This document shows, one piece after another, positions 1-64,000 of a stretch of 64,000 bases of DNA. The translations under genes were made by a program, and so were the position numbers. The notes beneath the pieces are model-generated. The model ran no database searches. It saw nothing but the letters and a program-made list of their open reading frames with translations, and was not told the DNA's origin. This stretch comes from Rufibacter glacialis. Lineage in GTDB: Bacteria > Bacteroidota > Bacteroidia > Cytophagales > Hymenobacteraceae. Location of the stretch: positions 310,001-374,000 of the forward strand of contig NZ_VKKZ01000023.1 of assembly GCF_008271745.1 (NCBI RefSeq), given 5' to 3'. Positions within the stretch are counted from its first letter, which is position 1; each line of letters begins with the position of its first letter.

Positions 1-3000
1 CAAACCATTACTTCTTCTTCGCCCGCCCTGCGGGACCGGTCCTTTTTTGAGCTTAGCCGTAGCCTTTCTTCCAAAGAGCTATTCCAGGCTTTGCGGGAAC
101 TGGATGATTTCAGGAAAACAACCCCCAATCTTTACGAGAAGGTGCGGGCCATCCTGTTCCTGTTTGCGGGCTACCGGTTCTTCCTCATGGAAGCCGCAGA
201 TACCCCGCCTACCGGAAAGATCCCTTACGCAGGCTTTGAGGATCTGCTGTCCAGGCGGTTTGAGCATGCCATTGCCACTTTCCTGAGAGAAATAGACCGG
301 CACGGGCCCAACGCAACCTTGTTCAGCGGCCTGGCCGAAAGCTACCACCACCTGTCTTTCCAGATCTTGGCCAACCAGGTCCGGAAAAGCGTGCGGTCCA
401 GCAAAGGCAACCAGTGGATGTTCCGGGTGGGGCACCAGGAAGAGCACCCCATCAAGATTCACCCCGCTTTGCTGCAGCGGCAGGAGAACTCCCTTTTCTA
501 CCCCGTGTTGGAAGAGCAGACTGCCGTGAGGATGGATTTGACTCACAGTGGCTGGTCAGACATCTTCTTCTTGGGCATGGATTATCCGGAAGGGGCGCGG
601 GTGCTGAACATCTCCATAGACCTGGGCGTGTTTGGCCGGGACCAGGACATCAAGCCGCCGTTGCAGACATATGTGCGGGTCATCCCTGAGCCGGTGTTGC
701 GCCTGACCAGCATTGACCTGAATACCACCAAAGACATCACCGACCTGGAAGACCTGTTCAACTTCGGGAATGATTATCTGAGTTTGATCAAGGCTGGCGT
801 GATTGCCTCTGGGTTGGTGCCGCCCTCTTTTGAAGGAACGAATCAATCCTTGCCCCAGATGCTGGCGCGCATGGTGGCCCCGGGCATGGGCATTGAATTG
901 GTGACCAAGGTGAACGACATTCCCAAAGGGTCACGGTTTGCCGTCTCTACTAACCTGTTAGGATCCATCATCAGTCTGTTGATGCGGGCCACGGGCCAAA
1001 CCAAGAACCTGGTGGGCGGTCTGGAGGAAAGTGAACGCCGTTTGGTAGCATCGCGGGCGATTCTTGGGGAATGGATTGGCGGCTCGGGCGGCGGCTGGCA
1101 GGATTCCGGGGGCGTGTGGCCCGGCATTAAAGCCATCCAAGGCACCTTCGCCCAGGAAGGCGATCCAGAGTTTGGCATTAGCCGCGGCACCTTGCTGCCC
1201 CGTCACCGGGTATTGCAGGGCGAGGACCTACATCCGGACATGGCCGACAAGATCATCAACTCCCTGGTGCTCATGCACGGGGGCATGGCCTCTAACGTGG
1301 GGCCAATCCTGGAGATGGTCACCGAGAAATACCTGCTGCGGGGCGAACAGGAGTGGGCGGCCCGGCAGAAGACGAACCAGGTTTTTGACAACATCCTGGC
1401 GGCCCTGAAAGAAGGCGACATCAGAAAACTAGCGGCGAATACGGCCTATAATTGGGAGAACCCCATCAAAACGATTATCCCCTGGGCCTCCACCCATTTT
1501 ACCGAGCAGATTATCCAGAAAGCCAAGCAGCAGCTAGGCGAGGATTATCTAGGCTTCCTGATGCTGGGCGGCATGTCGGGCGGAGGCATGGGCATGTTCG
1601 TAGATCCGGGCCGGTATGAAGAACACAAACAGCGGGTGCTGGAGATTTTAACCACTACCAAACAGGAGCTTTCCGCTTCGTTGCCCTTTGCCATGGAGCC
1701 GGTGGTGTACAACTGGCGCATCAACCAGAAAGGCTCTTGGTCTTACCTGCACGAAGGTTCTCAGGCGCTCATGCCCGACCAATATTACGGGATTCACGTG
1801 TCTGAATTGGTGCGGAAAGACCCGCAGACGGTCTCCTATGTGCGGCGCGCCGAGATCGACTTCTTTACCACCCACTGCCACCAAAACAACCTGGCCTACC
1901 CCTTGCTGCGCACCATTGTGAGCAACCTGTTCAAGGTGTCAGACCCCACCACCCAGGGCAACCGCAGTCTTGAAAACGAGAAAGCCGATACCATCAAGAA
2001 AGAAAATGGGTTTGACTTTATCCAGCACGAAGAAATCAGGGAGCAACTGCAGAAAGGCCTGATTGGCTTGTCCAGGAACCGGTTGCCTTTTGAAACGGCC
2101 ATTGAAGACGTGCTCCCCACCGACCTCGCCCATCTGGAAGCAGTAGGGCAAGCTTCTGGCATTGGCGAAGGAGCCCTGAAAGCCGGAAAGGTGGGGGTTC
2201 TGAGTCTGGCCGCTGGGGTGGGCAGCCGCTGGACCAAAGGTGCCGGGGTGATCAAGGCCTTGAATCCGTTTGTGGAGATTGACGGCGTGCACCGCAGCTT
2301 CCTGGAAATCCACATGGCCAAAACCAAAGCAGTCGCGGCCACCTATGGAGCGGTGCTCCCGCATGTGGTAGCCACCAGTTACCTCACCCATGAACCCATT
2401 CGGCAGCACCTGGAACTGACGCAGAAGTTTGGTTACGAGGGGCCTGTGTATTTGTCGCCGGGCCGGTCTATTGGGCAGCGGTTTGTGCCTACCGAGCGGG
2501 ATCTGCGGTTTCTGTGGGAAGAAATGCCCCAGGAAACGCTGGATGAAAACAAACAAAAAGTACGGGAAGCTGGCAGAGGGGCCATGATCCAATGGGCGAG
2601 GTCCAAAGGCGAAGGGGCAGACTACGTAGACAACATCGCTTCGCAACGGTTTTCGCCGCTGGGGCACTGGTATGAGGTGTCTAACATGCTTCGCAACGGC
2701 ATTCTGGCCCAGGTACTGGAAGAGAACCCGCAGCTGGAGACACTCATGCTCCACAACATTGACACCCTGGGCGCTGACCTGCATCCGGCAGCGCTGGGCC
2801 ATCATCTGGCCTCGGGGAACGTACTTACGTTTGAGGTGGTGCCCCGCCGCATTGAAGACCGGGGCGGCGGACTGGCCCGGGTGAACGGCAAGGTACGGCT
2901 GTTGGAAGGTTTGGCCCAACCAAGGGAAGAAGACGAGCTGAACCTGAGCTACTACAACACCATGACCACCTGGATCCAGATAGACCCGCTGCTGGCCCTC

Positions 3001-3327
3001 TTCGGGTTAACCCGCCAGGATCTGAAAGGCGACCCGGCAGTTCTGGCCGAGGCCGTCAGGAACGTAGCGCATAAAATGCCCACTTATGTCACCATCAAAG
3101 ACGTGAAGTACCGTTGGGGGCATGGCCAGGAAGACATCTACCCAGTAGCCCAGATTGAGAAGCTCTGGAGTGACATGTCGGCGTTGCCCGAGGTTCCCTG
3201 CGGGTACCTGGCCGTCCCGCGCCACCGGGGGCAACAGATGAAAGACCCGGCCCAGTTGGATGCCTGGCTCACCGATGGGAGTAAAGCCCACGTAGCAGCT
3301 TTGGGTAAATTTGAAGCGGCCAAGTAA
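1..3327 (+). CDS. GHMP-kinase-like / UDP-sugar pyrophosphorylase fusion (5' partial)
   Basis: The reading frame is open to base 1, so the true start lies outside the window; 1108 codons are visible. The middle part carries a fucokinase-like GHMP motif (GSGGGWQDSGG, bases ~1081-1113) and a GHMP C-terminal motif (GGMSGGGMGMF, ~1567-1599). The last third begins with a nucleotidyltransferase signature (GVLSLAAGVGSRW, ~2194-2232) typical of UTP:sugar-1-phosphate uridylyltransferases. The layout suggests coupled phosphorylation and nucleotide activation of a sugar in the cytoplasm. Kinase activity and the substrate are inferred; such proteins are usually just named UTP-glucose-1-phosphate uridylyltransferase in Bacteroidota. 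A strong hairpin follows the stop codon. Confidence 0.75.
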   Translation, partial: QTITSSSPALRDRSFFELSRSLSSKELFQALRELDDFRKTTPNLYEKVRAILFLFAGYRFFLMEAADTPPTGKIPYAGFEDLLSRRFEHAIATFLREIDRHGPNATLFSGLAESYHHLSFQILANQVRKSVRSSKGNQWMFRVGHQEEHPIKIHPALLQRQENSLFYPVLEEQTAVRMDLTHSGWSDIFFLGMDYPEGARVLNISIDLGVFGRDQDIKPPLQTYVRVIPEPVLRLTSIDLNTTKDITDLEDLFNFGNDYLSLIKAGVIASGLVPPSFEGTNQSLPQMLARMVAPGMGIELVTKVNDIPKGSRFAVSTNLLGSIISLLMRATGQTKNLVGGLEESERRLVASRAILGEWIGGSGGGWQDSGGVWPGIKAIQGTFAQEGDPEFGISRGTLLPRHRVLQGEDLHPDMADKIINSLVLMHGGMASNVGPILEMVTEKYLLRGEQEWAARQKTNQVFDNILAALKEGDIRKLAANTAYNWENPIKTIIPWASTHFTEQIIQKAKQQLGEDYLGFLMLGGMSGGGMGMFVDPGRYEEHKQRVLEILTTTKQELSASLPFAMEPVVYNWRINQKGSWSYLHEGSQALMPDQYYGIHVSELVRKDPQTVSYVRRAEIDFFTTHCHQNNLAYPLLRTIVSNLFKVSDPTTQGNRSLENEKADTIKKENGFDFIQHEEIREQLQKGLIGLSRNRLPFETAIEDVLPTDLAHLEAVGQASGIGEGALKAGKVGVLSLAAGVGSRWTKGAGVIKALNPFVEIDGVHRSFLEIHMAKTKAVAATYGAVLPHVVATSYLTHEPIRQHLELTQKFGYEGPVYLSPGRSIGQRFVPTERDLRFLWEEMPQETLDENKQKVREAGRGAMIQWARSKGEGADYVDNIASQRFSPLGHWYEVSNMLRNGILAQVLEENPQLETLMLHNIDTLGADLHPAALGHHLASGNVLTFEVVPRRIEDRGGGLARVNGKVRLLEGLAQPREEDELNLSYYNTMTTWIQIDPLLALFGLTRQDLKGDPAVLAEAVRNVAHKMPTYVTIKDVKYRWGHGQEDIYPVAQIEKLWSDMSALPEVPCGYLAVPRHRGQQMKDPAQLDAWLTDGSKAHVAALGKFEAAK

Positions 3328-3343
3328 AATCCCGTTAAACCTA

Positions 3344-3390
3344 TTCCCGGTTTTAGGTGCTTTTTCTGAAAAAGCGCTTGAAACCGGGAA
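3344..3390 (+). terminator. Nested hairpin after the pyrophosphorylase gene
   Basis: An outer 10-bp inverted repeat (TTCCCGGTTT / AAACCGGGAA) encloses an inner one (GCTTTTT / AAAAAGC). It begins 16 bases after the stop codon. The rest of the gap up to 3653 shows no supported gene. Confidence 0.6.
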
Positions 3391-3659
3391 TTCTTGTGTA
3401 AAAAGGTACATTATTGCTCATTAGAGGATCAACAGGTGGAGCATAAGCTTTAAAGGGCATACAAAAATGGAGAGACATAGGTACTTGAAAAGCCTTCTGC
3501 TCACCCCTCTGGCAGGAGGTGGTTCTGGCAGGCGATGAAAATGGCCAGCCATCGCGGTTCATAGGTTGGACTAGGCTGGGCTGCCTGATGTTAAACTTCC
3601 ATCTCCCGTAGTCCGTTTGGCAATAAAAGGTGAAAAGGAGGCCTTAAACCCAATTGCCC

Positions 3660-4682
3660 ATGCTAGAGCGTTTGGCGTACCGCATGCCTAAAGCGGGTTC
3701 TATTCTTGATTTGAAACTGGTGAAAGAAGCCTTGCCCGCTCCCCAACCGCAGGAGGTCTGCGTGCAGGTAAAGGCCATAGGCCTTAATTTCGCTGATATT
3801 TTTGCCATGCAGGGTCTCTATAGCGCCACCCCTAAGGGCTCTTTCATCCCGGGTCTGGAGTTTGCCGGCGAGATCATCGCCGTAGGCGAGGGTGAACCGG
3901 AATGGCGGGTGGGGGACCGGGTTATGGGCGTTACCAAGTTCGGAGGGTATGTCTCACACCTCAACCTCCACCGGGAGTACGTGGTGCCATTGCCCGGTAA
4001 CTGGAGTTTTGAGGAAGGGGCAGGGTTTCTGGTGCAGGGCCTTACCGCGTATTATGCCCTCACCCAACTGGGTAACCTCAAGCCAGAGAGGACGGTGCTC
4101 ATCCATAGCGCGGCAGGCGGCGTGGGAATCCTGGCCAACCGGATCTGTAAAAAGTACGGGGCCTTTACCATTGGTACCGTAGGGAAGGCGGAGAAAATAG
4201 ATTTCCTGCGGCAGCAGGAGGCATATGACGCGGTAATCCTGCGGGGAAAGGATTTCCCGGACCGGTTGCAGGAGGCCTTGGGTGGCCGGCCACTCCACCT
4301 CATCATGGAGTGCATTGGGGGCCGCATATTGGCGCAGGGATGGGAACAACTAGCTCCCATGGGCCGCATGGTGGTCTACGGTAACGCCAGTTTCTCCAGC
4401 CATAGCCCCAAACCCCAGTACCCCCAATTGCTCTGGAAATACCTGCGGCGCCCGAAGATTGATCCCCTGCGGCTCCCCACCGAAAACAAGTCGCTGATGG
4501 GCTTCAACCTCATTTACCTGTATGAGGAAGCAGAATTGATGCACCAGTTGCTGCGCGAGCTTCAGGAGCTGCACCTGGCGCCCCAACACATTGGCCATGT
4601 GTTTCCCTTTGAGGAGATGCACCAAGCCATCCATCTGTTCCAACGGGGGCAAACGGTAGGCAAGGTGGTGGTGACGCTGTAA
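3660..4682 (+). CDS. Zinc-type dehydrogenase / quinone oxidoreductase (MDR family)
   Basis: About 340 residues with the medium-chain dehydrogenase/reductase layout: an N-terminal GroES-like domain (VKAIGLNFADIFAMQG, PGLEFAG) and a Rossmann NAD(P)H-binding domain with the motif AAGGVG near residue 160. The zinc-binding cysteines of alcohol dehydrogenases are not evident, so it resembles the quinone-oxidoreductase / VAT-1-like branch that reduces quinones or enones with NADPH in the cytoplasm. ATG at 3660 (MLERLAY) is chosen; a TTG two codons earlier is possible, with AGGAG at 3636-3640 upstream. Substrate unknown. It stands alone between two chromosomal genes. Confidence 0.8.
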   Translation: MLERLAYRMPKAGSILDLKLVKEALPAPQPQEVCVQVKAIGLNFADIFAMQGLYSATPKGSFIPGLEFAGEIIAVGEGEPEWRVGDRVMGVTKFGGYVSHLNLHREYVVPLPGNWSFEEGAGFLVQGLTAYYALTQLGNLKPERTVLIHSAAGGVGILANRICKKYGAFTIGTVGKAEKIDFLRQQEAYDAVILRGKDFPDRLQEALGGRPLHLIMECIGGRILAQGWEQLAPMGRMVVYGNASFSSHSPKPQYPQLLWKYLRRPKIDPLRLPTENKSLMGFNLIYLYEEAELMHQLLRELQELHLAPQHIGHVFPFEEMHQAIHLFQRGQTVGKVVVTL

Positions 4683-4844
4683 GATAATCCCTAAGTTTAG
4701 GAAATGGCAAAGAGGATAAGGCATTTTTAGCCTCTTTCTTTAAAAAGGCAAGGGAAACAATGCAAGTTGTTTGGGGGTTAACCTACTAGCGGCAGATTTG
4801 GCTATTTATAGCCTCTTTTCTGGAAATTTGCCCTATTCCTGCTT

Positions 4845-6035
4845 ATGGTCTATTTAGCCCTTTCCTTTTCTGAAGATATGACCTTCTGGGACCAGGTTCT
4901 CTTAGGTTTTTCCCTTCTCCTGACGTTGAACTGGGTAGTGGTGGCCGGGTATGTGCTGCTGAATAGCCACAAGGTCCCGTTTTTGGGGGATTGTCCGTCT
5001 GTGGCAGAGGAGCAGGCGCCGCCGGTGGCGATCATAGTGGCGGTAAAAGACGAGGAGGCCGAGCTGGAACAAGCCCTTACCACCCTCTGCCAGTTACAGT
5101 ATAGCAACGCCCGTATTATTGCTGTCAATGACCGCTCCACCGACCAAACTCCCCAGATCCTGGAAAGGATGGTCCGGCAATACCCTAACCTCACGGTGCT
5201 GACCATCCAAGAGCTACCCGATGGTTGGTTGGGGAAAAACCATGCCCTGTACCAAGGGTACCTTGCCTCGGCAGAAGAGTGGATGTTGTTTACCGATGCA
5301 GACGTGACCTTCAATGCCCAGGCTCTCCACAAGGCCATGGGTTATGTGCTGGCCCACCGCCTGGACCACCTGGCGGTTTTGCCCGACATCACCTCCCGGT
5401 CCGCCTTGTTCCGAAGCGTGATGAGCACCTTCGCTTTAATGCTGGAACTTCGGCAACGGCCCTGGGACATCCGGAAACCGACTTCCAAGGCCTCTATCGG
5501 GATTGGAGCCTTCAACCTGGTGCGCCGTTCCGCCTACGAGAAAATGGGGACCCACGCCGCCTTCTCTCTGCGTCCCGACGATGACCTGAAACTGGGGGAG
5601 AGAATCAAAGCGGCTGGGTTCCGGCAAGATGTGGCTTACGGAACAGACGAAGTATCGCTGGAGTGGTACACCAGCTTGAGGGAATTTGTGCAGGGGCTTA
5701 TGAAGAATACCTTTTCCATCTCAAATTACCATTTGCCCACGGCCCTGGGAATGGCCCTGGCTACGTTCCTGGTGTTTGTACTGCCCTTGCCTTTGCTGTT
5801 GCTATCCGGAAGTCATGGACTGGCCATGGCAGGCGTTTTGGTCACCTCACAACTCCTGTTGATGGTGTTCAAGAAAGGCATTCAGGGAAAATGGTGGCAT
5901 GCCTTTATGATTCCGGTAGCCGGCGCCATAATCATGTACATCCTGCTAAAATCGGCCTTTCTTACCATTCAACAAGGTGGCATCTACTGGCGTGATAGCT
6001 TCTATTCCCTGAAGGATTTAAAGAAGCAGCGGTAG
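4845..6035 (+). CDS. Membrane-bound family 2 glycosyltransferase
   Basis: 396 residues: an N-terminal membrane helix (about residues 15-40), a GT-A domain with PPVAIIVAVKDEE and the metal-binding motif FTDADV, then RPDDDLKLGERIKAAGF and a WYTSLREFVQGLMKN acceptor region, and two or more C-terminal helices. This is the layout of membrane GT2 enzymes that move a sugar from a nucleotide donor to a lipid or carotenoid-like acceptor on the cytoplasmic face. The acceptor cannot be told. ATG at 4845 is used; ATG at 4878 (MTFWDQ) is an alternative start just before the first helix. Confidence 0.82.
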   Translation: MVYLALSFSEDMTFWDQVLLGFSLLLTLNWVVVAGYVLLNSHKVPFLGDCPSVAEEQAPPVAIIVAVKDEEAELEQALTTLCQLQYSNARIIAVNDRSTDQTPQILERMVRQYPNLTVLTIQELPDGWLGKNHALYQGYLASAEEWMLFTDADVTFNAQALHKAMGYVLAHRLDHLAVLPDITSRSALFRSVMSTFALMLELRQRPWDIRKPTSKASIGIGAFNLVRRSAYEKMGTHAAFSLRPDDDLKLGERIKAAGFRQDVAYGTDEVSLEWYTSLREFVQGLMKNTFSISNYHLPTALGMALATFLVFVLPLPLLLLSGSHGLAMAGVLVTSQLLLMVFKKGIQGKWWHAFMIPVAGAIIMYILLKSAFLTIQQGGIYWRDSFYSLKDLKKQR

Positions 6036-6055
6036 GAGTAAGGTTATTTTTTTGG

Positions 6056-6484
6056 TTACCGAGGCGCCACTGGGAAATGGGAAGATATAGTTTTCCTGAT
6101 CAGTTGGGTAAGACTGCTGGCCAAGTTGAAATTCAAGACAGTAGCTGCCTCTTCGGCCGGAAAAACGGAAGTACTGGTTAATACCATCGTAGAACAAAGG
6201 CCACTACCATTGATGGCGTACTTGCTCTTGATCAGGTACCCGTCAATATCTATGAAGTAAAGGCTATCCTTGTCATGCCCCAGGTACGTGATGTTCACCA
6301 AATATTGCCCATAGAAGGAGTTTTCGTCTCCAAAGGCAGGGGCGCAGATGTATTCCCACGGCTCCACCTTTTGTGTGGTCATTAACTTCATAAGGTTCTG
6401 GTTCTTCACCATTCGCTGTAAATCTTCTAGCCTTAACCCATGGGTAAGCCGTAAGTATTGTCCAATTGCCCGGTTATTTATCAT
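6056..6484 (-). CDS. Conserved-looking hypothetical protein
   Basis: 142 residues, no signal peptide or membrane helix, family not recognised. It is convergent with the glycosyltransferase, ending 20 bases from that stop. The N-terminus (MINNRAIGQYLRLTHGLR) could form an amphipathic helix; the middle is aromatic and beta-rich. It marks the last gene before a long sparse region. Function unknown. Confidence 0.5.
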   Translation of the reverse strand: MINNRAIGQYLRLTHGLRLEDLQRMVKNQNLMKLMTTQKVEPWEYICAPAFGDENSFYGQYLVNITYLGHDKDSLYFIDIDGYLIKSKYAINGSGLCSTMVLTSTSVFPAEEAATVLNFNLASSLTQLIRKTISSHFPVAPR

Positions 6485-7636
6485 AAAAACAATTAATTAT
6501 TGCACGATTATAATAAAGCAAAAAGATAAAAGCAATTGAATTGGTATAAAAAGAATAAAAAATATAAAATAAGTGCCTAATACTTGCGCTTTAGCTCTTC
6601 TTGAAGACTTGTGGTGAACGAATAAACAAATGCCTTAGGGCCCAGTTAGGGGAAATCTTTACTTCTTAGAGTAAAATGGACTGGTTTGGTTGTTTGCCAT
6701 TAATAGGTAGCCTTTTGGCTCAACAGTTAAATGTAGAACCTATCCTCTTGTCCAAGTTGCTTAATTAGCCAACGCCATGGTTAAAATTTTAGGCCTTAGA
6801 TAAAAGAAGAATTGAAATTTGATAAGGTAGCGGAAGTGAAATCCATCCAACAACAGATGCGACAGGGGGAATAAATTCTGAAAAGCCTTGGGTTTTTTAT
6901 AATGGCCTTACTTTTCTTAGGATAGGATTGGTTTTGTCAAAGTGTTTCTAAGATTGGGACTGCTGGTTTCATTTAGAGTGAAGACAACGGCCCATGTTAC
7001 AACAGATATGGTAGTTTCCTTTCCCCAGATTTAGGGCGTCTAAATACCGGGTAGGCTTCTCGTTAAAACTTAGCGTACTTCGCCTTTACCTAAATAAAGT
7101 CGGAATTATCTATTTGTTCCTTGATACCTTCTTCTGTAACGTATTTAGGTACTCTTACATTAATTTTATTAAAGTATGAGGAGTTTCTCATTAGGATACC
7201 TTATCGATGCCCTGTTCCCTAAGTAATTAGCAGTTAAAAGGTTTACTCACTTTCGGATTTATCTTCAATCATCCTCGTCTTTCTTAAGCTAAGGGAGCCT
7301 ATGGTCTCTAATTATGGAAAAGTTTTCAGTACTAATCCTGCTTTGTCTTACTTTTTCTTGGTTGTTAAATTTTAATCACCTCATTTCCAGTACAGTTTTG
7401 TCAAAAGAAGGGCTTGTCATGACAATCCCTTCTTTACTTTCCAAATAAAGAAGGAACAATAGCTACCTTGTCGTTTATTAGAAAACAACTATATTGGGAA
7501 AGGATCAGAAGAGGGCAAGGCCGCGCAGTTATTCCTTACCAAATAGAGGGTGAAAACGAAAAAAAGCTCCAACCAAAAATCAAATAATCAAAGGGTACCT
7601 TTTATACTGTAGTTGGCGGTAACCTATAAAATCGAA
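6485..7636. other. Gene-poor AT-rich stretch
   Basis: About 1.15 kb without a supportable ORF on either strand. Base composition is clearly lower in GC than the chromosomal genes to the left. No RNA gene or repeat array was recognised. It may be debris of an older insertion. Confidence 0.5.
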
Positions 7637-8020
7637 ATGGGTCATAAGAAACTATGCTTAAACTGTAGAAAGGCATTCAACCGTGAATTTGACGGTGGTT
7701 AAGGCCATATTTACATTTGTCCCGACTGTGGTAAAGAAATGATTTTAATACCACACCGATTCAGACCACCAAAACGGACCGACTACAAAAGATGGAAAAC
7801 GGTCGGATTCTTTATTGATAATGGATTTAAGTACCAACATATTTATAAATACACCGACTTAAACATAAAGTTATTAACTGAAAATGTAGAATATCCAGAG
7901 ACCTTAAAAGAAGCTAAAGAATTCGTTGAGACTTTTAAAGCCCAGTCATATAAAAGTAAAAAAAGCTCATTGCCAAAAATGCATAAACGTCACCCTTCGG
8001 CCGACGACCTAGCTCGGTAG
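7637..8020 (+). pseudogene. Zinc-ribbon protein gene interrupted by a stop codon
   Basis: From ATG 7637 the frame reads MGHKKLCLNCRKAFNRE, then meets TAA at 7700-7702 (codon 22), then continues in the same frame with GHIYICPDCGKEMILIPHRF and on to a stop at 8018-8020. The two Cys pairs (CLNC and CPDC) make one zinc ribbon, and the frame is intact apart from the stop. A shorter product could start at ATG 7739, but it would lack the ribbon. Small ribbon proteins of this kind occur in Hymenobacteraceae; their role is unknown. A base error in the sequence is the main alternative. Confidence 0.7.
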
Positions 8021-8054
8021 CAAATTTTATAATTTATAATACTTAATAAAGAAA

Positions 8055-8288
8055 GTGGACAATCAAACATTACTTCTCTCGTCGATTTTAGGAATAGTTG
8101 CCTTTTTATTTATAGCAAGGTACCTCTACCGATATGCGGATGGGAAAGCCAACATTCAAGGAAGCGACAAAAAAGAGAAATACCTCCAATGGCAAATGAA
8201 CCATGGAAACGGCTTGAAACGAACAATTAAAGTAGTATCTATTATGTTCGTGAGCCTTATGTTATTTCAGGTCCTAAGTTTACTATAA
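8055..8288 (+). CDS. Small membrane protein
   Basis: 77 residues from a GTG start (GTGGACAATC). Two hydrophobic segments (about residues 6-24 and 60-76) flank a charged loop (DGKANIQGSDKKEKYLQW). Family not recognised. It follows the broken zinc-ribbon gene by 34 bases and may have shared its transcript. Coding character is moderate. Confidence 0.5.
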   Translation: MDNQTLLLSSILGIVAFLFIARYLYRYADGKANIQGSDKKEKYLQWQMNHGNGLKRTIKVVSIMFVSLMLFQVLSLL

Positions 8289-8387
8289 TATAGACTTCAA
8301 CTAGTATATATTTTTTGGCCTAATTTTCTAAAAAACAGGCAATTGAAGGAGCTTAAAAATTAGGTAAAAAAGTTGATTAGAACTTTA

Positions 8388-8408
8388 AGACTGTTTTCAT
8401 AACAGTCT
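8388..8408 (+). terminator. Short perfect hairpin
   Basis: AGACTGTT and AACAGTCT (8 bp, loop TTCAT) lie 100 bases after the small membrane protein gene. There is no clear T-tract, so terminator is a modest call. The rest of the gap 8289-8562 is empty. Confidence 0.4.
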
Positions 8409-8562
8409 ATGTATAATGCCTAGGTCTTCTACCTTGGGTAATATTGAAAATTTTAGAAGCTAATTGTTTTAATGAATCAGGCAATGGCTTCGCCAAAACC
8501 TTTGGCTATATCTAATATTTAAAACCTGTTCCAAGCATCCCCCTTTTTATGCGAACTTAAGA

Positions 8563-9180
8563 ATGACAGTAAACAAAACCCATTATATCTCAGGTCTGGT
8601 ATTAATGACTTTTATAGGCGTTCACTTATTAAATCATTTGGTAAGTCTATGGGGTGCAGAAAGCCACATTGAATTGATGGACCTACTGCGAGTGTTTTAC
8701 CGCAATGTATTTGTAGAGACAATTTTATTGTTGGCTGTATTGGTGCAGATTCTGTCAGGGTTAAGGCTGTTTAAAGAGAAAAGAATAACAGCTGCCTCAA
8801 AGTTTGATAAATTGCAGGTATGGACGGGGTTTTATTTGTTTATTTTTTTTCTTATCCATGTAAGTGTTGTTTTAAGCGGAAGGTTTTTTCTGCAACTGGA
8901 TACCAATTTTTATTTTGGAGTAGCAGGATTGAATACGTTTCCATATAATTTATTTTTTATACCCTATTATGGTCTTGCTATTGTTTCTTTCTTTGGACAT
9001 ATCGCTGCAGTACATAGTAAAAAGATGAAACATACTGTTTTTGGGTTGTCACCACATAGGCAATCAAACGCCATTCTAGCTATGGGAGTTATTCTCACAG
9101 TGGTGATATTTTATGGGCTAACGAATCATTTTGCAGGAGTAACTATCCAAAAAGAATACCATGTCTTAATTGGAAAATAA
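8563..9180 (+). CDS. Five-helix membrane protein with helix-borne histidines
   Basis: 205 residues with five predicted membrane helices (about 9-31, 51-70, 86-106, 127-150 and 166-188). Histidines sit inside helices 1 (H21, H25), 3 and 4, a pattern like b-type cytochrome subunits of succinate dehydrogenase or ferric-reductase-like proteins. Heme binding is an inference. No partner redox gene is adjacent. Base composition is lower in GC than the chromosomal genes. It precedes the beta-lactamase by 173 bases. Confidence 0.6.
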   Translation: MTVNKTHYISGLVLMTFIGVHLLNHLVSLWGAESHIELMDLLRVFYRNVFVETILLLAVLVQILSGLRLFKEKRITAASKFDKLQVWTGFYLFIFFLIHVSVVLSGRFFLQLDTNFYFGVAGLNTFPYNLFFIPYYGLAIVSFFGHIAAVHSKKMKHTVFGLSPHRQSNAILAMGVILTVVIFYGLTNHFAGVTIQKEYHVLIGK

Positions 9181-9353
9181 AAGCCTTCCACTAACCTTAT
9201 AAGGTGCAATAGTTGAAAGGTGCTACTGTGACTATTATTAAATGAACCCTTGTTTTAAAGGGATTGATGGTTTGAAAAAACCGCTTTTAGTTATACCCAA
9301 CCGTCCATATATTCTTTTGTACCCATTCAACAACAATCAAATTTCCAGAATAC

Positions 9354-10262
9354 ATGATCCAAGTACGGACCTTCACAACTGGCCTTTTATTAATTCTAGT
9401 CTTCCATGCATCGGCGCAAATTCCAGAATCACTACGAGATAAGATATATCAGATAGCCTCAGCAAAGAATGCCACGGTGGGTGTTTCGATTATGGGTAGT
9501 AATGGGAACGACACCTTATCTCTTAATGGAGAAAATCGCTTTCCCATGCAAAGCGTGTTCAAGTTTCATATTGCCCTGGCAGTATTGTCCCAAATAGATC
9601 AAGGAAGGCTGTCGCTGGATCAAAAAATAAAGATTCAGAAGAAAGACCTGCTTCCCGGCCTGCATAGCCCGCTCAGGGAAAAGTATCCGAACGGAGCTTC
9701 ACTTCCCCTTTCAGAAGTATTAAGCTATACGGTCTCTAGCAGCGATAACGTGGGTTGTGATGCTCTGTTAAGGCTTCTGGGCGGACCACAGGAAGTAGAG
9801 AGATACTTTGTAAGAAACAACTTCCAAGATATTTCCATCAAAATCAATGAAGAGGTTATGCAGAATAACTGGGACCTGCAGTTCCAAAACTGGACGACTC
9901 CTAATGCCGCCAGCAAAGTTTTAAAATCCTATTATCACAACCAGGAAAAACTGCTTTCCCAAAAAAGTCATGACTTTGTGTGGAAAGAAATGAGAGAAAC
10001 AGAAACAGGTAAAAACAGGTTGAAAGGGCAACTGCCAAAGGGTACCGTGGTGGCCCACAAAACAGGCTCTTCGGGCAGGAACAAAAGTACCGGTATCACT
10101 GCAGCGGTCAACGATATTGGCGTAGTCTTTTTGCCGAACGGAGAATATTACTTCATCAGTGTATTTGCATCCAACTCGAATGAGGATTTACCCACGAACG
10201 AGAAAATCATTGCAGACATTTCTAAAGCAGCCTGGGACTATTTTATTTCCTCGGCAAAATAG
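9354..10262 (+). CDS. bla: Class A beta-lactamase (subclass A2-like)
   Basis: 302 residues. A signal peptide ends near ASA-Q22, so the enzyme is periplasmic. All class A landmarks are visible: SVFK (S67, K70), SDN (S130-N132), E167xxxN171 in the omega loop, and HKTG (K236-G238). The extended sequence around the omega loop (NEEVMQNNWDLQFQNW) resembles the Bacteroidota A2 group (CfxA/PER/VEB/CME relatives). It should hydrolyse penicillins and probably cephalosporins; the spectrum cannot be read from sequence. ATG at 9354 places the signal peptide correctly. It lies outside the att repeat at 10670, so it is not part of the island as delimited here. Confidence 0.93.
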   Translation: MIQVRTFTTGLLLILVFHASAQIPESLRDKIYQIASAKNATVGVSIMGSNGNDTLSLNGENRFPMQSVFKFHIALAVLSQIDQGRLSLDQKIKIQKKDLLPGLHSPLREKYPNGASLPLSEVLSYTVSSSDNVGCDALLRLLGGPQEVERYFVRNNFQDISIKINEEVMQNNWDLQFQNWTTPNAASKVLKSYYHNQEKLLSQKSHDFVWKEMRETETGKNRLKGQLPKGTVVAHKTGSSGRNKSTGITAAVNDIGVVFLPNGEYYFISVFASNSNEDLPTNEKIIADISKAAWDYFISSAK

Positions 10263-10325
10263 CCTTACTCTAACCTTCTTTTAGAAAGTCCTGTACCTAT
10301 AATAAAGAACTAAAGGAGCTAAAAG

Positions 10326-10487
10326 ATGAGTACCAGATCAGCAGACCAACAAAAGAAGCAGCGCCAAAAGGAATTCAGGGAAAGAAAAGAGAACGAGGAA
10401 AGGCAGAAAGCTGCGGCAAAAAAAGCCAAAAGCGAGCCATCTAAGGCCGACGATCAAGCAGACAAGAAGCGCAAAACGGACGACTAA
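10326..10487 (+). CDS. Small, highly charged protein
   Basis: 53 residues (starts MSTRSADQQKKQRQKEFRER), almost entirely Lys, Arg, Glu, Asp, Gln and Ala, so probably one helix or disordered. A strong Shine-Dalgarno AGGAG (10314-10318) sits 7 bases before ATG, unusual for this phylum and good evidence of translation. It follows the beta-lactamase by 63 bases. Function unknown. Confidence 0.6.
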   Translation: MSTRSADQQKKQRQKEFRERKENEERQKAAAKKAKSEPSKADDQADKKRKTDD

Positions 10488-10669
10488 TGCTCTAATGGGC
10501 AAAGTAGTGAAGGCCTCTTCTTGGTTACCGAGGTGATTCCTGTTGATGTTTAGGGTGCATACCTACTAGTAATGATCGAAGTCCCTCCTGCATTAGGCGG
10601 TTTGTGCTCATAAGAGGTTAACCTAACCCTAACTTTTCCATGCCTTCATTAGTCAACTGAATTGTCGCT

Positions 10670-10687
10670 TTACTTTCCGATGCAGAA
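10670..10687 (+). other. Attachment site (attL-like), copy of the mnmE 3' end
   Basis: TTACTTTCCGATGCAGAA here matches TTACTTCCCGATGCAGAA at 59329-59346, which is the complement of the last 18 bases of mnmE including its stop. The copies are in the same orientation and differ at one base. The geometry fits integration of a 48.7-kb element into the mnmE 3' end, with the recombinase at the other end. Confidence 0.82.
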
Positions 10688-10827
10688 AGTAATTATTCAT
10701 GAATATCAGGTGTTTATGTGTTAGCGTAACAAGATTTGTAACAATAAGTGGTAATTAACCATCTGATTATAATGACCTAAATATAAGAGAAAACGCTAGA
10801 AAATTTAAGTTCTACATGAGCTTTACA

Positions 10828-10900
10828 TTGGTTTGAATCCAAACGGGATCACAAAATTCAATTTGCAAAAGCCTTTATACATTGCGTATGGAGGCTTTTT
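10828..10900 (+). terminator. tRNA T-arm-like remnant followed by a hairpin
   Basis: TTGG-TTTGAAT-CCAA (10828-10842) looks like a T-arm and is followed by ACGGGATCACA, resembling a tRNA 3' end, but no D-arm or anticodon arm can be built upstream. AAAAGCCT (10867-10874) and AGGCTTTT (10892-10899) then form a terminator-like hairpin ending in T residues. The hairpin is the firmer part; the tRNA relic is a suggestion. Confidence 0.35.
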
Positions 10901-10915
10901 GCTTTTAAAGGTCTG

Positions 10916-10965
10916 GGCGTGTAGAACAAACTGTTCTACACGCCTGAGAGGTTGTTCTACACGCC
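10916..10965. repeat. Three 13-bp repeats, one inverted, near attL
   Basis: GGCGTGTAGAACA (10916-10928) is the exact inverse of TGTTCTACACGCC (10932-10944), which recurs exactly at 10953-10965. The two direct copies are 21 bp apart, about two helical turns. They lie about 230 bp inside the left end of the island. Arm-type recombinase sites or an operator are possible readings. Confidence 0.7.
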
Positions 10966-11151
10966 ATTGCTTTCCCTTCCCCCAATTTTATATTTCTTGA
11001 ACGTGATTTAAGACCCAAATTCTTTTAGAATGGTCATTCTGAAGTTGGTGCATATGATATACTTTGATATATTTCACTGACGGAATACCACCGTCATTTC
11101 TTTAAGGGTATGTCTCAAATTACACATGCAAACCAATAAACAGCGAAGAAC

Positions 11152-11658
11152 ATGAGTACCAGTGCCATGAGGTCGGAGGTGTCTCAACGGCTAAAGTCGG
11201 GAACCAGCAAGGCGGACATTTATCACGAGCTTGCCAATGGCACTGATGACGAGACCCTGAGGAGGGCTTTGGCCTCCAAACCGCCGCGCAAGCTAAGAAG
11301 GGCTGACCGCATCCTGAACAATGCGGTTTGTTGGTCTTGGGTTCTGATTGTCCTGATGGAAATCCTCGGAGACTTTGATACCTCAAGCTGGTTCAACCCA
11401 AAGACCATCCTTTCCCTAGCTGGCTCCTTTTTTCTTCTATTTCAGCTTTGGCGGTTTAACGGTGATGCTTACCTCGCGGGCATGGTGTGGTTAGCCCTCG
11501 GGGTCTACAATACGGCAAAAGATGTATATTGGCTTTCGCCCGATGAGCCTGACCGCGGATTCATCGTGCTGTTTTCATGGGGTTACGTAGGATTCCTCTT
11601 ATTGACGATTGCCCTCATGTATACTGTCAGGAAGAGAGTATTCGGGTATTACCGATAG
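11152..11658 (+). CDS. Membrane protein with short cytoplasmic N-terminus
   Basis: 168 residues: a soluble N-terminus (about 1-50: MSTSAMRSEVSQRLKSG, then a charged KPPRKLRR stretch) and four hydrophobic helices (about 56-72, 85-102, 107-125, 138-160). Family not recognised. First gene inside the left end of the island. No partner is evident. Confidence 0.55.
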   Translation: MSTSAMRSEVSQRLKSGTSKADIYHELANGTDDETLRRALASKPPRKLRRADRILNNAVCWSWVLIVLMEILGDFDTSSWFNPKTILSLAGSFFLLFQLWRFNGDAYLAGMVWLALGVYNTAKDVYWLSPDEPDRGFIVLFSWGYVGFLLLTIALMYTVRKRVFGYYR

Positions 11659-11777
11659 TTCAAACCAGCCAAGGATACCGAAGGTAACACGAGGTTCGAA
11701 TAGGGGCAGGAGCAACCCACTTTTACAAGCCACTGCCTTTGACGTGTCCCATAGAAACTCAACCTTGAGAAAACCCT

Positions 11778-12211
11778 GTGCATCACATTGAAGCCATCCT
11801 ATCAAGGCATGGAGCCACAAAGCGGGTCGATCCAATGAACTTCTCCTTTAAGGAACTGGAGGCTACCCTAGGGTTCCAGTTACCAGCCGACTACGCAGGT
11901 TTTCTGAGGACCTTCCATGGCTTCGAGGGGCAGATCGTGAAAGAGCACGTGGTACTGTGGGACTTGGGTGAGCCAGAAAGCGCAAACCTGGGATATGCCA
12001 TTCAGAAAAACATCCCTGGCTCATTGGGGATAGGCTAGAACGGGGGGGAGCTTACGCCTTGGAGAAGGTGAACGGGAAGGAGTTCAAGGTCGTGCTGACG
12101 TCGTTCTCAGACCTAAGTGCCGAATATCACATCTGCATCAGCTACTCCTTAAGCAATTTCCTTCAGGGGCTGGATAAAGGAGAAGAGTGGTTCCCTGTAA
12201 CGGAGCTTTGA
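11778..12211 (+). pseudogene. SMI1/KNR4-like (SUKH) protein, frameshifted
   Basis: The first part (from 11778) reads like the SMI1/KNR4 fold: FSFKELEATLGFQLPADYAGFLRTFHGFEG. The frame stops at TAG 12036-12038 just where these proteins have a glycine-rich GDNGGGE segment; here a run of seven G follows. Another frame then continues the family (EKVNGKEFKVVLTSFSDLS ... LSNFLQGLDKGEEW) to TGA 12209-12211. Such proteins often serve as immunity proteins to polymorphic toxins; no toxin is adjacent. The homopolymer makes a sequencing slip possible. Confidence 0.7.
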
Positions 12212-12216
12212 ACCGA

Positions 12217-12789
12217 GTTTACTCCGCGGCTCCCAGCCAGAGCCTGCCCGTGTTTACGAACGCACTTATAGACAGGTGCAGATGTACCAGTGGGGGCTGG
12301 TGCCGTTCTGGGCGAATGACCTGAAGTCGCTCAGGAAACCGATTAATGTGCGGGCGGAGATACTGGCGGAGAAGCCGTCTGTCAGGAAACTGCTCCAGTC
12401 CAAGCGTTATTTGGTGCTGGCGGACATTTTCTATGAGTGGCAGGTTGCTTCCTCGGGAAAGAAACCGTACAGGATCCTGTAGCGCAGTGAGGATCTGTAC
12501 TCGTTAGCTGGCTTTTGGGATGAATGGGCGGACACCTCCACGGGCGACGTGCTGCACACCTACACCATCATCACTACCGAAGCTAACGAGCTGGTGAAGC
12601 CGATCCATGACCAAATGCCTGTCATCTTGATGCCCGAGGCCGAGGAACTTTGGCTGGGCCGCACAGACCTAAATCGAGCTGCTTGACCTGCTCAGGGCGT
12701 TCGACGCCGCGCTGATGAAGGCTTTCCCTGTCTCGCCGCTGGTGAACTCTCCTCTGAACAAGGTGCCTGAGGTACTAAACTCCCGTTAG
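12217..12789 (+). pseudogene. SOS response-associated peptidase (SRAP/YedK) remnant
   Basis: Pieces of the SRAP fold appear in order across frames: YSAAPSQSLPVFTNA, then MYQWGLVPFWANDLKS ... INVRAEILAEKPSVRK ... ADIFYEWQ, a TAG stop at 12480-12482, SLAGFWDEWADTSTGD ... THDQMP-like NELVKPIHDQMPVIL, a further frame change, then LLDLLRAFDAAL ... FPVSPLVNSPLNKVPE ending at 12787-12789. The N-terminus with the catalytic Cys2 (MCGR) is missing, so the protein cannot crosslink abasic DNA. Such genes are often next to umuDC, as here. Confidence 0.82.
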
Positions 12790-12803
12790 CAGGAGTTGCT
12801 AAC
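12785..12803. promoter_or_regulatory. Short palindrome upstream of umuDC
   Basis: GTTAGCA and TGCTAAC (7 bp, spacer GGAGT) overlap the end of the SRAP remnant, about 130 bp before umuD. It may be an operator for the SOS-type operon or a weak terminator. No match to a known LexA box is claimed. Confidence 0.3.
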
Positions 12804-12929
12804 AATTTTGGGCTTATCCACGTTAGTTACCAACAATATTAGAAAATTATACTAGATCATACAGCTTTTCTATATTCTTTGCCGTTATTGCTAATGAAAT
12901 TAGTATTTATATTTACTGAAGAAGTTGAT

Positions 12930-13394
12930 ATGCGCGAAGAAACACCAACCATCACCACCCAGAACACTCTGGAGCCGCTCTCACTGGAATCATTCGAGGG
13001 TATACTGCTACCCATGTACTCCTCCTACGTCACCGCTGGGTTCCCATCACCAGCAGATGACTACCTAGAAGAGATGGTTAACCTTAAGGAGCACCTGATA
13101 CGAAACCCTGGCACCACCTATATGATGCGGGTAAGGGGCAATTCCATGCGTGACGCCAAAATAGAGGACGGCGACATCCTGATCATCGACTGTAAGGCTA
13201 AGCCCAAGGACGGCTACCCGATCATCTGCTCCATAGACGGTGAGTTCACCACAAAGACGTTCAGGGAGAAGGGCGGGAGGCTGTTTTTGGAGCCAGCAAA
13301 CCCAGATTACCCTATCATAGAGATCACGGGTGAGATGGAATTGCGGGCTTGGGGAGTAATCGTTTGGATTCTGCACAAACCCATCAGGCGATGA
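12930..13394 (+). CDS. umuD: UmuD-like S24 peptidase
   Basis: 154 residues. The LexA/UmuD C-terminal serine-lysine peptidase fold is clear: cleavage site A36-G37 (YVTAGFPSP), nucleophile S72 (RGNSMRDAKI), general base K109 (FTTKTF). On RecA-filament contact it should cut itself to UmuD', which joins UmuC as an error-prone polymerase. ATG 12930 is chosen because it gives the usual short N-terminus; ATG 12894 in the same frame would add 12 hydrophobic residues. It overlaps umuC by four bases (ATGA), implying coupled translation. Confidence 0.9.
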   Translation: MREETPTITTQNTLEPLSLESFEGILLPMYSSYVTAGFPSPADDYLEEMVNLKEHLIRNPGTTYMMRVRGNSMRDAKIEDGDILIIDCKAKPKDGYPIICSIDGEFTTKTFREKGGRLFLEPANPDYPIIEITGEMELRAWGVIVWILHKPIRR

Positions 13395-14668
13395 GCACGC
13401 TCTTCGCGCTATGCGATTGCAACAACTTCTACGCCTCCTGTGAGCGCGCATTCCAGCCTTCACTGAATGGCAAACCTGTGGTGGTTCTTAGTAACAACGA
13501 CGGCTGTGTGATCGCACGCAGCAACGAATCCAAGGCGTTGGGCATCCAGATGGGTACTCCCTTTTTCCAGATAAGAGATCTGGTGGAGTGCGGTGACCTT
13601 CATGCGTTCTCCTCTAATTACACGCTATATGGTGACATCTCTAGCAGGGTCATGCGCGGGCTGGCGGAGTTCGCGCCCAGTGTGGAGGTGTACTCGATCG
13701 ACGAGTCTTTCCTAGACCTGAGCAACATGCTTGGAAAGGATATGAACGCTTACTGCCGCCAAATAAAGGAAAGCGTGTTGCAATGGACGAAGATCCCCAT
13801 CAGTCTCGGTGTCGCCCCCACGAAAGCACTGGCCAAGGTGGCCAACAGGCTCGCCAAGAAGTCGGCGAAGGCGAATGGCGTGCTGGTGCTCACCGATCCG
13901 CACCACATCACTGCGGCGCTGAAGGCGACCAGCATCGAAGACGTGTGGGGCGTGGGGCGGCAGTACGCCAAGTTGCTGCGCAGGCACGGGGTGGAGACCG
14001 CCTATGATTTTACGCTCAAGCAAGATGCGTGGGTAAAGAAGCACATGGCCGTGGTAGGTCTGCGGCTGGTGAAGGAGCTGCGCGGCGAGAGCTGCCTTGA
14101 TCTGGATGAGGTCTCCCCGCCGAAGAAGGGCATCTGCACGTCACGCAGCTTCGGGGAGCGGCTCACGGAGCTGAATGATCTGGTGGAGGCTACTGCCAAC
14201 TATGCGGCCAAGTGCGCCAAGAAACTCAGGAAACAGAAAAGCTGCGCTAAGGTGGTCACGGTGTTCGTGCAGACCAACCATTTCTCCGAGCGGGATGCCC
14301 AGTACTTCAACAGCAAGACCATTGCCATGCCCGTGGCGACCAGCTCGGATCTAGAACTAATCCATTACGCTACGCTTGCTCTCAAGTCCATCTACCGTGC
14401 TGGGTACCGCTACAAGAAGACGGGGGTGATCCTCAAGGAGATCGTGCCTGACAACCAGATACAGTATGACCTTCTTGACACCGTGGACAGGGAAAAGCAC
14501 GGCAGCATCATGGAGACAGTAGATAAACTCACGACGCGGTACGGCAGGGATGTCGTGAAGGTGGGCACGCAGGGCTTAGGTAATTCTTGGCAGCTCAAAT
14601 GCGAGCGCAAGTCTCCCTGTTATACAACCCGCCTTTCTGATCTGCCCATTGTGAACAATTCCGTTTGA
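13391..14668 (+). CDS. umuC: UmuC-like Y-family DNA polymerase
   Basis: 425 residues from ATG 13391, which overlaps the umuD stop. Y-family catalytic residues are visible: D9 (ALCDCNNFYASCER) and D104-E105 (VYSIDESF). The palm/fingers, the helix-hairpin-helix part (IEDVWGVGRQYAKLL), the little-finger domain and the UmuC-type C-terminus (SPCYTTRLSDLP) are all present; length is normal. Together with UmuD' it should copy across damaged bases and raise mutation rate. UmuDC pairs are common on mobile elements. It appears intact even though the neighbouring SRAP gene is broken. Confidence 0.93.
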   Translation: MSTLFALCDCNNFYASCERAFQPSLNGKPVVVLSNNDGCVIARSNESKALGIQMGTPFFQIRDLVECGDLHAFSSNYTLYGDISSRVMRGLAEFAPSVEVYSIDESFLDLSNMLGKDMNAYCRQIKESVLQWTKIPISLGVAPTKALAKVANRLAKKSAKANGVLVLTDPHHITAALKATSIEDVWGVGRQYAKLLRRHGVETAYDFTLKQDAWVKKHMAVVGLRLVKELRGESCLDLDEVSPPKKGICTSRSFGERLTELNDLVEATANYAAKCAKKLRKQKSCAKVVTVFVQTNHFSERDAQYFNSKTIAMPVATSSDLELIHYATLALKSIYRAGYRYKKTGVILKEIVPDNQIQYDLLDTVDREKHGSIMETVDKLTTRYGRDVVKVGTQGLGNSWQLKCERKSPCYTTRLSDLPIVNNSV

Positions 14669-14872
14669 GAGCTATTATGATACCTCCAATGGCGAATCGA
14701 GATTTTTCGTGCTGTTCACTTCAACAGGTCTAATAGGTTTTTTGGCTCTGTAGCCTACATGAAGATCCAGCAGCTCTTGGTGTTGGCACCCAGTTTCCTC
14801 TGTCCATATGGCATGTCCAAATTTAAGTACTACACCTTTCCATCCATATCCTAATAAGCCTATGTTCTGGCA

Positions 14873-15291
14873 TTAGCAAAAGTGCCTAAGATCTTCGGTG
14901 GCATCATCAAACCCTTTGACAACCTTTGGGCTGTATTTACTGAATTGAGTGGAGATGTTGGTGGCCAACATGACCATTGCTGGCTCCATCTTTGACGATC
15001 CGAACTTTGAGTACTTGTATGAGATGCACTGGTTCAGTGCCTCCTTCAATTTCCTTCTTGCGCTCCAATCGCCACCTCCTTCCAGATCATAGAACTTGAC
15101 TTCTACCCCAATGAAAAAGTCAGGGAATCCCTTCGCAATAAGCTCAGGGTTAGGCAGTATCCCCAAATTCATTATCAAATGCCTTGTCTCCCCCAGTAGG
15201 TGATGGAGCCTTTCACGTCCTCAAATACCTTGAAGTTAGGTTCCAATAGGCTGATGACGTATTTCCTGAAGTCGTCCTCCTTGTTATCCAT
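14873..15291 (-). pseudogene. PD-(D/E)XK-like nuclease-type hypothetical, frameshifted
   Basis: On the minus strand ATG 15291 begins MDNKEDDFRKYVISLLEPNF, runs to a break near 15205, and the neighbouring frame continues HLLGETRHLIMNLGILPNPELIAKGFPDFF and GVEVKFYDLEGG ... to a stop at 14873. The GxPDxFIGVEVKF stretch resembles a PD-(D/E)XK nuclease core (E-V-K). Together the pieces make a protein of about 138 residues, so a single-base shift is the simplest explanation. It lies 13 bases downstream of the WYL/nuclease gene on the same strand. Confidence 0.5.
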
Positions 15292-15304
15292 CCGAAAAGT
15301 TTCA

Positions 15305-17068
15305 CTACAAATCCAAGATCTCCAATTGGCCTATCCTGTCGAAACGGAAAGTTCTCTTCTCATCTCTTCGGTTGCAGTACGCGGTGATATAGTCGCTGGT
15401 GAGGTTATAGCGTCTGATGTGCTCCTGCTCCAGCGCGTTTATGGCCAACTGTACATCACAGATCGTTCGGGTGCTTTCCTCCGCTTCAATCCTGTTGAGG
15501 ATCAGCTCTCCTGTTTCCCTGTCAACTGCCATGGAAGACCATGAGGCTCTTGTGTATGTGATCCTGAGGTATTTCTGGTACTGGATGGCTGTGTTCACCA
15601 CTGACTTTATGCTGTCGATCCCAAGGGTCGGCCCTGCCACTCGTAGAGTGAAGGGAGATTCTTTCATAACCACGTTTGATACTTTGGTGACATCGAATTC
15701 TCTTTCGCCATTCTTGACATAGCAGAAGGCGGAAAGTCTGCCGTTCTCGACTTTAATCGGTTTGGCTACCGTAGGTTTATCGTTATAGGTGAAGGAAATA
15801 TATTTCTGCCTAGCGATAGAAGCCCTCAGCATATCCATCTTTGGGTCGGTGGTAGATGTGGCTGTTATTGGGCGTGGTGCCTTGAAGGTCTCATCATTGA
15901 CTTCCTTCTCGATGGCATCCCCAAGGGATGTCTCCGCCACGTTCTCTGTTCGCATAGAGGAGGCGGTATGGCCAAAGCTTTCTATGCCGAGGTATTTTTC
16001 ACGGTACTTCTCCCTCGACCACTGCTTCGCCTGATCCGATGTCCACTGCTGGACTGAGGCTATTTGGTTGGCACTTATAAGTGACGCTGGGATCTGGAAG
16101 GCTGGGTACAGGCTTTTGATGACATCCGCTATGAAAAGGCAGCAGCCCTTCGGGTTCTGGTGAACCTGTTTCTCCGCGAACCTGATCACGATCCAGCCCC
16201 TGTTCCTGAAGGCGAGGTTCCTGGCGGTATCAGCGAGCTGGTGATGCATGGGTTGCCGTGTGGCTATGTCATTGGTGCCTTCGTACGGTTCATCGATCTC
16301 GATGTCGATGAACATGTTGAGGCCGTTGTGCTCGTTCACCAGCGTGAAGTCTGGCTCAAACGGTTGGGCGTTGCCCTTCACCATTATGAAGCGGTCATCG
16401 AAGACTTGGAATGTATCCTTGAAAAAAGGGTCCAATATCTTTTTGAAAGCCTCTTCCTTATATCCCTTTCTGCCGACCCGCCCTTTCCTCGGAAACTTGA
16501 TCACGCTATTAGGTTTAGGCATGATGACAATCGGAAAATTGTACGGCTCAGACTGCTCGAAGACATTCAGAGGCTGGTACCCTATATATTTTACGTTCGT
16601 CTGCGTCTCTGGCTCCGATACCACTGGGGCGGCAGGAGCCAAAGGCTTTGCAACCCGCTGTTGGGGCAGCTCCCTATTCTCAGTCGTTACTGTCCTTCGA
16701 GGAGCCGATTTGATTGGTGGTTTAACCATGGTCGGGGCAGGCGACGGCGTTGGGTTTGATATCCCTATATGCAGGGTGTTACTACTGGATGTGGGATTCT
16801 GGCGGATCACCTTTTCCGCTGGTGGTAGTGTTGGTGGTACGTTCTGGGCCACTGGAGAAGCTGAGGCTTTGTTCTTTACTATAGCAATGTTGGCATCGGC
16901 TACTTTCTTTTTACGTGAAACAAGTAGCCAAATTAGGGCCACTGCCAGGGCGAATAATACCCAGAATATATACATCGAGGTACCCTCGGAATCATTTGCC
17001 GCATCTGCGGTTTGCGTGAGGGTGTCTGACGACATCACCTGCGCAAGTAGATTTTTCTGTACTGTCAT
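15305..17068 (-). CDS. Membrane-anchored PD-(D/E)XK plus double WYL protein
   Basis: 587 residues. One membrane helix (about residues 31-49, YIFWVLFALAVALIWLLV) is followed by a low-complexity Pro/Ser/Ala linker to about residue 150. A nuclease-like core follows with FEPDFTLVNEHNG and FIDIEIDEPYEG, resembling the restriction-type PD-(D/E)XK fold (D and E-x-D). The C-terminal third carries two WYL-like modules (around ARQKYISFTYNDKP and QYQKYLRITYTRASW), ending in FRFDRIGQLEIL. WYL modules usually sense ligands in regulators of defence genes. A membrane-tethered nuclease with two WYL sensors is unusual. Cytoplasmic orientation is inferred. Confidence 0.65.
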   Translation of the reverse strand: MTVQKNLLAQVMSSDTLTQTADAANDSEGTSMYIFWVLFALAVALIWLLVSRKKKVADANIAIVKNKASASPVAQNVPPTLPPAEKVIRQNPTSSSNTLHIGISNPTPSPAPTMVKPPIKSAPRRTVTTENRELPQQRVAKPLAPAAPVVSEPETQTNVKYIGYQPLNVFEQSEPYNFPIVIMPKPNSVIKFPRKGRVGRKGYKEEAFKKILDPFFKDTFQVFDDRFIMVKGNAQPFEPDFTLVNEHNGLNMFIDIEIDEPYEGTNDIATRQPMHHQLADTARNLAFRNRGWIVIRFAEKQVHQNPKGCCLFIADVIKSLYPAFQIPASLISANQIASVQQWTSDQAKQWSREKYREKYLGIESFGHTASSMRTENVAETSLGDAIEKEVNDETFKAPRPITATSTTDPKMDMLRASIARQKYISFTYNDKPTVAKPIKVENGRLSAFCYVKNGEREFDVTKVSNVVMKESPFTLRVAGPTLGIDSIKSVVNTAIQYQKYLRITYTRASWSSMAVDRETGELILNRIEAEESTRTICDVQLAINALEQEHIRRYNLTSDYITAYCNRRDEKRTFRFDRIGQLEILDL

Positions 17069-17214
17069 TTGGTTAATAGAATCTTTGATAAATATAAGTC
17101 CTGAAACATAATGTTATTATGTCTGCCCAATTTCATAAAATTTTCAATACAATTTGTAGCTATTTAACCTTGTTATGGTACCTTACTTGCATTTCGAGGA
17201 AATATGATGCGCCT

Positions 17215-18330
17215 ATGATTGAGGAATATGAAAAACTGATCAAAGAGTTTTATTCGCTGCCAAAGGTGGTGCCTCAGCCCACGTACCTTGAGCTATGCCA
17301 GTACCCGTACCGCAGGTTAAAGGAGATTTGCAGCAGGATGCTCAGCTTCTTTCTTCAGCCTACGGCAGAACACGGCATGGATGAATTGTTCATCCAGTCG
17401 CTTGCCCAAACCTTGCAGGAGGACCTTGAGTACCGCACTGGCAATCTGAGAGTGATCGTGGAGGACAACGCAGAGGGGAAGCGTATAGACCTAGTGGTGG
17501 CAGGGGAGAATTTCGTGATCGGGATTGAGAACAAGATCACTGCAGGTCTGTACAACCCGCTGGATAAATACAGGGAAAAGCTCAGTTCCTACCAGAAGGA
17601 GAAGGCGATCGGCGTCGTCCTCTCACTGAGGAGGGTGCAGCGGAGGGAGGAAGTCGATTGGATGCGGGAGAACGGTTTCGTGAATATCCTTTACTCAGAA
17701 CTGTTCACTAGTGTAAAGCAGAACATAGGCTTCTACCTTGGCAAGAGCAGCGACAAATACCTTATATATCTACAGGACTTCATCAAGACAATAGAGAACA
17801 TGGAAGGCAACAATACCATGAACCAGCCCTTGGCTGACTTCTTCTTCGATAACGCCGAGAAGGTGGATGAATTGGTCAAGCTCTACAATGAGTTCAACAA
17901 CAAAATTACCCAAATTCGGAACCAGCACATCAATTCCCTCCGAGAAGCCATGTCGGAGAAGACTGGGGAAAACTGGTGGATTTGGTCAGGCTTCGACCTT
18001 GGGTTTACCTTCCACGATACCGAAGGTCGCAAGCTTGGTATCGAGTCGGTGTACGAGAAGGAGAAGCGAAACCCTATCGGGAGGTTCAATATTCAGATCA
18101 CCGCATGGAATATTAAAGACTGGGATTACTTCCGCAGCGCGGTCACCCCGCTTTTCCCAGACAATGAGGTGCAGTATGGCGGCGGGAAGGCCAATTTCCG
18201 TCTCGACCCAATGTTGAACCCGACCGAGGAGCAGATAACGGAAAGGCTATTTGAAATATATTCTATCCTGAAGCATAAGGTTGTAGAGCCTATTATTGAA
18301 ATACAGCTAGAAGCACAAACTCTCAATTAA
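17215..18330 (+). CDS. PDDEXK_4-type nuclease family protein
   Basis: 371 residues from ATG 17215 (MIEEYEKLIKEFYSLPK); ATG 17119 in the same frame would add a hydrophobic stretch that does not fit the family. The PD-(D/E)XK core is clear: GKRIDLVVAGENFVIGIENK with D, E and K in order. A C-terminal half (from about 230) with FDLGFTFHD is typical of this family. The protein probably cuts or binds foreign DNA; in other genomes such genes are found in defence islands. An HNH gene follows by 12 bases, so the two form an operon. Confidence 0.75.
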   Translation: MIEEYEKLIKEFYSLPKVVPQPTYLELCQYPYRRLKEICSRMLSFFLQPTAEHGMDELFIQSLAQTLQEDLEYRTGNLRVIVEDNAEGKRIDLVVAGENFVIGIENKITAGLYNPLDKYREKLSSYQKEKAIGVVLSLRRVQRREEVDWMRENGFVNILYSELFTSVKQNIGFYLGKSSDKYLIYLQDFIKTIENMEGNNTMNQPLADFFFDNAEKVDELVKLYNEFNNKITQIRNQHINSLREAMSEKTGENWWIWSGFDLGFTFHDTEGRKLGIESVYEKEKRNPIGRFNIQITAWNIKDWDYFRSAVTPLFPDNEVQYGGGKANFRLDPMLNPTEEQITERLFEIYSILKHKVVEPIIEIQLEAQTLN

Positions 18331-18342
18331 TCAATAAGGGAA

Positions 18343-19491
18343 GTGAGAGTTTTTGACAAAGATGACAGAGACTACCTGAGCTGGATGAATGCCAATCCTG
18401 CCGCTTTCGTGGTTAACACCGAGAGAAGGGGCAACAGTAGATACTATGTGATTCATCGATCTGGCTGCCCCCATATCGCCATTACCAGCGGCCAGACCTA
18501 TGGTGCCTTTACAGAGAGGAACTATATAAAGCTATGCTCTCACGATCCAGGAGAGATAGAGGGCTGGCTTCAGCAGGAAAGACCAAATTTCATTTCCATA
18601 ACCAAGGAGTGTAAGACATGCGCCCCTTCAACTGGTGATGGTGCTTTATCAAATTCGCAGGCAACGGTGAGTTTCGAAAACATCGGGATCGGCGAAAGGT
18701 ATGACAGGAACGTCCTTGCCTCTCTCTGGGGATACCAAGGCCGCCAAGCCATTAGCCGAGGGGTAGTCGCGCCTGCCAATTCAAAGTCCATCATCCTTTT
18801 CGTCACAAGCGAAAAACAAGCATCCCTTACCCAGTACAACGACTACATAAGTGCCGATTACCTATACTGGGAGGGGGAGGAGAAGGGGAGGAGCAACAAT
18901 AGGATCCTTAACGCGAAACAGGCGGGTGACACTATCCACCTGTTCTACCGCGAGAAGCACCACACGGATTTTACCTATATGGGCTTGCTGGAGCTGGAGA
19001 GCGCGGATGTCTTCACTACTCCTATGTCGGCAGTATTCAGGATCATAGGGAGTGCCGATACGGAGATATTGGATCCTGTTTTACCACTTCCTTCAAATGT
19101 CCATGCCACCACACGGCAATCTATAGTCTCCAGCCGAGTCGGTCAGGGAATCTACAGGCAGAACTTGGTTCGGCTCTGGCAGACATGCGCGGTAACGGGG
19201 GCTGGCCCGCTGGGTATCCTTGTCGCTTCCCACATTAAACCATGGAGGGATTGTGACAATATGCAAAGGCTGGATCCGTACAACGGCCTACTTCTGACAC
19301 CCAATCTGGACTCGCTCTTCGACAACGGCTACATCAGTTTCCAGGGTGACGGTACCATCATTATCTCCAAAAGTCTTTCATATCAGTCCTGTAAGCTGCT
19401 TAACATCACTTTAGGAATGCGGCTTAGGAGGGTATACCCTCAGAATTTATCTTATCTGGAATACCATAGAGAGGAAGTGTTCAGAAAGTAG
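18343..19491 (+). CDS. HNH endonuclease-domain protein
   Basis: 382 residues from GTG 18343, 12 bases after the nuclease gene, with AAGGGA just upstream. The C-terminal HNH_2-type core is clear: CAVTGAGPLGILVASHIKPW ... DPYNGLLLTPNLDSLFDNGYI. The middle (about 140-240, SRGVVAPANSKSIILFV ... IHLFYREKHHTDFTYMG) resembles the DUF3427-type module of restriction helicase/HNH proteins. The N-terminal 100 residues (YYVIHRSGCPHIA) are a separate small domain. Expected to cut DNA and act with the upstream PDDEXK protein; whether this is restriction or another defence is inference. Confidence 0.8.
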   Translation: MRVFDKDDRDYLSWMNANPAAFVVNTERRGNSRYYVIHRSGCPHIAITSGQTYGAFTERNYIKLCSHDPGEIEGWLQQERPNFISITKECKTCAPSTGDGALSNSQATVSFENIGIGERYDRNVLASLWGYQGRQAISRGVVAPANSKSIILFVTSEKQASLTQYNDYISADYLYWEGEEKGRSNNRILNAKQAGDTIHLFYREKHHTDFTYMGLLELESADVFTTPMSAVFRIIGSADTEILDPVLPLPSNVHATTRQSIVSSRVGQGIYRQNLVRLWQTCAVTGAGPLGILVASHIKPWRDCDNMQRLDPYNGLLLTPNLDSLFDNGYISFQGDGTIIISKSLSYQSCKLLNITLGMRLRRVYPQNLSYLEYHREEVFRK

Positions 19492-19563
19492 CGGACTGAA
19501 CCGCAAAAACCATGGTATTTGATCTGTGTAGTATATAGAGACCAACTTTCTGGTGGATCCATT

Positions 19564-19613
19564 CGTTTTGATTGACACCAACTGTAATCAAGCTGTTGGT
19601 GTCAATCAAAACG
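19564..19613 (+). repeat. Perfect 19-bp inverted repeat before the secreted nuclease
   Basis: CGTTTTGATTGACACCAAC (19564-19582) and its exact complement (19595-19613) are separated by 12 bases. The repeat ends only 7 bases before the ATG of the nuclease gene. An RNA hairpin here would mask the start region, or it ends the HNH operon. No T-run follows. Confidence 0.75.
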
Positions 19614-19620
19614 GTAGATT

Positions 19621-20475
19621 ATGAGGAAAAGGATACAGAGTTACTTGGTTGTGCTCCTGATAATGGCAGTAGGGTGTAAAGAAACCGAGGTCACGCCTAA
19701 GAAATCAACCGATCTTCCGCTGAGCGAGCACCTTACCTTAGGAAACCCCAGTGGGGCCACAGCAGAAATCACGGACTACAATAACTATCTGATGCTCAAG
19801 CCGCAGTTCGTTCTCTCCTACAGCAGAGACCGTGGTACCCCGAATTGGGTTAGCTGGCACGTAAGCTCCGACTGGCTTGGAAATGCTGACCGCCAAGACG
19901 ACTTCAGGGCTGACCCGAGCCTTCCAACTGGCTGGTATAGGGTAAGTGCCTCCAGTTACACGGGAACAGGGTTCGACCGAGGTCACAACATCCCCAGCGC
20001 GGACAGGACAAAGACGGTGGAGGACAACTCCTCCACCTTCCTGATGACCAACATGATACCCCAAGCCCCGAACCATAACCGCCAGACATGGGCAGCGCTG
20101 GAGGATTACACGCGCGATCTGGTAGGGACAGGGATGGAGGCATATGTGATTATGGGATCCTATGGGGTAGGAGGCACAGGGGCAAATGGTGCAGCCAGCA
20201 CCATTGATAACGGGAGGGTGACGGTGCCGAAGAACTTGTGGAAGGTGATCGTGGTATTGCCTCAGGGTAGGGATGATCTCGCCCGCATCAACGAATCCAC
20301 GCGTGTAATAGCCGTCAATACTCCAAACTGCAATACTGTCTCCGCAGACTGGGGAGGGTACAGGACATCGGTGGATGCCATCGAGCAGGCCACAGGTTAT
20401 GATCTACTCTCTGCTTTGCCTGAGCAGTTGCAGAAAACGCTGGAATCTAAAATTGACAATGGCCCAACCCGCTAA
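19621..20475 (+). CDS. DNA/RNA non-specific endonuclease (NucA family), lipoprotein
   Basis: 284 residues. The N-terminus is a lipoprotein signal (LLIMAVGC, Cys20), so it is exported and membrane-attached. The beta-beta-alpha-metal nuclease core is clear with DRGH (FDRGHNIPSADRT), N-rich helix residues (TNMIPQAPNHNRQTW) and the family's length. It should degrade DNA and RNA with Mg. A NuiA-like inhibitor gene follows by 28 bases. A strong hairpin sits just before the start codon and may limit expression. Confidence 0.9.
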   Translation: MRKRIQSYLVVLLIMAVGCKETEVTPKKSTDLPLSEHLTLGNPSGATAEITDYNNYLMLKPQFVLSYSRDRGTPNWVSWHVSSDWLGNADRQDDFRADPSLPTGWYRVSASSYTGTGFDRGHNIPSADRTKTVEDNSSTFLMTNMIPQAPNHNRQTWAALEDYTRDLVGTGMEAYVIMGSYGVGGTGANGAASTIDNGRVTVPKNLWKVIVVLPQGRDDLARINESTRVIAVNTPNCNTVSADWGGYRTSVDAIEQATGYDLLSALPEQLQKTLESKIDNGPTR

Positions 20476-20503
20476 GTTTTTTGATAATGAACCGAAACTA
20501 TAG

Positions 20504-20932
20504 ATGAGTCCTATGGATACTTCCAGTGCAGACAAAGAACAGGTGATGAGGAATCTGAGCGAGCTTACGCAGGGCCTGTATTTTATGAGTGAGAGCGACT
20601 ATCCTTTGGAGCCTTTCACCGTCACTGCCGTGAAGGAAGATGAGCTTTCCCCTGATGAATTGCGGGGCTTCGCTGGGAAGCCTGCTGACGCTAATGTGGA
20701 GGTTGTGGAGTTGACATACTTCCTCCGCAACATGACGAAGGTGCCGCCAGAAGCGGATCCTGCGAGGATAGAGACTACGCTGCGGTTTCAGGCACTACAG
20801 GATTTCATGGTCAAGAGCTTATCCGATGTGAAGGTGTACAGAGTTGGAAAGGTTGAGGTGACCGCCTTGGCCTTAGGATCAACGTCTAGTGGTGAATTTG
20901 CTGGTTTTAGAACAGTCCTTATAGAGACCTGA
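20504..20932 (+). CDS. NuiA-like nuclease inhibitor
   Basis: 142 residues. The stretch LSELTQGLYFMSESDYPLEPF is typical of the nuclease A inhibitor (NuiA) family, whose members block NucA of Anabaena by filling the active site. Position 28 bases after a NucA-family nuclease strongly supports the pairing. It lacks a signal peptide and so should stay in the cytoplasm, protecting the cell from nuclease that has not been exported. Inhibition itself is inference. Confidence 0.75.
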   Translation: MSPMDTSSADKEQVMRNLSELTQGLYFMSESDYPLEPFTVTAVKEDELSPDELRGFAGKPADANVEVVELTYFLRNMTKVPPEADPARIETTLRFQALQDFMVKSLSDVKVYRVGKVEVTALALGSTSSGEFAGFRTVLIET

Positions 20933-21128
20933 TGTTTGGTTAACCTGACCATCTAATTTATTTTCAGTTTCAGATCCTTAGTCTAATCTTGCCATGAAAA
21001 AGACTTTCCATGGATTATGGTAGGCCTTTTTCATTGGACTGAGCCGCACTGCTAATTTTGATAAAACAGGCTTTACTTCATGTATCAGGCTGCTTCAGCG
21101 ATCGGTGATGCAAGTGTACGTAGTACTT

Positions 21129-21375
21129 TCAATCCTTTTTCCTGCCGTCATAAAGACCGATTTTATCGAATGGGCTTGACCAGTAGACCTGATGGCTGAC
21201 CATCTCCTTAAAACTCGATTTTGAGCCTATGAAGCCTTCATTTTTTGAAGTTCTGAAATTCACCGTAGCGAAGCCATCCTGGCTTGTAAGGTCTCTCCCC
21301 AAGCTATCGAACCCTATGGCACTGCTCATACCATCACAGAGGTTATCCTTCGCGAACTTATCCTTCCAATATTAG
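21129..21375 (-). pseudogene. Short orphan coding fragment
   Basis: The minus-strand frame is open from a stop near 21375 to 21129 (about 81 codons), with no good start before an internal ATG at 21329. The peptide (SSAIGFDSLGRDLTSQDGFA ... QVYWSSPFDKIGLYDG) looks like the end of a larger protein. Family not recognised. Confidence 0.25.
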
Positions 21376-21678
21376 GCATTTTATAGATCATTTATAAGCA
21401 CCCCTTATACGGTTCATCGTCAACTTGCCTACTGATGCATTTACATAGGCTGAACAACTTCTATTATAAATTCAATCAATTCATTTTTTATACTTATTGG
21501 AAAAGTGCTAAAACTGAGACAAGTATGATATTTATATTTGTTATGATCGGGAAAAATTGTTAGTTAACTACAAATTTAATATTGAAGATGTAAATTAAAA
21601 TAATTATAATATAATAGCTTTAAAACGGCAGAAACACGCATTAGGCTAAAAAAAGTATAAAATAATTTTGTCATTTAT

Positions 21679-21709
21679 TTTGTTTATTACAAATCTTCCT
21701 ATACATTTG
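21679..21709 (+). promoter_or_regulatory. Bacteroidota-type promoter
   Basis: TTTG (21679-21682), 19 bases, TACATTTG (21702-21709) match the -33/-7 consensus of the Bacteroidota primary sigma factor (TTTG, 19-21 bp, TAnnTTTG). Transcription should begin near 21716, about 345 bases before the next gene, so it has a long leader or a separate small RNA. The rest of 20933-22061 is AT-rich with no clear gene. Confidence 0.6.
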
Positions 21710-22061
21710 TAGCGTTGGGATAATACAATATTAAGATTTTTAAGATTTGATTCGGGTACAATGGAAGCACTACAAGGATGGCGAGCGGCTTGATGTTTAA
21801 CAAACATGATATACATAAGTGGAGAGAATGCTAACTATTAAATGTTTGGTCATAGTCTGTAACGATGGTTTCCATATTTATGCGCCGCATTATCACTTTG
21901 TGTTTTGTCCTTGAGCTCAAAAAAGTAGTGAGATTAAACCTGGAAAAATTGTCAGCCTTTTCGCATTTGTGTCATATGGCTCGAAAGCCTATAATAATCC
22001 ATGCGAAACGAGCGGCTCGGGAACCCATAATTATAACCTTTAACTTTTAAAATTTACAACG

Positions 22062-22883
22062 ATGACAACAACACAGCTTCCACCTAACCAAAAACTAGAG
22101 CAAGAGATCCTAAAAGCTGGCCGTTCTCAATTCAAGCGTCCTATTGTTATAATAGTTAGTAGTGAGCTTTTGTCAAAAAGAGAGGCTGCCTTGGATACTC
22201 TATTGAAACTAGAAACTCTTTTCAGTTCGAACTTTCCAGTCATAGAAAATAAATTCTTGATTCTTTTTTACGACTTAAATGAGCTGGGATTTACAAGGGA
22301 TCAATATTGTTTTTCAACTGATAATGGATTGGTTAACTACCTAAAAGATAATGTTTTTGATGAGGGGTGTAACGGTATAATATCTCACTGTATTAATAAA
22401 ATACTTGCTGATTCTTTAGCTTATAAACAAGGTGTGCATTCAAGTGGCTTGGATTTAGTCGGAGATAAAATAGACGCCTTTCTTGATGGAAAGTACCTTG
22501 AATTAGGGTTAACGAGAATGCAAGCTTTTGCCTTTAACAGCTTACAGCATACTACTAGCAAAACAAATGACAGGAGAGCACAGCAGATATGTAAAGCCAC
22601 ATATAGGGAATTAGAAGTAGAGCTTTTAAACGCCAACGGACTCATAGCCCTTCCCGATGAATTCATGAAAGTTACACACTCCGTGCTTCCTCCCTTATAT
22701 AACCGTGCTGTTTGGTGCTATGCAAAAGGCCATATCTATAAAGCGGAGGGAACAACCTTTGAAGCCGATATCTTTAAACTCAGAAAATTGCATACCCTCG
22801 AAGAGCAGAAGATAATGGGGCACACTTCTTTTACCCCTTTTTTGAGAAGAAAACGGATCGGGAACCTTTTAAAAGGCCTGTAA
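22062..22883 (+). CDS. Hypothetical protein, first gene of a pair
   Basis: 273 residues, soluble, family not recognised. N-terminal half has a alternating beta/alpha feel (RPIVIIVSSELLSK, KFLILFYDLNELGF). The C-terminus is basic (FLRRKRIGNLLKGL). Lower GC than neighbours, which suggests recent acquisition. The next gene starts one base after the stop, so they are co-transcribed, from the strong promoter at 21679. Function unknown. Confidence 0.6.
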   Translation: MTTTQLPPNQKLEQEILKAGRSQFKRPIVIIVSSELLSKREAALDTLLKLETLFSSNFPVIENKFLILFYDLNELGFTRDQYCFSTDNGLVNYLKDNVFDEGCNGIISHCINKILADSLAYKQGVHSSGLDLVGDKIDAFLDGKYLELGLTRMQAFAFNSLQHTTSKTNDRRAQQICKATYRELEVELLNANGLIALPDEFMKVTHSVLPPLYNRAVWCYAKGHIYKAEGTTFEADIFKLRKLHTLEEQKIMGHTSFTPFLRRKRIGNLLKGL

Positions 22884-22884
22884 A

Positions 22885-23175
22885 ATGAAGGACGTTTTAG
22901 AAAAAGTTGCTGTTAAAAAAGGCGAAACACCTGAGAAAGCGTTAGAGAATGCTGGGTACACTATGATTGAGTGGTTGTACTACAAAGATGGCGTGTTCTT
23001 TTGGTTCGGTGACGGGCTGAGCGCGAACATGAGAAATAGAAACCTGATTATAAGGCAGCGGCATGTGGATAAACTCAATGCAGAACAATTGGCTTGGATG
23101 CACCGCGAACACCGTGTGTTTTTTAGAAAAGAAAAAATAAGAAAACTGCTTAAACTCTGGAACAACCCAGTTTAG
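22885..23175 (+). CDS. Small basic hypothetical protein
   Basis: 96 residues starting one base after the previous stop. Aromatic and basic (IEWLYYKDGVFFWFGDG, FFRKEKIRKLLKLW). Family not recognised. Tight coupling to the 273-residue gene suggests a two-gene unit, possibly toxin/antitoxin-like, but no family supports that. Confidence 0.55.
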   Translation: MKDVLEKVAVKKGETPEKALENAGYTMIEWLYYKDGVFFWFGDGLSANMRNRNLIIRQRHVDKLNAEQLAWMHREHRVFFRKEKIRKLLKLWNNPV

Positions 23176-23231
23176 TCGTCTTAGCTGCTCCAGCAGTATT
23201 GTGATATAGACTAGCAACTGTGGGTTTTCTC

Positions 23232-24248
23232 TTACATATTTCGATAATGCTTGATACGGTCTTCAAGAACGTCGGATATTTGATCTTTCAACCGCTCAGG
23301 ACTTAAGACCAATACACCTTTCCCGAACCCAAGTATTGTCGAGACCAATTCATAGTTGAGCACCACCCTGAGCCTGATCCTGAACTCCTTGCCGTCATCC
23401 ACGAGCGTCTCCTGCGAGCTGTGAAGGTGCTGTGTCTTCACGTAGTTGCCGTCATGCGGTGAAAAGGATAGAATCACCTCAGTCACCTCACTGTCCTCTA
23501 AAGAGATCCCGATAGTATTCCTGAAATACAGCTCGGGGTCAAAATCCTTTGGCTCCACATACCTCGTACCCTCGGCAAAACCAATACTAACGATGCGGTC
23601 AAGACCGAACTTGCGCAGTTTACCGTCCTCGTGCTGGAACCCTAGCAGGTACCACCTGTTGCGGTACTCCTTGAGCAGATAGGGGCTGACGGTGCGATCT
23701 TTTGGCAGGGGTTGGTCAAAGCTTCGGTGAGATAAAGCGATCGGCTTTCTGCTCCTGATGGACTCGATGATAAAGTCGATGTGTTCATTGCCCACGGAGT
23801 AGGGTGCCTTTTCGAAGTCGATGAACCTGAACGGCTCCTCCGCCCCTTCTTTCCTGATCTGGTTGACCAAGGTGATCACCTTGTCCACGGTAGAGGCGAA
23901 ACCGCTGAGCACCCTCACATGCCTGTACTGGCTGAACGTGGCGGCGGCCATTGCCAGCGCGGCGATCTCCGCCTCATTCAGCGGGAGCTTCTCTATGGAA
24001 TAGTCAGGTTCCGTGTAGACGTAACCGTCGAACTTCTTCAGGTACTTGATCGGTGCCTTATAGTTGAGCTGGGTACAGTGACGCATCAGGTAGATATCAT
24101 TGTCCAGCGTTCTCTCGCTCACCATGATGTCACTCTTCTCCAGAATACGGGCAATTAACTGCTCCTTCGACCAGTACCAGCCAGTCTTGTTCCTGAGGCA
24201 CTCATCAATAATCCTCATCCGCACCAATGCTTGCTTACTTTTAGGCAT
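23232..24248 (-). CDS. WYL-domain transcriptional regulator
   Basis: 338 residues: an N-terminal winged-helix region (1-70, IDECLRNKTGWYWSKEQL), a central helical linker, a WYL domain (about 150-240: KPIALSHRSF ... PYLLKEYRNRWYLLGF ... KFGLDRI) and a WCX-type C-terminus. It is of the BrxR/CapW type, in which a dimeric repressor binds a palindrome and releases it on sensing a ligand. It is divergent from the MBL/E2-E1-JAB operon, with a 12-bp inverted repeat in between. It likely controls that operon and itself. Confidence 0.88.
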   Translation of the reverse strand: MPKSKQALVRMRIIDECLRNKTGWYWSKEQLIARILEKSDIMVSERTLDNDIYLMRHCTQLNYKAPIKYLKKFDGYVYTEPDYSIEKLPLNEAEIAALAMAAATFSQYRHVRVLSGFASTVDKVITLVNQIRKEGAEEPFRFIDFEKAPYSVGNEHIDFIIESIRSRKPIALSHRSFDQPLPKDRTVSPYLLKEYRNRWYLLGFQHEDGKLRKFGLDRIVSIGFAEGTRYVEPKDFDPELYFRNTIGISLEDSEVTEVILSFSPHDGNYVKTQHLHSSQETLVDDGKEFRIRLRVVLNYELVSTILGFGKGVLVLSPERLKDQISDVLEDRIKHYRNM

Positions 24249-24280
24249 ATTGATTTTATTTTTAGAAAGTTAATAATAAA

Positions 24281-24311
24281 AAGATGAACGCAGAAACATT
24301 GCGTTCATCTT
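24281..24311. promoter_or_regulatory. Candidate operator for the WYL regulator
   Basis: AAGATGAACGCA (24281-24292) and TGCGTTCATCTT (24300-24311) form a perfect 12-bp inverted repeat with a 7-base spacer. It is 33 bp upstream of the regulator start and 128 bp before the MBL gene. Position and symmetry fit a dimeric repressor site; a hairpin is the alternative. Confidence 0.55.
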
Positions 24312-24438
24312 GTGTAGCTTTGGCTCATTACCTGGTATTAAAGTCACATGCTATTCCTGTTTGGGGCTATAATAAACCTGATCAGATGTAGGTCGAACTA
24401 TTAGAAAAAATTTTAACTATAATGGATATCTATAATTT

Positions 24439-25608
24439 ATGGCAGATTCAAAAATAAAGTATTACCCAGTAGACAACGGAGATATGTCGCTGATCCTGCT
24501 CCAAGATGACACGTCCATCCTTGTGGACTGTAACATCAGGCAGAGTTCAATCGGCAGCAACGACTCGAAGATTTATGACGTCAAGAAAGACCTTCTCTAC
24601 TCCATTAAAAAGAGAGACTCTAATCCTTTCGTGGATGTATTCGTCTTGACTCACGGCGATTGTGACCACTGTAGGGGCTTCAAAAGCAATTTTTACCAAG
24701 GAGACCCGACCAAGTACAGTGCTGAGGACAGGAAAGAGAATAAAATCCTGATTGACGAGATGTGGTTTTCGCCTATGATCGCGGAAGAGCACACCAACGA
24801 TGATGAGGACGCCTACCAGCAAGAAGCAGAGAGACGAATCGAGTTGCACCGCAAAAAGAGCGCGGACAGAGACAAGACTGGTAACAGAATCAAAATTATA
24901 GGTTACGACGGTAACAAAGACTATAAAGACATAGACCATCTCCGTGCGACCCCTGGCACCGTGGTGGATGAGTTCAACGGCAAAAAGCAGACAACATTCT
25001 CAGTATTCATCCACGCGCCGTTCAAGGAACACTTAGCCTCAGCGGAGAAAGACAAGAACTCTACCAGTATTGTATTCCAAGCAAGGTTCAAAAATGCCTC
25101 CTACGATTCCAAATACGCCTGTCTTGCTATGTTCGGTGGGGATTCTGACCATTACTCATGGGAGATCATTTTGGAGAAAACGAAAAGATACAAGAATGAT
25201 AAAAAAGAGCAGGCACTTGACTGGGATATCTTCCTTGCGCCACACCACTGCTCATGGTCTTTCTTCAATGACCGACCGCAAGCCGATAACCCAGAACCAA
25301 AGGCAAACTCTCTCGAAGTGCTTGATTACAAAAGGACAGGTGGGAAAATTATCGCATCCTGCAAGAAGATACTGGACGAGAAGCCAAACCCTCCTCATTA
25401 TGAGGCGAAGGAGGAGTACGTGAAGAAGTTAGACAAGGCAGCGGACTTTCTCAACACAGCCGTCTACCCGAAGGAATCCGAGCTGAAACCTATTGAGTTT
25501 ACCGTCACCAGCGGGGGGCCGACCCTTTCCCCGACGAGTAAGGTTGGTAGTGCGATAGGTTCCGCTGGCGGATTAGGCGCGGCTTCAACGGTGGTGAAGC
25601 AGGGCTAA
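24439..25608 (+). CDS. Metallo-beta-lactamase-fold protein with Gly-ended tail
   Basis: 389 residues. The MBL metal motif is HGDCDH (H72, D74, D76, H77), the HxDxDH form seen in ComEC-type MBL proteins; later metal ligands are in MFGGDSDHYSWE and LAPHHCSWSFF. No signal or membrane helix is present. After about residue 350 a tail low in structure (TSGGPTLSPTSKVGS ... AGGLGAASTVVKQG) ends in glycine. The E2-E1-JAB gene follows after 2 bases, so it is one operon. It may hydrolyse a nucleic acid or nucleotide. The tail may be the substrate of the E1 domain (inference). Confidence 0.85.
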   Translation: MADSKIKYYPVDNGDMSLILLQDDTSILVDCNIRQSSIGSNDSKIYDVKKDLLYSIKKRDSNPFVDVFVLTHGDCDHCRGFKSNFYQGDPTKYSAEDRKENKILIDEMWFSPMIAEEHTNDDEDAYQQEAERRIELHRKKSADRDKTGNRIKIIGYDGNKDYKDIDHLRATPGTVVDEFNGKKQTTFSVFIHAPFKEHLASAEKDKNSTSIVFQARFKNASYDSKYACLAMFGGDSDHYSWEIILEKTKRYKNDKKEQALDWDIFLAPHHCSWSFFNDRPQADNPEPKANSLEVLDYKRTGGKIIASCKKILDEKPNPPHYEAKEEYVKKLDKAADFLNTAVYPKESELKPIEFTVTSGGPTLSPTSKVGSAIGSAGGLGAASTVVKQG

Positions 25609-25610
25609 AA

Positions 25611-27878
25611 ATGAGTATGCTATTTAGCGAGGGGTTGAAACCTTATGAGGGTGAGCTTTCCGCGGAAATCCAGATTGGGTTAAGAGAGATACGTGACTTC
25701 TTTGGTTTAGAGCAAGTAAGCGTTTTGGCATATGATAAAAATCATATAGCCATACCTGTTACTTACAAGGTATCCATACCTCCACTGGGAACGGTAGGCG
25801 GCATAGACATACGTGAAGAGGAGCCTGTTCTTATCAAAATATCCCTCAACAGGTACCCTGACCACGTACCTTTGATCCTCAGCAACCGCAAGGACTTCCC
25901 AAAGAAGCACCTTGCACATCTCTATGTATCCAGAACCTCGGAGGAGCCAGGCAAGTTCTGCCTTGTGAGGAACAACCCAAATGAGTGGTTCGCAGGGGTC
26001 AGGATGTCGGATCTGCTGGCAGTCGGGGAGCAGTGGCTATTCAAAGCAGCGATCGGTCGGCTCTCCGATGACGGTGAGGAGTTTGACCCCATCCGTCTGG
26101 AGCGTTACAGCGGGTACCATGTATACAAATATGACGTGTTGCATGAAGTGGTGCGCAAGGACGAACGGTTCCTGTCAGACCTTGGGATGGCCCTGCTCTT
26201 CTCATGCATCCTGAACGACCACGACAAAAAGTACGGGTCATTGACATATAAGACATTGTTTTCCGTGCCTTTCTCACAGCTCGATACAATTGTTAAGGTC
26301 ATCGAAGAACTGAACACGAAGGCTAAAAGTAAGTCTAATTCACCTCTTCTGTCTATACTTGTTTGGAGGGTAGACGGCGAGATTGAGGCGGAGTACAGCT
26401 CAAGTCTGCCGAAGGCATTTGGTGACTTAAGGCAGTACTTCAACCAAAGGGGGATTGATATTGACGCAACACTGGCTGTATTTGAGAACTTAGGACTGCG
26501 AGAAAAGCGGGGCCTTCCGATTGTACATGCCATCAAAAGACCAAAGAAGATGGTCGGGTATGGCGGGCATTATGAGTTTATAAACTTCTGTGTACTCACC
26601 CCTGAGACAAAGGGGGTTCCAATTCCAGACGACGCCGAAGTTTGGTGCCAGTCTAATTTGGAACCCTTCAGTCCTGATCTGGCAGCGAAATTGTCTGGGG
26701 AAAGAAGGTCATCCAAAACCGTTTACATTGGTGCAGGCTCCCTAGGTTCCAAGATGATCATACATGACGCCAGAAGTGGTAAGATGGATATCGGCGTGGT
26801 GGATGAAGACAAGCTCCTGCAACACAACCTTGCCCGTCACGCATTGTACGATGATAAGGTGGGGGTGAATAAGGCGGAGGCTATCATCAGGCAGATTTCT
26901 GACATGTTTGAAGCCGACATTACCACAGGTTTCCGTGCCTTTGCTATGGCAGTAGAATTTGTTGCGGACAATGTATTCGAGGAGTATGAGTGGCTGGTGG
27001 ACAGCTCGGCCAGCCTGCTGGTGCAGAATTGGCTCGCAAGGAAGCAGTTTTCAACGTCGCTCAAGGTGAGCCGCTGCGAGATAGCCGATGACGGAAGGCT
27101 CGGGCTGCTTTACATAGAGGGTGAAAATAGAAACCCCCGTATCGATGACTTAATCAACATGGCTTATTTCTCTGCCATCAGCAACGTTGCACTGGAGTCT
27201 TGGAGACGGCGCGACTCAGAAAGGGAGTTTAGCACGATTGATGTTGGGTTGGGGTGCAGCTCCACTACTACCGTAATGCCAGACGATATTATATCCTTTC
27301 ATTCATCGGTGTTCTCCAGACTGCTCCACCAAGAACAAAGCAAATCTTCGATTGGGGGTGAAGGATTGATTTACCTAAGCCAAATTGAGACAGAGGGAAT
27401 CCCGAGGTTGCACAGCGAAACTATCACTGTACCCGCTTTCGAAAGTATGTCGTGTCAAGAAGGAAGCGGTTGGGAGATCAGGATGGCGGCAGGTACATCC
27501 GCAAGACTCCTAAGCCTTTGCAAACAGAATGCTCGGATAGAGACAGGAGGCGTTTTAGTGGGCATGGCCAACTACAAAACCAGTACGATCCATATCTTCG
27601 ATTTAATCGAGGAACCGCAGGACAGTAAAGGAACCTGCACTGGATTTATCAGGGGGGTGAAGGGGCTGTCCGAGATTATAGAAGCGGTCAAAGAAAAGAC
27701 GGGAGGGCTGGTTGGCTATATCGGCGAGTGGCACTCCCATCCAATGGATCTGGAAGGGCTGAGTGCCAGAGATAGGGCCACCATAGAAGAGCTGGCGGTA
27801 GTGAACAGAAAAGTACCTATACCTACCTGTGCGGTTATCGTTACCAACCGCAAGATCCTGCCGTTCATTTTCCTATAG
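25611..27878 (+). CDS. E2-like / E1 (ThiF) / JAB peptidase fusion protein
   Basis: 755 residues with three parts. Residues ~30-150 are E2-like (FPKKHLAHLY ... PGKFCLVRNNPNEWF), with C117 as probable catalytic Cys. Residues ~365-560 are a ThiF/E1 adenylation domain: GAGSLGS (374-380), VVDEDKLLQHNLARH, and GLGCSSTT with C549 a candidate thioester Cys. Residues ~620-755 are a JAB/MPN peptidase with a full JAMM motif: E644, H708, H710, S718, D721. So conjugation and deconjugation sit in one chain. This is the Cap2 plus Cap3 chemistry of type II CBASS in a fused form, but no CD-NTase is present. Its neighbours are the MBL gene and a membrane protein. Confidence 0.9.
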   Translation: MSMLFSEGLKPYEGELSAEIQIGLREIRDFFGLEQVSVLAYDKNHIAIPVTYKVSIPPLGTVGGIDIREEEPVLIKISLNRYPDHVPLILSNRKDFPKKHLAHLYVSRTSEEPGKFCLVRNNPNEWFAGVRMSDLLAVGEQWLFKAAIGRLSDDGEEFDPIRLERYSGYHVYKYDVLHEVVRKDERFLSDLGMALLFSCILNDHDKKYGSLTYKTLFSVPFSQLDTIVKVIEELNTKAKSKSNSPLLSILVWRVDGEIEAEYSSSLPKAFGDLRQYFNQRGIDIDATLAVFENLGLREKRGLPIVHAIKRPKKMVGYGGHYEFINFCVLTPETKGVPIPDDAEVWCQSNLEPFSPDLAAKLSGERRSSKTVYIGAGSLGSKMIIHDARSGKMDIGVVDEDKLLQHNLARHALYDDKVGVNKAEAIIRQISDMFEADITTGFRAFAMAVEFVADNVFEEYEWLVDSSASLLVQNWLARKQFSTSLKVSRCEIADDGRLGLLYIEGENRNPRIDDLINMAYFSAISNVALESWRRRDSEREFSTIDVGLGCSSTTTVMPDDIISFHSSVFSRLLHQEQSKSSIGGEGLIYLSQIETEGIPRLHSETITVPAFESMSCQEGSGWEIRMAAGTSARLLSLCKQNARIETGGVLVGMANYKTSTIHIFDLIEEPQDSKGTCTGFIRGVKGLSEIIEAVKEKTGGLVGYIGEWHSHPMDLEGLSARDRATIEELAVVNRKVPIPTCAVIVTNRKILPFIFL

Positions 27879-27963
27879 ACTCTGAAAGCGTGTTGGTTAT
27901 AAAGGGGCTAGGACGGCTATAAAAAAGTACATTTGATAAAAATCACCAATAGATTCTCAAGTA

Positions 27964-28542
27964 ATGAACTTCAAAGCATACGATATCCTATCCTCTCTTA
28001 TCCCAGGGTTCTTGATGTTACTTCTATTCCTAAAGCTGGGGAAGATGCCGTTTGACAAGGATATGGTTGTGCCTTATACCGCTGTCGCGTTCCTGCTGGG
28101 TAACGTGATGAATACACTGTCCAGTTGGCTGGAGGACTTCTTCTTTTTCACGTGGGGGGGAAAGCCCTCTGTTCGGTTGTTGGAGGGGAATGGGATCTGG
28201 AAGGTTCGGTTTTATTGCAGCGAGGAGGCCAAGGCTTTACTTATTGCCGAGGGAAAACCGAATGCCTGTAATGATGAACTTTTCTCAATAGCGATGAGAT
28301 ACGCGAACAGCCAAAAAGATCCAAGGGTGGAAGATTTCAACACGGCTTACGCTTTTGCTCGGGTACTGTTAACGACGGTATTTATTGGATCGGCGGTGTT
28401 GATTGTCAGAAATTATATGGATTGGAGATATTACGCTATACTTATACCAATTCTGTTTACCGTTTGGCTACGGTGTAAACAAAGAAATTATTATTATGCT
28501 CGTGAGATATTGACTGTGTACCTGAAAATGAAGACCACCTAA
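27964..28542 (+). CDS. Membrane protein, candidate effector of the E1/E2/JAB locus
   Basis: 192 residues. Helices at about 8-25, 36-52, 131-147 and 152-166 flank a cytoplasmic middle of about 70 residues (SVRLLEGNGIWKVRFYCSEEA). It follows the fusion gene by 85 bases on the same strand. The start (MNFKAYDILSSLIPGF) is a cytoplasmic-to-membrane type. Membrane effectors are frequent in anti-phage systems; an effector role here is inference. Family not recognised. Confidence 0.65.
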   Translation: MNFKAYDILSSLIPGFLMLLLFLKLGKMPFDKDMVVPYTAVAFLLGNVMNTLSSWLEDFFFFTWGGKPSVRLLEGNGIWKVRFYCSEEAKALLIAEGKPNACNDELFSIAMRYANSQKDPRVEDFNTAYAFARVLLTTVFIGSAVLIVRNYMDWRYYAILIPILFTVWLRCKQRNYYYAREILTVYLKMKTT

Positions 28543-28601
28543 GGTTGATCGCTTTAGGTTATTTAAGAACGAATGTATTATCAATAAGTAAGTGACCAAC
28601 T

Positions 28602-29003
28602 TTGGACTTTTACCTACCTTTAAAACCAGTCCCAGTTGATATGGATCCACCCCTTGAATACAGATGGGCAATAGCCCACGGGTTCAAATTGTTGACGCCT
28701 TGGCATTTGGTTGAGCCAGAAGCAAAGGCTCAGTTGAGGAGGGAGTTCCAGTTGGAGACAGGAATGGACATCCTACCGTTTGCAAGGAGGCAGGACAATG
28801 ACGAGATCGCAGGCTTCCCCGTTAGCGGATCCAATGTCCAAAGCACCCTACTGACGGTTCACTTGACTTGGTTGGGAAGGAGAGAGGAAGGAGGGTATCC
28901 CTCTGCCAAGTCTTCCAAAGACTTTTTCGACTGGGTGAGCGAGGTCGTTTTCCCTGCCACGAGGGAATGGATGGCCGAAGAGGATCTTGACCTGGTTAGT
29001 TAA
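28602..29003 (+). CDS. Small soluble hypothetical protein
   Basis: 133 residues from TTG 28602, or 120 from ATG 28641 (MDPPLEYRWAIAH). Hydrophilic, Trp/Phe-rich (TPWHLVEP, DILPFARRQDNDEIAGF, VHLTWLGRREEGG, FFDWVSEVVFPAT). It has a general likeness to SUKH-type immunity proteins but no firm match. It lies 59 bases after the membrane gene and is followed by a strong terminator, so it could be the last gene of the WYL-MBL-E1 locus or a separate unit. Confidence 0.5.
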   Translation: MDFYLPLKPVPVDMDPPLEYRWAIAHGFKLLTPWHLVEPEAKAQLRREFQLETGMDILPFARRQDNDEIAGFPVSGSNVQSTLLTVHLTWLGRREEGGYPSAKSSKDFFDWVSEVVFPATREWMAEEDLDLVS

Positions 29004-29195
29004 CCCTCACCCATGGCTCCTTTCTATGTTTTGTATGGCAAAGCAAGTTGATCGTCAAAATCCTTTCGGTGGAAGCAGGAAGTAGGAAGTAGCGGTTCGT
29101 CCCTCGGGTATATAGTTCTCAATGAAATTTTAAACGCAATAACCCTGTATCACCACCTTAAAGCGATCAAGAGGTGACCAAATCCTTTACCCATT

Positions 29196-29231
29196 AAACA
29201 TAAGAGGAGCCATGAGGCTCCTCTTATGTTT
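29196..29231. terminator. Bidirectional terminator
   Basis: Perfect 15-bp palindrome (AAACATAAGAGGAGC / GCTCCTCTTATGTTT) with loop CATGAG, between two convergent genes. The remainder of 29004-29309 is empty. Confidence 0.85.
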
Positions 29232-29309
29232 GGTTTACTTCCAGTCAGGAAGCGGTATTGATTAAGTAAAGACATTGTGCGGCCCTAAAGCCTAAGGTCT
29301 TTGATCCAG

Positions 29310-30119
29310 CTAACAGGCCACCAGCAGGGATCCCTCTTTCTGAGGGCTTGCCAACTGCCTGAGTTTTTCGAGCAGTTGCCGATCCTCCGCCCCATTCAGT
29401 TGGTACATCACTTCCCTTGCCTGAGCCTTTAACTCCCCTCCAATAGAAAGCCTGAAAAGATACTCGTTGATCTCATTTCCCTGTGCGTCAAAACCAAATA
29501 ACCTTAGCTGGAGGTAGTTCCTGTGTAGATAGGCTTCCAGGGTGGCATAGATTTTATTCTGTCTAGGTTTACTGGTTTGGTTTATCCAGTGGTGCCCGCT
29601 TATATAGTCAAGCATGTAAACGATGTGGGCGATCCCAGCCTCGAAGTGCCTTTTCGTCTCTGTGTAGAGATGGGAATTCTTGCCGCCCTCGCTGACCGTC
29701 ATCTCCGTGGGCAAGGTCAAGACGCAGTCCTTGCTGAACAAACGCCTTCCCCTTTGGCCGAAGCTTCGGTTGTTGACTGGTGGGAGCGGGGTGAGGTTAT
29801 TGCTGACGTAGGAGTTGAGTAGATAGCCTACAAGGGGAATCAACCGAAGGTAACAGATAAACCTTTTGGTGATGTTGCCATTCCTGCTGTCGTAAGTAGT
29901 AAAACATATCCTTCCCTTTTCGTCGAGGCGGTGGGTTACCTTCATGAATGGGTTCTGGCTTTCTTCCTTGATATCGGCGAACAAGGCAAGGACATGTTGG
30001 TTGGAGTGGGCTGAGTAGTGGCTTTCGCCTTTTGTCAGATCGATCTGGTTCATTTCTGCGGCCTTCACGGTTTTGTAGAAGGGGCTTTTGTGGGCGATGC
30101 CGAGTATTAATGTGTTCAT
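29310..30119 (-). CDS. Hypothetical protein, paralogue of the 30558-31391 gene
   Basis: 269 residues, soluble. It aligns by eye with its neighbour: SPFYK/SPLYT near the start, LPPVNNRSF/LPPVNHSRY in the middle, GIAHIVYML/GIAHMVHVL, and LFRLSIGGEL/KFELRLGGEM toward the end. Family not recognised. Each copy stands alone with its own terminator, like a cassette. Leads into the plasmid-like module. Confidence 0.6.
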   Translation of the reverse strand: MNTLILGIAHKSPFYKTVKAAEMNQIDLTKGESHYSAHSNQHVLALFADIKEESQNPFMKVTHRLDEKGRICFTTYDSRNGNITKRFICYLRLIPLVGYLLNSYVSNNLTPLPPVNNRSFGQRGRRLFSKDCVLTLPTEMTVSEGGKNSHLYTETKRHFEAGIAHIVYMLDYISGHHWINQTSKPRQNKIYATLEAYLHRNYLQLRLFGFDAQGNEINEYLFRLSIGGELKAQAREVMYQLNGAEDRQLLEKLRQLASPQKEGSLLVAC

Positions 30120-30443
30120 GTCAATTGGGTTTAGTGGTAAAAATTGGTTAGAATATTTTGTTGGGCCATTCAGGTGTTAGGTCCTGTTCTGGTTTGTGAA
30201 GGTTATATCCTGCCCATGGGAAAAGTTTGATGGGAGGTATAAATAAAGTTATCCACATAAGAATGGGTTAGGGCAAGCAGCCAACCAATGGACGATGAGC
30301 CTTCGCAGAGCATTAGGGTTTAGACCTTCGGCTGCGATGGGTTAGCAGGGTGCATGGTTGTGGACTGGAGGCAGGAGGTGACGTCCCCAATAGAATGCCC
30401 GAACAGCATCCTGCAATAGGAGAAACCCTCAGCGTTCGGCCTT
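30120..30443. other. Non-coding stretch between paralogues
   Basis: No ORF can be supported. The part 30290-30440 is GC-richer and could hold a small RNA ending in the terminator that follows, but no structure was recognised. Confidence 0.3.
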
Positions 30444-30481
30444 AAAGCGAAAAAGGAGCCATGTAGCTCCTTTTCCGCTTT
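30444..30481. terminator. Hairpin terminator
   Basis: AAAGCGAAAAAGGAGC (30444-30459) pairs with GCTCCTTTTCCGCTTT (30466-30481), 15 of 16 bases, followed on one strand by A and on the other by T residues. It ends the gene at 30558 on the minus strand. The core GGAGCCATG resembles the terminator at 29196. Confidence 0.8.
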
Positions 30482-30557
30482 GAAAAAATCAAGTATATCT
30501 GGAGGGGTTGGAAACCTTTCCAAACCCCAGGCTTGGCCCTTATGGCAATGTCTGGGC

Positions 30558-31391
30558 CTAAAACAAACTCATGGAGTCAAGGATGACCCTACAGCCCAGA
30601 ACCGATCCCATCCAGGGTTTCCCACCCCACTGTTTATACTCTATGAAAAGGGGCTTACCCTCCCCATGCTCGAAACCCTCCACCGTCCCGTGCATCTCTC
30701 CGCCGAGCCTGAGTTCGAATTTGTACAGTACCTTGGTTTTTCCCTCCGAGTTAAAGGTGTAGATGGTCATTGTGACAAGGTCTTGGTAAGTTTCCTCGTC
30801 AATCACCGCCATGATATGTGCGTATAATGCCCCTTCCCGTGGGGTGAGACCGCGGTCATACCAAGTGTACCCCGTGGTCTCCCCTAATACGTGCACCATG
30901 TGGGCGATACCTAACCCGAACTCCTCCTCAGACTCGGTATAGAATCCATAGCGGTTACGTGCGGGTTCAGAAGTGAACTCGGTGGCCTTTGAGTACGGGG
31001 TATTGCTGTCCCAGACCCCCAAGGCCCATGCTTCGTACCTGCTGTGGTTGACGGGTGGCAGGTGGGAGGGGACCGAGGTGATTTTCGTGCCGAACGCGGA
31101 TTCGAATTCGCCTTTATACCGCAAGTCAAAATACCTTCTGATCGGTCGTTTATCGGTCCAGTCGGTGGAGGCGAAGCAAAGCCAATTATCATTTTCAATA
31201 GTGTGGGTCACGGGCTTTACGCTTAACTGGCTATCGAGCATTACCACATCCGAGATCCCGACCAATTGCTCAGGGGTAAGACCGCGGTAATACTCTTCAT
31301 TCAGGTCTTTGTCGATGGTATTGTAATCGGTAAGAGCCATTTTGGTGTAGAGGGGACTGGTATTCAGTATGTCCTTTAGGCTGAAATCCAT
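30558..31391 (-). CDS. Hypothetical protein, paralogue of the 29310-30119 gene
   Basis: 277 residues, soluble, acidic. Shared blocks with the other copy are listed there; this copy has a longer C-terminus (GGEMHGTVEGFEHGEGKPLF ... GSVLGCRVILDSMSLF). Family not recognised. Divergence is large, so the duplication is old or both were acquired. Adjacent to the polymerase homologue on the same strand. Confidence 0.6.
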   Translation of the reverse strand: MDFSLKDILNTSPLYTKMALTDYNTIDKDLNEEYYRGLTPEQLVGISDVVMLDSQLSVKPVTHTIENDNWLCFASTDWTDKRPIRRYFDLRYKGEFESAFGTKITSVPSHLPPVNHSRYEAWALGVWDSNTPYSKATEFTSEPARNRYGFYTESEEEFGLGIAHMVHVLGETTGYTWYDRGLTPREGALYAHIMAVIDEETYQDLVTMTIYTFNSEGKTKVLYKFELRLGGEMHGTVEGFEHGEGKPLFIEYKQWGGKPWMGSVLGCRVILDSMSLF

Positions 31392-31561
31392 TTTGTGTGG
31401 GTTTGGGTTTATGTTTATATTTTGGAGTTTATGTGGTTCCCTGTGGCCACCGAGCCAGTTTCCCGAGATGGGTTCACTGGTGCCGCCCGCCCAACTCCCT
31501 CAAGGTCCAGCGACAACCCTTATATCCCAGAAAAAGGAATAGTTTTAACTGGCCTGCATAT

Positions 31562-33145
31562 TTATTTTTGCTCCACCCTCGGCACGGGCAGCCCCAGCCC
31601 CCTGAAGGTATCCTCGATCACGGCCCTGAAAAGAGGCGCGTCGGACGGAGCTATCAGGAAGCTGTCATGGATGGTGGTGAAGGGCTTGTCCGTATGGTCG
31701 GCGGCGCGCAAGGCCACCATGTCGATCAAAATGCGGCTCTCCAGCCGCTGGAGGAGCTGCGGGATGGAATAGATCGGGGCGTCTGGGTTCCCCCCCAATC
31801 TGTTCCTCTTTTCCTGTTTCTTTGCCCAGTTATTTATATTCTCGCACAGCTTTATCACGTTGGGGTACCGCTCACACAGCACCTTCTTCTCCTCGGGTGA
31901 CTGGCCTGAGCTGCTGAACAAGGCCCTGAAGCAGAGATCCTTCACCGCCGCCTTGCCCAGACTCCCCCCATATCTTCCCATTATCGTCGCATAGATATTG
32001 TTACCCAGCGAGGCGTCCACGAACTCCCGCACGTCGGCATATTTTTCGTAGGACGCGCGCATGGTATGCATGACCTCCCTGAGCCTGAGCGGCGACATGC
32101 CCCTTCGGAGCACCTCCGTGCACTGCTCGGGGTAGTGCACCATACAGGCGAAGAAGAAGAACTGGGAGGCTTTCAGGTCCAGCTCCGTGGCCTGTTCATA
32201 GCCTATTCGCTGGAACTGCCGCAGCTCCCGCTTCGTCTGGGTGTAGGAACTGTGGAAACGCTCCCCGTACGCGTCGGTGGGGGTGATGCCCAGCTCGCCC
32301 GCCTTCATGGCGTGCACCTGCACGATGGCTTTGTTCAGCTCCTCTTGGCTGGGGAACTCCTGAGGGTTGGCCAGTGCCCACGCCGTGAACCCGTCCGCTT
32401 CCAGTCCCGCCGCCAGCCTGAAGGCGTCCTCCTTGAGCCTGCTCCTGAACTGGTCTTTGAGCAGTTGCTGTTTCCTATCTTGCTTCTTTTTGAACAACCT
32501 CAGCAGCAGGCGTGGGCTTCCGTACTCCACCCGCTGGAACATCCGCTGGTCCCCCTCTTTCCTCATGTGCCTCGGTTGCCACTTGTAGGCTTTGGCGAAG
32601 GCGTTGGGGCAGAAGCTCTCCCGTGTGTCCTCCAGTCCCTTGGGGTGGACGCTGATGAACCTCGCATCTATGAAGAGCTGGAGGTACTTTCTGTAGTGGT
32701 TTCCCACGTAGAGGATAAGGTCATGGCTGTGCAGGTTGGCGAACCCAGCAGAGTAGGCCGCCCTGCGCTTCTGCTCCTTGCTCACCTTGCAGCGCAGGAT
32801 GATCAGCAGGGAGGAAAGGGAGAGTGCCCTGTCGATCTCGAACTTAGTTTCAGTGTCTTTCCAGTGTTTGGCCGCCGCGGCCTCTATGTCTTGGGTAGTG
32901 ACGTTGATGGGGAGCCAGCCGTGGCTCATCCAGCTCTCTGGGTGGCTGACCTTCAGCGCCTCCAGTCTCTTTATGTACGTGATGCCCTTGGCTTTTCCTC
33001 TGGCCTTGCCGACCGCCTTCCCTTTCGCCTTTCCCTTGTGCATCCCCTTGGTGCTGGGGCGCACTGGCTTTGCTAGCCATTTCTGATTGCTGGAGTTATA
33101 GTACCTTCCAGTCTTTGGGTGCCTTTGTCCGTGTGTGTATTCCAT
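31562..33145 (-). CDS. Single-subunit nucleic-acid polymerase homologue
   Basis: 527 residues. Motifs of the DNA-polymerase-A / phage RNA-polymerase superfamily appear in order: a template-loop stretch GERFHSSYTQTKRELRQF (294-311), motif A ELDLKASQFFFFA (D323), a motif-B-like RYGGSLGKAAVKDLCFRALF (391-410), and motif C FTTIHDSFLIAPSDA (H493-D494-S495), close in form to the HDSF of T7 RNA polymerase. No exonuclease domain is seen. The N-terminus has a Lys/Gly repeat (HKGKAKGKAVGKARGKAKG, 36-54), possibly for DNA binding. It probably replicates or primes a plasmid-like element. Whether it makes DNA or RNA cannot be read. Confidence 0.7.
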   Translation of the reverse strand: MEYTHGQRHPKTGRYYNSSNQKWLAKPVRPSTKGMHKGKAKGKAVGKARGKAKGITYIKRLEALKVSHPESWMSHGWLPINVTTQDIEAAAAKHWKDTETKFEIDRALSLSSLLIILRCKVSKEQKRRAAYSAGFANLHSHDLILYVGNHYRKYLQLFIDARFISVHPKGLEDTRESFCPNAFAKAYKWQPRHMRKEGDQRMFQRVEYGSPRLLLRLFKKKQDRKQQLLKDQFRSRLKEDAFRLAAGLEADGFTAWALANPQEFPSQEELNKAIVQVHAMKAGELGITPTDAYGERFHSSYTQTKRELRQFQRIGYEQATELDLKASQFFFFACMVHYPEQCTEVLRRGMSPLRLREVMHTMRASYEKYADVREFVDASLGNNIYATIMGRYGGSLGKAAVKDLCFRALFSSSGQSPEEKKVLCERYPNVIKLCENINNWAKKQEKRNRLGGNPDAPIYSIPQLLQRLESRILIDMVALRAADHTDKPFTTIHDSFLIAPSDAPLFRAVIEDTFRGLGLPVPRVEQK

Positions 33146-33164
33146 ATCTTGGTTTCGTTTCCTG

Positions 33165-33189
33165 TTATATCACACCGATCGGGAAAGTT
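33165..33189 (-). promoter_or_regulatory. Shared upstream element, copy 1
   Basis: Read on the minus strand: AACTTTCCC, 11 bases (GATCGGTGTGA), TATAA. It lies 20 bases upstream of the polymerase gene's start. Identical in its first 15 bases to copy 3. Confidence 0.55.
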
Positions 33190-33363
33190 GGGTACGAACC
33201 CAAAAAAAAGTTTCATTGACTTTATTGATAGGAGAGAGGGAGGAGGGAAATAGATATTATGGTGGTTTGGTTTTGTGGTGTTTGGGGGTGGGAGAGGTAA
33301 AGCCTGAATGCTCTTATGTATTAAGAGCCATGGAAGGAACTATACTCCTGTTTTATGTTACCT

Positions 33364-33393
33364 GTGTCACCGCAGCCCCAAGGGCGGTGACAC
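33364..33393. repeat. 10-bp inverted repeat in an intergenic region
   Basis: GTGTCACCGC and GCGGTGACAC are exact complements with a 10-base loop. It lies between the polymerase gene and the 137-residue gene. The rest of 33190-33548 has no gene; a replication origin could sit here. Confidence 0.5.
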
Positions 33394-33479
33394 GCAGTAG
33401 ACGAACTATTATAGATGGAGTTTGATGAAAAAGGATCTAAATGGTTGAAGGGGTTTGGGGAGTATAATGCATCCATGGG

Positions 33480-33510
33480 TTGATATACCTTTAAAAGATT
33501 GATATGCCTT
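33480..33510 (+). repeat. Two 12-bp direct repeats
   Basis: TTGATATACCTT (33480-33491) and TTGATATGCCTT (33499-33510) are 19 bp apart and differ at one base. Two copies only, so an iteron reading is weak. Confidence 0.35.
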
Positions 33511-33548
33511 CAGGCGGTTGCTCCACCGAGAAGGAGAAGACATGAAAA

Positions 33549-33572
33549 AGGCGTCAGCATAAACCGACGCCT
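33549..33572 (-). terminator. Hairpin terminator (minus strand)
   Basis: AGGCGTC and GACGCCT (7 bp); on the minus strand it ends in a T-run. It follows the stop of the 137-residue gene by 11 bases. Confidence 0.7.
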
Positions 33573-33582
33573 CTTTCTTATA

Positions 33583-33996
33583 TCACTCATAGGCAAGAAG
33601 CCTTGCTATCCTCAGTCTGCGGGTTACCTGTAGCTTCTCACCGTCCAGTTCCCTGCGTCTCCTGTGCGCCGCTTTCCTCTCCAGCCCTCTCTCCAGCACG
33701 ACCACGTCGGCGATAGGCTGGGTGACGGTATCGTTCGACAGCAGGTTTGTCCAGTAGTCGAAGGGGGACTCGGTGTGCCCCACTCGGAAGCACTGTCCGC
33801 GCTCGTCCAGCACTGCCACCACGTAGTAGTGGCCGACTGCCTTTTGGATTAGGCTGAGCCTTCGGTAAGTGTCGGAGAGGTGCAGGCCGTTCATGCGGGC
33901 GATGTTCTCGTTGTTCACCCTGATGTGGTTTTCCCCGTGTTCCTCCTTTGTCTTGAAGTATTCGCTTGGGGAGGGTATCAGTATTTTCAGTTTCAT
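33583..33996 (-). CDS. Small basic hypothetical protein
   Basis: 137 residues, soluble; C-terminus Arg-rich (LERKAAHRRRRELDGE, TRRLRIARLL). Family not recognised. It is a single gene with its own terminator and an upstream element shared with the polymerase gene and the gene at 34437, which suggests co-regulation within the plasmid-like module. Confidence 0.55.
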   Translation of the reverse strand: MKLKILIPSPSEYFKTKEEHGENHIRVNNENIARMNGLHLSDTYRRLSLIQKAVGHYYVVAVLDERGQCFRVGHTESPFDYWTNLLSNDTVTQPIADVVVLERGLERKAAHRRRRELDGEKLQVTRRLRIARLLAYE

Positions 33997-34085
33997 GTTC
34001 TCTGTTATAAAGGTTTATACTTATTTGTCCAAGGGGAGTAGGCTGGTCTGTTCAGTCCAAAACAGCTTATTCACTGACCCTATAA

Positions 34086-34110
34086 TTATATAGCGGAAGC
34101 AGGGAAAGTT
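34086..34110 (-). promoter_or_regulatory. Shared upstream element, copy 2
   Basis: Minus strand: AACTTTCCC, 11 bases (TGCTTCCGCTA), TATAA; 90 bases upstream of the 137-residue gene. Only the two outer blocks and the spacing are conserved. Confidence 0.4.
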
Positions 34111-34375
34111 GTGAAAATAGGGCGGGTATACTTTGCCAGGGGTCCTTTGGCATAAAGGCGGAATTTAAGCTCTGCGCTGCTTCCTATTGGGATTATACCG
34201 ATTGTGGAAAGAAGGTTATCCCTATGACACGGGACGGCAAGGGAACGGGGCCTCTCCAGTCGCATTAGGTTGGGGGTGATCTTTAGCTGGCGGTGCAACC
34301 TTAACTTCAGGGAGGGAATCCAAGGGCTGATGGGCACCCACAGGGAAAGTGAAAATAATTTTTGTCGGCATTTCA

Positions 34376-34400
34376 AACTTTCCCGATCGGCCGTCTATAA
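34376..34400 (+). promoter_or_regulatory. Shared upstream element, copy 3
   Basis: AACTTTCCC, 11 bases (GATCGGCCGTC), TATAA; 36 bases upstream of the gene at 34437. Same spacing as the other two copies. The remainder of 33997-34375 shows no gene that can be supported. Confidence 0.55.
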
Positions 34401-34436
34401 AGGGTATTACTAACCTTTTAAAGACAAAGAATCACA

Positions 34437-34835
34437 ATGAGACCTATCAAGAACCGTCACAAGAAGCTGGCTACGATGATAATAAGCAATGTAAAAAGAA
34501 TTAGGGTATTTAATCTGTTTGACGAGGAAACCGAGGAGGTTGCCCAACAGGTGATCGAGTATATCCCCACTGGGGAGACCATGGACATGGAGGAGGTCTT
34601 TATCGCTATGGATAAATTGGTCACACCTTTTGGTACCTACTTCATCCACCCTGATGGGAGAATGTTCCTTTCAGAGGAGTTCGCGAATCATCTAATGTCG
34701 GCCAAGCAAGAGTACCTTTCCACGGAAGAGTTCGAGCGAATGAAGGTAACGGCGGGTGACATATTCACCATGGAGAAGGTCGGCTCGAAAAAGGGGGCTA
34801 AGCATGCCATCGGTTCCAGCGGGGTGTACCGTTAA
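34437..34835 (+). CDS. Hypothetical protein
   Basis: 132 residues, soluble (starts MRPIKNRHKKLATMIISNVK; middle VIEYIPTGETMDMEEVF). Family not recognised. Its start lies 36 bases after a shared upstream element and it ends in a terminator, so it is a single-gene unit, probably co-regulated with the polymerase homologue. Confidence 0.55.
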   Translation: MRPIKNRHKKLATMIISNVKRIRVFNLFDEETEEVAQQVIEYIPTGETMDMEEVFIAMDKLVTPFGTYFIHPDGRMFLSEEFANHLMSAKQEYLSTEEFERMKVTAGDIFTMEKVGSKKGAKHAIGSSGVYR

Positions 34836-34846
34836 GCCGCCTAAGC

Positions 34847-34885
34847 AGGGGGAAGGGGTCTATAACAGGCACTTTCCCCCTTTTT
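34847..34885 (+). terminator. Hairpin terminator with T-run
   Basis: AGGGGGAA and TTCCCCCT (8 bp) followed by TTTT, 12 bases after the preceding stop. Confidence 0.8.
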
Positions 34886-34989
34886 GCGTAAACCTAAGCT
34901 GTCATAACCACTAACCCAACTATCATCGCATTAAGGGAGACAATAGCTACTTATCCAAGTTCAGCTATGCCTGTACTCTGGGTAGTGGT

Positions 34990-35346
34990 TTAGTCGATGT
35001 CCCCGAACCTAAAATTCAGCGGAATGAACCCCAAGCCATTGCAGAAGCCGCAGCCCGTATTATAGCAGCTCGGGCATCGGTCGGCTTTCCTGTTCAACAG
35101 GAATTGCCATGGGTTTGTTTCTACTTCCGCTTCCACCTCCCTATATTCCTTTCCACTCCTGTCTAGCTGGAGTAACTCCCCATCTTTTCTAGCGGCCGCT
35201 AAGTCACCTTTAAACGGGTGCAGCTCAAAATAGATTGGCTTGAACACCTCCTTCCCATTCCCATCGACGGCCCCATAGAGGCCCGTTCTTGGGTCAACTG
35301 TTTTCACAAGCCCATGGCCTAGTTCGCTGTAAATCAGTGTAATCAT
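34990..35346 (-). CDS. WG-repeat-like protein with zinc-knuckle C-terminus
   Basis: 118 residues. The N-terminal half resembles a WG (beta-leucine-type) repeat, with two beta units (GLYGAVDGNGKEVFKPIYFE and ARKDGELLQLDRSGKEY). The C-terminus has CPSCYNTGCGFCNGLGF, a DnaJ-like zinc knuckle (CxxC ... CxxC). The combination is compact and unusual. Role unknown; perhaps protein or RNA binding. Confidence 0.6.
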   Translation of the reverse strand: MITLIYSELGHGLVKTVDPRTGLYGAVDGNGKEVFKPIYFELHPFKGDLAAARKDGELLQLDRSGKEYREVEAEVETNPWQFLLNRKADRCPSCYNTGCGFCNGLGFIPLNFRFGDID

Positions 35347-35471
35347 CTCTCTCTTTCCTTTTCAGCTATATATCCCAGAGGGGGGTATCCAGTAGAAAAA
35401 AAGTAGAAAAAAAACGGGGAAAAGGGTTTTCTGGGCCATGGCCTTGATATATACTTTAAACATAAATCTAT

Positions 35472-35669
35472 ATGGGAAGCAATTTCAAAAGCATCAAGGT
35501 CTACGCAAGGACGTGGGAGAAGGTAGGGTATATCCGCGCTTCGTTCAAGGCAATAGGCTACCACCTGAACCGAAGCCAGTGCATGGACCTCGGGTTGGAT
35601 TTGATGGTGAGCAGTGTCAGGAACCAACTGGCGAAAATGAAGGAGGGCAAGGATGGAAAAGCCAAATAA
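35472..35669 (+). CDS. Small basic hypothetical protein, coupled to the next gene
   Basis: 65 residues (MGSNFKSIKVYARTWEKV; LGLDLMVSSVRNQLAKMK) ending in a basic tail. It overlaps the next gene by 17 bases, a sign of coupled translation. The helix pattern could be ribbon-helix-helix-like but is not conclusive. Confidence 0.5.
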   Translation: MGSNFKSIKVYARTWEKVGYIRASFKAIGYHLNRSQCMDLGLDLMVSSVRNQLAKMKEGKDGKAK

Positions 35670-36642
35670 TTTCCTGTGGGAGGACGAAAAGTACAGGTAT
35701 CTCGCCACCATAAGCCTTTCTTCCGCGGAGGAGAAAGACTTCGAATTTGCATATCAGATCAGCTTAGAGGAACTGAAGGATACCATCAAGCGCCACACGG
35801 CGCTATCTGCCAAGGCATTCGACCTTACCCTTTACATCAGGCTCGTGGGAGGGAAGCGGGCTGATGAGATGTTGGATATAAGGGTCATGATTGGGCTGTC
35901 CACGATGGGTAGTGCTTTCAGGTTTCCGCGGCCCATGGTCATCCAGACCCAGGGTGGGTACTACTATGTCCAATTCGAAAGGGAAACCTATGGGAAGGGG
36001 ATGTTCTCCTTGGTCTCCTACACGGCTACCCTCGACCGAGATATGGAGAATTATATAGGGCTTCTGGCTGGCAAGCAGTACGGCCACGCCTCCTTTCTAT
36101 TGATAGACTCGGGCAAGGCGTTCTACAAGGCCCAGCCCATCACCGCCCACTTCTATTTTGCGAAGGATCTTGCTGCCTTCAGGAAGGAACCCACGCCGCC
36201 CGCCCTTGGCCACAGGATCAAAGAGCTACCCATAAAACCAATCCAAGAGAAAATGAAGACCGAAGAAAAAGCCATAGAGACACTATATAAATACACTGGT
36301 GGGAACGCCACCTTTGACGTCACGGTGAAAATGAACGTGGGTTATACCTCCTCTTACGATTTCTTTTCCAAGGCGGAAGAGCTTGGCAGTCTTATAGATC
36401 GCATAATATCGGGGTTGGAGGAACCCGTGGCCGCCAACAAGGTAGAATTTGACATACTGGTGTATTCTACATTGGTCGGGTCACAGAAGCTACATACCAC
36501 CTGGTGTCGCGTAGGGATCGAACTGGCGACGGTGGAATTCCCAACCGCCAAGATCCCCTTCAAAGACCTTAGTTATCGTGAGCTTGACCTTTCGGAGCGG
36601 AAGATCATCCGAGGTTTCAGGGATTTTCCGTATTTGACTTGA
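35653..36642 (+). CDS. Hypothetical protein, partner of the 65-residue gene
   Basis: 329 residues, soluble, beta-rich, family not recognised. Two halves look alike in length and pattern (for example DLTLYIRLVGGKRADEMLDI and EFDILVYSTLVGSQKLHTTW), so an internal duplication is possible. Starts inside the previous gene. In the plasmid-like module. Confidence 0.6.
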   Translation: MEKPNNFLWEDEKYRYLATISLSSAEEKDFEFAYQISLEELKDTIKRHTALSAKAFDLTLYIRLVGGKRADEMLDIRVMIGLSTMGSAFRFPRPMVIQTQGGYYYVQFERETYGKGMFSLVSYTATLDRDMENYIGLLAGKQYGHASFLLIDSGKAFYKAQPITAHFYFAKDLAAFRKEPTPPALGHRIKELPIKPIQEKMKTEEKAIETLYKYTGGNATFDVTVKMNVGYTSSYDFFSKAEELGSLIDRIISGLEEPVAANKVEFDILVYSTLVGSQKLHTTWCRVGIELATVEFPTAKIPFKDLSYRELDLSERKIIRGFRDFPYLT

Positions 36643-36699
36643 AGGAATAGGGAAGCGACTCTGTGGGCGTTGCCTCATTGGGACGGGTTTACCCCTCTG

Positions 36700-37083
36700 T
36701 TAGAGGTGTTGTAGGAGGTGGGCGGTCCTTTGTCGCCTCACCCTCGCTTTCGGCACTTCAAAGTCCATGGTGAACCTGACTTGGCTTCCGAGCTTAGAGC
36801 CTAGGCCAATGGAAGTGACAATGAAATATTTTCCCATCCTACGGGTAATTCCCCCGAACACGGCAATTTGGTCCATATGATGGGAAAGACCGAGCTTGTC
36901 CTGCAAAAGGCATTTGAAGTTAAAGAGATAGCGGTCGGAGAGTTCCCGAACGTTTATGCCCTCTGGGTACCCGCATGAATTGCCCAGTTCGGAGTTCACC
37001 GTCCTAATGCATCCATGGATGAGTTTGGATATTGTGGGATCATCGAGTAGGAAAGATCCACTTTGCTGCTTTTGCTTAATCAT
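36700..37083 (-). CDS. Hypothetical protein
   Basis: 127 residues, soluble, basic C-terminus (KARVRRQRTAHLLQHL). Family not recognised. Convergent with the 329-residue gene; on the same strand as the DUF3987 gene but 198 bases from it. Confidence 0.5.
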   Translation of the reverse strand: MIKQKQQSGSFLLDDPTISKLIHGCIRTVNSELGNSCGYPEGINVRELSDRYLFNFKCLLQDKLGLSHHMDQIAVFGGITRRMGKYFIVTSIGLGSKLGSQVRFTMDFEVPKARVRRQRTAHLLQHL

Positions 37084-37281
37084 CTTTTTTTTATGGCTTA
37101 TTAATTGTTAAAAGCTTAGCGCCCCAGAGAGGGGCGGGTGCCGTACAGTAAAGCGCGCAGGGGGCTTGACTTTTATTGAATGGTATGTATTTAGGTTTAC
37201 CAAGTCTAATCTTCTGGTGATGTGAAAGTGGGAAGTAGGGTTTGGCCGCTTCCCCACTTTCCACTTCCAAATTCCAGCAGT

Positions 37282-38646
37282 TTATCTGTTCAGATCCCTC
37301 AGTCTTCCGAGGGCCTTGGGGGTAAGCTGGTGACGGTGTGTATAAAGTATGGGTTTGATATCCCGCTGGGCTATTCTGGCGGTGGATGCTATCTGAGGGT
37401 ATGTGCGGCCATCATTGAAGAGGTCAATGACTTCAGCAACCTTGCTGGCATTGCCCAAGCTCCTCCCTCCCTCCGCCATTTGCCTGTGTGCCCTCAGGGA
37501 ACTAGCGAGGAAATACTCCGTCAGCCTTATAGCCCCTTTTACCGCCTCTAAGCCTATGGCACCCTTGTCTTGTTCCGAGGAGGCCCAGTACAGCAGTTGC
37601 AGGATCAGGGCGAAACGCAGGCTGTAGTTCTCCAGCTTCCCCCGAATGGACATTTCCATATTGTCCATGTCCTCGGTATAGTCGGTGAATTCGGCCCGCC
37701 AGCGCTCATAAAATGAGAAAGCCTCTCGGTCAAGCCCGATAACGGTAGGCAATGGGTTGCCTGAGCCGTCCAAATGAAGCTCCAGCCCCATAAGTCTGCT
37801 GATGGTATCCTCATAACCAATGACGGCCTCTTCTGAGACCGTACCGATGGTATCTTTGGATCTGCTGCGCCTAGCCTCTTGGTAGCCGAATAGGAACCGC
37901 GCGCTGAACCCGCTCTCCATCCCGTCACCTTTGGCGAACACCGATAGCCGCTCTGGCTGGATGGTGCCTACCATGTTCACGAAGGGCATCTCCACGAACT
38001 GCATGGTCTGGGCGGTCTCCCGAGAGTAGACTGAGTTGTTCCAGAAGGACAGGAAGTCATCCCTCGTCTCGCCCTTCAGCCCGCGGATGAACTCGGCAAC
38101 CTCGTCCTTGAAGATGGTGATAGATCTGCGGCTGTTGGGAAGGGCGAGGGAAAGTGAGGCAGAAGTCAGTTTGTCGATGTACAGTTTCTCCAGCCTTGGC
38201 TCCTCGGGCTTCTCAATCCCTAGGCTGACCATTTCGGCCTTGTTGAGTTTCCAATTAAGTAAATTGGTCTGGTATTCCTTTCTCTCCTTAATATAGGTGT
38301 CATGTAACTGCTGCTGTCTTTCCCTGAATGGCCTGAAGGCCGCCTCGGCGATATCGGATTTGGCGGTGCCAGGGGGAGCGGTGAGGATGACGAACAGCAC
38401 GGGTGCTACCTCCTTACCGTTTCCCCTTGCCCTATGCGTGTTCCCGATCGCCGAGGCCGCCGCCGCAAGCGTAGCTGGCCCTGAGAGGGCAGGGTCCCAG
38501 CCCCTATAGGTTAGGTTTTCCTCAATGTACTTTCTTAATGGGGCGGGAAAAACATCGACAGGGAAGCCGTTGACGTCGGAAGGATTTGATCCGCTGTGCT
38601 CAGAAAGCGGTGCGTGAGGGTTGGGAAGGTGTCTGTTGATTGTCAT
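37282..38646 (-). CDS. DUF3987-type ATPase (mobile-element helicase/primase-like)
   Basis: 454 residues. A P-loop is visible (VILTAPPGTAKS, 86-97) with a Walker-B-like IFKDEVAEF (178-186), and the family's HLDGS/EAFSFYERWRAEF region follows. DUF3987 proteins occur on plasmids, phages and integrative elements of Bacteroidota and are thought to help replication, often joined to a primase; no primase domain is present here. It starts MTINRHLPNPHAPLSEH. With the polymerase homologue it makes the likely replication core of a plasmid-like element now inside the island. Confidence 0.78.
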   Translation of the reverse strand: MTINRHLPNPHAPLSEHSGSNPSDVNGFPVDVFPAPLRKYIEENLTYRGWDPALSGPATLAAAASAIGNTHRARGNGKEVAPVLFVILTAPPGTAKSDIAEAAFRPFRERQQQLHDTYIKERKEYQTNLLNWKLNKAEMVSLGIEKPEEPRLEKLYIDKLTSASLSLALPNSRRSITIFKDEVAEFIRGLKGETRDDFLSFWNNSVYSRETAQTMQFVEMPFVNMVGTIQPERLSVFAKGDGMESGFSARFLFGYQEARRSRSKDTIGTVSEEAVIGYEDTISRLMGLELHLDGSGNPLPTVIGLDREAFSFYERWRAEFTDYTEDMDNMEMSIRGKLENYSLRFALILQLLYWASSEQDKGAIGLEAVKGAIRLTEYFLASSLRAHRQMAEGGRSLGNASKVAEVIDLFNDGRTYPQIASTARIAQRDIKPILYTHRHQLTPKALGRLRDLNR

Positions 38647-38769
38647 AAACTTTGCCGTTTTGGTTTCGATGTGACAAAGTTTGCGGTTTGTTTCGGCGAC
38701 AAAAAGATTAAAAAAGAAGCTTCTTTTTTAGGAAGAAGCGCTTTTTGTAAGTATTTAACTTTCAAACTA

Positions 38770-39528
38770 TTATCGATCGTTTGTCACGATGGATGCTTTG
38801 GCTATTCTATCCTTTAGTTTTTTTATAGTATAAGGTTTTACCGCCCTTTCGTTTTTGATCTGAGCTAAAAGGGAGGATAATCCCTTAATAGACTCCGATT
38901 CATCCTTCTTGTTGAAAGTCACATGCTTCTCAAGGAACATTGAAATCTCGTTCTCGGTAACTTTCGATTTGAGGAATCCAGCGCTCTCAAGCAATAGAAA
39001 CAGGGTAATAACCTCATTTTTCCTTAGATTGAATTTCAATTTCAGCTCAACTCCGTTAGTGGGTGGGGAAACCTGAGGATACATGTCTGAGATTGCCTCC
39101 TCTACATATTGGATTGTTTTTCCGATATAGCCGCTCTGGATATCAGCCATAGAGTTGAGAAAGGCCATCTTCTCTTCGGGTACACGGTACCTGTGTTTCT
39201 CGATCCTTGCCTGCACCTCTTGTCTATTCGAGTCGAACAGTTTCTTTACCTCCTCCAGTTTTTTCTTCAGGTTCCTTAGGTATAGGTCCGAGTTTGATGC
39301 CTGTACCATTTCCTCATCCGCTGTATCCTTGAATTCTGTGTATAGTCTCTCCAAAAGCTTCGTGTATTCCTCCTTAGCCTTGTCAATTGTCTCTGATGTT
39401 TGGTCGCCGAGGAAATATTCGTTGTAGCTTACGTCTGATACTTCTTCGCGGTATAAATGGTCGATGATTTCAACCTGCCCGTCTGCTAGTGCCTGTAATA
39501 GCCTTTCTTTTGCTGACTTTTTACTCAT
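38770..39528 (-). CDS. Coiled-coil protein, weakly RteC-like C-terminus
   Basis: 252 residues from ATG 39528 (MSKKSAKERLLQAL); the frame extends upstream but that part is basic and has no clear start signal. Residues ~55-130 are a strong coiled coil (KEEYTKLLERLYTEF ... LRNLKKKLEEVKKLF). The C-terminal KLKFNLRKNEVITLFLLLES ... LEKHVTFNKKDE is like the RteC-type domain of Bacteroidota elements, but the match is weak. Between the DUF3987 and recombinase genes. Confidence 0.55.
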   Translation of the reverse strand: MSKKSAKERLLQALADGQVEIIDHLYREEVSDVSYNEYFLGDQTSETIDKAKEEYTKLLERLYTEFKDTADEEMVQASNSDLYLRNLKKKLEEVKKLFDSNRQEVQARIEKHRYRVPEEKMAFLNSMADIQSGYIGKTIQYVEEAISDMYPQVSPPTNGVELKLKFNLRKNEVITLFLLLESAGFLKSKVTENEISMFLEKHVTFNKKDESESIKGLSSLLAQIKNERAVKPYTIKKLKDRIAKASIVTNDR

Positions 39529-39625
39529 TTTGGTGCTTATGTTGTTATTGATGTTTTGGAAGTAGGGAAGTATGTGCCCTTTTCCTCGGTTCCGCTTCCA
39601 CTTCCATACTTCCAAGGATGTTATT

Positions 39626-40189
39626 CTATTTCTGTTTCTGCTCATGCCTGATGTAGCTGTATAGGGTAGGCTTAGTGATCTGCATCATCTGGCAGATCTC
39701 ATCTATGGAGTGCTGTTTCTCCTCATACAGTCGGACGGCGAGCTTCTTCTTCTGGTCGCTCAGCTTCTGGGGGCGGCCACCCACGCGGCCCCTCGCCCGA
39801 GCGGCGGTCAGGCCAGCCATGACCCGCTCCTTGAGTAATCCTTTCTCGAATTCGGAAATTGCCCCGAAGACGTGGTAGACCAGCTTCCCAGTCGCGGTGC
39901 TGGTGTCTATGTTTTCTTGAAGACTTCTGAGCGCGATGCCTTCCTGATCCAGATAGGTCATCCACTCGATGAGGTCTTTGAGCGATCTGCCCAAGCGGTC
40001 AAGCCGCCAGACGACGAGCGTGTCGCCGCGCCTGAGGATCTCCCTTACCTTATTCAAGCTTGGTCTGCTGGAGACCGAGCCGCTTACCTTGTCGGTGTAG
40101 ATCTTCTCGCAGCCAGCGTTCCTAAGTGCGTCATGCTGGAGGTCAGCTACCTGTTGGATTGTGGAGACCCTGGCGTATCCTATCTGCAT
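39626..40189 (-). CDS. Serine recombinase (resolvase/invertase family)
   Basis: 187 residues from ATG 40189 (MQIGYARVSTIQQ). The catalytic serine is S9 (ARVST), the GDTLVVWRLDRLGRSLKDL arm is intact, and the C-terminus is a helix-turn-helix (SIDEICQMMQITKPTLYSYI). Small resolvases or invertases cut and rejoin DNA at a res or inv site, typically to resolve plasmid dimers. It fits the plasmid-like module. No res repeat was recognised, though 285 bases of AT-rich non-coding DNA lie just upstream. Confidence 0.9.
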   Translation of the reverse strand: MQIGYARVSTIQQVADLQHDALRNAGCEKIYTDKVSGSVSSRPSLNKVREILRRGDTLVVWRLDRLGRSLKDLIEWMTYLDQEGIALRSLQENIDTSTATGKLVYHVFGAISEFEKGLLKERVMAGLTAARARGRVGGRPQKLSDQKKKLAVRLYEEKQHSIDEICQMMQITKPTLYSYIRHEQKQK

Positions 40190-40474
40190 GTGGTTGGTTT
40201 TGGTTAAACAACTCGTGGCGCTAAGATAATAACTTACTTTGAATACTTTACCGAGTTTATTTACTATTGAAGATGCCAATAGGAGCTTGGTGAGGCTTTC
40301 CCGTTTTCACGGTAGAGGAGTAAAGAAACCAATTGTTTTATTAACTATTGATTTGTAACTTATTAAGTCATTTGTGGCCTATAAAAGAAATTGTGCCCTG
40401 AGCAATGGGAAGGAGCCTAGTAAAAAGTTGATTTAAGTTTATATAACAATATTGATTTAATAAATCTTATAGTT

Positions 40475-41224
40475 ATGACATTACTTGATGTGAGTTTTTT
40501 TGAAGTTACAAAGTATATCACTCATCCGATTTCTTTGGTTGCTTATGCCTGTGCATTAGTTACCTATTATTTTATATCAAAAAATATTAATGATAGAAAA
40601 AAACTTGAAGCCAATCCCGAGGCGTATAGAGCCACCGCTGAAAGACTTGATATAAAGTTTGTTGGCATTGCTAAATCAGAACGTGGCACAGTTACTTTAA
40701 GAATATTAAACAATCGCATTCTAAGTCAACTAATTATTGCCTTTTCATTAATAAGTGGGGGATTAATCATTGCATATGTATCAATAAGACATAGTGAATC
40801 AGAAAATGAATTTAAACGGAAAGAAGCAGAGGGTCTTCGGGCTGATGAACGTAGACAAGATTCCCTTGATTACATTGAAAACCAAATAAAGATGAATTTA
40901 GTTAATGAACGTCAGAAGAGAAGTGTTGATTTAATCATCATGAGGGGAAAAGGTATAATTGACAGTGTTCTCAGTGGCCAAAAAAGAGCTTGGGAGGTTT
41001 CATTCAATTATTATAGTAGTGATGTAATGAGGGTGATTAGGGAAATAGAGGTAGCTCGTAATTACGATAATCAATACTCTAAAAGGATAATAGATCGAAG
41101 CCTAGAATTTAGGTATACTAGATTTGAAGACCCTAGAAGTCAGAGGGCTATGGATTCTGCTCATGCAATTAATGACACTAGGTTTTATTTGCTTGTATTA
41201 GAAGAATTCAGGGAAACATTGTAA
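40475..41224 (+). CDS. Two-helix membrane protein with coiled coil
   Basis: 249 residues: helices at about 15-34 (HPISLVAYACALVTYYFI) and 86-106 (LIIAFSLISGGLIIAYVSI), then a charged region (ESENEFKRKEAEGLRADERR) with helical repeats to the end. AT-rich base use marks a recent or different origin. Family not recognised. Its partner, if any, is unknown. Confidence 0.5.
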   Translation: MTLLDVSFFEVTKYITHPISLVAYACALVTYYFISKNINDRKKLEANPEAYRATAERLDIKFVGIAKSERGTVTLRILNNRILSQLIIAFSLISGGLIIAYVSIRHSESENEFKRKEAEGLRADERRQDSLDYIENQIKMNLVNERQKRSVDLIIMRGKGIIDSVLSGQKRAWEVSFNYYSSDVMRVIREIEVARNYDNQYSKRIIDRSLEFRYTRFEDPRSQRAMDSAHAINDTRFYLLVLEEFRETL

Positions 41225-41280
41225 GACTGCCCCATGAATTTGAACAAAAATTTGAGCCAGAGCCAAATGGCTGGGGCTTA

Positions 41281-41830
41281 ATGATGACTCACATCATCCT
41301 CGCCTTACTCCTTGTTTTCCTGCGCTGACGATGACGACAATCCGCGGCTGCCAAAGGCCACGTGGCAGAGCCTGAACCCTTCCGTGGGCACGAGTACGGG
41401 GAGGTGCTCGTACCCGCGGAAGGGTTTGGGTGGTGGGTGCCCCCTATAAGTGCTACAATATGTTTTGGGGCCAGTCTTATGATCAATAAAAGGATGGATA
41501 TACAAGGTGTCCGCCTCTGACACGGAGAAGGAGGATGCCCCGAAGGTGACGGTGGAAACCTATACCTTGGAAATAAGAAAAGGCGAGGTTCAGGCCCTGG
41601 CCACCCCTTGAATTGAGGCCAAGGTCTTCTGGGATTACATCAAAAAGGCCCCAGTAGGGAAAGAGAACAACATATTCCACCAGCTCAAGGGTGACTTTCG
41701 CATCACAAGGCTGGACACGGTGGAGAAGGTGGTGTCGGGCACCTTCAGCGGGGTGCTGCATAACACCAGTGATCCCCATGACAGCATCGAGGTTCGGGAG
41801 GGCAGGTTCGACGCGCGGCTGAGGCATTGA
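41281..41830 (+). pseudogene. Decayed lipoprotein gene (DUF6252-like)
   Basis: From ATG 41281 the frame reads MMTHIILALLLVFLR and stops; a neighbouring frame shows DDDNPRLPKAT, then YPRKGLGG, with stops, and from 41507 a third stretch gives SASDTEKEDAPKVTVETYTL, a TGA at 41609-41611, then IEAKVFWDYIKKAPVG ... VSGTFSGVLHNTSDP ... VREGRFDARLRH ending at 41828-41830. This is the layout of a small secreted Bacteroidota lipoprotein (SGTF...GRFD). Several frameshifts and at least two stops show real decay rather than one sequencing slip. Confidence 0.6.
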
Positions 41831-42196
41831 CGGTCGGCAGAGGAGGATGCCCTACGTGCTTGGTGAGGGGAAAGACCGCAGCGGCAACGGGAAGCATACC
41901 CAATCCCTTCCAACCTGGCATGGCTGGGGAATCCCTGCCAGAATCATCCAACGGTTCATGCGTACTATGAAAGCAACAGCGGCAATCTTAGGGAAGATAT
42001 TGACCTAACGTTTTCTTGTCAAAGATGACCCTGTTTAGTACAGAACAAAAATAGATAATCCAGCCGCCATTGTTGGTGTTCCCAGGGGCCAACAATCCAG
42101 ACGCAGGAGCCTTTTCGCTTGCTAGTGAAAACACGCAGCAAGGGCAAGAGTCAGTTGCGGTTTCTTTACTAAACAGGTTCGATTTTAACGGCATTT
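41831..42196. other. Gap without a supported gene
   Basis: No convincing ORF. A short ATG-started frame near 41960 (MKATAAILGKI) is too short to judge. Confidence 0.3.
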
Positions 42197-42913
42197 TTAT
42201 CGTAATTTCCATAGAACAGACCCTACCAATGCTATCAAGGACACAATCAACAGGAGGTAGGGCATAAAATAAAAAACTAGGTTCTTATTGTTATATTTGG
42301 AGGCAGCGTTCTCGATTAATTGGTTGATTTGGCTAGTTGCCTTGGATGCCCCAGTTTCATAACCTCTAAGCATGTTGAATTCACCGCCAACATAGTTTTC
42401 TATAATCCATGGTTCCTTTCCCTCTTTGACCATCTCGGCGTGCTTTTGAATCAGGGCGTTCTTAAGGTTTAAAGGGTTGACATTCTCTAGTATCCTAATG
42501 GCAAAGTATATCTCCATCAGGATATGGAAGTCATCCTCATCAAAGGATTTGAAGAAATCCATCCTGGTTTGGGATTTGAAAGTATCGGTCTGTAACCCTC
42601 TGTTTAGGGTGAACATATGGCCTTCGTCATGTACTATCCCAGTTGACGCTATTCCACCGAAGTACTCTGATAATTGAAGAATCTCTTCGCGTAACCTTGC
42701 CAATGGTAGAATCTGCCTTTTTAAATCAGATATGATAAGTTTCCTTATCTCTCTCTCCTTTACCTTCCTCTCATAGTAAATGATAAACCTTCCTATGCCA
42801 AAGGTTAATGCAGAACCCAGTAAAGCACCAATGATGATTGGAAGTAGCTTATTCGGGCTATCCCAAGGTTCAATTTGTGGGAGTGCGGCTAGTACTTGTA
42901 TAAGCGTTATCAT
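42197..42913 (-). CDS. Membrane protein, helices at both ends
   Basis: 238 residues: a helix near residues 23-44 (LLPIIIGALLGSALTFGIGRFI), a cytoplasmic helical domain (about 45-205) and a C-terminal helix (217-234, FMPYLLLIVSLIALVGSV). Family not recognised. Upstream of an isolated AT-rich stretch. Confidence 0.5.
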   Translation of the reverse strand: MITLIQVLAALPQIEPWDSPNKLLPIIIGALLGSALTFGIGRFIIYYERKVKEREIRKLIISDLKRQILPLARLREEILQLSEYFGGIASTGIVHDEGHMFTLNRGLQTDTFKSQTRMDFFKSFDEDDFHILMEIYFAIRILENVNPLNLKNALIQKHAEMVKEGKEPWIIENYVGGEFNMLRGYETGASKATSQINQLIENAASKYNNKNLVFYFMPYLLLIVSLIALVGSVLWKLR

Positions 42914-43104
42914 TTATAAATATTGATAGGGCTATATGAAAGGTAGGGGTGAATATTCAGATAAAATTTAATAGAGGATTAGTAAACATTTGATTAAATA
43001 TCGTCAATCCCAATGATATCCGTATCTATATCACTGCATTTCCCTCAGGTTGTGTTAACCTACATAAGCTCATAGCCCCAGCCTTTACCTCGTCCCTTTC
43101 TGGG

Positions 43105-43347
43105 TTAATTATTTTGCCGATAAAGATCGTTTGACTTAGGCTTCTTAATCCTAGTGTACCTAACAGAATGCAGCCGCATGGGCGGAACAGCCCTGTGGTT
43201 CCACAATGACTTGGGAAGATGGTCTGTCGGGCTTTGTAAGCGCAAGTAGGCCTCCAGTGCCTCGCGGACGAGCCGTGGTACCTTTCCCGATTCAGGAGCA
43301 GGAACGGGGTGTTTGAGTTGCGCGTGACCTACCAGACGGTAGTTCAT
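43105..43347 (-). CDS. Possible small hypothetical protein
   Basis: 80 residues (MNYRLVGHAQLKHPVPAPES; VREALEAYLRLQSPTDHL), basic. Codon use is like other island genes. The frame has no independent support, so it may be non-coding. Confidence 0.35.
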   Translation of the reverse strand: MNYRLVGHAQLKHPVPAPESGKVPRLVREALEAYLRLQSPTDHLPKSLWNHRAVPPMRLHSVRYTRIKKPKSNDLYRQNN

Positions 43348-43421
43348 TGAGGTGACCAGTTGTTTGTCGGTGCTATATAGAAGGTATTATATAGAATTTG
43401 TATAATGCACCCAAATAAGAA

Positions 43422-44699
43422 ATGATAACCTGTCCCATGCGCCTTGCCCTGCTTCCCGCGCTGCTCTTCTCTCTATCCTTCCCATCCCTAGCCCAGGAGA
43501 AGGCCAAAGGGTATATCCAGAATAATACCGTCCCCGTCGCAACCATCTCCCCCGACTCTCGCGACTACTCCGATCTGGAGGCCATCGGCAATGCCATCGC
43601 AGACTCCAGGATTGTGTTGCTGGGCGAGCAGAGCCATGGGGACGGGGCGACGATGCTTGCCAAAAGCAGGCTGGTGAGGTACCTGCACGAGAAGAAGGGC
43701 TTCGATGTGCTAGCCTTCGAGGGCGACTTCTTCGGCCTGAACACGGGCTGGGGCCTGGCCCAGAAAGATTCGGCAGGGGTAAGGGCGTTCCTGACGCGGA
43801 ACCTGCCGCCCATGTGGTCCTCCACCGCCCAATGCGCCTCCTTGCTGTACTCCTTCCTGCCAGCCACTTACCTGTACGGGAGGCCGATGGAGATCACTGG
43901 CTTCGACAGCCAAGTGGGCTACGCCCACAGCAACGCATCGCTGAGGGACTCCATTGACCAGTACCTGCGCCGCCTAGGCGTTCCCTATACCCGCATGGGT
44001 AGGTACGAACAGTTGTTCCTTCCCAGTATCACCAGGTTGAAGGAGTGGACGGGTAAAACAAAGGAGGGAAGGGTTTGGATGGAGGGATTCGCGCTCGCGG
44101 CGGACACCGTGCTGGCGCAACTCGGCCCCACGGCTTCTGATGACTTCGGTTACCTGATGCTGGAGAACGCCAGGGCTTTCGCCCGCCAACTCCTCGTCTA
44201 CGAGCAGCCCTTGGCCAGCTACATCGTCAGGGACACGCAGATGGCGCGGAACCTACGCTGGCTGGCCCAAGTGAGATACCCGAACCGCAAGGTCATCGTG
44301 TGGGCGGCTAACTCGCATATCATGAAGAACGCAGGCTCTGCCCTCAAGGGACAGGATGCGGCCATCCGATGGATGGGCACCCAGCTCGCCGAAGACCCCA
44401 CCCTGGAGCGACAGGCCTACACCATCGGCTTCGCCTCGCGGCAGGGAACCTACAGAAACGGCCCGAAGCTGGTCGGGGTGCCTAAGCCGCTGAAGGACGG
44501 GTTTGAGACGTGGGTAGCGGACAGCATGGCTTACGGGTTCGTGGACTTCAGGCGGTTCAGGCGGGAGAACCCCAGCCGAAGGGAATTGTTCATGATGAAA
44601 GGGAGCAGGCACATGAACGCCACCGCTCTGTGGACAAAGGTCTTCGATGGGGTCTTCTACATCCGCGACATGGAGCCTACCGTTTCCCTGAAGCCCTGA
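43422..44699 (+). CDS. Erythromycin-esterase-family protein, secreted
   Basis: 425 residues. A signal peptide ends near LAQ (MRLALLPALLFSLSFPSLAQ), so it is exported; ATG 43437 (MRLALL) fits the signal better than ATG 43422. Family motifs are visible: LLGEQSHGDGAT (the metal/catalytic GExxHG stretch), FEGDFFGLN, RDTQMARNL, VIVWAANSHI. In Ere enzymes these open macrolide lactone rings, but this family is broad and many members have other or unknown substrates. Island-borne. Confidence 0.8.
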   Translation: MITCPMRLALLPALLFSLSFPSLAQEKAKGYIQNNTVPVATISPDSRDYSDLEAIGNAIADSRIVLLGEQSHGDGATMLAKSRLVRYLHEKKGFDVLAFEGDFFGLNTGWGLAQKDSAGVRAFLTRNLPPMWSSTAQCASLLYSFLPATYLYGRPMEITGFDSQVGYAHSNASLRDSIDQYLRRLGVPYTRMGRYEQLFLPSITRLKEWTGKTKEGRVWMEGFALAADTVLAQLGPTASDDFGYLMLENARAFARQLLVYEQPLASYIVRDTQMARNLRWLAQVRYPNRKVIVWAANSHIMKNAGSALKGQDAAIRWMGTQLAEDPTLERQAYTIGFASRQGTYRNGPKLVGVPKPLKDGFETWVADSMAYGFVDFRRFRRENPSRRELFMMKGSRHMNATALWTKVFDGVFYIRDMEPTVSLKP

Positions 44700-44831
44700 C
44701 CAGGGCAGGAAGGGCATCCCATTTCAGGAATTATGGAAAACCCGTCAACTCGGCATCCTTGCTAGGAAAGCCCTTTGGCTTGCGCTAAGGCAACTTACAC
44801 AACCCCACCAACCCATCATAAATAACAAAAT

Positions 44832-45290
44832 ATGAGAAAAGCATTACTAGCCATGGGCATGATAGCCCTCGCGGGCTGCGCGACCCCGAAGGTCCCTGCC
44901 GCGGCCGACAATACCCAAGGGCACACGCGGACAAGGGAGGTGAGTTCCCTTGACGAAGATACCTATCTTTTGACCGAGACGAGCAGCGACAAGACCTATG
45001 GGTACGACAAGGCCAACCCCGTCAAGGTGGGTGGGAGCGGGGAAAGCAGCGGCCCCCGTAACGAGCGGAGGTTCCTCAACGCGCTGCTCGGGCCTAGCGG
45101 GGAGCGGGTGGGCTACCATCGGGCGGGGAGCTGCTGCGGCTTCGAGACCCCGAACGGGTTCATGGGTGGGGGCATGCTTGATATTTACAGGGTGTACTGG
45201 GAAGGAGGGAAGGACACCCTAAACATCTACCTCAACATGTATGACAGGGGTGACCTGAAGGTGCCCGTGGGGCTTACGGCCAAGAAATAG
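44832..45290 (+). CDS. Small lipoprotein (first copy)
   Basis: 152 residues with lipobox LAGC (MRKALLAMGMIALAGCATPK). The body SSDKTYGYDKANPVKVGGSG ... RRFLNALLGPSGERVGY ... GSCCGFETPNGFMGGG ... VPVGLT is typical of a Bacteroidota lipoprotein family that databases sometimes name after an aldolase without reason; function unknown. It forms a pair with the next gene; the same pair recurs, damaged in this member, at 56032-57188. Confidence 0.75.
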   Translation: MRKALLAMGMIALAGCATPKVPAAADNTQGHTRTREVSSLDEDTYLLTETSSDKTYGYDKANPVKVGGSGESSGPRNERRFLNALLGPSGERVGYHRAGSCCGFETPNGFMGGGMLDIYRVYWEGGKDTLNIYLNMYDRGDLKVPVGLTAKK

Positions 45291-45381
45291 GGTGTCCGCT
45301 AGAGCTTATCCCAGACCTGGGAGACCACCTGATCCGCTGGCAGGGATTCCTTAAAGCTATTTACCTTTCCTATCCCCATAA

Positions 45382-45990
45382 ATGAGACTTGCCGAATTCA
45401 TTCTCGCCTTCCTCCTGCTCACGGCCCAAACGGCGTTAGCCTGCTCCTGCCTGAAGGCCCCCACAGTGAAGGATAACTGGCGGGCGGCGAGCCAAGTCTT
45501 CATTGGCCAGGTGGAAAGGGTGGACACCTCAGGAGGTTTCTATTCCTCAGGCGGGGGTAGTGTAACGCTGTTCACCGTCAGGGTGCTGGAGTCCTTCAAG
45601 CGGGAGGTGCACGAGGGCTACCCCTTGAGGACATTCGTAAGCTCAGGGGAAGGCGCGTGCGATAGCTATTTCCGCGTAGGGGAGAAATACCTGATCTACG
45701 CATACGGTGATTCCCCCAGGGGCATGCTCAAGTCTTCCCTCTGCGATAGGACAGGGCTGCTGGAGCATATCGAGGAGGGGGAGCTTGAGTTGGTAAGGAA
45801 GCTCTGGCAGGAAGCGAAAGGTGCGAAATATGTCTCCTTTGTCAGCGCTGAGGAGTTTGAGCTGAACCTGCTGAGGGCCTCCAACGAGAAACTGGAGGAA
45901 AGACTAGGCTTGGCCAAGGCCGCGTTGGCCACCATGGCGGCTGGATTCATTTTGCTTCTGCTTATCCAGTGGAGGAATGGGAAGCTTTAG
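45382..45990 (+). CDS. NTR/TIMP-like secreted protein with C-terminal anchor (first copy)
   Basis: 202 residues: signal peptide ending at ALA, then CSC at the mature N-terminus (ACSCLKAPTVKDNW), an NTR-like domain (VFIGQVERVD ... FTVRVLESFK ... CDSYFRVGEKYLIY) with conserved Cys and a C-terminal membrane helix (ATMAAGFILLLLIQW). TIMP-type domains may bind proteases; substrate unknown. Paired with the lipoprotein gene 91 bases upstream. Second copy at 56580. Confidence 0.7.
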   Translation: MRLAEFILAFLLLTAQTALACSCLKAPTVKDNWRAASQVFIGQVERVDTSGGFYSSGGGSVTLFTVRVLESFKREVHEGYPLRTFVSSGEGACDSYFRVGEKYLIYAYGDSPRGMLKSSLCDRTGLLEHIEEGELELVRKLWQEAKGAKYVSFVSAEEFELNLLRASNEKLEERLGLAKAALATMAAGFILLLLIQWRNGKL

Positions 45991-46250
45991 TAATTGTTTG
46001 GTAGGGTGAGGAGCAGGAGTATTGACAGCCAACATCCACTTGGGACAACGTTCAAAATCAAATTGTCCCGACCCGTTCTCAAAGGGGTAAGTAGTGTTAG
46101 AATCGACTATCCGACATATACAAAGGCCTCAGCAATACTTGGCTGGCTTAAATACCTGGAACGTCACATAGAATTCCATGATCAGAAAAGCTTAATTTAA
46201 GACTCCTGTTAAATTTTAATCGGTGTGCACTACTTGTAAGAGGACACACG
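45991..46250. other. Non-coding stretch
   Basis: No supported gene on either strand between the NTR gene and the small ORF at 46251. No repeat or RNA was seen. Confidence 0.3.
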
Positions 46251-46412
46251 ATGGCATATCGATCCAACATGCACAAATTTATATTCACTTGGTTTCTTTG
46301 GGTAATACAAACATCCTTGGCCATTAGCAATATTTATGTATACCCTAGCGCCCTCTCTGGCCTCTTGAATCTATGGGATCTGCCAGGCTCGCAAATGGTT
46401 GGGTTTCAATGA
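46251..46412 (+). CDS. Possible 53-residue membrane peptide
   Basis: ATG-started frame MAYRSNMHKFIFTWFLWVIQ ... ending at TGA 46410-46412, with one hydrophobic stretch and AGAGG a few bases upstream. Could be a fragment of a membrane protein. Low support. Confidence 0.25.
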   Translation: MAYRSNMHKFIFTWFLWVIQTSLAISNIYVYPSALSGLLNLWDLPGSQMVGFQ

Positions 46413-46471
46413 GACGCAATCATGGCTCTACTGACTAATATGGTGCCTGATACTTGGCCTCTGATTTCATT

Positions 46472-46708
46472 CTAGGTGTGGTGGCCGAGGGTTGTCTCTA
46501 GGTCGCGGATCACCGTGTATAGGAGGTGAATCTTAACCTTGCACTCCAGGAACTCAAGGATGTCTCCCTGGCTGGCGTTGGGGTTCACGAACAGAGCTTC
46601 GCTGTTGAGCGCGTCAAGCTTTGTCCTTATCAGCGTCTCGTACAGGTGCACCTCGTGCCTGTACCTTGAGAGCAAAACCTCTATCTGGTCCTTCATTGGT
46701 TCCTCCAT
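46472..46708 (-). CDS. Small hypothetical protein
   Basis: 78 residues from ATG 46708 (MEEPMKDQIEVLLSRYRHEV), mostly helical (LYETLIRTKLDALNS; DILEFLECKVKIHLLYTVI). Family not recognised. A GTG start at 46762 would add 18 residues. Confidence 0.5.
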   Translation of the reverse strand: MEEPMKDQIEVLLSRYRHEVHLYETLIRTKLDALNSEALFVNPNASQGDILEFLECKVKIHLLYTVIRDLETTLGHHT

Positions 46709-46953
46709 CGTAATCCCGTTACGTAGACCCTCGGGCAAAGATCTAACAGGTGCATCACCCACACTGCCGCCCTAACTACCAAATTGCTTCTGCCTGGTAA
46801 ATTTTCTCGCGCCATCTGGACGATTAGGGTTACCAATTTGGGTAAAACAGATTAATGGTATAATGTGCTTGTCAGTAGGTTGCGGAGACTTCGTGCCACG
46901 TGGGGCCGCAGCATAGCCAAAACCATGTACCAAATCTTGTTTTCTTCTAACAC

Positions 46954-47721
46954 ATGAGAAATGAACTCGGTATCTTATCATCTATGTATTTCCTGCTGGG
47001 GCTGGCAGCACTGCTGCTGAACGACCTCGTGCTGAAGGGCCTTTACGGCAACTGGCTCACGGGCAAGCTCTCCGATTTCGCTGGCCTTTTCGTCTTCCCC
47101 CTGTTCTGGTGCGCCTTGTTCCCTAAATACAGGCTCCAGGCTGTGCTTTTGACTGGGCTTGTGTTCATCTGGTGGAAATCCCCGCACAGCCAGCCTTTCA
47201 TCGACCTGTGGAATAGCCATGTGCCTCTCCAGATCGGGAGGGTGGTGGACTTCTCCGACCTGATGGCGTTGGCCGTGCTGCCAGCCGCCTTCCTCTACAG
47301 CAAGCAGCCGCTCAAGGCCAGCGGGATAAGGGTAAACCCCCTGTTCCCGCTGGCCTTGTCCGCCTTCGCCTTCATGGCCACCAGTAGGGTTTCCAGCGTA
47401 GAGGTGAACAAGGTATATGTGCTGGACATGGAGAAGGCCACTCTTGGGCAGAGGCTGAACCTGTTGGACTCCCTCCACGGGGGGGACGGTGTTCGAATGA
47501 TGGGGGATATTCCCGAGATGGTTTACCTCAAAATACCCAGCGACCTGTGCTTCGATAGAATCGATGCCGCGGTAAGGGTGGACGAGCTTCCCGACGGGAA
47601 GACGCTCCTGACGCTGGAGAGCATTTCCCATTCCTGTCCAGAGGGAGACGAAGACGAAGCAAAAGGTATCAGGGATTTTGAGAAGGCGGTGATTGGAAAA
47701 CTAAAAGGGAAAACGCCCTGA
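46954..47721 (+). CDS. Membrane protein
   Basis: 255 residues: four or five helices in the first 140 residues (MYFLLGLAALLLNDLVLKGL, AGLFVFPLFWCALFP, AVLLTGLVFIWW, LMALAVLPAAFLY), a soluble C-terminal part with MVYLKIPSDLCFDRIDA and a charged tail. Family not recognised. One of several unlinked membrane proteins in the right part of the island. Confidence 0.55.
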   Translation: MRNELGILSSMYFLLGLAALLLNDLVLKGLYGNWLTGKLSDFAGLFVFPLFWCALFPKYRLQAVLLTGLVFIWWKSPHSQPFIDLWNSHVPLQIGRVVDFSDLMALAVLPAAFLYSKQPLKASGIRVNPLFPLALSAFAFMATSRVSSVEVNKVYVLDMEKATLGQRLNLLDSLHGGDGVRMMGDIPEMVYLKIPSDLCFDRIDAAVRVDELPDGKTLLTLESISHSCPEGDEDEAKGIRDFEKAVIGKLKGKTP

Positions 47722-47781
47722 ATGCAACTTCTTAGTAGAGCAACCAGAATAAAAAAAGTTTAATGATTAAAAATAGGGTTA

Positions 47782-48372
47782 ATGATTAGGAATATGGAGG
47801 ATCCGAGGGAAGGCAGGGAGCTTCTGGCCTTGTTCAAGGTGGGGCTGGCGAGCGGCCTGATCAAAAGGGAGGAAGCCACCGCGTGGGCGGACGGCATCAT
47901 CCTGCGCGAGCCTGAGCCTGACATCCTCTTCATAGAGCTGTCCCTTGCCAAGACAACGGATGAGGCGGTGACCTTGCTGGGGGAGTGCCTGCGCTCGGAA
48001 GCGCCAGTGAACGGCATGGTGCTGCTGGGGCTTCTCCACAGGAGCCTCATGGAAGGGGAAGACCTCGGCGTCATTGTTAGAACCATGTACGGTGTGATGG
48101 ATGTGGCCGAGTTTACCGAGCTGGAACGGGGCTACATCTACCAGTTGAATGATGGCTATGACCTTGCATCTGAGAAGATTTGGGGCACCATCCCGAAGGT
48201 GAGGCAGGACATGGAGGAATTCCTCTCGGTCTATAGTGATTTCACTTGGCAAAACCACGGGCTTTGGGAGACGCTGGGAAAGAAGGCCGACCAGGCACTG
48301 AAGGAGTTGGAGAGGGAATACCGAGCCGTTGCCGCCAGAGCAACGGGCAACGGCGATCCAACGCAGGGATAA
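47782..48372 (+). CDS. Hypothetical protein (paralogue of the 52897 gene)
   Basis: 196 residues, soluble, helical. The first 140 residues match the gene at 52897: ELLALFKVGLASGLI / ELLALFRTGLAGGLI, DGIILREPEPDILFIELSLA / DDIILREAEPDIFFIELSLA, TELERGYIYQL / TELERGYLHHL. The C-terminus is unrelated in length. Family not recognised; such orphan paralogues are often immunity-like genes. Confidence 0.6.
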   Translation: MIRNMEDPREGRELLALFKVGLASGLIKREEATAWADGIILREPEPDILFIELSLAKTTDEAVTLLGECLRSEAPVNGMVLLGLLHRSLMEGEDLGVIVRTMYGVMDVAEFTELERGYIYQLNDGYDLASEKIWGTIPKVRQDMEEFLSVYSDFTWQNHGLWETLGKKADQALKELEREYRAVAARATGNGDPTQG

Positions 48373-48592
48373 TCGGGGAAGAAAGCGGGGAGGCGCAGAC
48401 TTTGGTAGGATCTGCCGCACTTTCACCATTCCAACTGTTTACCTAGGCCATTTTCACAATAGTCGTTACCCCACTCCTAAAGCCTGACCTTCCCCAAAGT
48501 TTGTGGTAATTACAGGGCAATACACTAGATTTATGAGCCATTTAATCCCCTGTTCCAGTAGACCAGCTTCTACTAGTAAAACCCGCTTTATG

Positions 48593-49135
48593 TCATCAAA
48601 ATTATCCGTAAAATTATTGATACTGCTGGTAGCTGCCAGTTGCCTTTTGCCGCTCCTTTCCTTCAGGCCAAACATTACTGAATGGGTAAAGGTGAGGCTG
48701 ACCCCTGCCGTATCCGTCAGTTTCCCAGAGAAACCCACCCAGCAGGAAATGAACGGAATACAAATCTATAAGGTGGCAAGGCCAGAGGCGGTATACATGG
48801 CCATGTACCTCAATCACAAGTCCGAGGCTGGGCAGCAGACCGTCACGGAGGCCCGTTCGTACCAGTTCTATTTGGGGATGATGAACTCCATGGTGCGCAA
48901 CGTGAATGGTACCCTGACGGACTCAGCCTCTTTCTCCGTGGGAGGGGTTAAGGGCCTTGATTTCAGCTACACCGCCCAGCAGGCCAACGGCACGGTGGGA
49001 AGGCGGCGCAACCGCGTGCTGTTCAGAAAGAACATGGTGTATTCCTTGGCCTATACCCCGCTGGTACAGGCCACTGATTCCTCCCGTGCCGTGGAGGAGC
49101 GATTCCTGCGCTCGATCGAGATCACTAAAGATTGA
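48593..49135 (+). CDS. Exported hypothetical protein
   Basis: 180 residues from ATG 48593 (MSSKLSVKLLILLVAASCLL); ATG 48533 and GTG-type starts upstream are in frame but would place extra residues before the signal. The signal anchor is followed by a beta-rich domain (VSFPEKPTQQEM ... SFSVGGVKGLDFSY ... LFRKNMVYSLAYTPL). Family not recognised. A decayed relative lies at 51111-51240. Confidence 0.6.
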   Translation, partial: SSKLSVKLLILLVAASCLLPLLSFRPNITEWVKVRLTPAVSVSFPEKPTQQEMNGIQIYKVARPEAVYMAMYLNHKSEAGQQTVTEARSYQFYLGMMNSMVRNVNGTLTDSASFSVGGVKGLDFSYTAQQANGTVGRRRNRVLFRKNMVYSLAYTPLVQATDSSRAVEERFLRSIEITKD

Positions 49136-49240
49136 TGGCCCCCACACCCGAACCACCAGCTAGGTTGATTCAAGAAAGGCTTCTGGCCATCTAATTCCGC
49201 TGGCGGTCTCATGCGCACATTAAATTATGGTCAATAGACA

Positions 49241-49690
49241 ATGCCCTTTTCAGAACCTATCAGGATGCAAGACGGAAAATTGAAGCCTGAAGAGCTGAGC
49301 GACTTTGCGGATCGGCTGAACGCCGATGCGCTCGGGACGAAGGCCCGTTTCGGTATATTCGGGAATGGGGATAATACAGAGAGTAGCCACATTGAAGCCA
49401 ACCCCGCTGGTTTGAGGCTTTTCTCCGCCCAACTGCTGGAGGCCCTACGGCGGTTTGAGGAGCAAAGGGAAACGACTGCCGTCCTCGATGAAGAGGCATG
49501 GGGAGAGGGCAGCGAAACGGTCATCAGCCACATAGAGCTGGCTGATACGACGCTGGCAGGTCAGGGGGAGGACGAAAGGCCCGAGACGGTGAAGGAACAG
49601 GCCCTAAAAGTAGGCTGCCTGCTCACATTGCTGTTTTTACTGGTGGCTTTGGTCACAGGGATCGTGACTATTTTCAAGGGGCTGTTTTAG
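49241..49690 (+). CDS. Hypothetical protein with C-terminal membrane helix
   Basis: 149 residues: soluble N-terminal 120 residues (FADRLNADALGTKARFG) and a single helix at about 125-143 (CLLTLLFLLVALVTGIVTI), a tail-anchored layout. Family not recognised. Confidence 0.55.
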   Translation: MPFSEPIRMQDGKLKPEELSDFADRLNADALGTKARFGIFGNGDNTESSHIEANPAGLRLFSAQLLEALRRFEEQRETTAVLDEEAWGEGSETVISHIELADTTLAGQGEDERPETVKEQALKVGCLLTLLFLLVALVTGIVTIFKGLF

Positions 49691-49715
49691 GCGCCAGACA
49701 AATTATATAGGCCAT

Positions 49716-50735
49716 ATGAGACAACTAATCACAATCGCCCTGTGGCTGTGCTGCGGGTGCGTTTTCGCGCAGGATGGACCGAAGGCACTCCTCGGAAGCT
49801 GGGTGAAGGCCAAGGTAGAGTACAGGGACGGTACCGCCCTTCCCGATGAGGACGGCGTGAAGCACAGCTACCTGCGCTATTCCTTCGAGAAGACCAGCAG
49901 GCTCTTTGTCGCCCTTGCCTACGAGGACAAGGGCATGGCCATGGCCTATAGCATGGGGAAAGGTATCTTGGAGGTCAAAAGCCCCCAGGGGTTCACCATG
50001 AACCGCTTCCTCGTCGAGCGGCAAACCGAGGGGGAGATGGTGCTGCTCCAAGCGGCGAACGGCGGGTTCAGCGATGACGGGTGCGTGCGCTACTATTTCA
50101 CCGCGGAGCCGAGCTACCAGGCAGGTATCCCGCTCAGAGCGGAGGACGTGCTTGCCGTTACTGCTGGTGACACGCTCTTCGCCGCCAGCCCGAAGGTGTA
50201 CGCCAAATACAGCGGCCCAGTCTCCTTCCATGATTTCCTGACGGCCAACATCCCCTCCTACAATACCGTGCAGTCCTCCGACAACACCTTTCTGGCCAGC
50301 TTCATCGTCAGGAAGACGGGGGAGGTGGACAGCCTCCAGATTCTGGAGAGCCTCAACCCCGTGTTCGACGCGCAGTTCACCAAGGCGTTCCACAAGGCGA
50401 AAGGCAAGTGGATCCCCGCCACACTCGGGGGGAGGAACGTGGACGTGCGCATGCTGGAGCGGTTCAGGTTCGTCTCCTCCCGCAACTTCCTTCCCCTCTA
50501 TGACTACTCCAGCAAGGCTAGGTCGGCGATACAGGCCAAGGAATACCTCAAGGCCCTCTATTACCTGGACATGGGTCTGAAGAAGGTGCCCACGGACGCC
50601 GACCTGCTCTACCAGCGCGCGGTGGTGAGGCTGCGGCTGGGCAACAGGGCCGCTGCCTGCGAAGACCTCCACCAGATCAAGGCCCTGGGGAAACAGACGG
50701 CCGATGCGCTGATCAGCCAAAGCTGCACGAACTAA
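49716..50735 (+). CDS. Secreted TonB-C-like / TPR protein
   Basis: 339 residues: signal peptide (MRQLITIALWLCCGCVFAQ), a lipocalin-like first part (LLGSWVKAKVEYRDG), a TonB-C-terminal-like module (FLASFIVRKTGEVDSLQILE ... AFHKAKGKWIPATLGGRNVD) and TPR-like helices at the end (AKEYLKALYYLDMGLKKVPT; YQRAVVRLRLGNRAAACEDL). Such proteins are periplasmic or outer-membrane associated. The TonB-C fold usually means energy transfer, but as an isolated domain its role is unknown. Confidence 0.65.
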   Translation: MRQLITIALWLCCGCVFAQDGPKALLGSWVKAKVEYRDGTALPDEDGVKHSYLRYSFEKTSRLFVALAYEDKGMAMAYSMGKGILEVKSPQGFTMNRFLVERQTEGEMVLLQAANGGFSDDGCVRYYFTAEPSYQAGIPLRAEDVLAVTAGDTLFAASPKVYAKYSGPVSFHDFLTANIPSYNTVQSSDNTFLASFIVRKTGEVDSLQILESLNPVFDAQFTKAFHKAKGKWIPATLGGRNVDVRMLERFRFVSSRNFLPLYDYSSKARSAIQAKEYLKALYYLDMGLKKVPTDADLLYQRAVVRLRLGNRAAACEDLHQIKALGKQTADALISQSCTN

Positions 50736-50746
50736 TCCAAACGCTT

Positions 50747-51103
50747 ATGCCCATTTTGCTCCCCACCTTGCTTGGTCTGCTAGCCGTGACCGCCATCGAT
50801 TTCTTCGGATCCCTCGCCTCAAGGCGGCTGGGTTTTAACTACGCCCTACTAACGCCGCTATCCCTTATCACTTACGCCTTCATCGGGTACTGGGTCTCGA
50901 AAGAAAGTGCGCTCCCCTGGGCGATCCTGAGTGCCTGCGCGGTAGGAGTCTACGATGCCACGGTCGGCTGGTCGATCGCCTTGCGGATGGGGGCTAACCT
51001 TGGGCAAGACCCGAGGGCGCAGCAGAGCGGCCTCCGCCAAAGGTTAACGGCCATGCTTGGCATTTCCTCTGTTTGCGCCCTTGTGGGACATTACTTGGCT
51101 TAA
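50747..51103 (+). CDS. Small membrane protein
   Basis: 118 residues with three hydrophobic stretches (LPTLLGLLAVTAIDFFGSL, LLTPLSLITYAFIGYWV, WAILSACAVGVYDATVGW) and a fourth at the end. Starts 11 bases after the TPR gene, so possibly co-transcribed. Family not recognised. Confidence 0.55.
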   Translation: MPILLPTLLGLLAVTAIDFFGSLASRRLGFNYALLTPLSLITYAFIGYWVSKESALPWAILSACAVGVYDATVGWSIALRMGANLGQDPRAQQSGLRQRLTAMLGISSVCALVGHYLA

Positions 51104-51110
51104 TTCCAAG

Positions 51111-51240
51111 CAGACGGCGACACTATGGTAAGAAGAGCAACCACATGCTGTTCAGGAAGAAAATAGTAAATTGTTTGGCCTATATCTAGCTGGCACAGCC
51201 CACCGATTCCTCTCGGCAGGAAGAAGAGGCATTCCCTCTG
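51111..51240 (+). pseudogene. Relic of a paralogue of the 48593 gene
   Basis: In one frame: KKSNHMLFRKKIVNCLAYI, stop, LAQPTDSSRQEEEAF. The intact gene at 48593 reads RRRNRVLFRKNMVYSLAYTP and LVQATDSSRAVEERF at its end. Only this short 3' part is left. Confidence 0.6.
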
Positions 51241-51292
51241 CTCAATTGTGACCGCAGAGGGTTGATTTACCCGATAGTAACCAAAATCATAA

Positions 51293-51874
51293 ATGGATAA
51301 GTTTGAAAAAGCCAAGGCCAACGCCCGCCTGCTCCTGATCCTGCTGGCGGTCTCGTACGCGCTGTACCTCATCGTAGCCCTTGACCTGTTCATGACCTAT
51401 GAGATTTTCGTGGGGCTGGCGATGCTGCTCGCCTTGATGGCCAGTGTCGCCCTCTTCCTGACGATCGCCTCGGAGTCAGGCCTCGTTGGCATAAAGTCTG
51501 GCGGAAAGGCTTTGGCGGCCTCAGCCGCATTGGCCGCCTCCTTCGCGCTTACCTTCGCCTACAGGAATGGTCTGCTTTGGGGCACGCCCGTCCTTGATGC
51601 CGCCTTCATCGACGACAGGAGCAGGATGGATCTGGAGCTGTATAAAAACGGGAAATACCTGCTGCTCTCGGGTTGGATGTTCGGGGAGGAGAGGTTCTCT
51701 GGCACCTACACGATGGAGGGTGACAGGGTAATCTTTGGCGAGTACCCGATCGCGGGTTCGGATTTCATCCCTCGGGAGCTGTTGGTCGACAAAAAGGAGA
51801 AAAGGATCTACTTCAGTAAGAAGGTGGATGGCATCTATGACAGTAGTTACTATTATTTCCAGATCGATTTCTGA
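51293..51874 (+). CDS. Membrane protein with soluble C-terminal domain
   Basis: 193 residues: three helices (about 12-32, 38-58, 70-90) then a lipocalin-like beta domain (MDLELYKNGKYLLLSGWMFG; FSGTYTMEGDRVIFGEYPI). The layout is like that of the gene at 54736. Family not recognised. Confidence 0.55.
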   Translation: MDKFEKAKANARLLLILLAVSYALYLIVALDLFMTYEIFVGLAMLLALMASVALFLTIASESGLVGIKSGGKALAASAALAASFALTFAYRNGLLWGTPVLDAAFIDDRSRMDLELYKNGKYLLLSGWMFGEERFSGTYTMEGDRVIFGEYPIAGSDFIPRELLVDKKEKRIYFSKKVDGIYDSSYYYFQIDF

Positions 51875-51895
51875 GCCAAGGCAAAATTTGACATC

Positions 51896-51942
51896 CAAAC
51901 TACTCTCAAAATTCCTCCAAAATGGATTTTGAGAGTAGTTTG
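51896..51942. terminator. Strong hairpin terminator
   Basis: Perfect 17-bp inverted repeat (CAAACTACTCTCAAAAT / ATTTTGAGAGTAGTTTG) with a 13-base loop, 22 bases after the stop. The rest of the gap to 52154 is empty. Confidence 0.8.
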
Positions 51943-52154
51943 CAGCAGATTGGGAACTGTAACCAGTTGAAGGCGGACGAAGGAAAGTTGACCTTGCCTG
52001 AGGTTGATAGGCTTGCGATTTCTATCTTGCACCACTACCGCAGTGGGGCTGCAATAAATAAAACCGCACCCGCACAAAACCAGCTATAGTGCAAACGCGC
52101 AGTGGCTTAACCGTTTGCAGTTATCCTTAATAAAACGAATACCTTGAGAAGAAC

Positions 52155-52778
52155 ATGAAAGAGAAATTCCTAAAGGCCAAACACTGGCAATTATTCATCC
52201 TGACCTGCGGAATACCTGTGGTTTTCCAGTTAGGGATAATGGAGGTAATCCTTTCAAAAATCGGCAGCGGGGGTGATTCTGACCCCTCGGCCGTGTTCAC
52301 CTACCTGAAGCTCTCTCTGGTGGTGGTGGTTTTGTTCGCGGCAATTTTCTTTGGATGGTTTTGGTCAGTTGCGATCGGACTACAGGGCGGGGTTCCCAAG
52401 AATGTGAAGATGAAGGTCAGGAAGTTCAAGGTGTTCTTCTTCATGCCGTTGGCATATATCCTGCTCATCTCTATAACCATGGGGGGAGCAGTGGATGGAA
52501 TGGTGGGAGGGGGCACAGGCCCAAGCGAGGGGCTTATCGGCGGCTTCATCGGGATCATTGTGCCGCTGCACCTATTCTCCATGTTCTGCATTTTCTATTG
52601 CCTCTATTTCGTGGCAAAGACATACAAGACGGTGGAGCTTCAGAGGGAGGTGGGTTTTTGGGATTTCTCTGGGGAATTCTTCCAGTTTTGGTTTTTCCCG
52701 ATCGGGATATGGAGCTTGCAGCCTAAAATCAACAGAATGGCTGAGGGGACAGGCACTGCCCCTGACAACTGGTTTTAA
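52155..52778 (+). CDS. Four-helix membrane protein
   Basis: 207 residues with helices at about 12-32, 48-72, 93-113 and 124-150, and a tail containing GFWDFSGEFFQFWFFPIGIW ... LQPKINRM. The last motif recurs in membrane proteins of Bacteroidota; function unknown. Confidence 0.6.
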   Translation: MKEKFLKAKHWQLFILTCGIPVVFQLGIMEVILSKIGSGGDSDPSAVFTYLKLSLVVVVLFAAIFFGWFWSVAIGLQGGVPKNVKMKVRKFKVFFFMPLAYILLISITMGGAVDGMVGGGTGPSEGLIGGFIGIIVPLHLFSMFCIFYCLYFVAKTYKTVELQREVGFWDFSGEFFQFWFFPIGIWSLQPKINRMAEGTGTAPDNWF

Positions 52779-52896
52779 GTCAATGCAGGGTTGAATAAGG
52801 TCAGGCATAGCTTATGGTGTTTGCAGTAAGGTTGCTACTGGCGGAAGTCCAACTGTTTTCTAATTCAATAACTGTTTAAACTATTTTATTGAACTT

Positions 52897-53438
52897 ATGG
52901 GGGCGGATCCCAAAGAGTACAGGGAGCTACTGGCCTTGTTCAGGACAGGACTGGCGGGCGGACTCATTAGCAAAGAGGAGGTCACCGTGTGGGCGGACGA
53001 CATCATCCTGCGTGAGGCGGAGCCAGACATCTTCTTCATCGAGCTATCGCTGGCGGGAACGGCCAACGAGGCTATTTCTCTTCTGTTGGGGCACCTGCGC
53101 TCGGAACAGCCCGTGAACGGCAAGGCACTGCTGGGGCTTCTCTACAGGCGTCTTCGGGAAGGTAACGGCTTTGACCTAGTCTCAAGGATGATGTACGGCC
53201 TCGCGGACGAGCCACAGTTCACGGAGCTTGAAAGGGGTTACCTCCACCACCTGTCCATCTCCTATGATTTGGCCTCCGATGGGATTACCACGCAAACCTA
53301 TCCATTGTCCAGCATGATAGCGAGTTAGAAAAAGAGGCTTGCCATAGCCTCCGTGCCGCGGAGCGGCTGGGTATAAGGGTTGAAAGCTATGCCCAGTTGC
53401 GGATGATCCACCAATACTGCCTCCAGCAAGACCTTTAA
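52897..53438 (+). pseudogene. Frameshifted paralogue of the 47782 gene
   Basis: The frame starts MGADPKEYRELLALF and ends early at a TAG (53326-53328). Just before, another frame takes over with HDSELEKEACHSLRAAERLG ... QLRMIHQYCLQQDL and stops at 53436-53438; both parts read as coding. A one-base change near 53285 explains it. The first 130 residues match the gene at 47782 closely. Confidence 0.55.
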
Positions 53439-53483
53439 CCCTGTTTATGGCCTAACCAGTACCTGAATCCACACAAACCCTGT

Positions 53484-53669
53484 ATGAATTTCGTCAACCC
53501 GTACACAGAGATCTACTTCAGCCCAGAGGAGTCACGCAACAAGACAGCTATACCCCTCCATAAGGAAGTCATCTGGGCTTTACTGAAAGCAATGGGCGGC
53601 ATGCTGGGCATGTACAGGCACAGGGTAACCATCAAGGAGAGAGACTTTAATCAAGTAATAAACCTATGA
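53484..53669 (+). CDS. Small hypothetical protein coupled to the next gene
   Basis: 61 residues (MNFVNPYTEIYFSPEESRNK; MYRHRVTIKERDFNQVINL). It overlaps the next start by four bases (ATGA), a classic coupled junction. Family not recognised. Confidence 0.5.
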   Translation: MNFVNPYTEIYFSPEESRNKTAIPLHKEVIWALLKAMGGMLGMYRHRVTIKERDFNQVINL

Positions 53670-54694
53670 CATTAGACATGTGGTCAGACGAAATATTTGG
53701 AAGCGAGGTAAGCTACTTCAGTGGTATTGACCCATCAACCGTTGAGCTGATCAAAAAGATAGAAAAAGAGATATCATGGCTGAATTGGGAATTCACACAT
53801 CACTATGATACATTTCATCGACGCAATTTCGAGAAGGCTTGTGGATACCGTAAACAGGACGGCGATTTACCTCCTTACCTTTCGTTTGGAATAGCCTTTG
53901 ATTTTGAGAGCGAAGAAAAGAAAACATACTCCGCACTTCTATCTAATTATCAATTTGAGCGTCAGTATCAGGTAGAACGTTGGTTAAACGAAATGGGATA
54001 TAGTATCATCTGCGACGGAGAGTCATTTCTTGGCCCAACTGTATCTAATTTATACCTCGACTTCACTAATTACACGATCATTACTACACCATGCTTTACC
54101 ATAACTTCTAAAGGCTTAGGTGACGGTAAATTCAAGATTGATTTAGAATTGAAAGACCCACCGACTCCGAAGTGGATGTCAGCAAGGATTGGGGTGATGG
54201 ATTATGAATTTGATCTCGGTCAGTTCTACCCTATTTTCGGTGATAAGGATAACGGCACGAAGGTCATCGCTGAGATGAACAGGTTATTAGAAGAGTATTC
54301 CCGTGTCGCACAAAAGCACCACCAGTCATTCACCGACAGTCATTCATTCCAAACCAAGTATGGCGAGGAAGACATGAAGTTGATCTTGGTGGAGCTTGAT
54401 GATAACTCGGACAACCCCATTCGCAGCGAAATGACCTTGAACTATCTTCAAGACAAGAAGCAGTTCGAGGCGGATCTTCACAGGTATGTTGAAGAAGGCA
54501 TCCGTGCTGAAGGTTACTCTATCACTTTTGATGGAGAAGAAAAGAATGGGATAAAATCACCATCATTGGTTCTAAGTGAATTGGATGGGTTCAACTCTTC
54601 TACTAAAAACGCCGCGCTCATCACACCCCACTACACCATGACCGTCACTCATTTTGAAAAAGGGAAGCTCTTGATATTCATTACAACTAACTGA
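53666..54694 (+). CDS. Hypothetical protein with internal repeat
   Basis: 342 residues, soluble. Two halves share a pattern: VERWLNEMGYSIICDGESF ... LDFTNYTIITTPCFTITSKG and HRYVEEGIRAEGYSITFDGE ... NAALITPHYTMTVTHF, so the gene arose by duplication. Lower GC than neighbours. Family not recognised; co-translated with the 61-residue gene. Confidence 0.6.
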   Translation: MTLDMWSDEIFGSEVSYFSGIDPSTVELIKKIEKEISWLNWEFTHHYDTFHRRNFEKACGYRKQDGDLPPYLSFGIAFDFESEEKKTYSALLSNYQFERQYQVERWLNEMGYSIICDGESFLGPTVSNLYLDFTNYTIITTPCFTITSKGLGDGKFKIDLELKDPPTPKWMSARIGVMDYEFDLGQFYPIFGDKDNGTKVIAEMNRLLEEYSRVAQKHHQSFTDSHSFQTKYGEEDMKLILVELDDNSDNPIRSEMTLNYLQDKKQFEADLHRYVEEGIRAEGYSITFDGEEKNGIKSPSLVLSELDGFNSSTKNAALITPHYTMTVTHFEKGKLLIFITTN

Positions 54695-54735
54695 CATCGA
54701 TTTTTCTGCCATGTCACTGCAAAAGCTATTTAAAT

Positions 54736-55257
54736 TTGGATAGACTCGGGAAGATAATGGGCCTCGCCCTCATAGATTACGCCCTGATATGGGCGTGGGT
54801 GAGGGAACTTGACCCAGACCCAAGCATTTCGATCGCAGTCACATTGCTGGTGCCGCTGGTGTTCGGTATTAACGCCGCCATCGGCGGGGTGCTGGCCTTC
54901 TTTCGGAAAAGGGACAGCATGGTCTTCTTCGCCAACGCCTTGGTCTCCTCCCTGCTGATGTCCCATCTTTTCCACGCGGGGATCGAGGTGCATCAGGAGC
55001 GGCGGCTCGACGCATGGGAGTTCACCAGACAGGATACGGTGTTCCACTTGACCAAATGGGAGGAGGTTAGGGAGTTCTCGATGGGCTACATTGAGAGCGC
55101 AGGCTCCTCAACGTATTTCCTTGATGGCACGTGGGAGAAAAAAGGAGATACGCTCATATTGGAGGCGGATTCCACCCTGATGTTCATCCTGCGTGGCCAG
55201 TTATTGGGCTTCAGGGAAAAGGCCGAGCGCATACCCCTGAAAGTAACCGTTAAATAG
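54736..55257 (+). CDS. Membrane protein with small beta domain
   Basis: 173 residues from TTG 54736 (MDRLGKIMGLALIDYALIWA); ATG 54757 is an alternative start. Three hydrophobic stretches (about 7-22, 32-53, 67-84) and a soluble C-terminus (STYFLDGTWEKKGDTLILEA). Its layout matches the gene at 51293. Function unknown. Confidence 0.5.
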   Translation: MDRLGKIMGLALIDYALIWAWVRELDPDPSISIAVTLLVPLVFGINAAIGGVLAFFRKRDSMVFFANALVSSLLMSHLFHAGIEVHQERRLDAWEFTRQDTVFHLTKWEEVREFSMGYIESAGSSTYFLDGTWEKKGDTLILEADSTLMFILRGQLLGFREKAERIPLKVTVK

Positions 55258-55260
55258 ATT

Positions 55261-55821
55261 GTGATCTCAGTAAGACAGATGAAGACCATAGAGAAATACC
55301 TGACTGATGAGGAACTTGAGCTTATCCCCAGCCTTCTGGGGGAGCAGGTATATATGATCTACAGCCCAGGGCTGCACGTGGACGCCAACCTCAACATGAT
55401 CGAGGCCAATTCCCTTTCATTGTCATCGAAGATGGGCTTCTTCAATTTCTACACCTCATGGATAGATTCGGACGAGTTCGATTACTATGAGATGACCCTG
55501 AGCCGAACAGACGACCCTTTCGGCATCACCAGAAACCAAGAAGGCCTGTTGATGGCCACCTCTTGGATAAGCATCACGCCCGCGAGTGCCATCAGGAAAA
55601 TCGAGTTGTTCGAGGACAGCGACGAGTTTGAATACGCCGATCCCGAGTCGGAGCTGGCTTCAGTCAGGTACGACTCCGCTTTCCTTTTTACCCAGAAGGA
55701 CGGAAACGAGTTCCTGATCGGTGTCTCTGAGACAATAGCCGACCTAACCCTTTTCCTAAGGGACGGGCAATCCATCCGCGAGCATCTTAGGGGCAAGGGT
55801 ATAAGGCGGCAGTGGAAATGA
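55261..55821 (+). CDS. Soluble hypothetical protein
   Basis: 186 residues from GTG 55261, or 180 from ATG 55279 (MKTIEKYLTDEELELIPSLL). Acidic, with alternating beta patterns (EEFEYADPESELASVRYD; FLIGVSETIADLTLFLRDG). It follows the preceding stop by 3 bases, so it is in the same operon. Family not recognised. Confidence 0.5.
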   Translation: MISVRQMKTIEKYLTDEELELIPSLLGEQVYMIYSPGLHVDANLNMIEANSLSLSSKMGFFNFYTSWIDSDEFDYYEMTLSRTDDPFGITRNQEGLLMATSWISITPASAIRKIELFEDSDEFEYADPESELASVRYDSAFLFTQKDGNEFLIGVSETIADLTLFLRDGQSIREHLRGKGIRRQWK

Positions 55822-56031
55822 CTTAACGCAGTCTTGATATGTGCCAGCGACTGGGTCTTCTACATTAAGCGGCATTGAAGCCACAGTAACACTGAAGCCT
55901 TCCCCAGAGCAAGCAGGGTATCACTGACGCATGGTTTATGGAAATAACCTCGGCTCTGCATCATAGGATAAAACAACCCCTGAATTGCTCCAGCCAGTAG
56001 GCTTAACCAAATTTAATACACATCACACAAT

Positions 56032-56489
56032 ATGAGAAAAACTCTACTAGCCATTGGCATGATAGTTTTGCTGGCTGCGCGACTCAGAAGGTTCCAGCCG
56101 CAACCCAAGAGTGCACGGGGCACACGCGGACTACGGAAGTGAGTTTCCTTGACGAGGACACCTACAGATTGACCGAGACAAGCAGCGACAAGACCTACGG
56201 GTACAATAGGGCAAACCCAGTTAATGTCGGCGGTAGCGGGGAAAACAGCGGCCCCCTAAACGAGCGGAGGTTCCTCAACGCACTGCTCGGCCCCAACGGG
56301 GAGCGGGTCGGCTACCATCGGGCGGGGAGCTGCTGCGGCTTCAAGACCCCGAACGGGTTTATGGGCGAGGGCATGCTCGACAAGTACAGGATGTACTGGG
56401 AAGGTGGGAAGGACACCTTGGATATTTACGTCAACATGTATGACAAAGGCGACCTGAAGGTGCCTGTGGGGTTTACAGCCAAGAAATAA
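56032..56489 (+). pseudogene. Small lipoprotein (second copy), frameshift in the signal
   Basis: ATG 56032 gives MRKTLLAIGMIVLLAARLRR and then the wrong frame; relative to the copy at 44832 one base is missing in the lipobox region near 56070, after which the body runs in a new frame (SSDKTYGYNRANPVNVGGSG ... VPVGFT) to TAA at 56487-56489. The body is otherwise intact and close to the first copy. A sequencing slip is possible. Followed by its NTR-like partner, exactly as in the first copy. Confidence 0.75.
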
Positions 56490-56579
56490 AGGTGCCCGCT
56501 GGCTCGGCGATCCAACTTTGGGTGACCACGTGGTGGCTGGCGGAAACGACTTACGGCTATAAACCTTTATGCCTCGACT

Positions 56580-57188
56580 ATGAAACTGACCTTCACTGTG
56601 CTCTCCTTATTCCTGCTTACTGCCCACGTGGCGGTGGCCTGCTCCTGCATGAATCCCCCTTCCGTCGAGGAGAACTGGCGGGCGGCGGGCCAAGTCTTCA
56701 TAGGTCAGGTAGAAAGAGTTGACACCTCAAGTCACTTCTATTCCTCAAGTGGGGGGCGAGTGACACTGTTCACCGTCAGGGTACTGGAATCCTTCAAACA
56801 GGAGGTTTATGAAGGCTACCCATTGAGGTCATTCGTAAGTAATGGGGGAGCCGCATGCGATAGCTATTTCCGCGTGGGGGAGAAATACTTGATCTACGCT
56901 TACGCCGACTCCCAGTGGGGTATGCTCAGATCTTCCCTCTGCGACAGGACAGGCCTGCTGGGGCATACCGAAGTGTCAGAGCTGGAGCAACTCAGGAAGC
57001 TCATGCAGGAGGCGAAGGGTACGGAGTATGTCTCCTTGGGTGGTGCTGCGGAGTATGAGTTGAGCCTACTGAGGGCATCCAACGGGAGGCTGGAGGAAGA
57101 GCTGCGCTGGGGGAGGATCATATTGGCCACCTTGGTGGGTGGATTTGTTTTGATTATGCTGATTCAGTGGAGGAGAAGGAAACCATAG
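56580..57188 (+). CDS. NTR/TIMP-like secreted protein with C-terminal anchor (second copy)
   Basis: 202 residues, same length and layout as the gene at 45382: signal peptide, CSC at the mature end (ACSCMNPPSVEENW), NTR-like domain, C-terminal helix (ATLVGGFVLIMLIQW). Most differences are conservative. The duplication of the two-gene cassette spans about 1.16 kb and separates the copies by 10.6 kb. It ends at a terminator facing the integrase. Confidence 0.7.
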   Translation: MKLTFTVLSLFLLTAHVAVACSCMNPPSVEENWRAAGQVFIGQVERVDTSSHFYSSSGGRVTLFTVRVLESFKQEVYEGYPLRSFVSNGGAACDSYFRVGEKYLIYAYADSQWGMLRSSLCDRTGLLGHTEVSELEQLRKLMQEAKGTEYVSLGGAAEYELSLLRASNGRLEEELRWGRIILATLVGGFVLIMLIQWRRRKP

Positions 57189-57208
57189 GCTTGATTGATA
57201 TGTAGGTA

Positions 57209-57255
57209 TTCATCAGTTGCACATTTCAATACTTGGAAAATGTGTAACTGATGAA
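57209..57255. terminator. Bidirectional terminator between island cargo and integrase
   Basis: TTCATCAGTTGCACATTT and AAATGTGTAACTGATGAA pair at 17 of 18 positions, between convergent genes. Confidence 0.85.
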
Positions 57256-57268
57256 CACAAATATAGAA

Positions 57269-58372
57269 TCATGTGGTTAGTTTTTGAACTGCTTCCCTCA
57301 GAACACCAGCAGAAGACTTGGCATAAATTTCGGTGGTACTTATGCTCTTGTGACCTAATAGGTGTTTAACATGTGCCATGCTCACGTTTCTATTTATCAA
57401 ATTGCTAGCAAAAGAATGCCTTGAATTATGGAAAGTGATCTTCTTATAAATTCCAGCATCCGTTATCCATTGCTGGATGATGATATTGGACTGATTATAG
57501 GAAAGTCCATGGAAAACCCTTTCTTCAGGATCCCTTCCCAGTTCATCTTTAATTAGGGCAAAAGCTTTGTTATTGAGGGGGATAGCAATAGGATCATCTG
57601 TTTTCTGCATCCTTATGGAGCATTCAAACTCTCCAAGGCCAACGGAGTAAACATCCTTCACCCTTAAATTTTTGATGTCCCCAAATCGTAGTCCCGTGTG
57701 GCAGCCGAATAGGAATGCACGCCGTAATATGTTGTGAGGGCAAGGAGTTCGTTCCACCAGATCAATTTCCGCTACACTCAGGTAGCTTCGCTGGGTCTGC
57801 CGATATTTACGTCGATCTTTCATTTTAAGCACTGGATTCTTCATGATTATGTTCTCTTCCACTGCATGGTTCAGGACAGAAGAGAACTTTTCAAAGTAGG
57901 CGAGGGCAGTGTTATTTGCCAGTTTCTTATTGTTCCTTGAAATAGCATTCTCGAACAAATAGTCATGGTAATCTTTTGCAAGAGCGGCGCTCATATCTTT
58001 AAAAGGTAAAGGTTTCAGTTTCCCAGATCTACTCTCCAAAAACTTCTTGAAGTGACCGATAGAAGAAATATACTGTTGATTGCTCTCCGTTGCCTTCTCG
58101 GCCAATATTTGAAAGTACTGTAAGAAGTCTGAGTTAAGGTCATAGTAGGTAGCTGAGGCAAATGAATAGGGATTGTTGGTGCTCTTAATGATTTGCTCAA
58201 ACTCCACCACTTTCTGCATCACCAGCATATTGTTTTTCTTCACTTCGGGATTTGTCTCATCTGGGTAGATCTTACCAATTTTCACCTGCTTCCTTTTCCC
58301 ATTTCCATAGTAGATATCTGCGTAAATGGAGTCAAACTTCTTGTTCTTCCTTGTGTAAAATGATACTCTCAT
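57269..58372 (-). CDS. int: Tyrosine recombinase (island integrase)
   Basis: 367 residues: an N-terminal arm-binding part (FYTRKNKKFDSIYADIYYG), a SAM-like core-binding domain (about 75-180) and the catalytic domain with the full set R229 (HTGLRFGD), K257 (MQKTDD), H315 and R318 (FHNSRHSF), H341 (LLGHKS), Y350 (TEIYAK). It should integrate and excise the island at the 18-bp mnmE-derived repeats. It overlaps the upstream HTH gene by four bases. It is an obvious partner of the two small DNA-binding genes to its right. Confidence 0.94.
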   Translation of the reverse strand: MRVSFYTRKNKKFDSIYADIYYGNGKRKQVKIGKIYPDETNPEVKKNNMLVMQKVVEFEQIIKSTNNPYSFASATYYDLNSDFLQYFQILAEKATESNQQYISSIGHFKKFLESRSGKLKPLPFKDMSAALAKDYHDYLFENAISRNNKKLANNTALAYFEKFSSVLNHAVEENIIMKNPVLKMKDRRKYRQTQRSYLSVAEIDLVERTPCPHNILRRAFLFGCHTGLRFGDIKNLRVKDVYSVGLGEFECSIRMQKTDDPIAIPLNNKAFALIKDELGRDPEERVFHGLSYNQSNIIIQQWITDAGIYKKITFHNSRHSFASNLINRNVSMAHVKHLLGHKSISTTEIYAKSSAGVLREAVQKLTT

Positions 58373-58695
58373 GCTGTTTTTCCTCTAGTAAGCTGTTGGA
58401 ATTTCATTTGCACCTCTAAGTCACTGTGAGCAGAAGCAGGCATAATCGTTGCTTCAGCGAAAGATCTCTTTAATTGCTCCGTACTATAGTAGAGCTTTTT
58501 GCCTTTTTTTATGGGCTTGTAGTACATGCTCTTGTCAAGTAGGTTCTCCTTGGTGATATCTAAAAGGAAGGCTGCCTCCTCCTGCGTGATGTACTCTCGC
58601 TCCCAAAGGTTCTTTCTGCTGGCGCTTCTTGCCTCCATAATCTGCGCCTGCAACAAGGCGATCTGTAATAAGTTAAACTCGTTTTTGGAACACAT
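58369..58695 (-). CDS. Small HTH protein (excisionase-like)
   Basis: 108 residues; the centre has a winged-HTH-like ITQEEAAFLLDITKENLLDK. Overlaps int by four bases, so they are translated together. Excisionase or recombination-directionality function is inferred from position. Confidence 0.65.
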   Translation of the reverse strand: MCSKNEFNLLQIALLQAQIMEARSASRKNLWEREYITQEEAAFLLDITKENLLDKSMYYKPIKKGKKLYYSTEQLKRSFAEATIMPASAHSDLEVQMKFQQLTRGKTA

Positions 58696-58763
58696 GATCG
58701 GTTAAGTTGAAAATCAAAATCGATCATTATAGATTTTCACCTATTGAAAGTTTGATAAGAGTC

Positions 58764-59120
58764 TCATCTATTTTTCAAAATAGTTTCTACTTCCTCCTTA
58801 ACAAGTATGATCCTTCGGAAGAATCTTAGTACTGGCAGCTTTTTATTAGCCACCATCCGCTTGAGCGTACGCGAGGAAACACCAAATAATGTTGCAGCCT
58901 CATCTATGGATAAGTATGGTTTCTCAGAGAGATTCCCTTTAGCGACCTTAAATACAGATGCACTATCTAGTTCTGAGGATTGGACCTTTTTTTCCTTTAG
59001 CTTGAGCTTATAGGTCCGCTTGGCGCAATAGTCCGAGCAATTCTTTGTGACGGTGGTTTTGGCGATGAAAGATTTGCCGCAGAATTGGCACCTGCGAGTA
59101 ACTCGAATATTGCTGCTCAT
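58764..59120 (-). CDS. Zinc-finger plus HTH protein (excisionase-like)
   Basis: 118 residues: an N-terminal zinc finger (RCQFCGKSFIAKTTVTKNCS), a linker, and a MerR/excisionase-type helix-turn-helix (YLSIDEAATLFGVSSRTLKR). This combination is usual next to integrases in Bacteroidota. It may regulate the int operon or excision. Between the island end and the smaller HTH gene. Confidence 0.75.
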   Translation of the reverse strand: MSSNIRVTRRCQFCGKSFIAKTTVTKNCSDYCAKRTYKLKLKEKKVQSSELDSASVFKVAKGNLSEKPYLSIDEAATLFGVSSRTLKRMVANKKLPVLRFFRRIILVKEEVETILKNR

Positions 59121-59145
59121 CTCGCATGTCTATATGTGTCCTGAG

Positions 59146-59180
59146 GGGACAGGAGGTGACTTAAAGGGACAGGAAGTGAC
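59146..59180 (+). repeat. Two direct repeats near attR
   Basis: GGGACAGGAGGTGAC (59146-59160) and GGGACAGGAAGTGAC (59166-59180), 14 of 15 identical, exactly 20 bp apart. They lie 150 bp inside the right att site, between it and the HTH gene. Typical place for arm sites of an integrase or a factor. The gap 59181-59328 holds nothing else. Confidence 0.65.
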
Positions 59181-59328
59181 ATAATTTCGCCACTTTTTGG
59201 ACATGGACGCAAAAAGGGGGAATTCGTAACAAAAATGTAACAAACTCCCCCTTTGAACTGGGTATTTAACCCTGCAAAAGACCTCGAGAATTGTAAAAGT
59301 GGGCTTAAAATCGCCTTTTTAGGCTGAT

Positions 59329-59346
59329 TTACTTCCCGATGCAGAA
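59329..59346 (+). other. Attachment site (attR-like) at the mnmE 3' end
   Basis: TTACTTCCCGATGCAGAA is the complement of the last 18 bases of mnmE (TTC TGC ATC GGG AAG TAA). The end of trmE/mnmE is the known target of SGI1-type islands in enterobacteria. One mismatch to the copy at 10670-10687. Confidence 0.85.
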
Positions 59347-60708
59347 CTTGGTGAAAATGTTGTCTAGCAAGTCATCGGTTGTGATTTCTCCTGTGATCTG
59401 ACCAAGGAAAAAGAGGCAGCGTCTGATATCGGCGGCGAGCCAATCGCCGGTTAGGCCATTGTCTAGGCCTTGCTGCACTTCAGCAAGAGTATCAGAAGTT
59501 TGCTGCAGGCTTTGGTAATGGCGTAGGTTCGTGACAATGGTGCGGTCGCCGGTCATGGCTTCATTGTCGTGTACCTGCTCCAAGAGCGTGTGTTTCAGGT
59601 CTTCCATTCCTTCCTTTGTGCCCGCGGAGAGAAAAACAACGTTTTCCATTCCTGAGAATTCACGGATCTGCGCCGGAGTGGCCAGGTCTTTTTTGTTGGC
59701 CAGCAACAGGTAGGGCACCTGCGGCATCTCCAGGGCGGCCAGTTCCTCCTGCAATTGGGTAGGGGTGGTGGAAGAGAGGTCAAAGAGGTAGAGCACCAGG
59801 GCGGCTTTTTTCAGCTGCTCCTTGGTGCGGGCCACCCCAATGGCTTCCACCGTATCCAAGGTTTCCCGAAGGCCCGCGGTGTCAATGAACCGAAACCGGA
59901 TGCCGCCCAACAGGGCTTCGTCTTCAATCACGTCACGCGTGGTACCGGGAATCTCAGAGACAATGGCTTTCTCTTCGTTCAGCAGGGCATTGAGCAAGGT
60001 GGATTTACCCGCGTTGGGCTTGCCGGCAATGACCGTGGGCACCCCGTTCTTCAGCACGTTCCCCATCTCAAAGGATTGAAGCAGATCGGTGATGAGCCGT
60101 TGCAGTTGGGAGATCAGTTTCCTGAGAGCGGTGCGGTCAGCAAATTCCACGTCCTCTTCACTGAAGTCCAGCTCCAGCTCTATCATAGACGCAAAATGGA
60201 TGAGTTGCGCCCGCAGCGCCTTGATTTCCTGGGAGAACCCGCCGCGCATCTGTTTCATGGCTACCTGGTGGGTGAGCGCAGAATCAGAGGCGATCAGATC
60301 AGCCACGGCTTCGGCCTGGGCCAGGTCAAATTGCCCGTTCAGGAAAGCTCTTTTGGTAAATTCCCCAGGTTCCGCCAGACGGGCGCCTTTCTGCAGGAAG
60401 AGTTTCAAAAGCTGCTCAGTGATATAGGGCGAGCCGTGGCAGGAAACTTCCACCACATCTTCCTTAGTATAAGAGGCTGGAGCCTTGAACAAGGATACCA
60501 CCACTTCGTCCAGGATTCTTTCTTCGTCCCGGATGGTGCCGAAATGGAGCGTGTGCGAAGGCTGTTGCTGGAGGTTTTTCCCCTTGAACACCCCTTGAAC
60601 AATAGAGATGGCCTGGGGACCAGATAATCGGATGATGGCAATGGCCCCATGGCCGGAGGCAGTGGCCAGGGCCACGATGGTATCTTTGGAGAGAAGCGAA
60701 GGTATCAC
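59329..60708 (-). CDS. mnmE: tRNA modification GTPase MnmE
   Basis: 459 residues. N-terminal folate-binding domain, helical domain, Ras-like G domain (GKPNAGKST, DTAGLRET, NKKD) and the conserved C-terminal CIGK. With MnmG it modifies wobble U34 in the anticodon of certain tRNAs. The stop codon lies within the att site; the recombination leaves the gene complete. Thus the island interrupts only the downstream region. Chromosomal GC and codon use. Confidence 0.97.
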   Translation of the reverse strand: MIPSLLSKDTIVALATASGHGAIAIIRLSGPQAISIVQGVFKGKNLQQQPSHTLHFGTIRDEERILDEVVVSLFKAPASYTKEDVVEVSCHGSPYITEQLLKLFLQKGARLAEPGEFTKRAFLNGQFDLAQAEAVADLIASDSALTHQVAMKQMRGGFSQEIKALRAQLIHFASMIELELDFSEEDVEFADRTALRKLISQLQRLITDLLQSFEMGNVLKNGVPTVIAGKPNAGKSTLLNALLNEEKAIVSEIPGTTRDVIEDEALLGGIRFRFIDTAGLRETLDTVEAIGVARTKEQLKKAALVLYLFDLSSTTPTQLQEELAALEMPQVPYLLLANKKDLATPAQIREFSGMENVVFLSAGTKEGMEDLKHTLLEQVHDNEAMTGDRTIVTNLRHYQSLQQTSDTLAEVQQGLDNGLTGDWLAADIRRCLFFLGQITGEITTDDLLDNIFTKFCIGK

Positions 60709-60739
60709 AGCAAGGTGCCCACCTGTGGGCGTTTAAAGG

Positions 60740-61243
60740 CTATTTTTCCGCAAGATACGCCAAAGCGCGCAGAAAATTCTTGGCTGGTATAAAGCCGGGT
60801 ACCCGCTCCATCACTTGTTGCCGTTCATTCAGGAAAACGGTGGAAGGGTAGCTCATCTGCCCGTTCAGAAGGGAGAGGGCCAGTTCATGCGCTTTGTAAG
60901 TGGGATTATACTTGTAGGTTCTGCCTTCTATGGTGATGGGCTGCCTCTGCTCCGCATTCAATTTTACTACGTAGTACTGCTCGTTCAGCAACCGTACCAC
61001 CTCGGGGTGCCGGTAGACTTGTTTGTCCATTTTTTTGCACCAGCCGCACCAATCAGTGTACACGTCAATAAGGATCTTGCGGGGCTTGGTTTTGTTTTTC
61101 TGCAGGGCTTGGGGCAAGGTAAGCCATTCCAGCCCTTGGGTAGAGGCCGTTACAGTTTCTTTCATTGGTTTCTCCTCCTTAAGTCCCACTGGTGACTTGG
61201 TGAAGGGCAGGAGGGAAAACAAAAGAAGGTAAGCGAGATTCAT
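60740..61243 (-). CDS. Thioredoxin-fold protein, exported
   Basis: 167 residues: a short N-terminal signal (MNLAYLLLFSLLPFT), then a thioredoxin-like domain with WCGWCKKMD (CxxC) and YPSTVFL with the cis-Pro. It probably acts in disulphide reduction in the periplasm. It is 31 bases from the mnmE start on the same strand, so they may be co-transcribed. Confidence 0.85.
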   Translation of the reverse strand: MNLAYLLLFSLLPFTKSPVGLKEEKPMKETVTASTQGLEWLTLPQALQKNKTKPRKILIDVYTDWCGWCKKMDKQVYRHPEVVRLLNEQYYVVKLNAEQRQPITIEGRTYKYNPTYKAHELALSLLNGQMSYPSTVFLNERQQVMERVPGFIPAKNFLRALAYLAEK

Positions 61244-61448
61244 GGGTGTTTTTTGAAAAGAGGGGTAAAACCCAATTAGCTTCTCCTTTAGAAGGACAAT
61301 CTTTTGTCAAGGTAAGGGAAGCACGTTCTTTATACGGATGACTTGCTCAAGTATTGTCTTTGGTCATCATAAAGCTTCCAATCACCTTTAGCCTTGACTA
61401 CCTTTCGAACCAATTTATCAAATTCCTTCCCGTAACGAACACCCGTTT

Positions 61449-63836
61449 CTAGTTTACTTTCACAAAAACAGGGGTTTCTGAAAGGGCTACTGTATAGGTT
61501 CCTTTCACGGGAATCACCTGGCTTTTCATGGTGGCTGCGCCATCCTGCAAGGTAAACAAGGTAATGGAGGTCACGCCTGGTAAGGCGAGGGGATAAGTTC
61601 CGGTTTTCCCTTCCATAGACGGAAGCCACAGGGCGTACATCACCTTCTCCTTGTTATTGGCCTTTAACACCATAGGGGCTTTGTTCACCAACTGCTGCGG
61701 GGTATATTCCCCAAACTCTTTCTGGAACTGGGCCGAATACCAGGCCACTGGTCTTTTCTCTTTGGGGTACTTTCCAAAATTTCGGGCGAAAAACCCGGAG
61801 GTGGCATAAATGGCCGCAGAGGCGTAGGGATCTTCAATGTACACTGGATCTTCCAGAATATAGAACTGCAGGCCATCTACGCCTTGGAAAGCATAGGTGA
61901 GTTGGTCCCGCAAAACCCAAACCCCTTGCGTGTTCTTCCGGCTACTGATATACCCGGTGGCCGAGTTCTTGATTTGGGCGGCTCCTTGCTCAGAAGGACC
62001 CACGTCATAGCCCAGTTCACCAATATGCACGGGAACCGTACGGCCCACCAGGTTGAGGTGCAGGTTTTTAATGGTCTGTACCTTGCCCGTGGCATCAGGG
62101 TGCATGTCGGCGGGAATGGCAAAGCGAGTGGAGTTTTTATGCTGCTCCAGACCGGAGGAGGTAGTGTATTGGTGGTATTTGACCACATCCCAGCAGATGT
62201 CTACCGTGCCGTCTTTCCGGTAGCCCCGGTTCTCGCGGCACCAGTCAATCATGGCCCGGTAAAACCGGGGGTTGGCCGAGACAATACCCCCTACATAGGC
62301 ATTCAGGTTAGGGTCTCCCTTCTTTACGCCGGCTCTTGGGCCCAGCGTGCCTTTGTGCCCATCATAGAACGCCGATAAAAACGCCGCGTGTTCATAGGGG
62401 TTCAGGTACCGTTTGCGGCCGTGCCAATGGGCATTCAACTCGTTCCCGGCCTCCACGCCATCTACCAAATCCAAACCGGTTTTCTTGTCGGGGGTAAGCA
62501 CCAAAGCCGGGTTCACTCCTTTGTTGGTCCCGTACCGCACCGCCGATTGGAAGGCCATTTGCGCGAAAGCCAGGTACGTAGCGGGAGTTAGGCGGTCGCG
62601 GTCCAGGTTTTTGTTGAAGAGGCTTTTCAGTTTCCCCACCGGGTTCTCATCAGAGGCATTCGCCTTGGTGAATACCTCCAGGTAGTTGACAGCGTCATTG
62701 GTGGTGCGTAATACATAGGTTTTGCCGTTCCAGGTATAGCACAGTTTAGTGTCCTGGGCAACAAAGGTGGTAGGCTGTTTGGAGGTAAAAGGAAAGTCCT
62801 CTGGGTTGGTAGTTCCCTTCTCTGGAAACGCACCCAGGCTGCTGTAGAAGGCCACGTTTCCTTTGTAGGGGTGGTAAGCATTCTCTCCATTCCGGTATTC
62901 TACCTGGTTCACATGCGACTTGGGGTAAGTGTCTGTGATCCATGATGGTATAGTTTTGATGGCTTGAATGTTTTTCACTCCTTTTTCCTTCAGGCGGGAA
63001 AATCCCCGGTCCTGATTCCAGTCGCCGCTGTGGGTGGGGGCAAACCGGTAATCATCCTTTACCGCTTCAAACAGGTGCCAATCATCATACGCCCGGTTCC
63101 ATCCCATCTGTTCAAACCTGGACAGTTGCTCCTTATCTCCTGGTGCTGCCAACGTAGCTTCTCGGCCGGTATTATCCCAGGGAAAGGAATTCACGCCGTA
63201 CATGTTCCGGAAGCTTACCCTGGTCACAGGGGCAGTTTTAGGGGTAGGAAGCGGGCTATATTTGCCTATGAACTGAATCTCATTGGGGTAGATGCCGGCA
63301 TCGGTGGCATGGATGGGGTCTTTGGGCATCAAAAAAACCACTGCCTTTACCTTCTGGTATTTGGCCGGAATGGGGTGGGAGAGCCAGGCCAGGTACTGGT
63401 TGCCCAGGAAATCGGGCACCGCCCCGTCTATGCGTTGGCCATCTTGTAACAGAAGCTGCACCTTCAAAGGGTGGGTGGAACTGCCTTCGGCATCGTGGAT
63501 CCGTATTTCGGTTAATTCCACTTCCATCTCTGCCGGAAAAGTGAACCTGGTCTCGGTGGTGTCCATGACTCCTTTCAATTCAAAAGAGGTGGGAGTGTCT
63601 TTGTTGTTACCTGGCGTGCCATCAAACCACATCTCGAAATTATTCTCAGACACATCCAGCTGATAGGCCCAATCTGGGTTGTACGGGATTACCCCAGATT
63701 TCCTTCCTTCTGTGGCCTCAGACGAATTGAGGGACACCGCTGACGGTGGAAGGGCAGGACCTGCTTGCGCACATCCTTTGAAATGGGACATGATCGCCAG
63801 TAAACCAAGATGTACTACAAAGGAGAGGAGTGGCAT
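61449..63836 (-). CDS. Secreted glycoside hydrolase-like protein (TIM barrel)
   Basis: 795 residues: an export signal with possible lipobox Cys22 (HFKGCAQ), a beta-sandwich module (about 50-190), a TIM-barrel domain with the acid/base pair N465-E466 (VEAGNELNAHWHG) and likely nucleophile E607 (VHIGELGY), and a C-terminal beta module. This spacing is that of clan GH-A retaining enzymes. Substrate unknown. The stretches 61244-61448 and 63837-64000 contain no supported gene. Confidence 0.75.
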   Translation of the reverse strand: MPLLSFVVHLGLLAIMSHFKGCAQAGPALPPSAVSLNSSEATEGRKSGVIPYNPDWAYQLDVSENNFEMWFDGTPGNNKDTPTSFELKGVMDTTETRFTFPAEMEVELTEIRIHDAEGSSTHPLKVQLLLQDGQRIDGAVPDFLGNQYLAWLSHPIPAKYQKVKAVVFLMPKDPIHATDAGIYPNEIQFIGKYSPLPTPKTAPVTRVSFRNMYGVNSFPWDNTGREATLAAPGDKEQLSRFEQMGWNRAYDDWHLFEAVKDDYRFAPTHSGDWNQDRGFSRLKEKGVKNIQAIKTIPSWITDTYPKSHVNQVEYRNGENAYHPYKGNVAFYSSLGAFPEKGTTNPEDFPFTSKQPTTFVAQDTKLCYTWNGKTYVLRTTNDAVNYLEVFTKANASDENPVGKLKSLFNKNLDRDRLTPATYLAFAQMAFQSAVRYGTNKGVNPALVLTPDKKTGLDLVDGVEAGNELNAHWHGRKRYLNPYEHAAFLSAFYDGHKGTLGPRAGVKKGDPNLNAYVGGIVSANPRFYRAMIDWCRENRGYRKDGTVDICWDVVKYHQYTTSSGLEQHKNSTRFAIPADMHPDATGKVQTIKNLHLNLVGRTVPVHIGELGYDVGPSEQGAAQIKNSATGYISSRKNTQGVWVLRDQLTYAFQGVDGLQFYILEDPVYIEDPYASAAIYATSGFFARNFGKYPKEKRPVAWYSAQFQKEFGEYTPQQLVNKAPMVLKANNKEKVMYALWLPSMEGKTGTYPLALPGVTSITLFTLQDGAATMKSQVIPVKGTYTVALSETPVFVKVN

Positions 63837-64000
63837 AGAAGAAACGTGTGGTGAAACATCAAACGGGTTCCGTTTCTCTAAATATAGACGAATAGTTATT
63901 AAAATTCTAAATAAATTTAATTATATACATTATTAATATGATTTTAGTAATAAATTAAAGTGAGATTTTATATATATGTATAGCCATCCTATGTCCATAC

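What the first reader, a model, noticed from the sequence alone, without database searches (positions are those of the whole stretch)
24439..27878. MBL protein with Gly-ended tail next to an E2-E1-JAB fusion: candidate conjugated protein
Seen: a 2-base gap joins the MBL gene to one gene with E2-like (C117), ThiF/E1 (374-380, C549) and JAB (E644/H708/H710/S718/D721) parts. No ubiquitin-like gene is present in the locus. The MBL protein ends in a flexible Gly-rich tail with terminal Gly. In type II CBASS the E1/E2 enzyme Cap2 attaches the CD-NTase through its C-terminal residue and Cap3 (JAB) removes it. Inference: the MBL protein replaces the CD-NTase as the conjugated protein. E1/E2/JAB with MBL genes were noted in comparative work on prokaryotic ubiquitin-like systems, but a fused form with this tail logic appears little studied.
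Basis: partly seen in the sequence, partly recalled or inferred. Interest (0 to 1): 0.93.

Follow-up and report, generated by a model that had tools for sequence, protein, structure and literature searches.

The report
Metallohydrolase with ubiquitin-style conjugation tail
This bacterial operon pairs a DNase-like metal enzyme with a fused ubiquitin-type activating, conjugating and cutting enzyme, and across many species the metal enzyme ends in a conserved glycine tag that looks made for attachment to other molecules, although no attachment has yet been shown.

Summary
In detail: a ComEC-type metallo-beta-lactamase (MBL) gene lies two bases before one gene with E2, E1 and JAB domains. Iyer et al. 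2006 described this pairing (operon 6a); I found no test of the tail. In 63 non-redundant E2-E1-JAB-linked MBLs a Gly lies within the last seven residues in 63 (shuffled tails: mean 36.7, max 49); it is terminal in 27 and followed by 1-6 residues in 36. An embedded start codon cannot explain it in 35-38 of 63. The E2, E1 and JAB catalytic residues are kept in 59 or 60 of 60 intact fused proteins. Four MBL relatives sit beside a standalone E2 instead (one E2 judged by eye). In L012, whose catalytic part is 75% identical to the window enzyme, the tail differs and the Gly is lost. Partners of standalone E2s (CD-NTases, cyclases, MBLs) share another ending, [KR]P[WY], in 15 of 19, against 0 of 63. 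No shared ubiquitin-like neighbour was seen; the next gene encodes a membrane protein or patatin in 29 of 49 loci. Best reading: the MBL takes the CD-NTase's place as conjugated enzyme of a CBASS-like system. Adducts, enzyme activity and phage defence remain unshown.

The parts
23232..24248 (-). divergent WYL-domain regulator (optional part)
   Evidence: Pfam WYL 3.5e-14, WCX 8.6e-9; WYL genes annotated divergently upstream also in L003, L007, L009, L140, L142, L143, L148; a similarity search with the window WYL found one in only 2 of 45 loci
24439..25608 (+). ComEC-type metallo-beta-lactamase-fold hydrolase, proposed conjugated enzyme
   Evidence: AF2 model matches ComEC MBL 9ic4; H72, D76, H77, D235, H269, H270 in 74 of 74, D74 in 62 (H in 12)
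25519..25605 (+). C-terminal tail of the MBL (residues 361-389) ending KQG; Gly389 codon 25603-25605
   Evidence: pLDDT under 50 for 368-389; Gly conserved in homologues
25611..27878 (+). E2-E1-JAB fusion, Cap2-like; E2 Cys117 codon 25959-25961, E1 Cys549 codon 27255-27257, JAB about 27504-27824
   Evidence: Pfam; Cap2 7to3 best match by profile 6.8e-24 and by fold 2.0e-25; catalytic residues
27964..28542 (+). 192-aa membrane protein, candidate membrane effector
   Evidence: two hydrophobic stretches; single-linkage BLAST cluster with third genes of 19 other loci; weak PADLOC PDC-M48A match 7.9e-6

Best explanation
The locus is a CBASS-like, presumably anti-phage module in which a ComEC-type MBL hydrolase holds the place of the CD-NTase. 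Proposed steps: (i) where residues follow the tail Gly, the fused JAB trims them (inferred); (ii) the E1 domain adenylates the MBL C-terminal Gly and passes it by way of Cys549 to the E2 Cys117 (inferred from conserved residues and Cap2 similarity); (iii) the MBL is joined to a target or to itself, and JAB reverses this (inferred); (iv) the conjugation state sets the activity or place of the MBL, which, through a product or by cutting nucleic acid itself, works together with the membrane protein or phospholipase encoded next door (speculative). Shown here by sequence: the conserved tail Gly, conserved catalytic residues, lack of a shared ubiquitin-like neighbour, a different tail where the module is a standalone E2, and the exchangeable third gene.
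For: Gly within the last seven residues in 63/63 reps at 70% identity, shuffled mean 36.7, max 49 of 63; terminal Gly 27/63 against 6.4% of 760 mechanical ORFs. [YHAQF]G in the last 11: 62/63, shuffles mean 14.7, max 27. Loci fetched after the pattern was seen: [YHAQ]G in 22 of 23; two of these repeat sequences already held, so 20 of 21 new ones; the miss is FG. An embedded start codon is absent in 38 of 63 (first xG taken) or 35 of 63 (last xG taken). A match to the E2-E1-JAB profile lies downstream in 116 of 127 family loci (121 distinct MBL proteins). Partners of standalone E2s share [KR]P[WY]: 15/19 against 0/63 E1-linked MBLs and 3/760 ORFs. L012: catalytic part 75% identical, Gly lost. 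Cap2 is the closest solved structure. A second MBL-like gene of the same loci ends in Gly in 0 of 13 copies.
Against: No adduct, activity or phage assay exists. 36 of 63 tails need trimming before a free Gly exists, unlike CD-NTases, whose last residue is itself G or A. In 25-28 of 63 the motif overlaps an in-frame ATG of the next gene, so the Tyr or His at -1 may be a coupling signal. Three of five standalone-E2 MBLs lack [KR]P[WY], and L036 keeps a YG. [YHAQF]G and the Y of [KR]P[WY] were fitted after seeing some tails. E1-linked relatives with YG endings also share few tail residues with the window (4-13 of 29), so low tail identity alone says little. Of 49 loci with downstream sequence 10 have no same-strand third gene and 9 an unrelated one.
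Confidence: 0.76

Rival explanations
1. The C-terminal motif is a translational-coupling signal: TATGG or CATGG at the MBL end supplies the start codon of the E2-E1-JAB gene, so Y/H-G is conserved at the DNA level only.
For: 25 of 63 reps (first xG taken) or 28 of 63 (last xG taken) have an ATG in the frame of the next gene at the Gly.
Against: 35-38 of 63 have none, among them every AG and QG form; where such an ATG sits at that offset in the last 63 bases, the next MBL residue is Gly in 28 and A, V, D or E in 11, against roughly one in four expected for GNN codons.
Confidence: 0.07
2. The MBL is not conjugated; it is the nuclease effector, as in Hachiman and AVAST nuclease-protease pairs, and the E2-E1-JAB acts on another protein or activates the MBL by JAB cleavage.
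For: ComEC-like fold and intact metal site; MBL proenzymes resembling DNA-uptake nucleases cut DNA after proteolysis in those systems (PMC12799240, passages).
Against: Explains neither the Gly conservation nor the different tails beside standalone E2.
Confidence: 0.12
3. The E2-E1-JAB uses a ubiquitin-like protein encoded elsewhere in the genome; the MBL tail is an unrelated flexible end.
For: Only neighbours were examined; distant genes were not.
Against: Related operons lie on plasmids of several phyla without a shared small partner, and the tail type goes with the module.
Confidence: 0.05

Closest known systems
Operon type 6a of Iyer, Burroughs and Aravind 2006
   Same: Usually two genes: E2-E1-JAB triple-module protein beside a specialised MBL (PMC1779556: section 14 read, Table 1 passage).
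   Different: In the parts read: no role for the MBL tail, no third membrane or patatin gene, no standalone-E2 version.
Type II CBASS (CD-NTase, Cap2, Cap3, effector)
   Same: Cap2-like E2 and E1, a JAB, and an enzyme without ubiquitin fold whose tail carries a conserved Gly; membrane-acting neighbours (PMC10097602, passages).
   Different: MBL in place of the CD-NTase; JAB fused (apparently separate in L126); 36 of 63 tails carry residues after the last Gly.
CBASS and Pycsar-like loci with a standalone E2
   Same: The E2 beside MBLs L012, L035 and L039 matches the PADLOC E2 models and is related to E2s beside CD-NTases and adenylate/guanylate cyclases.
   Different: Other tail ending, [KR]P[WY]; no E1 or JAB seen there.
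ComEC-like MBL proenzyme nucleases (HamM of Hachiman, AVAST MBL)
   Same: MBL hydrolases resembling DNA-uptake nucleases (PMC12799240, passages).
   Different: Those are switched on by a partner protease; here the partner is a conjugation enzyme.

Membership tests
Iyer 2006 operon type 6a | Triple-module protein E2-E1-JAB in that order | tested here: met
   Pfam hits in order at 63-168, 366-483, 632-738
Iyer 2006 operon type 6a | Adjacent MBL gene | tested here: met
   two-base gap
Type II CBASS | CD-NTase in the operon | tested here: not met
   none among the neighbours between 15.3 and 30.1 kb scanned (15 different proteins), nor recognised among the 14 most shared neighbour families of 45 loci
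Type II CBASS | Cap2-like E1/E2 | tested here: met
   Cap2 7to3 top match by profile and by fold
Type II CBASS | Cap3-like JAB | tested here: met
   JAB domain present but fused; E644, H708, S718, D721 in 60 of 60
Type II CBASS | Enzyme tail whose last residue is Gly or Ala | tested here: inconclusive
   met in the window (Gly389) and in 27 of 63 reps for Gly; in 36 residues follow the last Gly
Bil/Bub ubiquitin-like systems (defining feature from memory) | Gene for a beta-grasp ubiquitin-like protein | tested here: inconclusive
   none recognised among the neighbours scanned and no shared small Gly-ended neighbour listed; no fold search of small neighbours was made
ComEC-like MBL nucleases | ComEC MBL fold and metal ligands | tested here: met
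   9ic4 Z 24.5, rmsd 3.0, 257 aligned; ligands
ComEC-like MBL nucleases | DNA cleavage | not testable with these tools
   needs purified protein
Substrate of an E1 enzyme | Thioester and isopeptide adducts through the tail | not testable with these tools
   needs biochemistry

The most novel reading that the evidence does not exclude
Prokaryotic immunity has a general, swappable conjugation slot: unrelated enzymes (CD-NTases, nucleotide cyclases, MBL hydrolases) are captured by a ubiquitin-type module through a short C-terminal code that the module sets (xG with optional trailing residues for E2-E1-JAB, [KR]P[WY] for standalone E2), so that protein conjugation without a ubiquitin fold is a common control layer rather than a CBASS peculiarity.
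Probability: 0.65. Interest if true: 0.92.

Novelty: new variant of a known kind. Interest (0 to 1): 0.83.

Why it matters
A 2025 review says that, at its time of writing, Cap2 was the only known ubiquitin-type transferase that activates a protein without the beta-grasp fold and that others may remain undiscovered (PMC12355090, passages). This locus names such a candidate substrate, its residue, and a natural comparison (L012). A relative of the operon occurs in 31 of 5426 complete E. coli genomes, so the question can be tested in a laboratory host. The two tail endings also give a reading rule for finding further conjugated enzymes from sequence.

Tried and rejected
Start-codon overlap as the whole cause of the motif: rejected for 35-38 of 63 reps. 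Seven reps have two xG pairs in the last 11 residues (L003, L016, L032, L051, L056, L094, L128); searches took the first, another the last, hence the two counts. WYL regulator as a constant part: found by similarity in only 2 of 45 loci, though records annotate it in others; treated as optional. Phage origin: no match to the MBL in 50,697 phage records; 7 loci in IMG/VR and one more. Loci L098-L119 of the Bacteroidota search are only short, weak matches; most look like ComEC; they failed the family limit of E 1e-30 and were dropped. L134 and L137 (partial matches) also fell below it. The complex of MBL tail and E1 was not modelled: the structure tool folds single chains. The MBL and E2-E1-JAB alignments for folding left out near-duplicates and, for E2-E1-JAB, split or truncated proteins (74 rows = window + 73 of 79, and 60 rows = window + 59 of 68).

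Literature: searches listed no paper on conjugation of an MBL; listings (20 of 3,189; 20 of 136; 8 of 18; 10 of 12) were capped, the library is open-access only and holds no preprints. The paper on the single-E2 CBASS of Serratia and the Bil and Bub papers were not found there and are recalled. Fitting: F in [YHAQF]G and Y in [KR]P[WY] were added after seeing later tails. [KR]PW alone is 7 of the first 10 and 4 of the 9 later-fetched partners; with Y, 8 of those 9. Third genes: 3 of 63 reps on the minus strand were left out and 11 had no downstream sequence. The 760 control ORFs are mechanical reading frames, not all genes.
Full report
What is there. The MBL gene (24439-25608) and the E2-E1-JAB gene (25611-27878) are as described, with a two-base gap. 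Pfam places Prok-E2_A, ThiF and Prok-JAB in that order. A 192-aa membrane protein gene follows at 27964-28542 and a WYL regulator is divergent upstream. The window lies in a 5.3-Mb genome of 25 contigs with one full-length copy of E2-E1-JAB. The closest MBLs found are from two Pontibacter genomes (91 and 89% identity).

Relatives. An MBL profile brought in 80 loci from genome contigs (305 relatives confirmed, the best 80 kept) and 7 from viral contigs. In sampled genomes, matches at E below 1e-40 were found in 7 of 395 Bacteroidota, own genome included, and at E below 1e-15 in 8 of 398 genomes of the phylum of the Burkholderia locus and 2 of 348 of the phylum of the Clostridium locus, the centre genome counted in each. 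253 of 72,556 plasmid records match, 141 typed as conjugative; 21 were read as regions. Two archaeal MAGs carry it (Methanoregula L041, Methanosaeta L046). Of 152 loci then held, 127 hold a family member at E below 1e-30 (121 distinct MBL proteins) and 116 have a match to the E2-E1-JAB profile downstream within 2.5 kb. Of the other 11, four have a small E2-like gene instead (L012, L035, L039 by profile; L036 by eye, with no Pfam hit); L043, L097 and L138 show the start of a further reading frame, E2-like by eye in the first two, at the contig or locus end; L038, L060, L064 and L086 end inside or just after the MBL.

The tail. After clustering at 70% identity, 63 E1-linked MBLs with complete tails remain, the window among them. 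The last Gly lies within the final seven residues in 63 of 63; shuffling the last 40 residues gives a mean of 36.7 and at most 49 in 2000 trials, and 31.6% of 760 other mechanical ORFs of 200 aa or more from the loci meet it. The Gly is terminal in 27 of 63, against 6.4% in those ORFs, and is followed by 1-6 residues in 36. [YHAQF]G occurs in the last 11 residues in 62 of 63; L034 has NG. Without clustering it is 112 of 114. In 23 loci fetched after the pattern was noticed, [YHAQ]G was met in 22; two of the 23 repeat held sequences, which leaves 20 of 21; the exception, L152, has FG. The tail of the window MBL has pLDDT under 50 from residue 368 on.

Start-codon rival. TATGG and CATGG contain ATG. 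In 25 of 63 reps (first xG taken) or 28 (last xG taken) this ATG is in the frame of the next gene. In the other 38 or 35, among them every AG and QG form, there is none and the Gly is still there. Where such an ATG sits at that offset in the last 63 bases, the following MBL residue is Gly 28 times and A, V, D or E 11 times. Coupling may shape the Tyr or His but does not account for the Gly.

A second tail code. The E2s of L012, L035 and L039 match the PADLOC E2 models at 2.9e-55, 9.8e-55 and 2.9e-42. With the L035 E2 as query, 11 plasmid records matched and six were read: the E2 follows an annotated nucleotidyltransferase in L154, L155, L157 and L158, an adenylate/guanylate cyclase with a Pycsar effector in L156, and an MBL in L153 that is a distant match to the family profile (3.5e-13). 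With PADLOC model PDLC00865, 9 of 395 Bacteroidota genomes matched; the upstream proteins read by eye as six CD-NTases and three cyclases, not tested by profile. Upstream enzymes end in [KR]P[WY] plus a few residues in 15 of 19 cases: 13 of 14 non-MBL and 2 of 5 MBL. Misses: L012 (QPHCTND), L036 (RFYGEE), L039 (GNWCKS), L166 (PRQYSNK). Among 63 E1-linked MBLs it is 0, among 760 ORFs 3. L012 is the telling case: its catalytic part is 75% identical to the window MBL, third closest of 73 in that alignment, but the tail shares 6 of 29 residues and the Gly is gone. Relatives at 63-66% with E2-E1-JAB and a QG or HG ending share 14-18 of 29; others with YG endings share 4-13, so the lost Gly weighs more than the low identity.

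The enzymes. In 60 aligned intact E2-E1-JAB proteins the catalytic residues are kept. The model (pLDDT 89.9) matches Cap2 bound to CdnD02 best (7to3, 2.0e-25) and the profile does too (6.8e-24). In L126 the JAB appears to be a separate frame. The MBL model matches ComEC (Z 24.5) and the phosphorylcholine esterase Pce (Z 22). MBL hydrolases resembling DNA-uptake nucleases are DNases held as proenzymes in Hachiman and AVAST (PMC12799240, passages).

The third gene. Of 63 reps, 3 on the minus strand were not examined, 11 lack downstream sequence, 10 have no same-strand gene within 130 bases, and 39 do: by my reading 24 small membrane proteins of several families, 5 patatins, 1 further MBL-like gene and 9 others (patatin by Pfam for L024 of the same BLAST cluster as four of them, and by record annotation for L149). 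One membrane family is the PADLOC candidate PDC-M48A (L052, 3.7e-62). A second MBL-like gene, so named by eye, lies within 2.5 kb in 12 of 45 loci and ends in Gly in 0 of 13 copies. None of the 14 most shared neighbour families is a small Gly-ended protein.

Mechanism. By analogy with Cap2, which forms a thioester with the C-terminal Gly of a CD-NTase and whose partner Cap3 cuts just after it (PMC10097602, passages; reversible conjugation also in PMC11153139, passages), the E2-E1 part should activate and transfer the MBL by its Gly, and JAB should trim and release it. Jenson et al. report CD-NTase ends conserved as G or A only in operons with Cap2 and Cap3, the same logic as here. The difference is the residues after the Gly in more than half of these MBLs, which a fused JAB could remove. 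What the MBL does is open: in the signal-enzyme slot it may make or release something that acts on the membrane effector; by its fold it may cut nucleic acid.

Known and new. The pair is type 6a of Iyer et al. 2006 (PMC1779556, section 14 and a Table 1 passage). I found no paper on an MBL as conjugated substrate in the open-access library (some with capped listings). It is not CBASS, because no CD-NTase was found, but it looks built to work like it.

Noticed in passing
L156 1485-3606; L161, L164, L165: A standalone SEC-C E2 follows adenylate/guanylate cyclases, once with an annotated Pycsar effector, and the cyclases share the [KR]P[WY] ending of CD-NTases in E2-only loci: a candidate E2-regulated Pycsar.
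   Followed up: partly
L126 8130-10506: E2-E1 and JAB appear as two overlapping reading frames rather than one protein, as with Cap2 and Cap3.
   Followed up: no
L130 and L144, MBL ends: Two MBL tails carry HGC plus several residues (HGCRNKDS, HGCGSDLA), a Gly followed by Cys; meaning unknown.
   Followed up: no
window 29310-30119 and 30558-31391, minus strand: Two neighbouring genes of 269 and 277 aa look like paralogues by eye; the first has no Pfam hit at E<0.1, the second was not scanned.
   Followed up: no
window 15305-19491: PADLOC matches for a defence candidate (PDC-S26, 8.3e-66, gene 17119-18330), a WYL-like RT-associated model (15305-17068, 9.2e-12) and an HNH endonuclease (18343-19491, 1e-23) lie upstream: a possible defence island.
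   Followed up: no
12 of 45 related loci; e.g. L008 9210-10289 (annotated MBL fold), L006 8486-9556 (by eye): A second MBL-like gene often lies beside the operon and does not end in Gly.
   Followed up: partly
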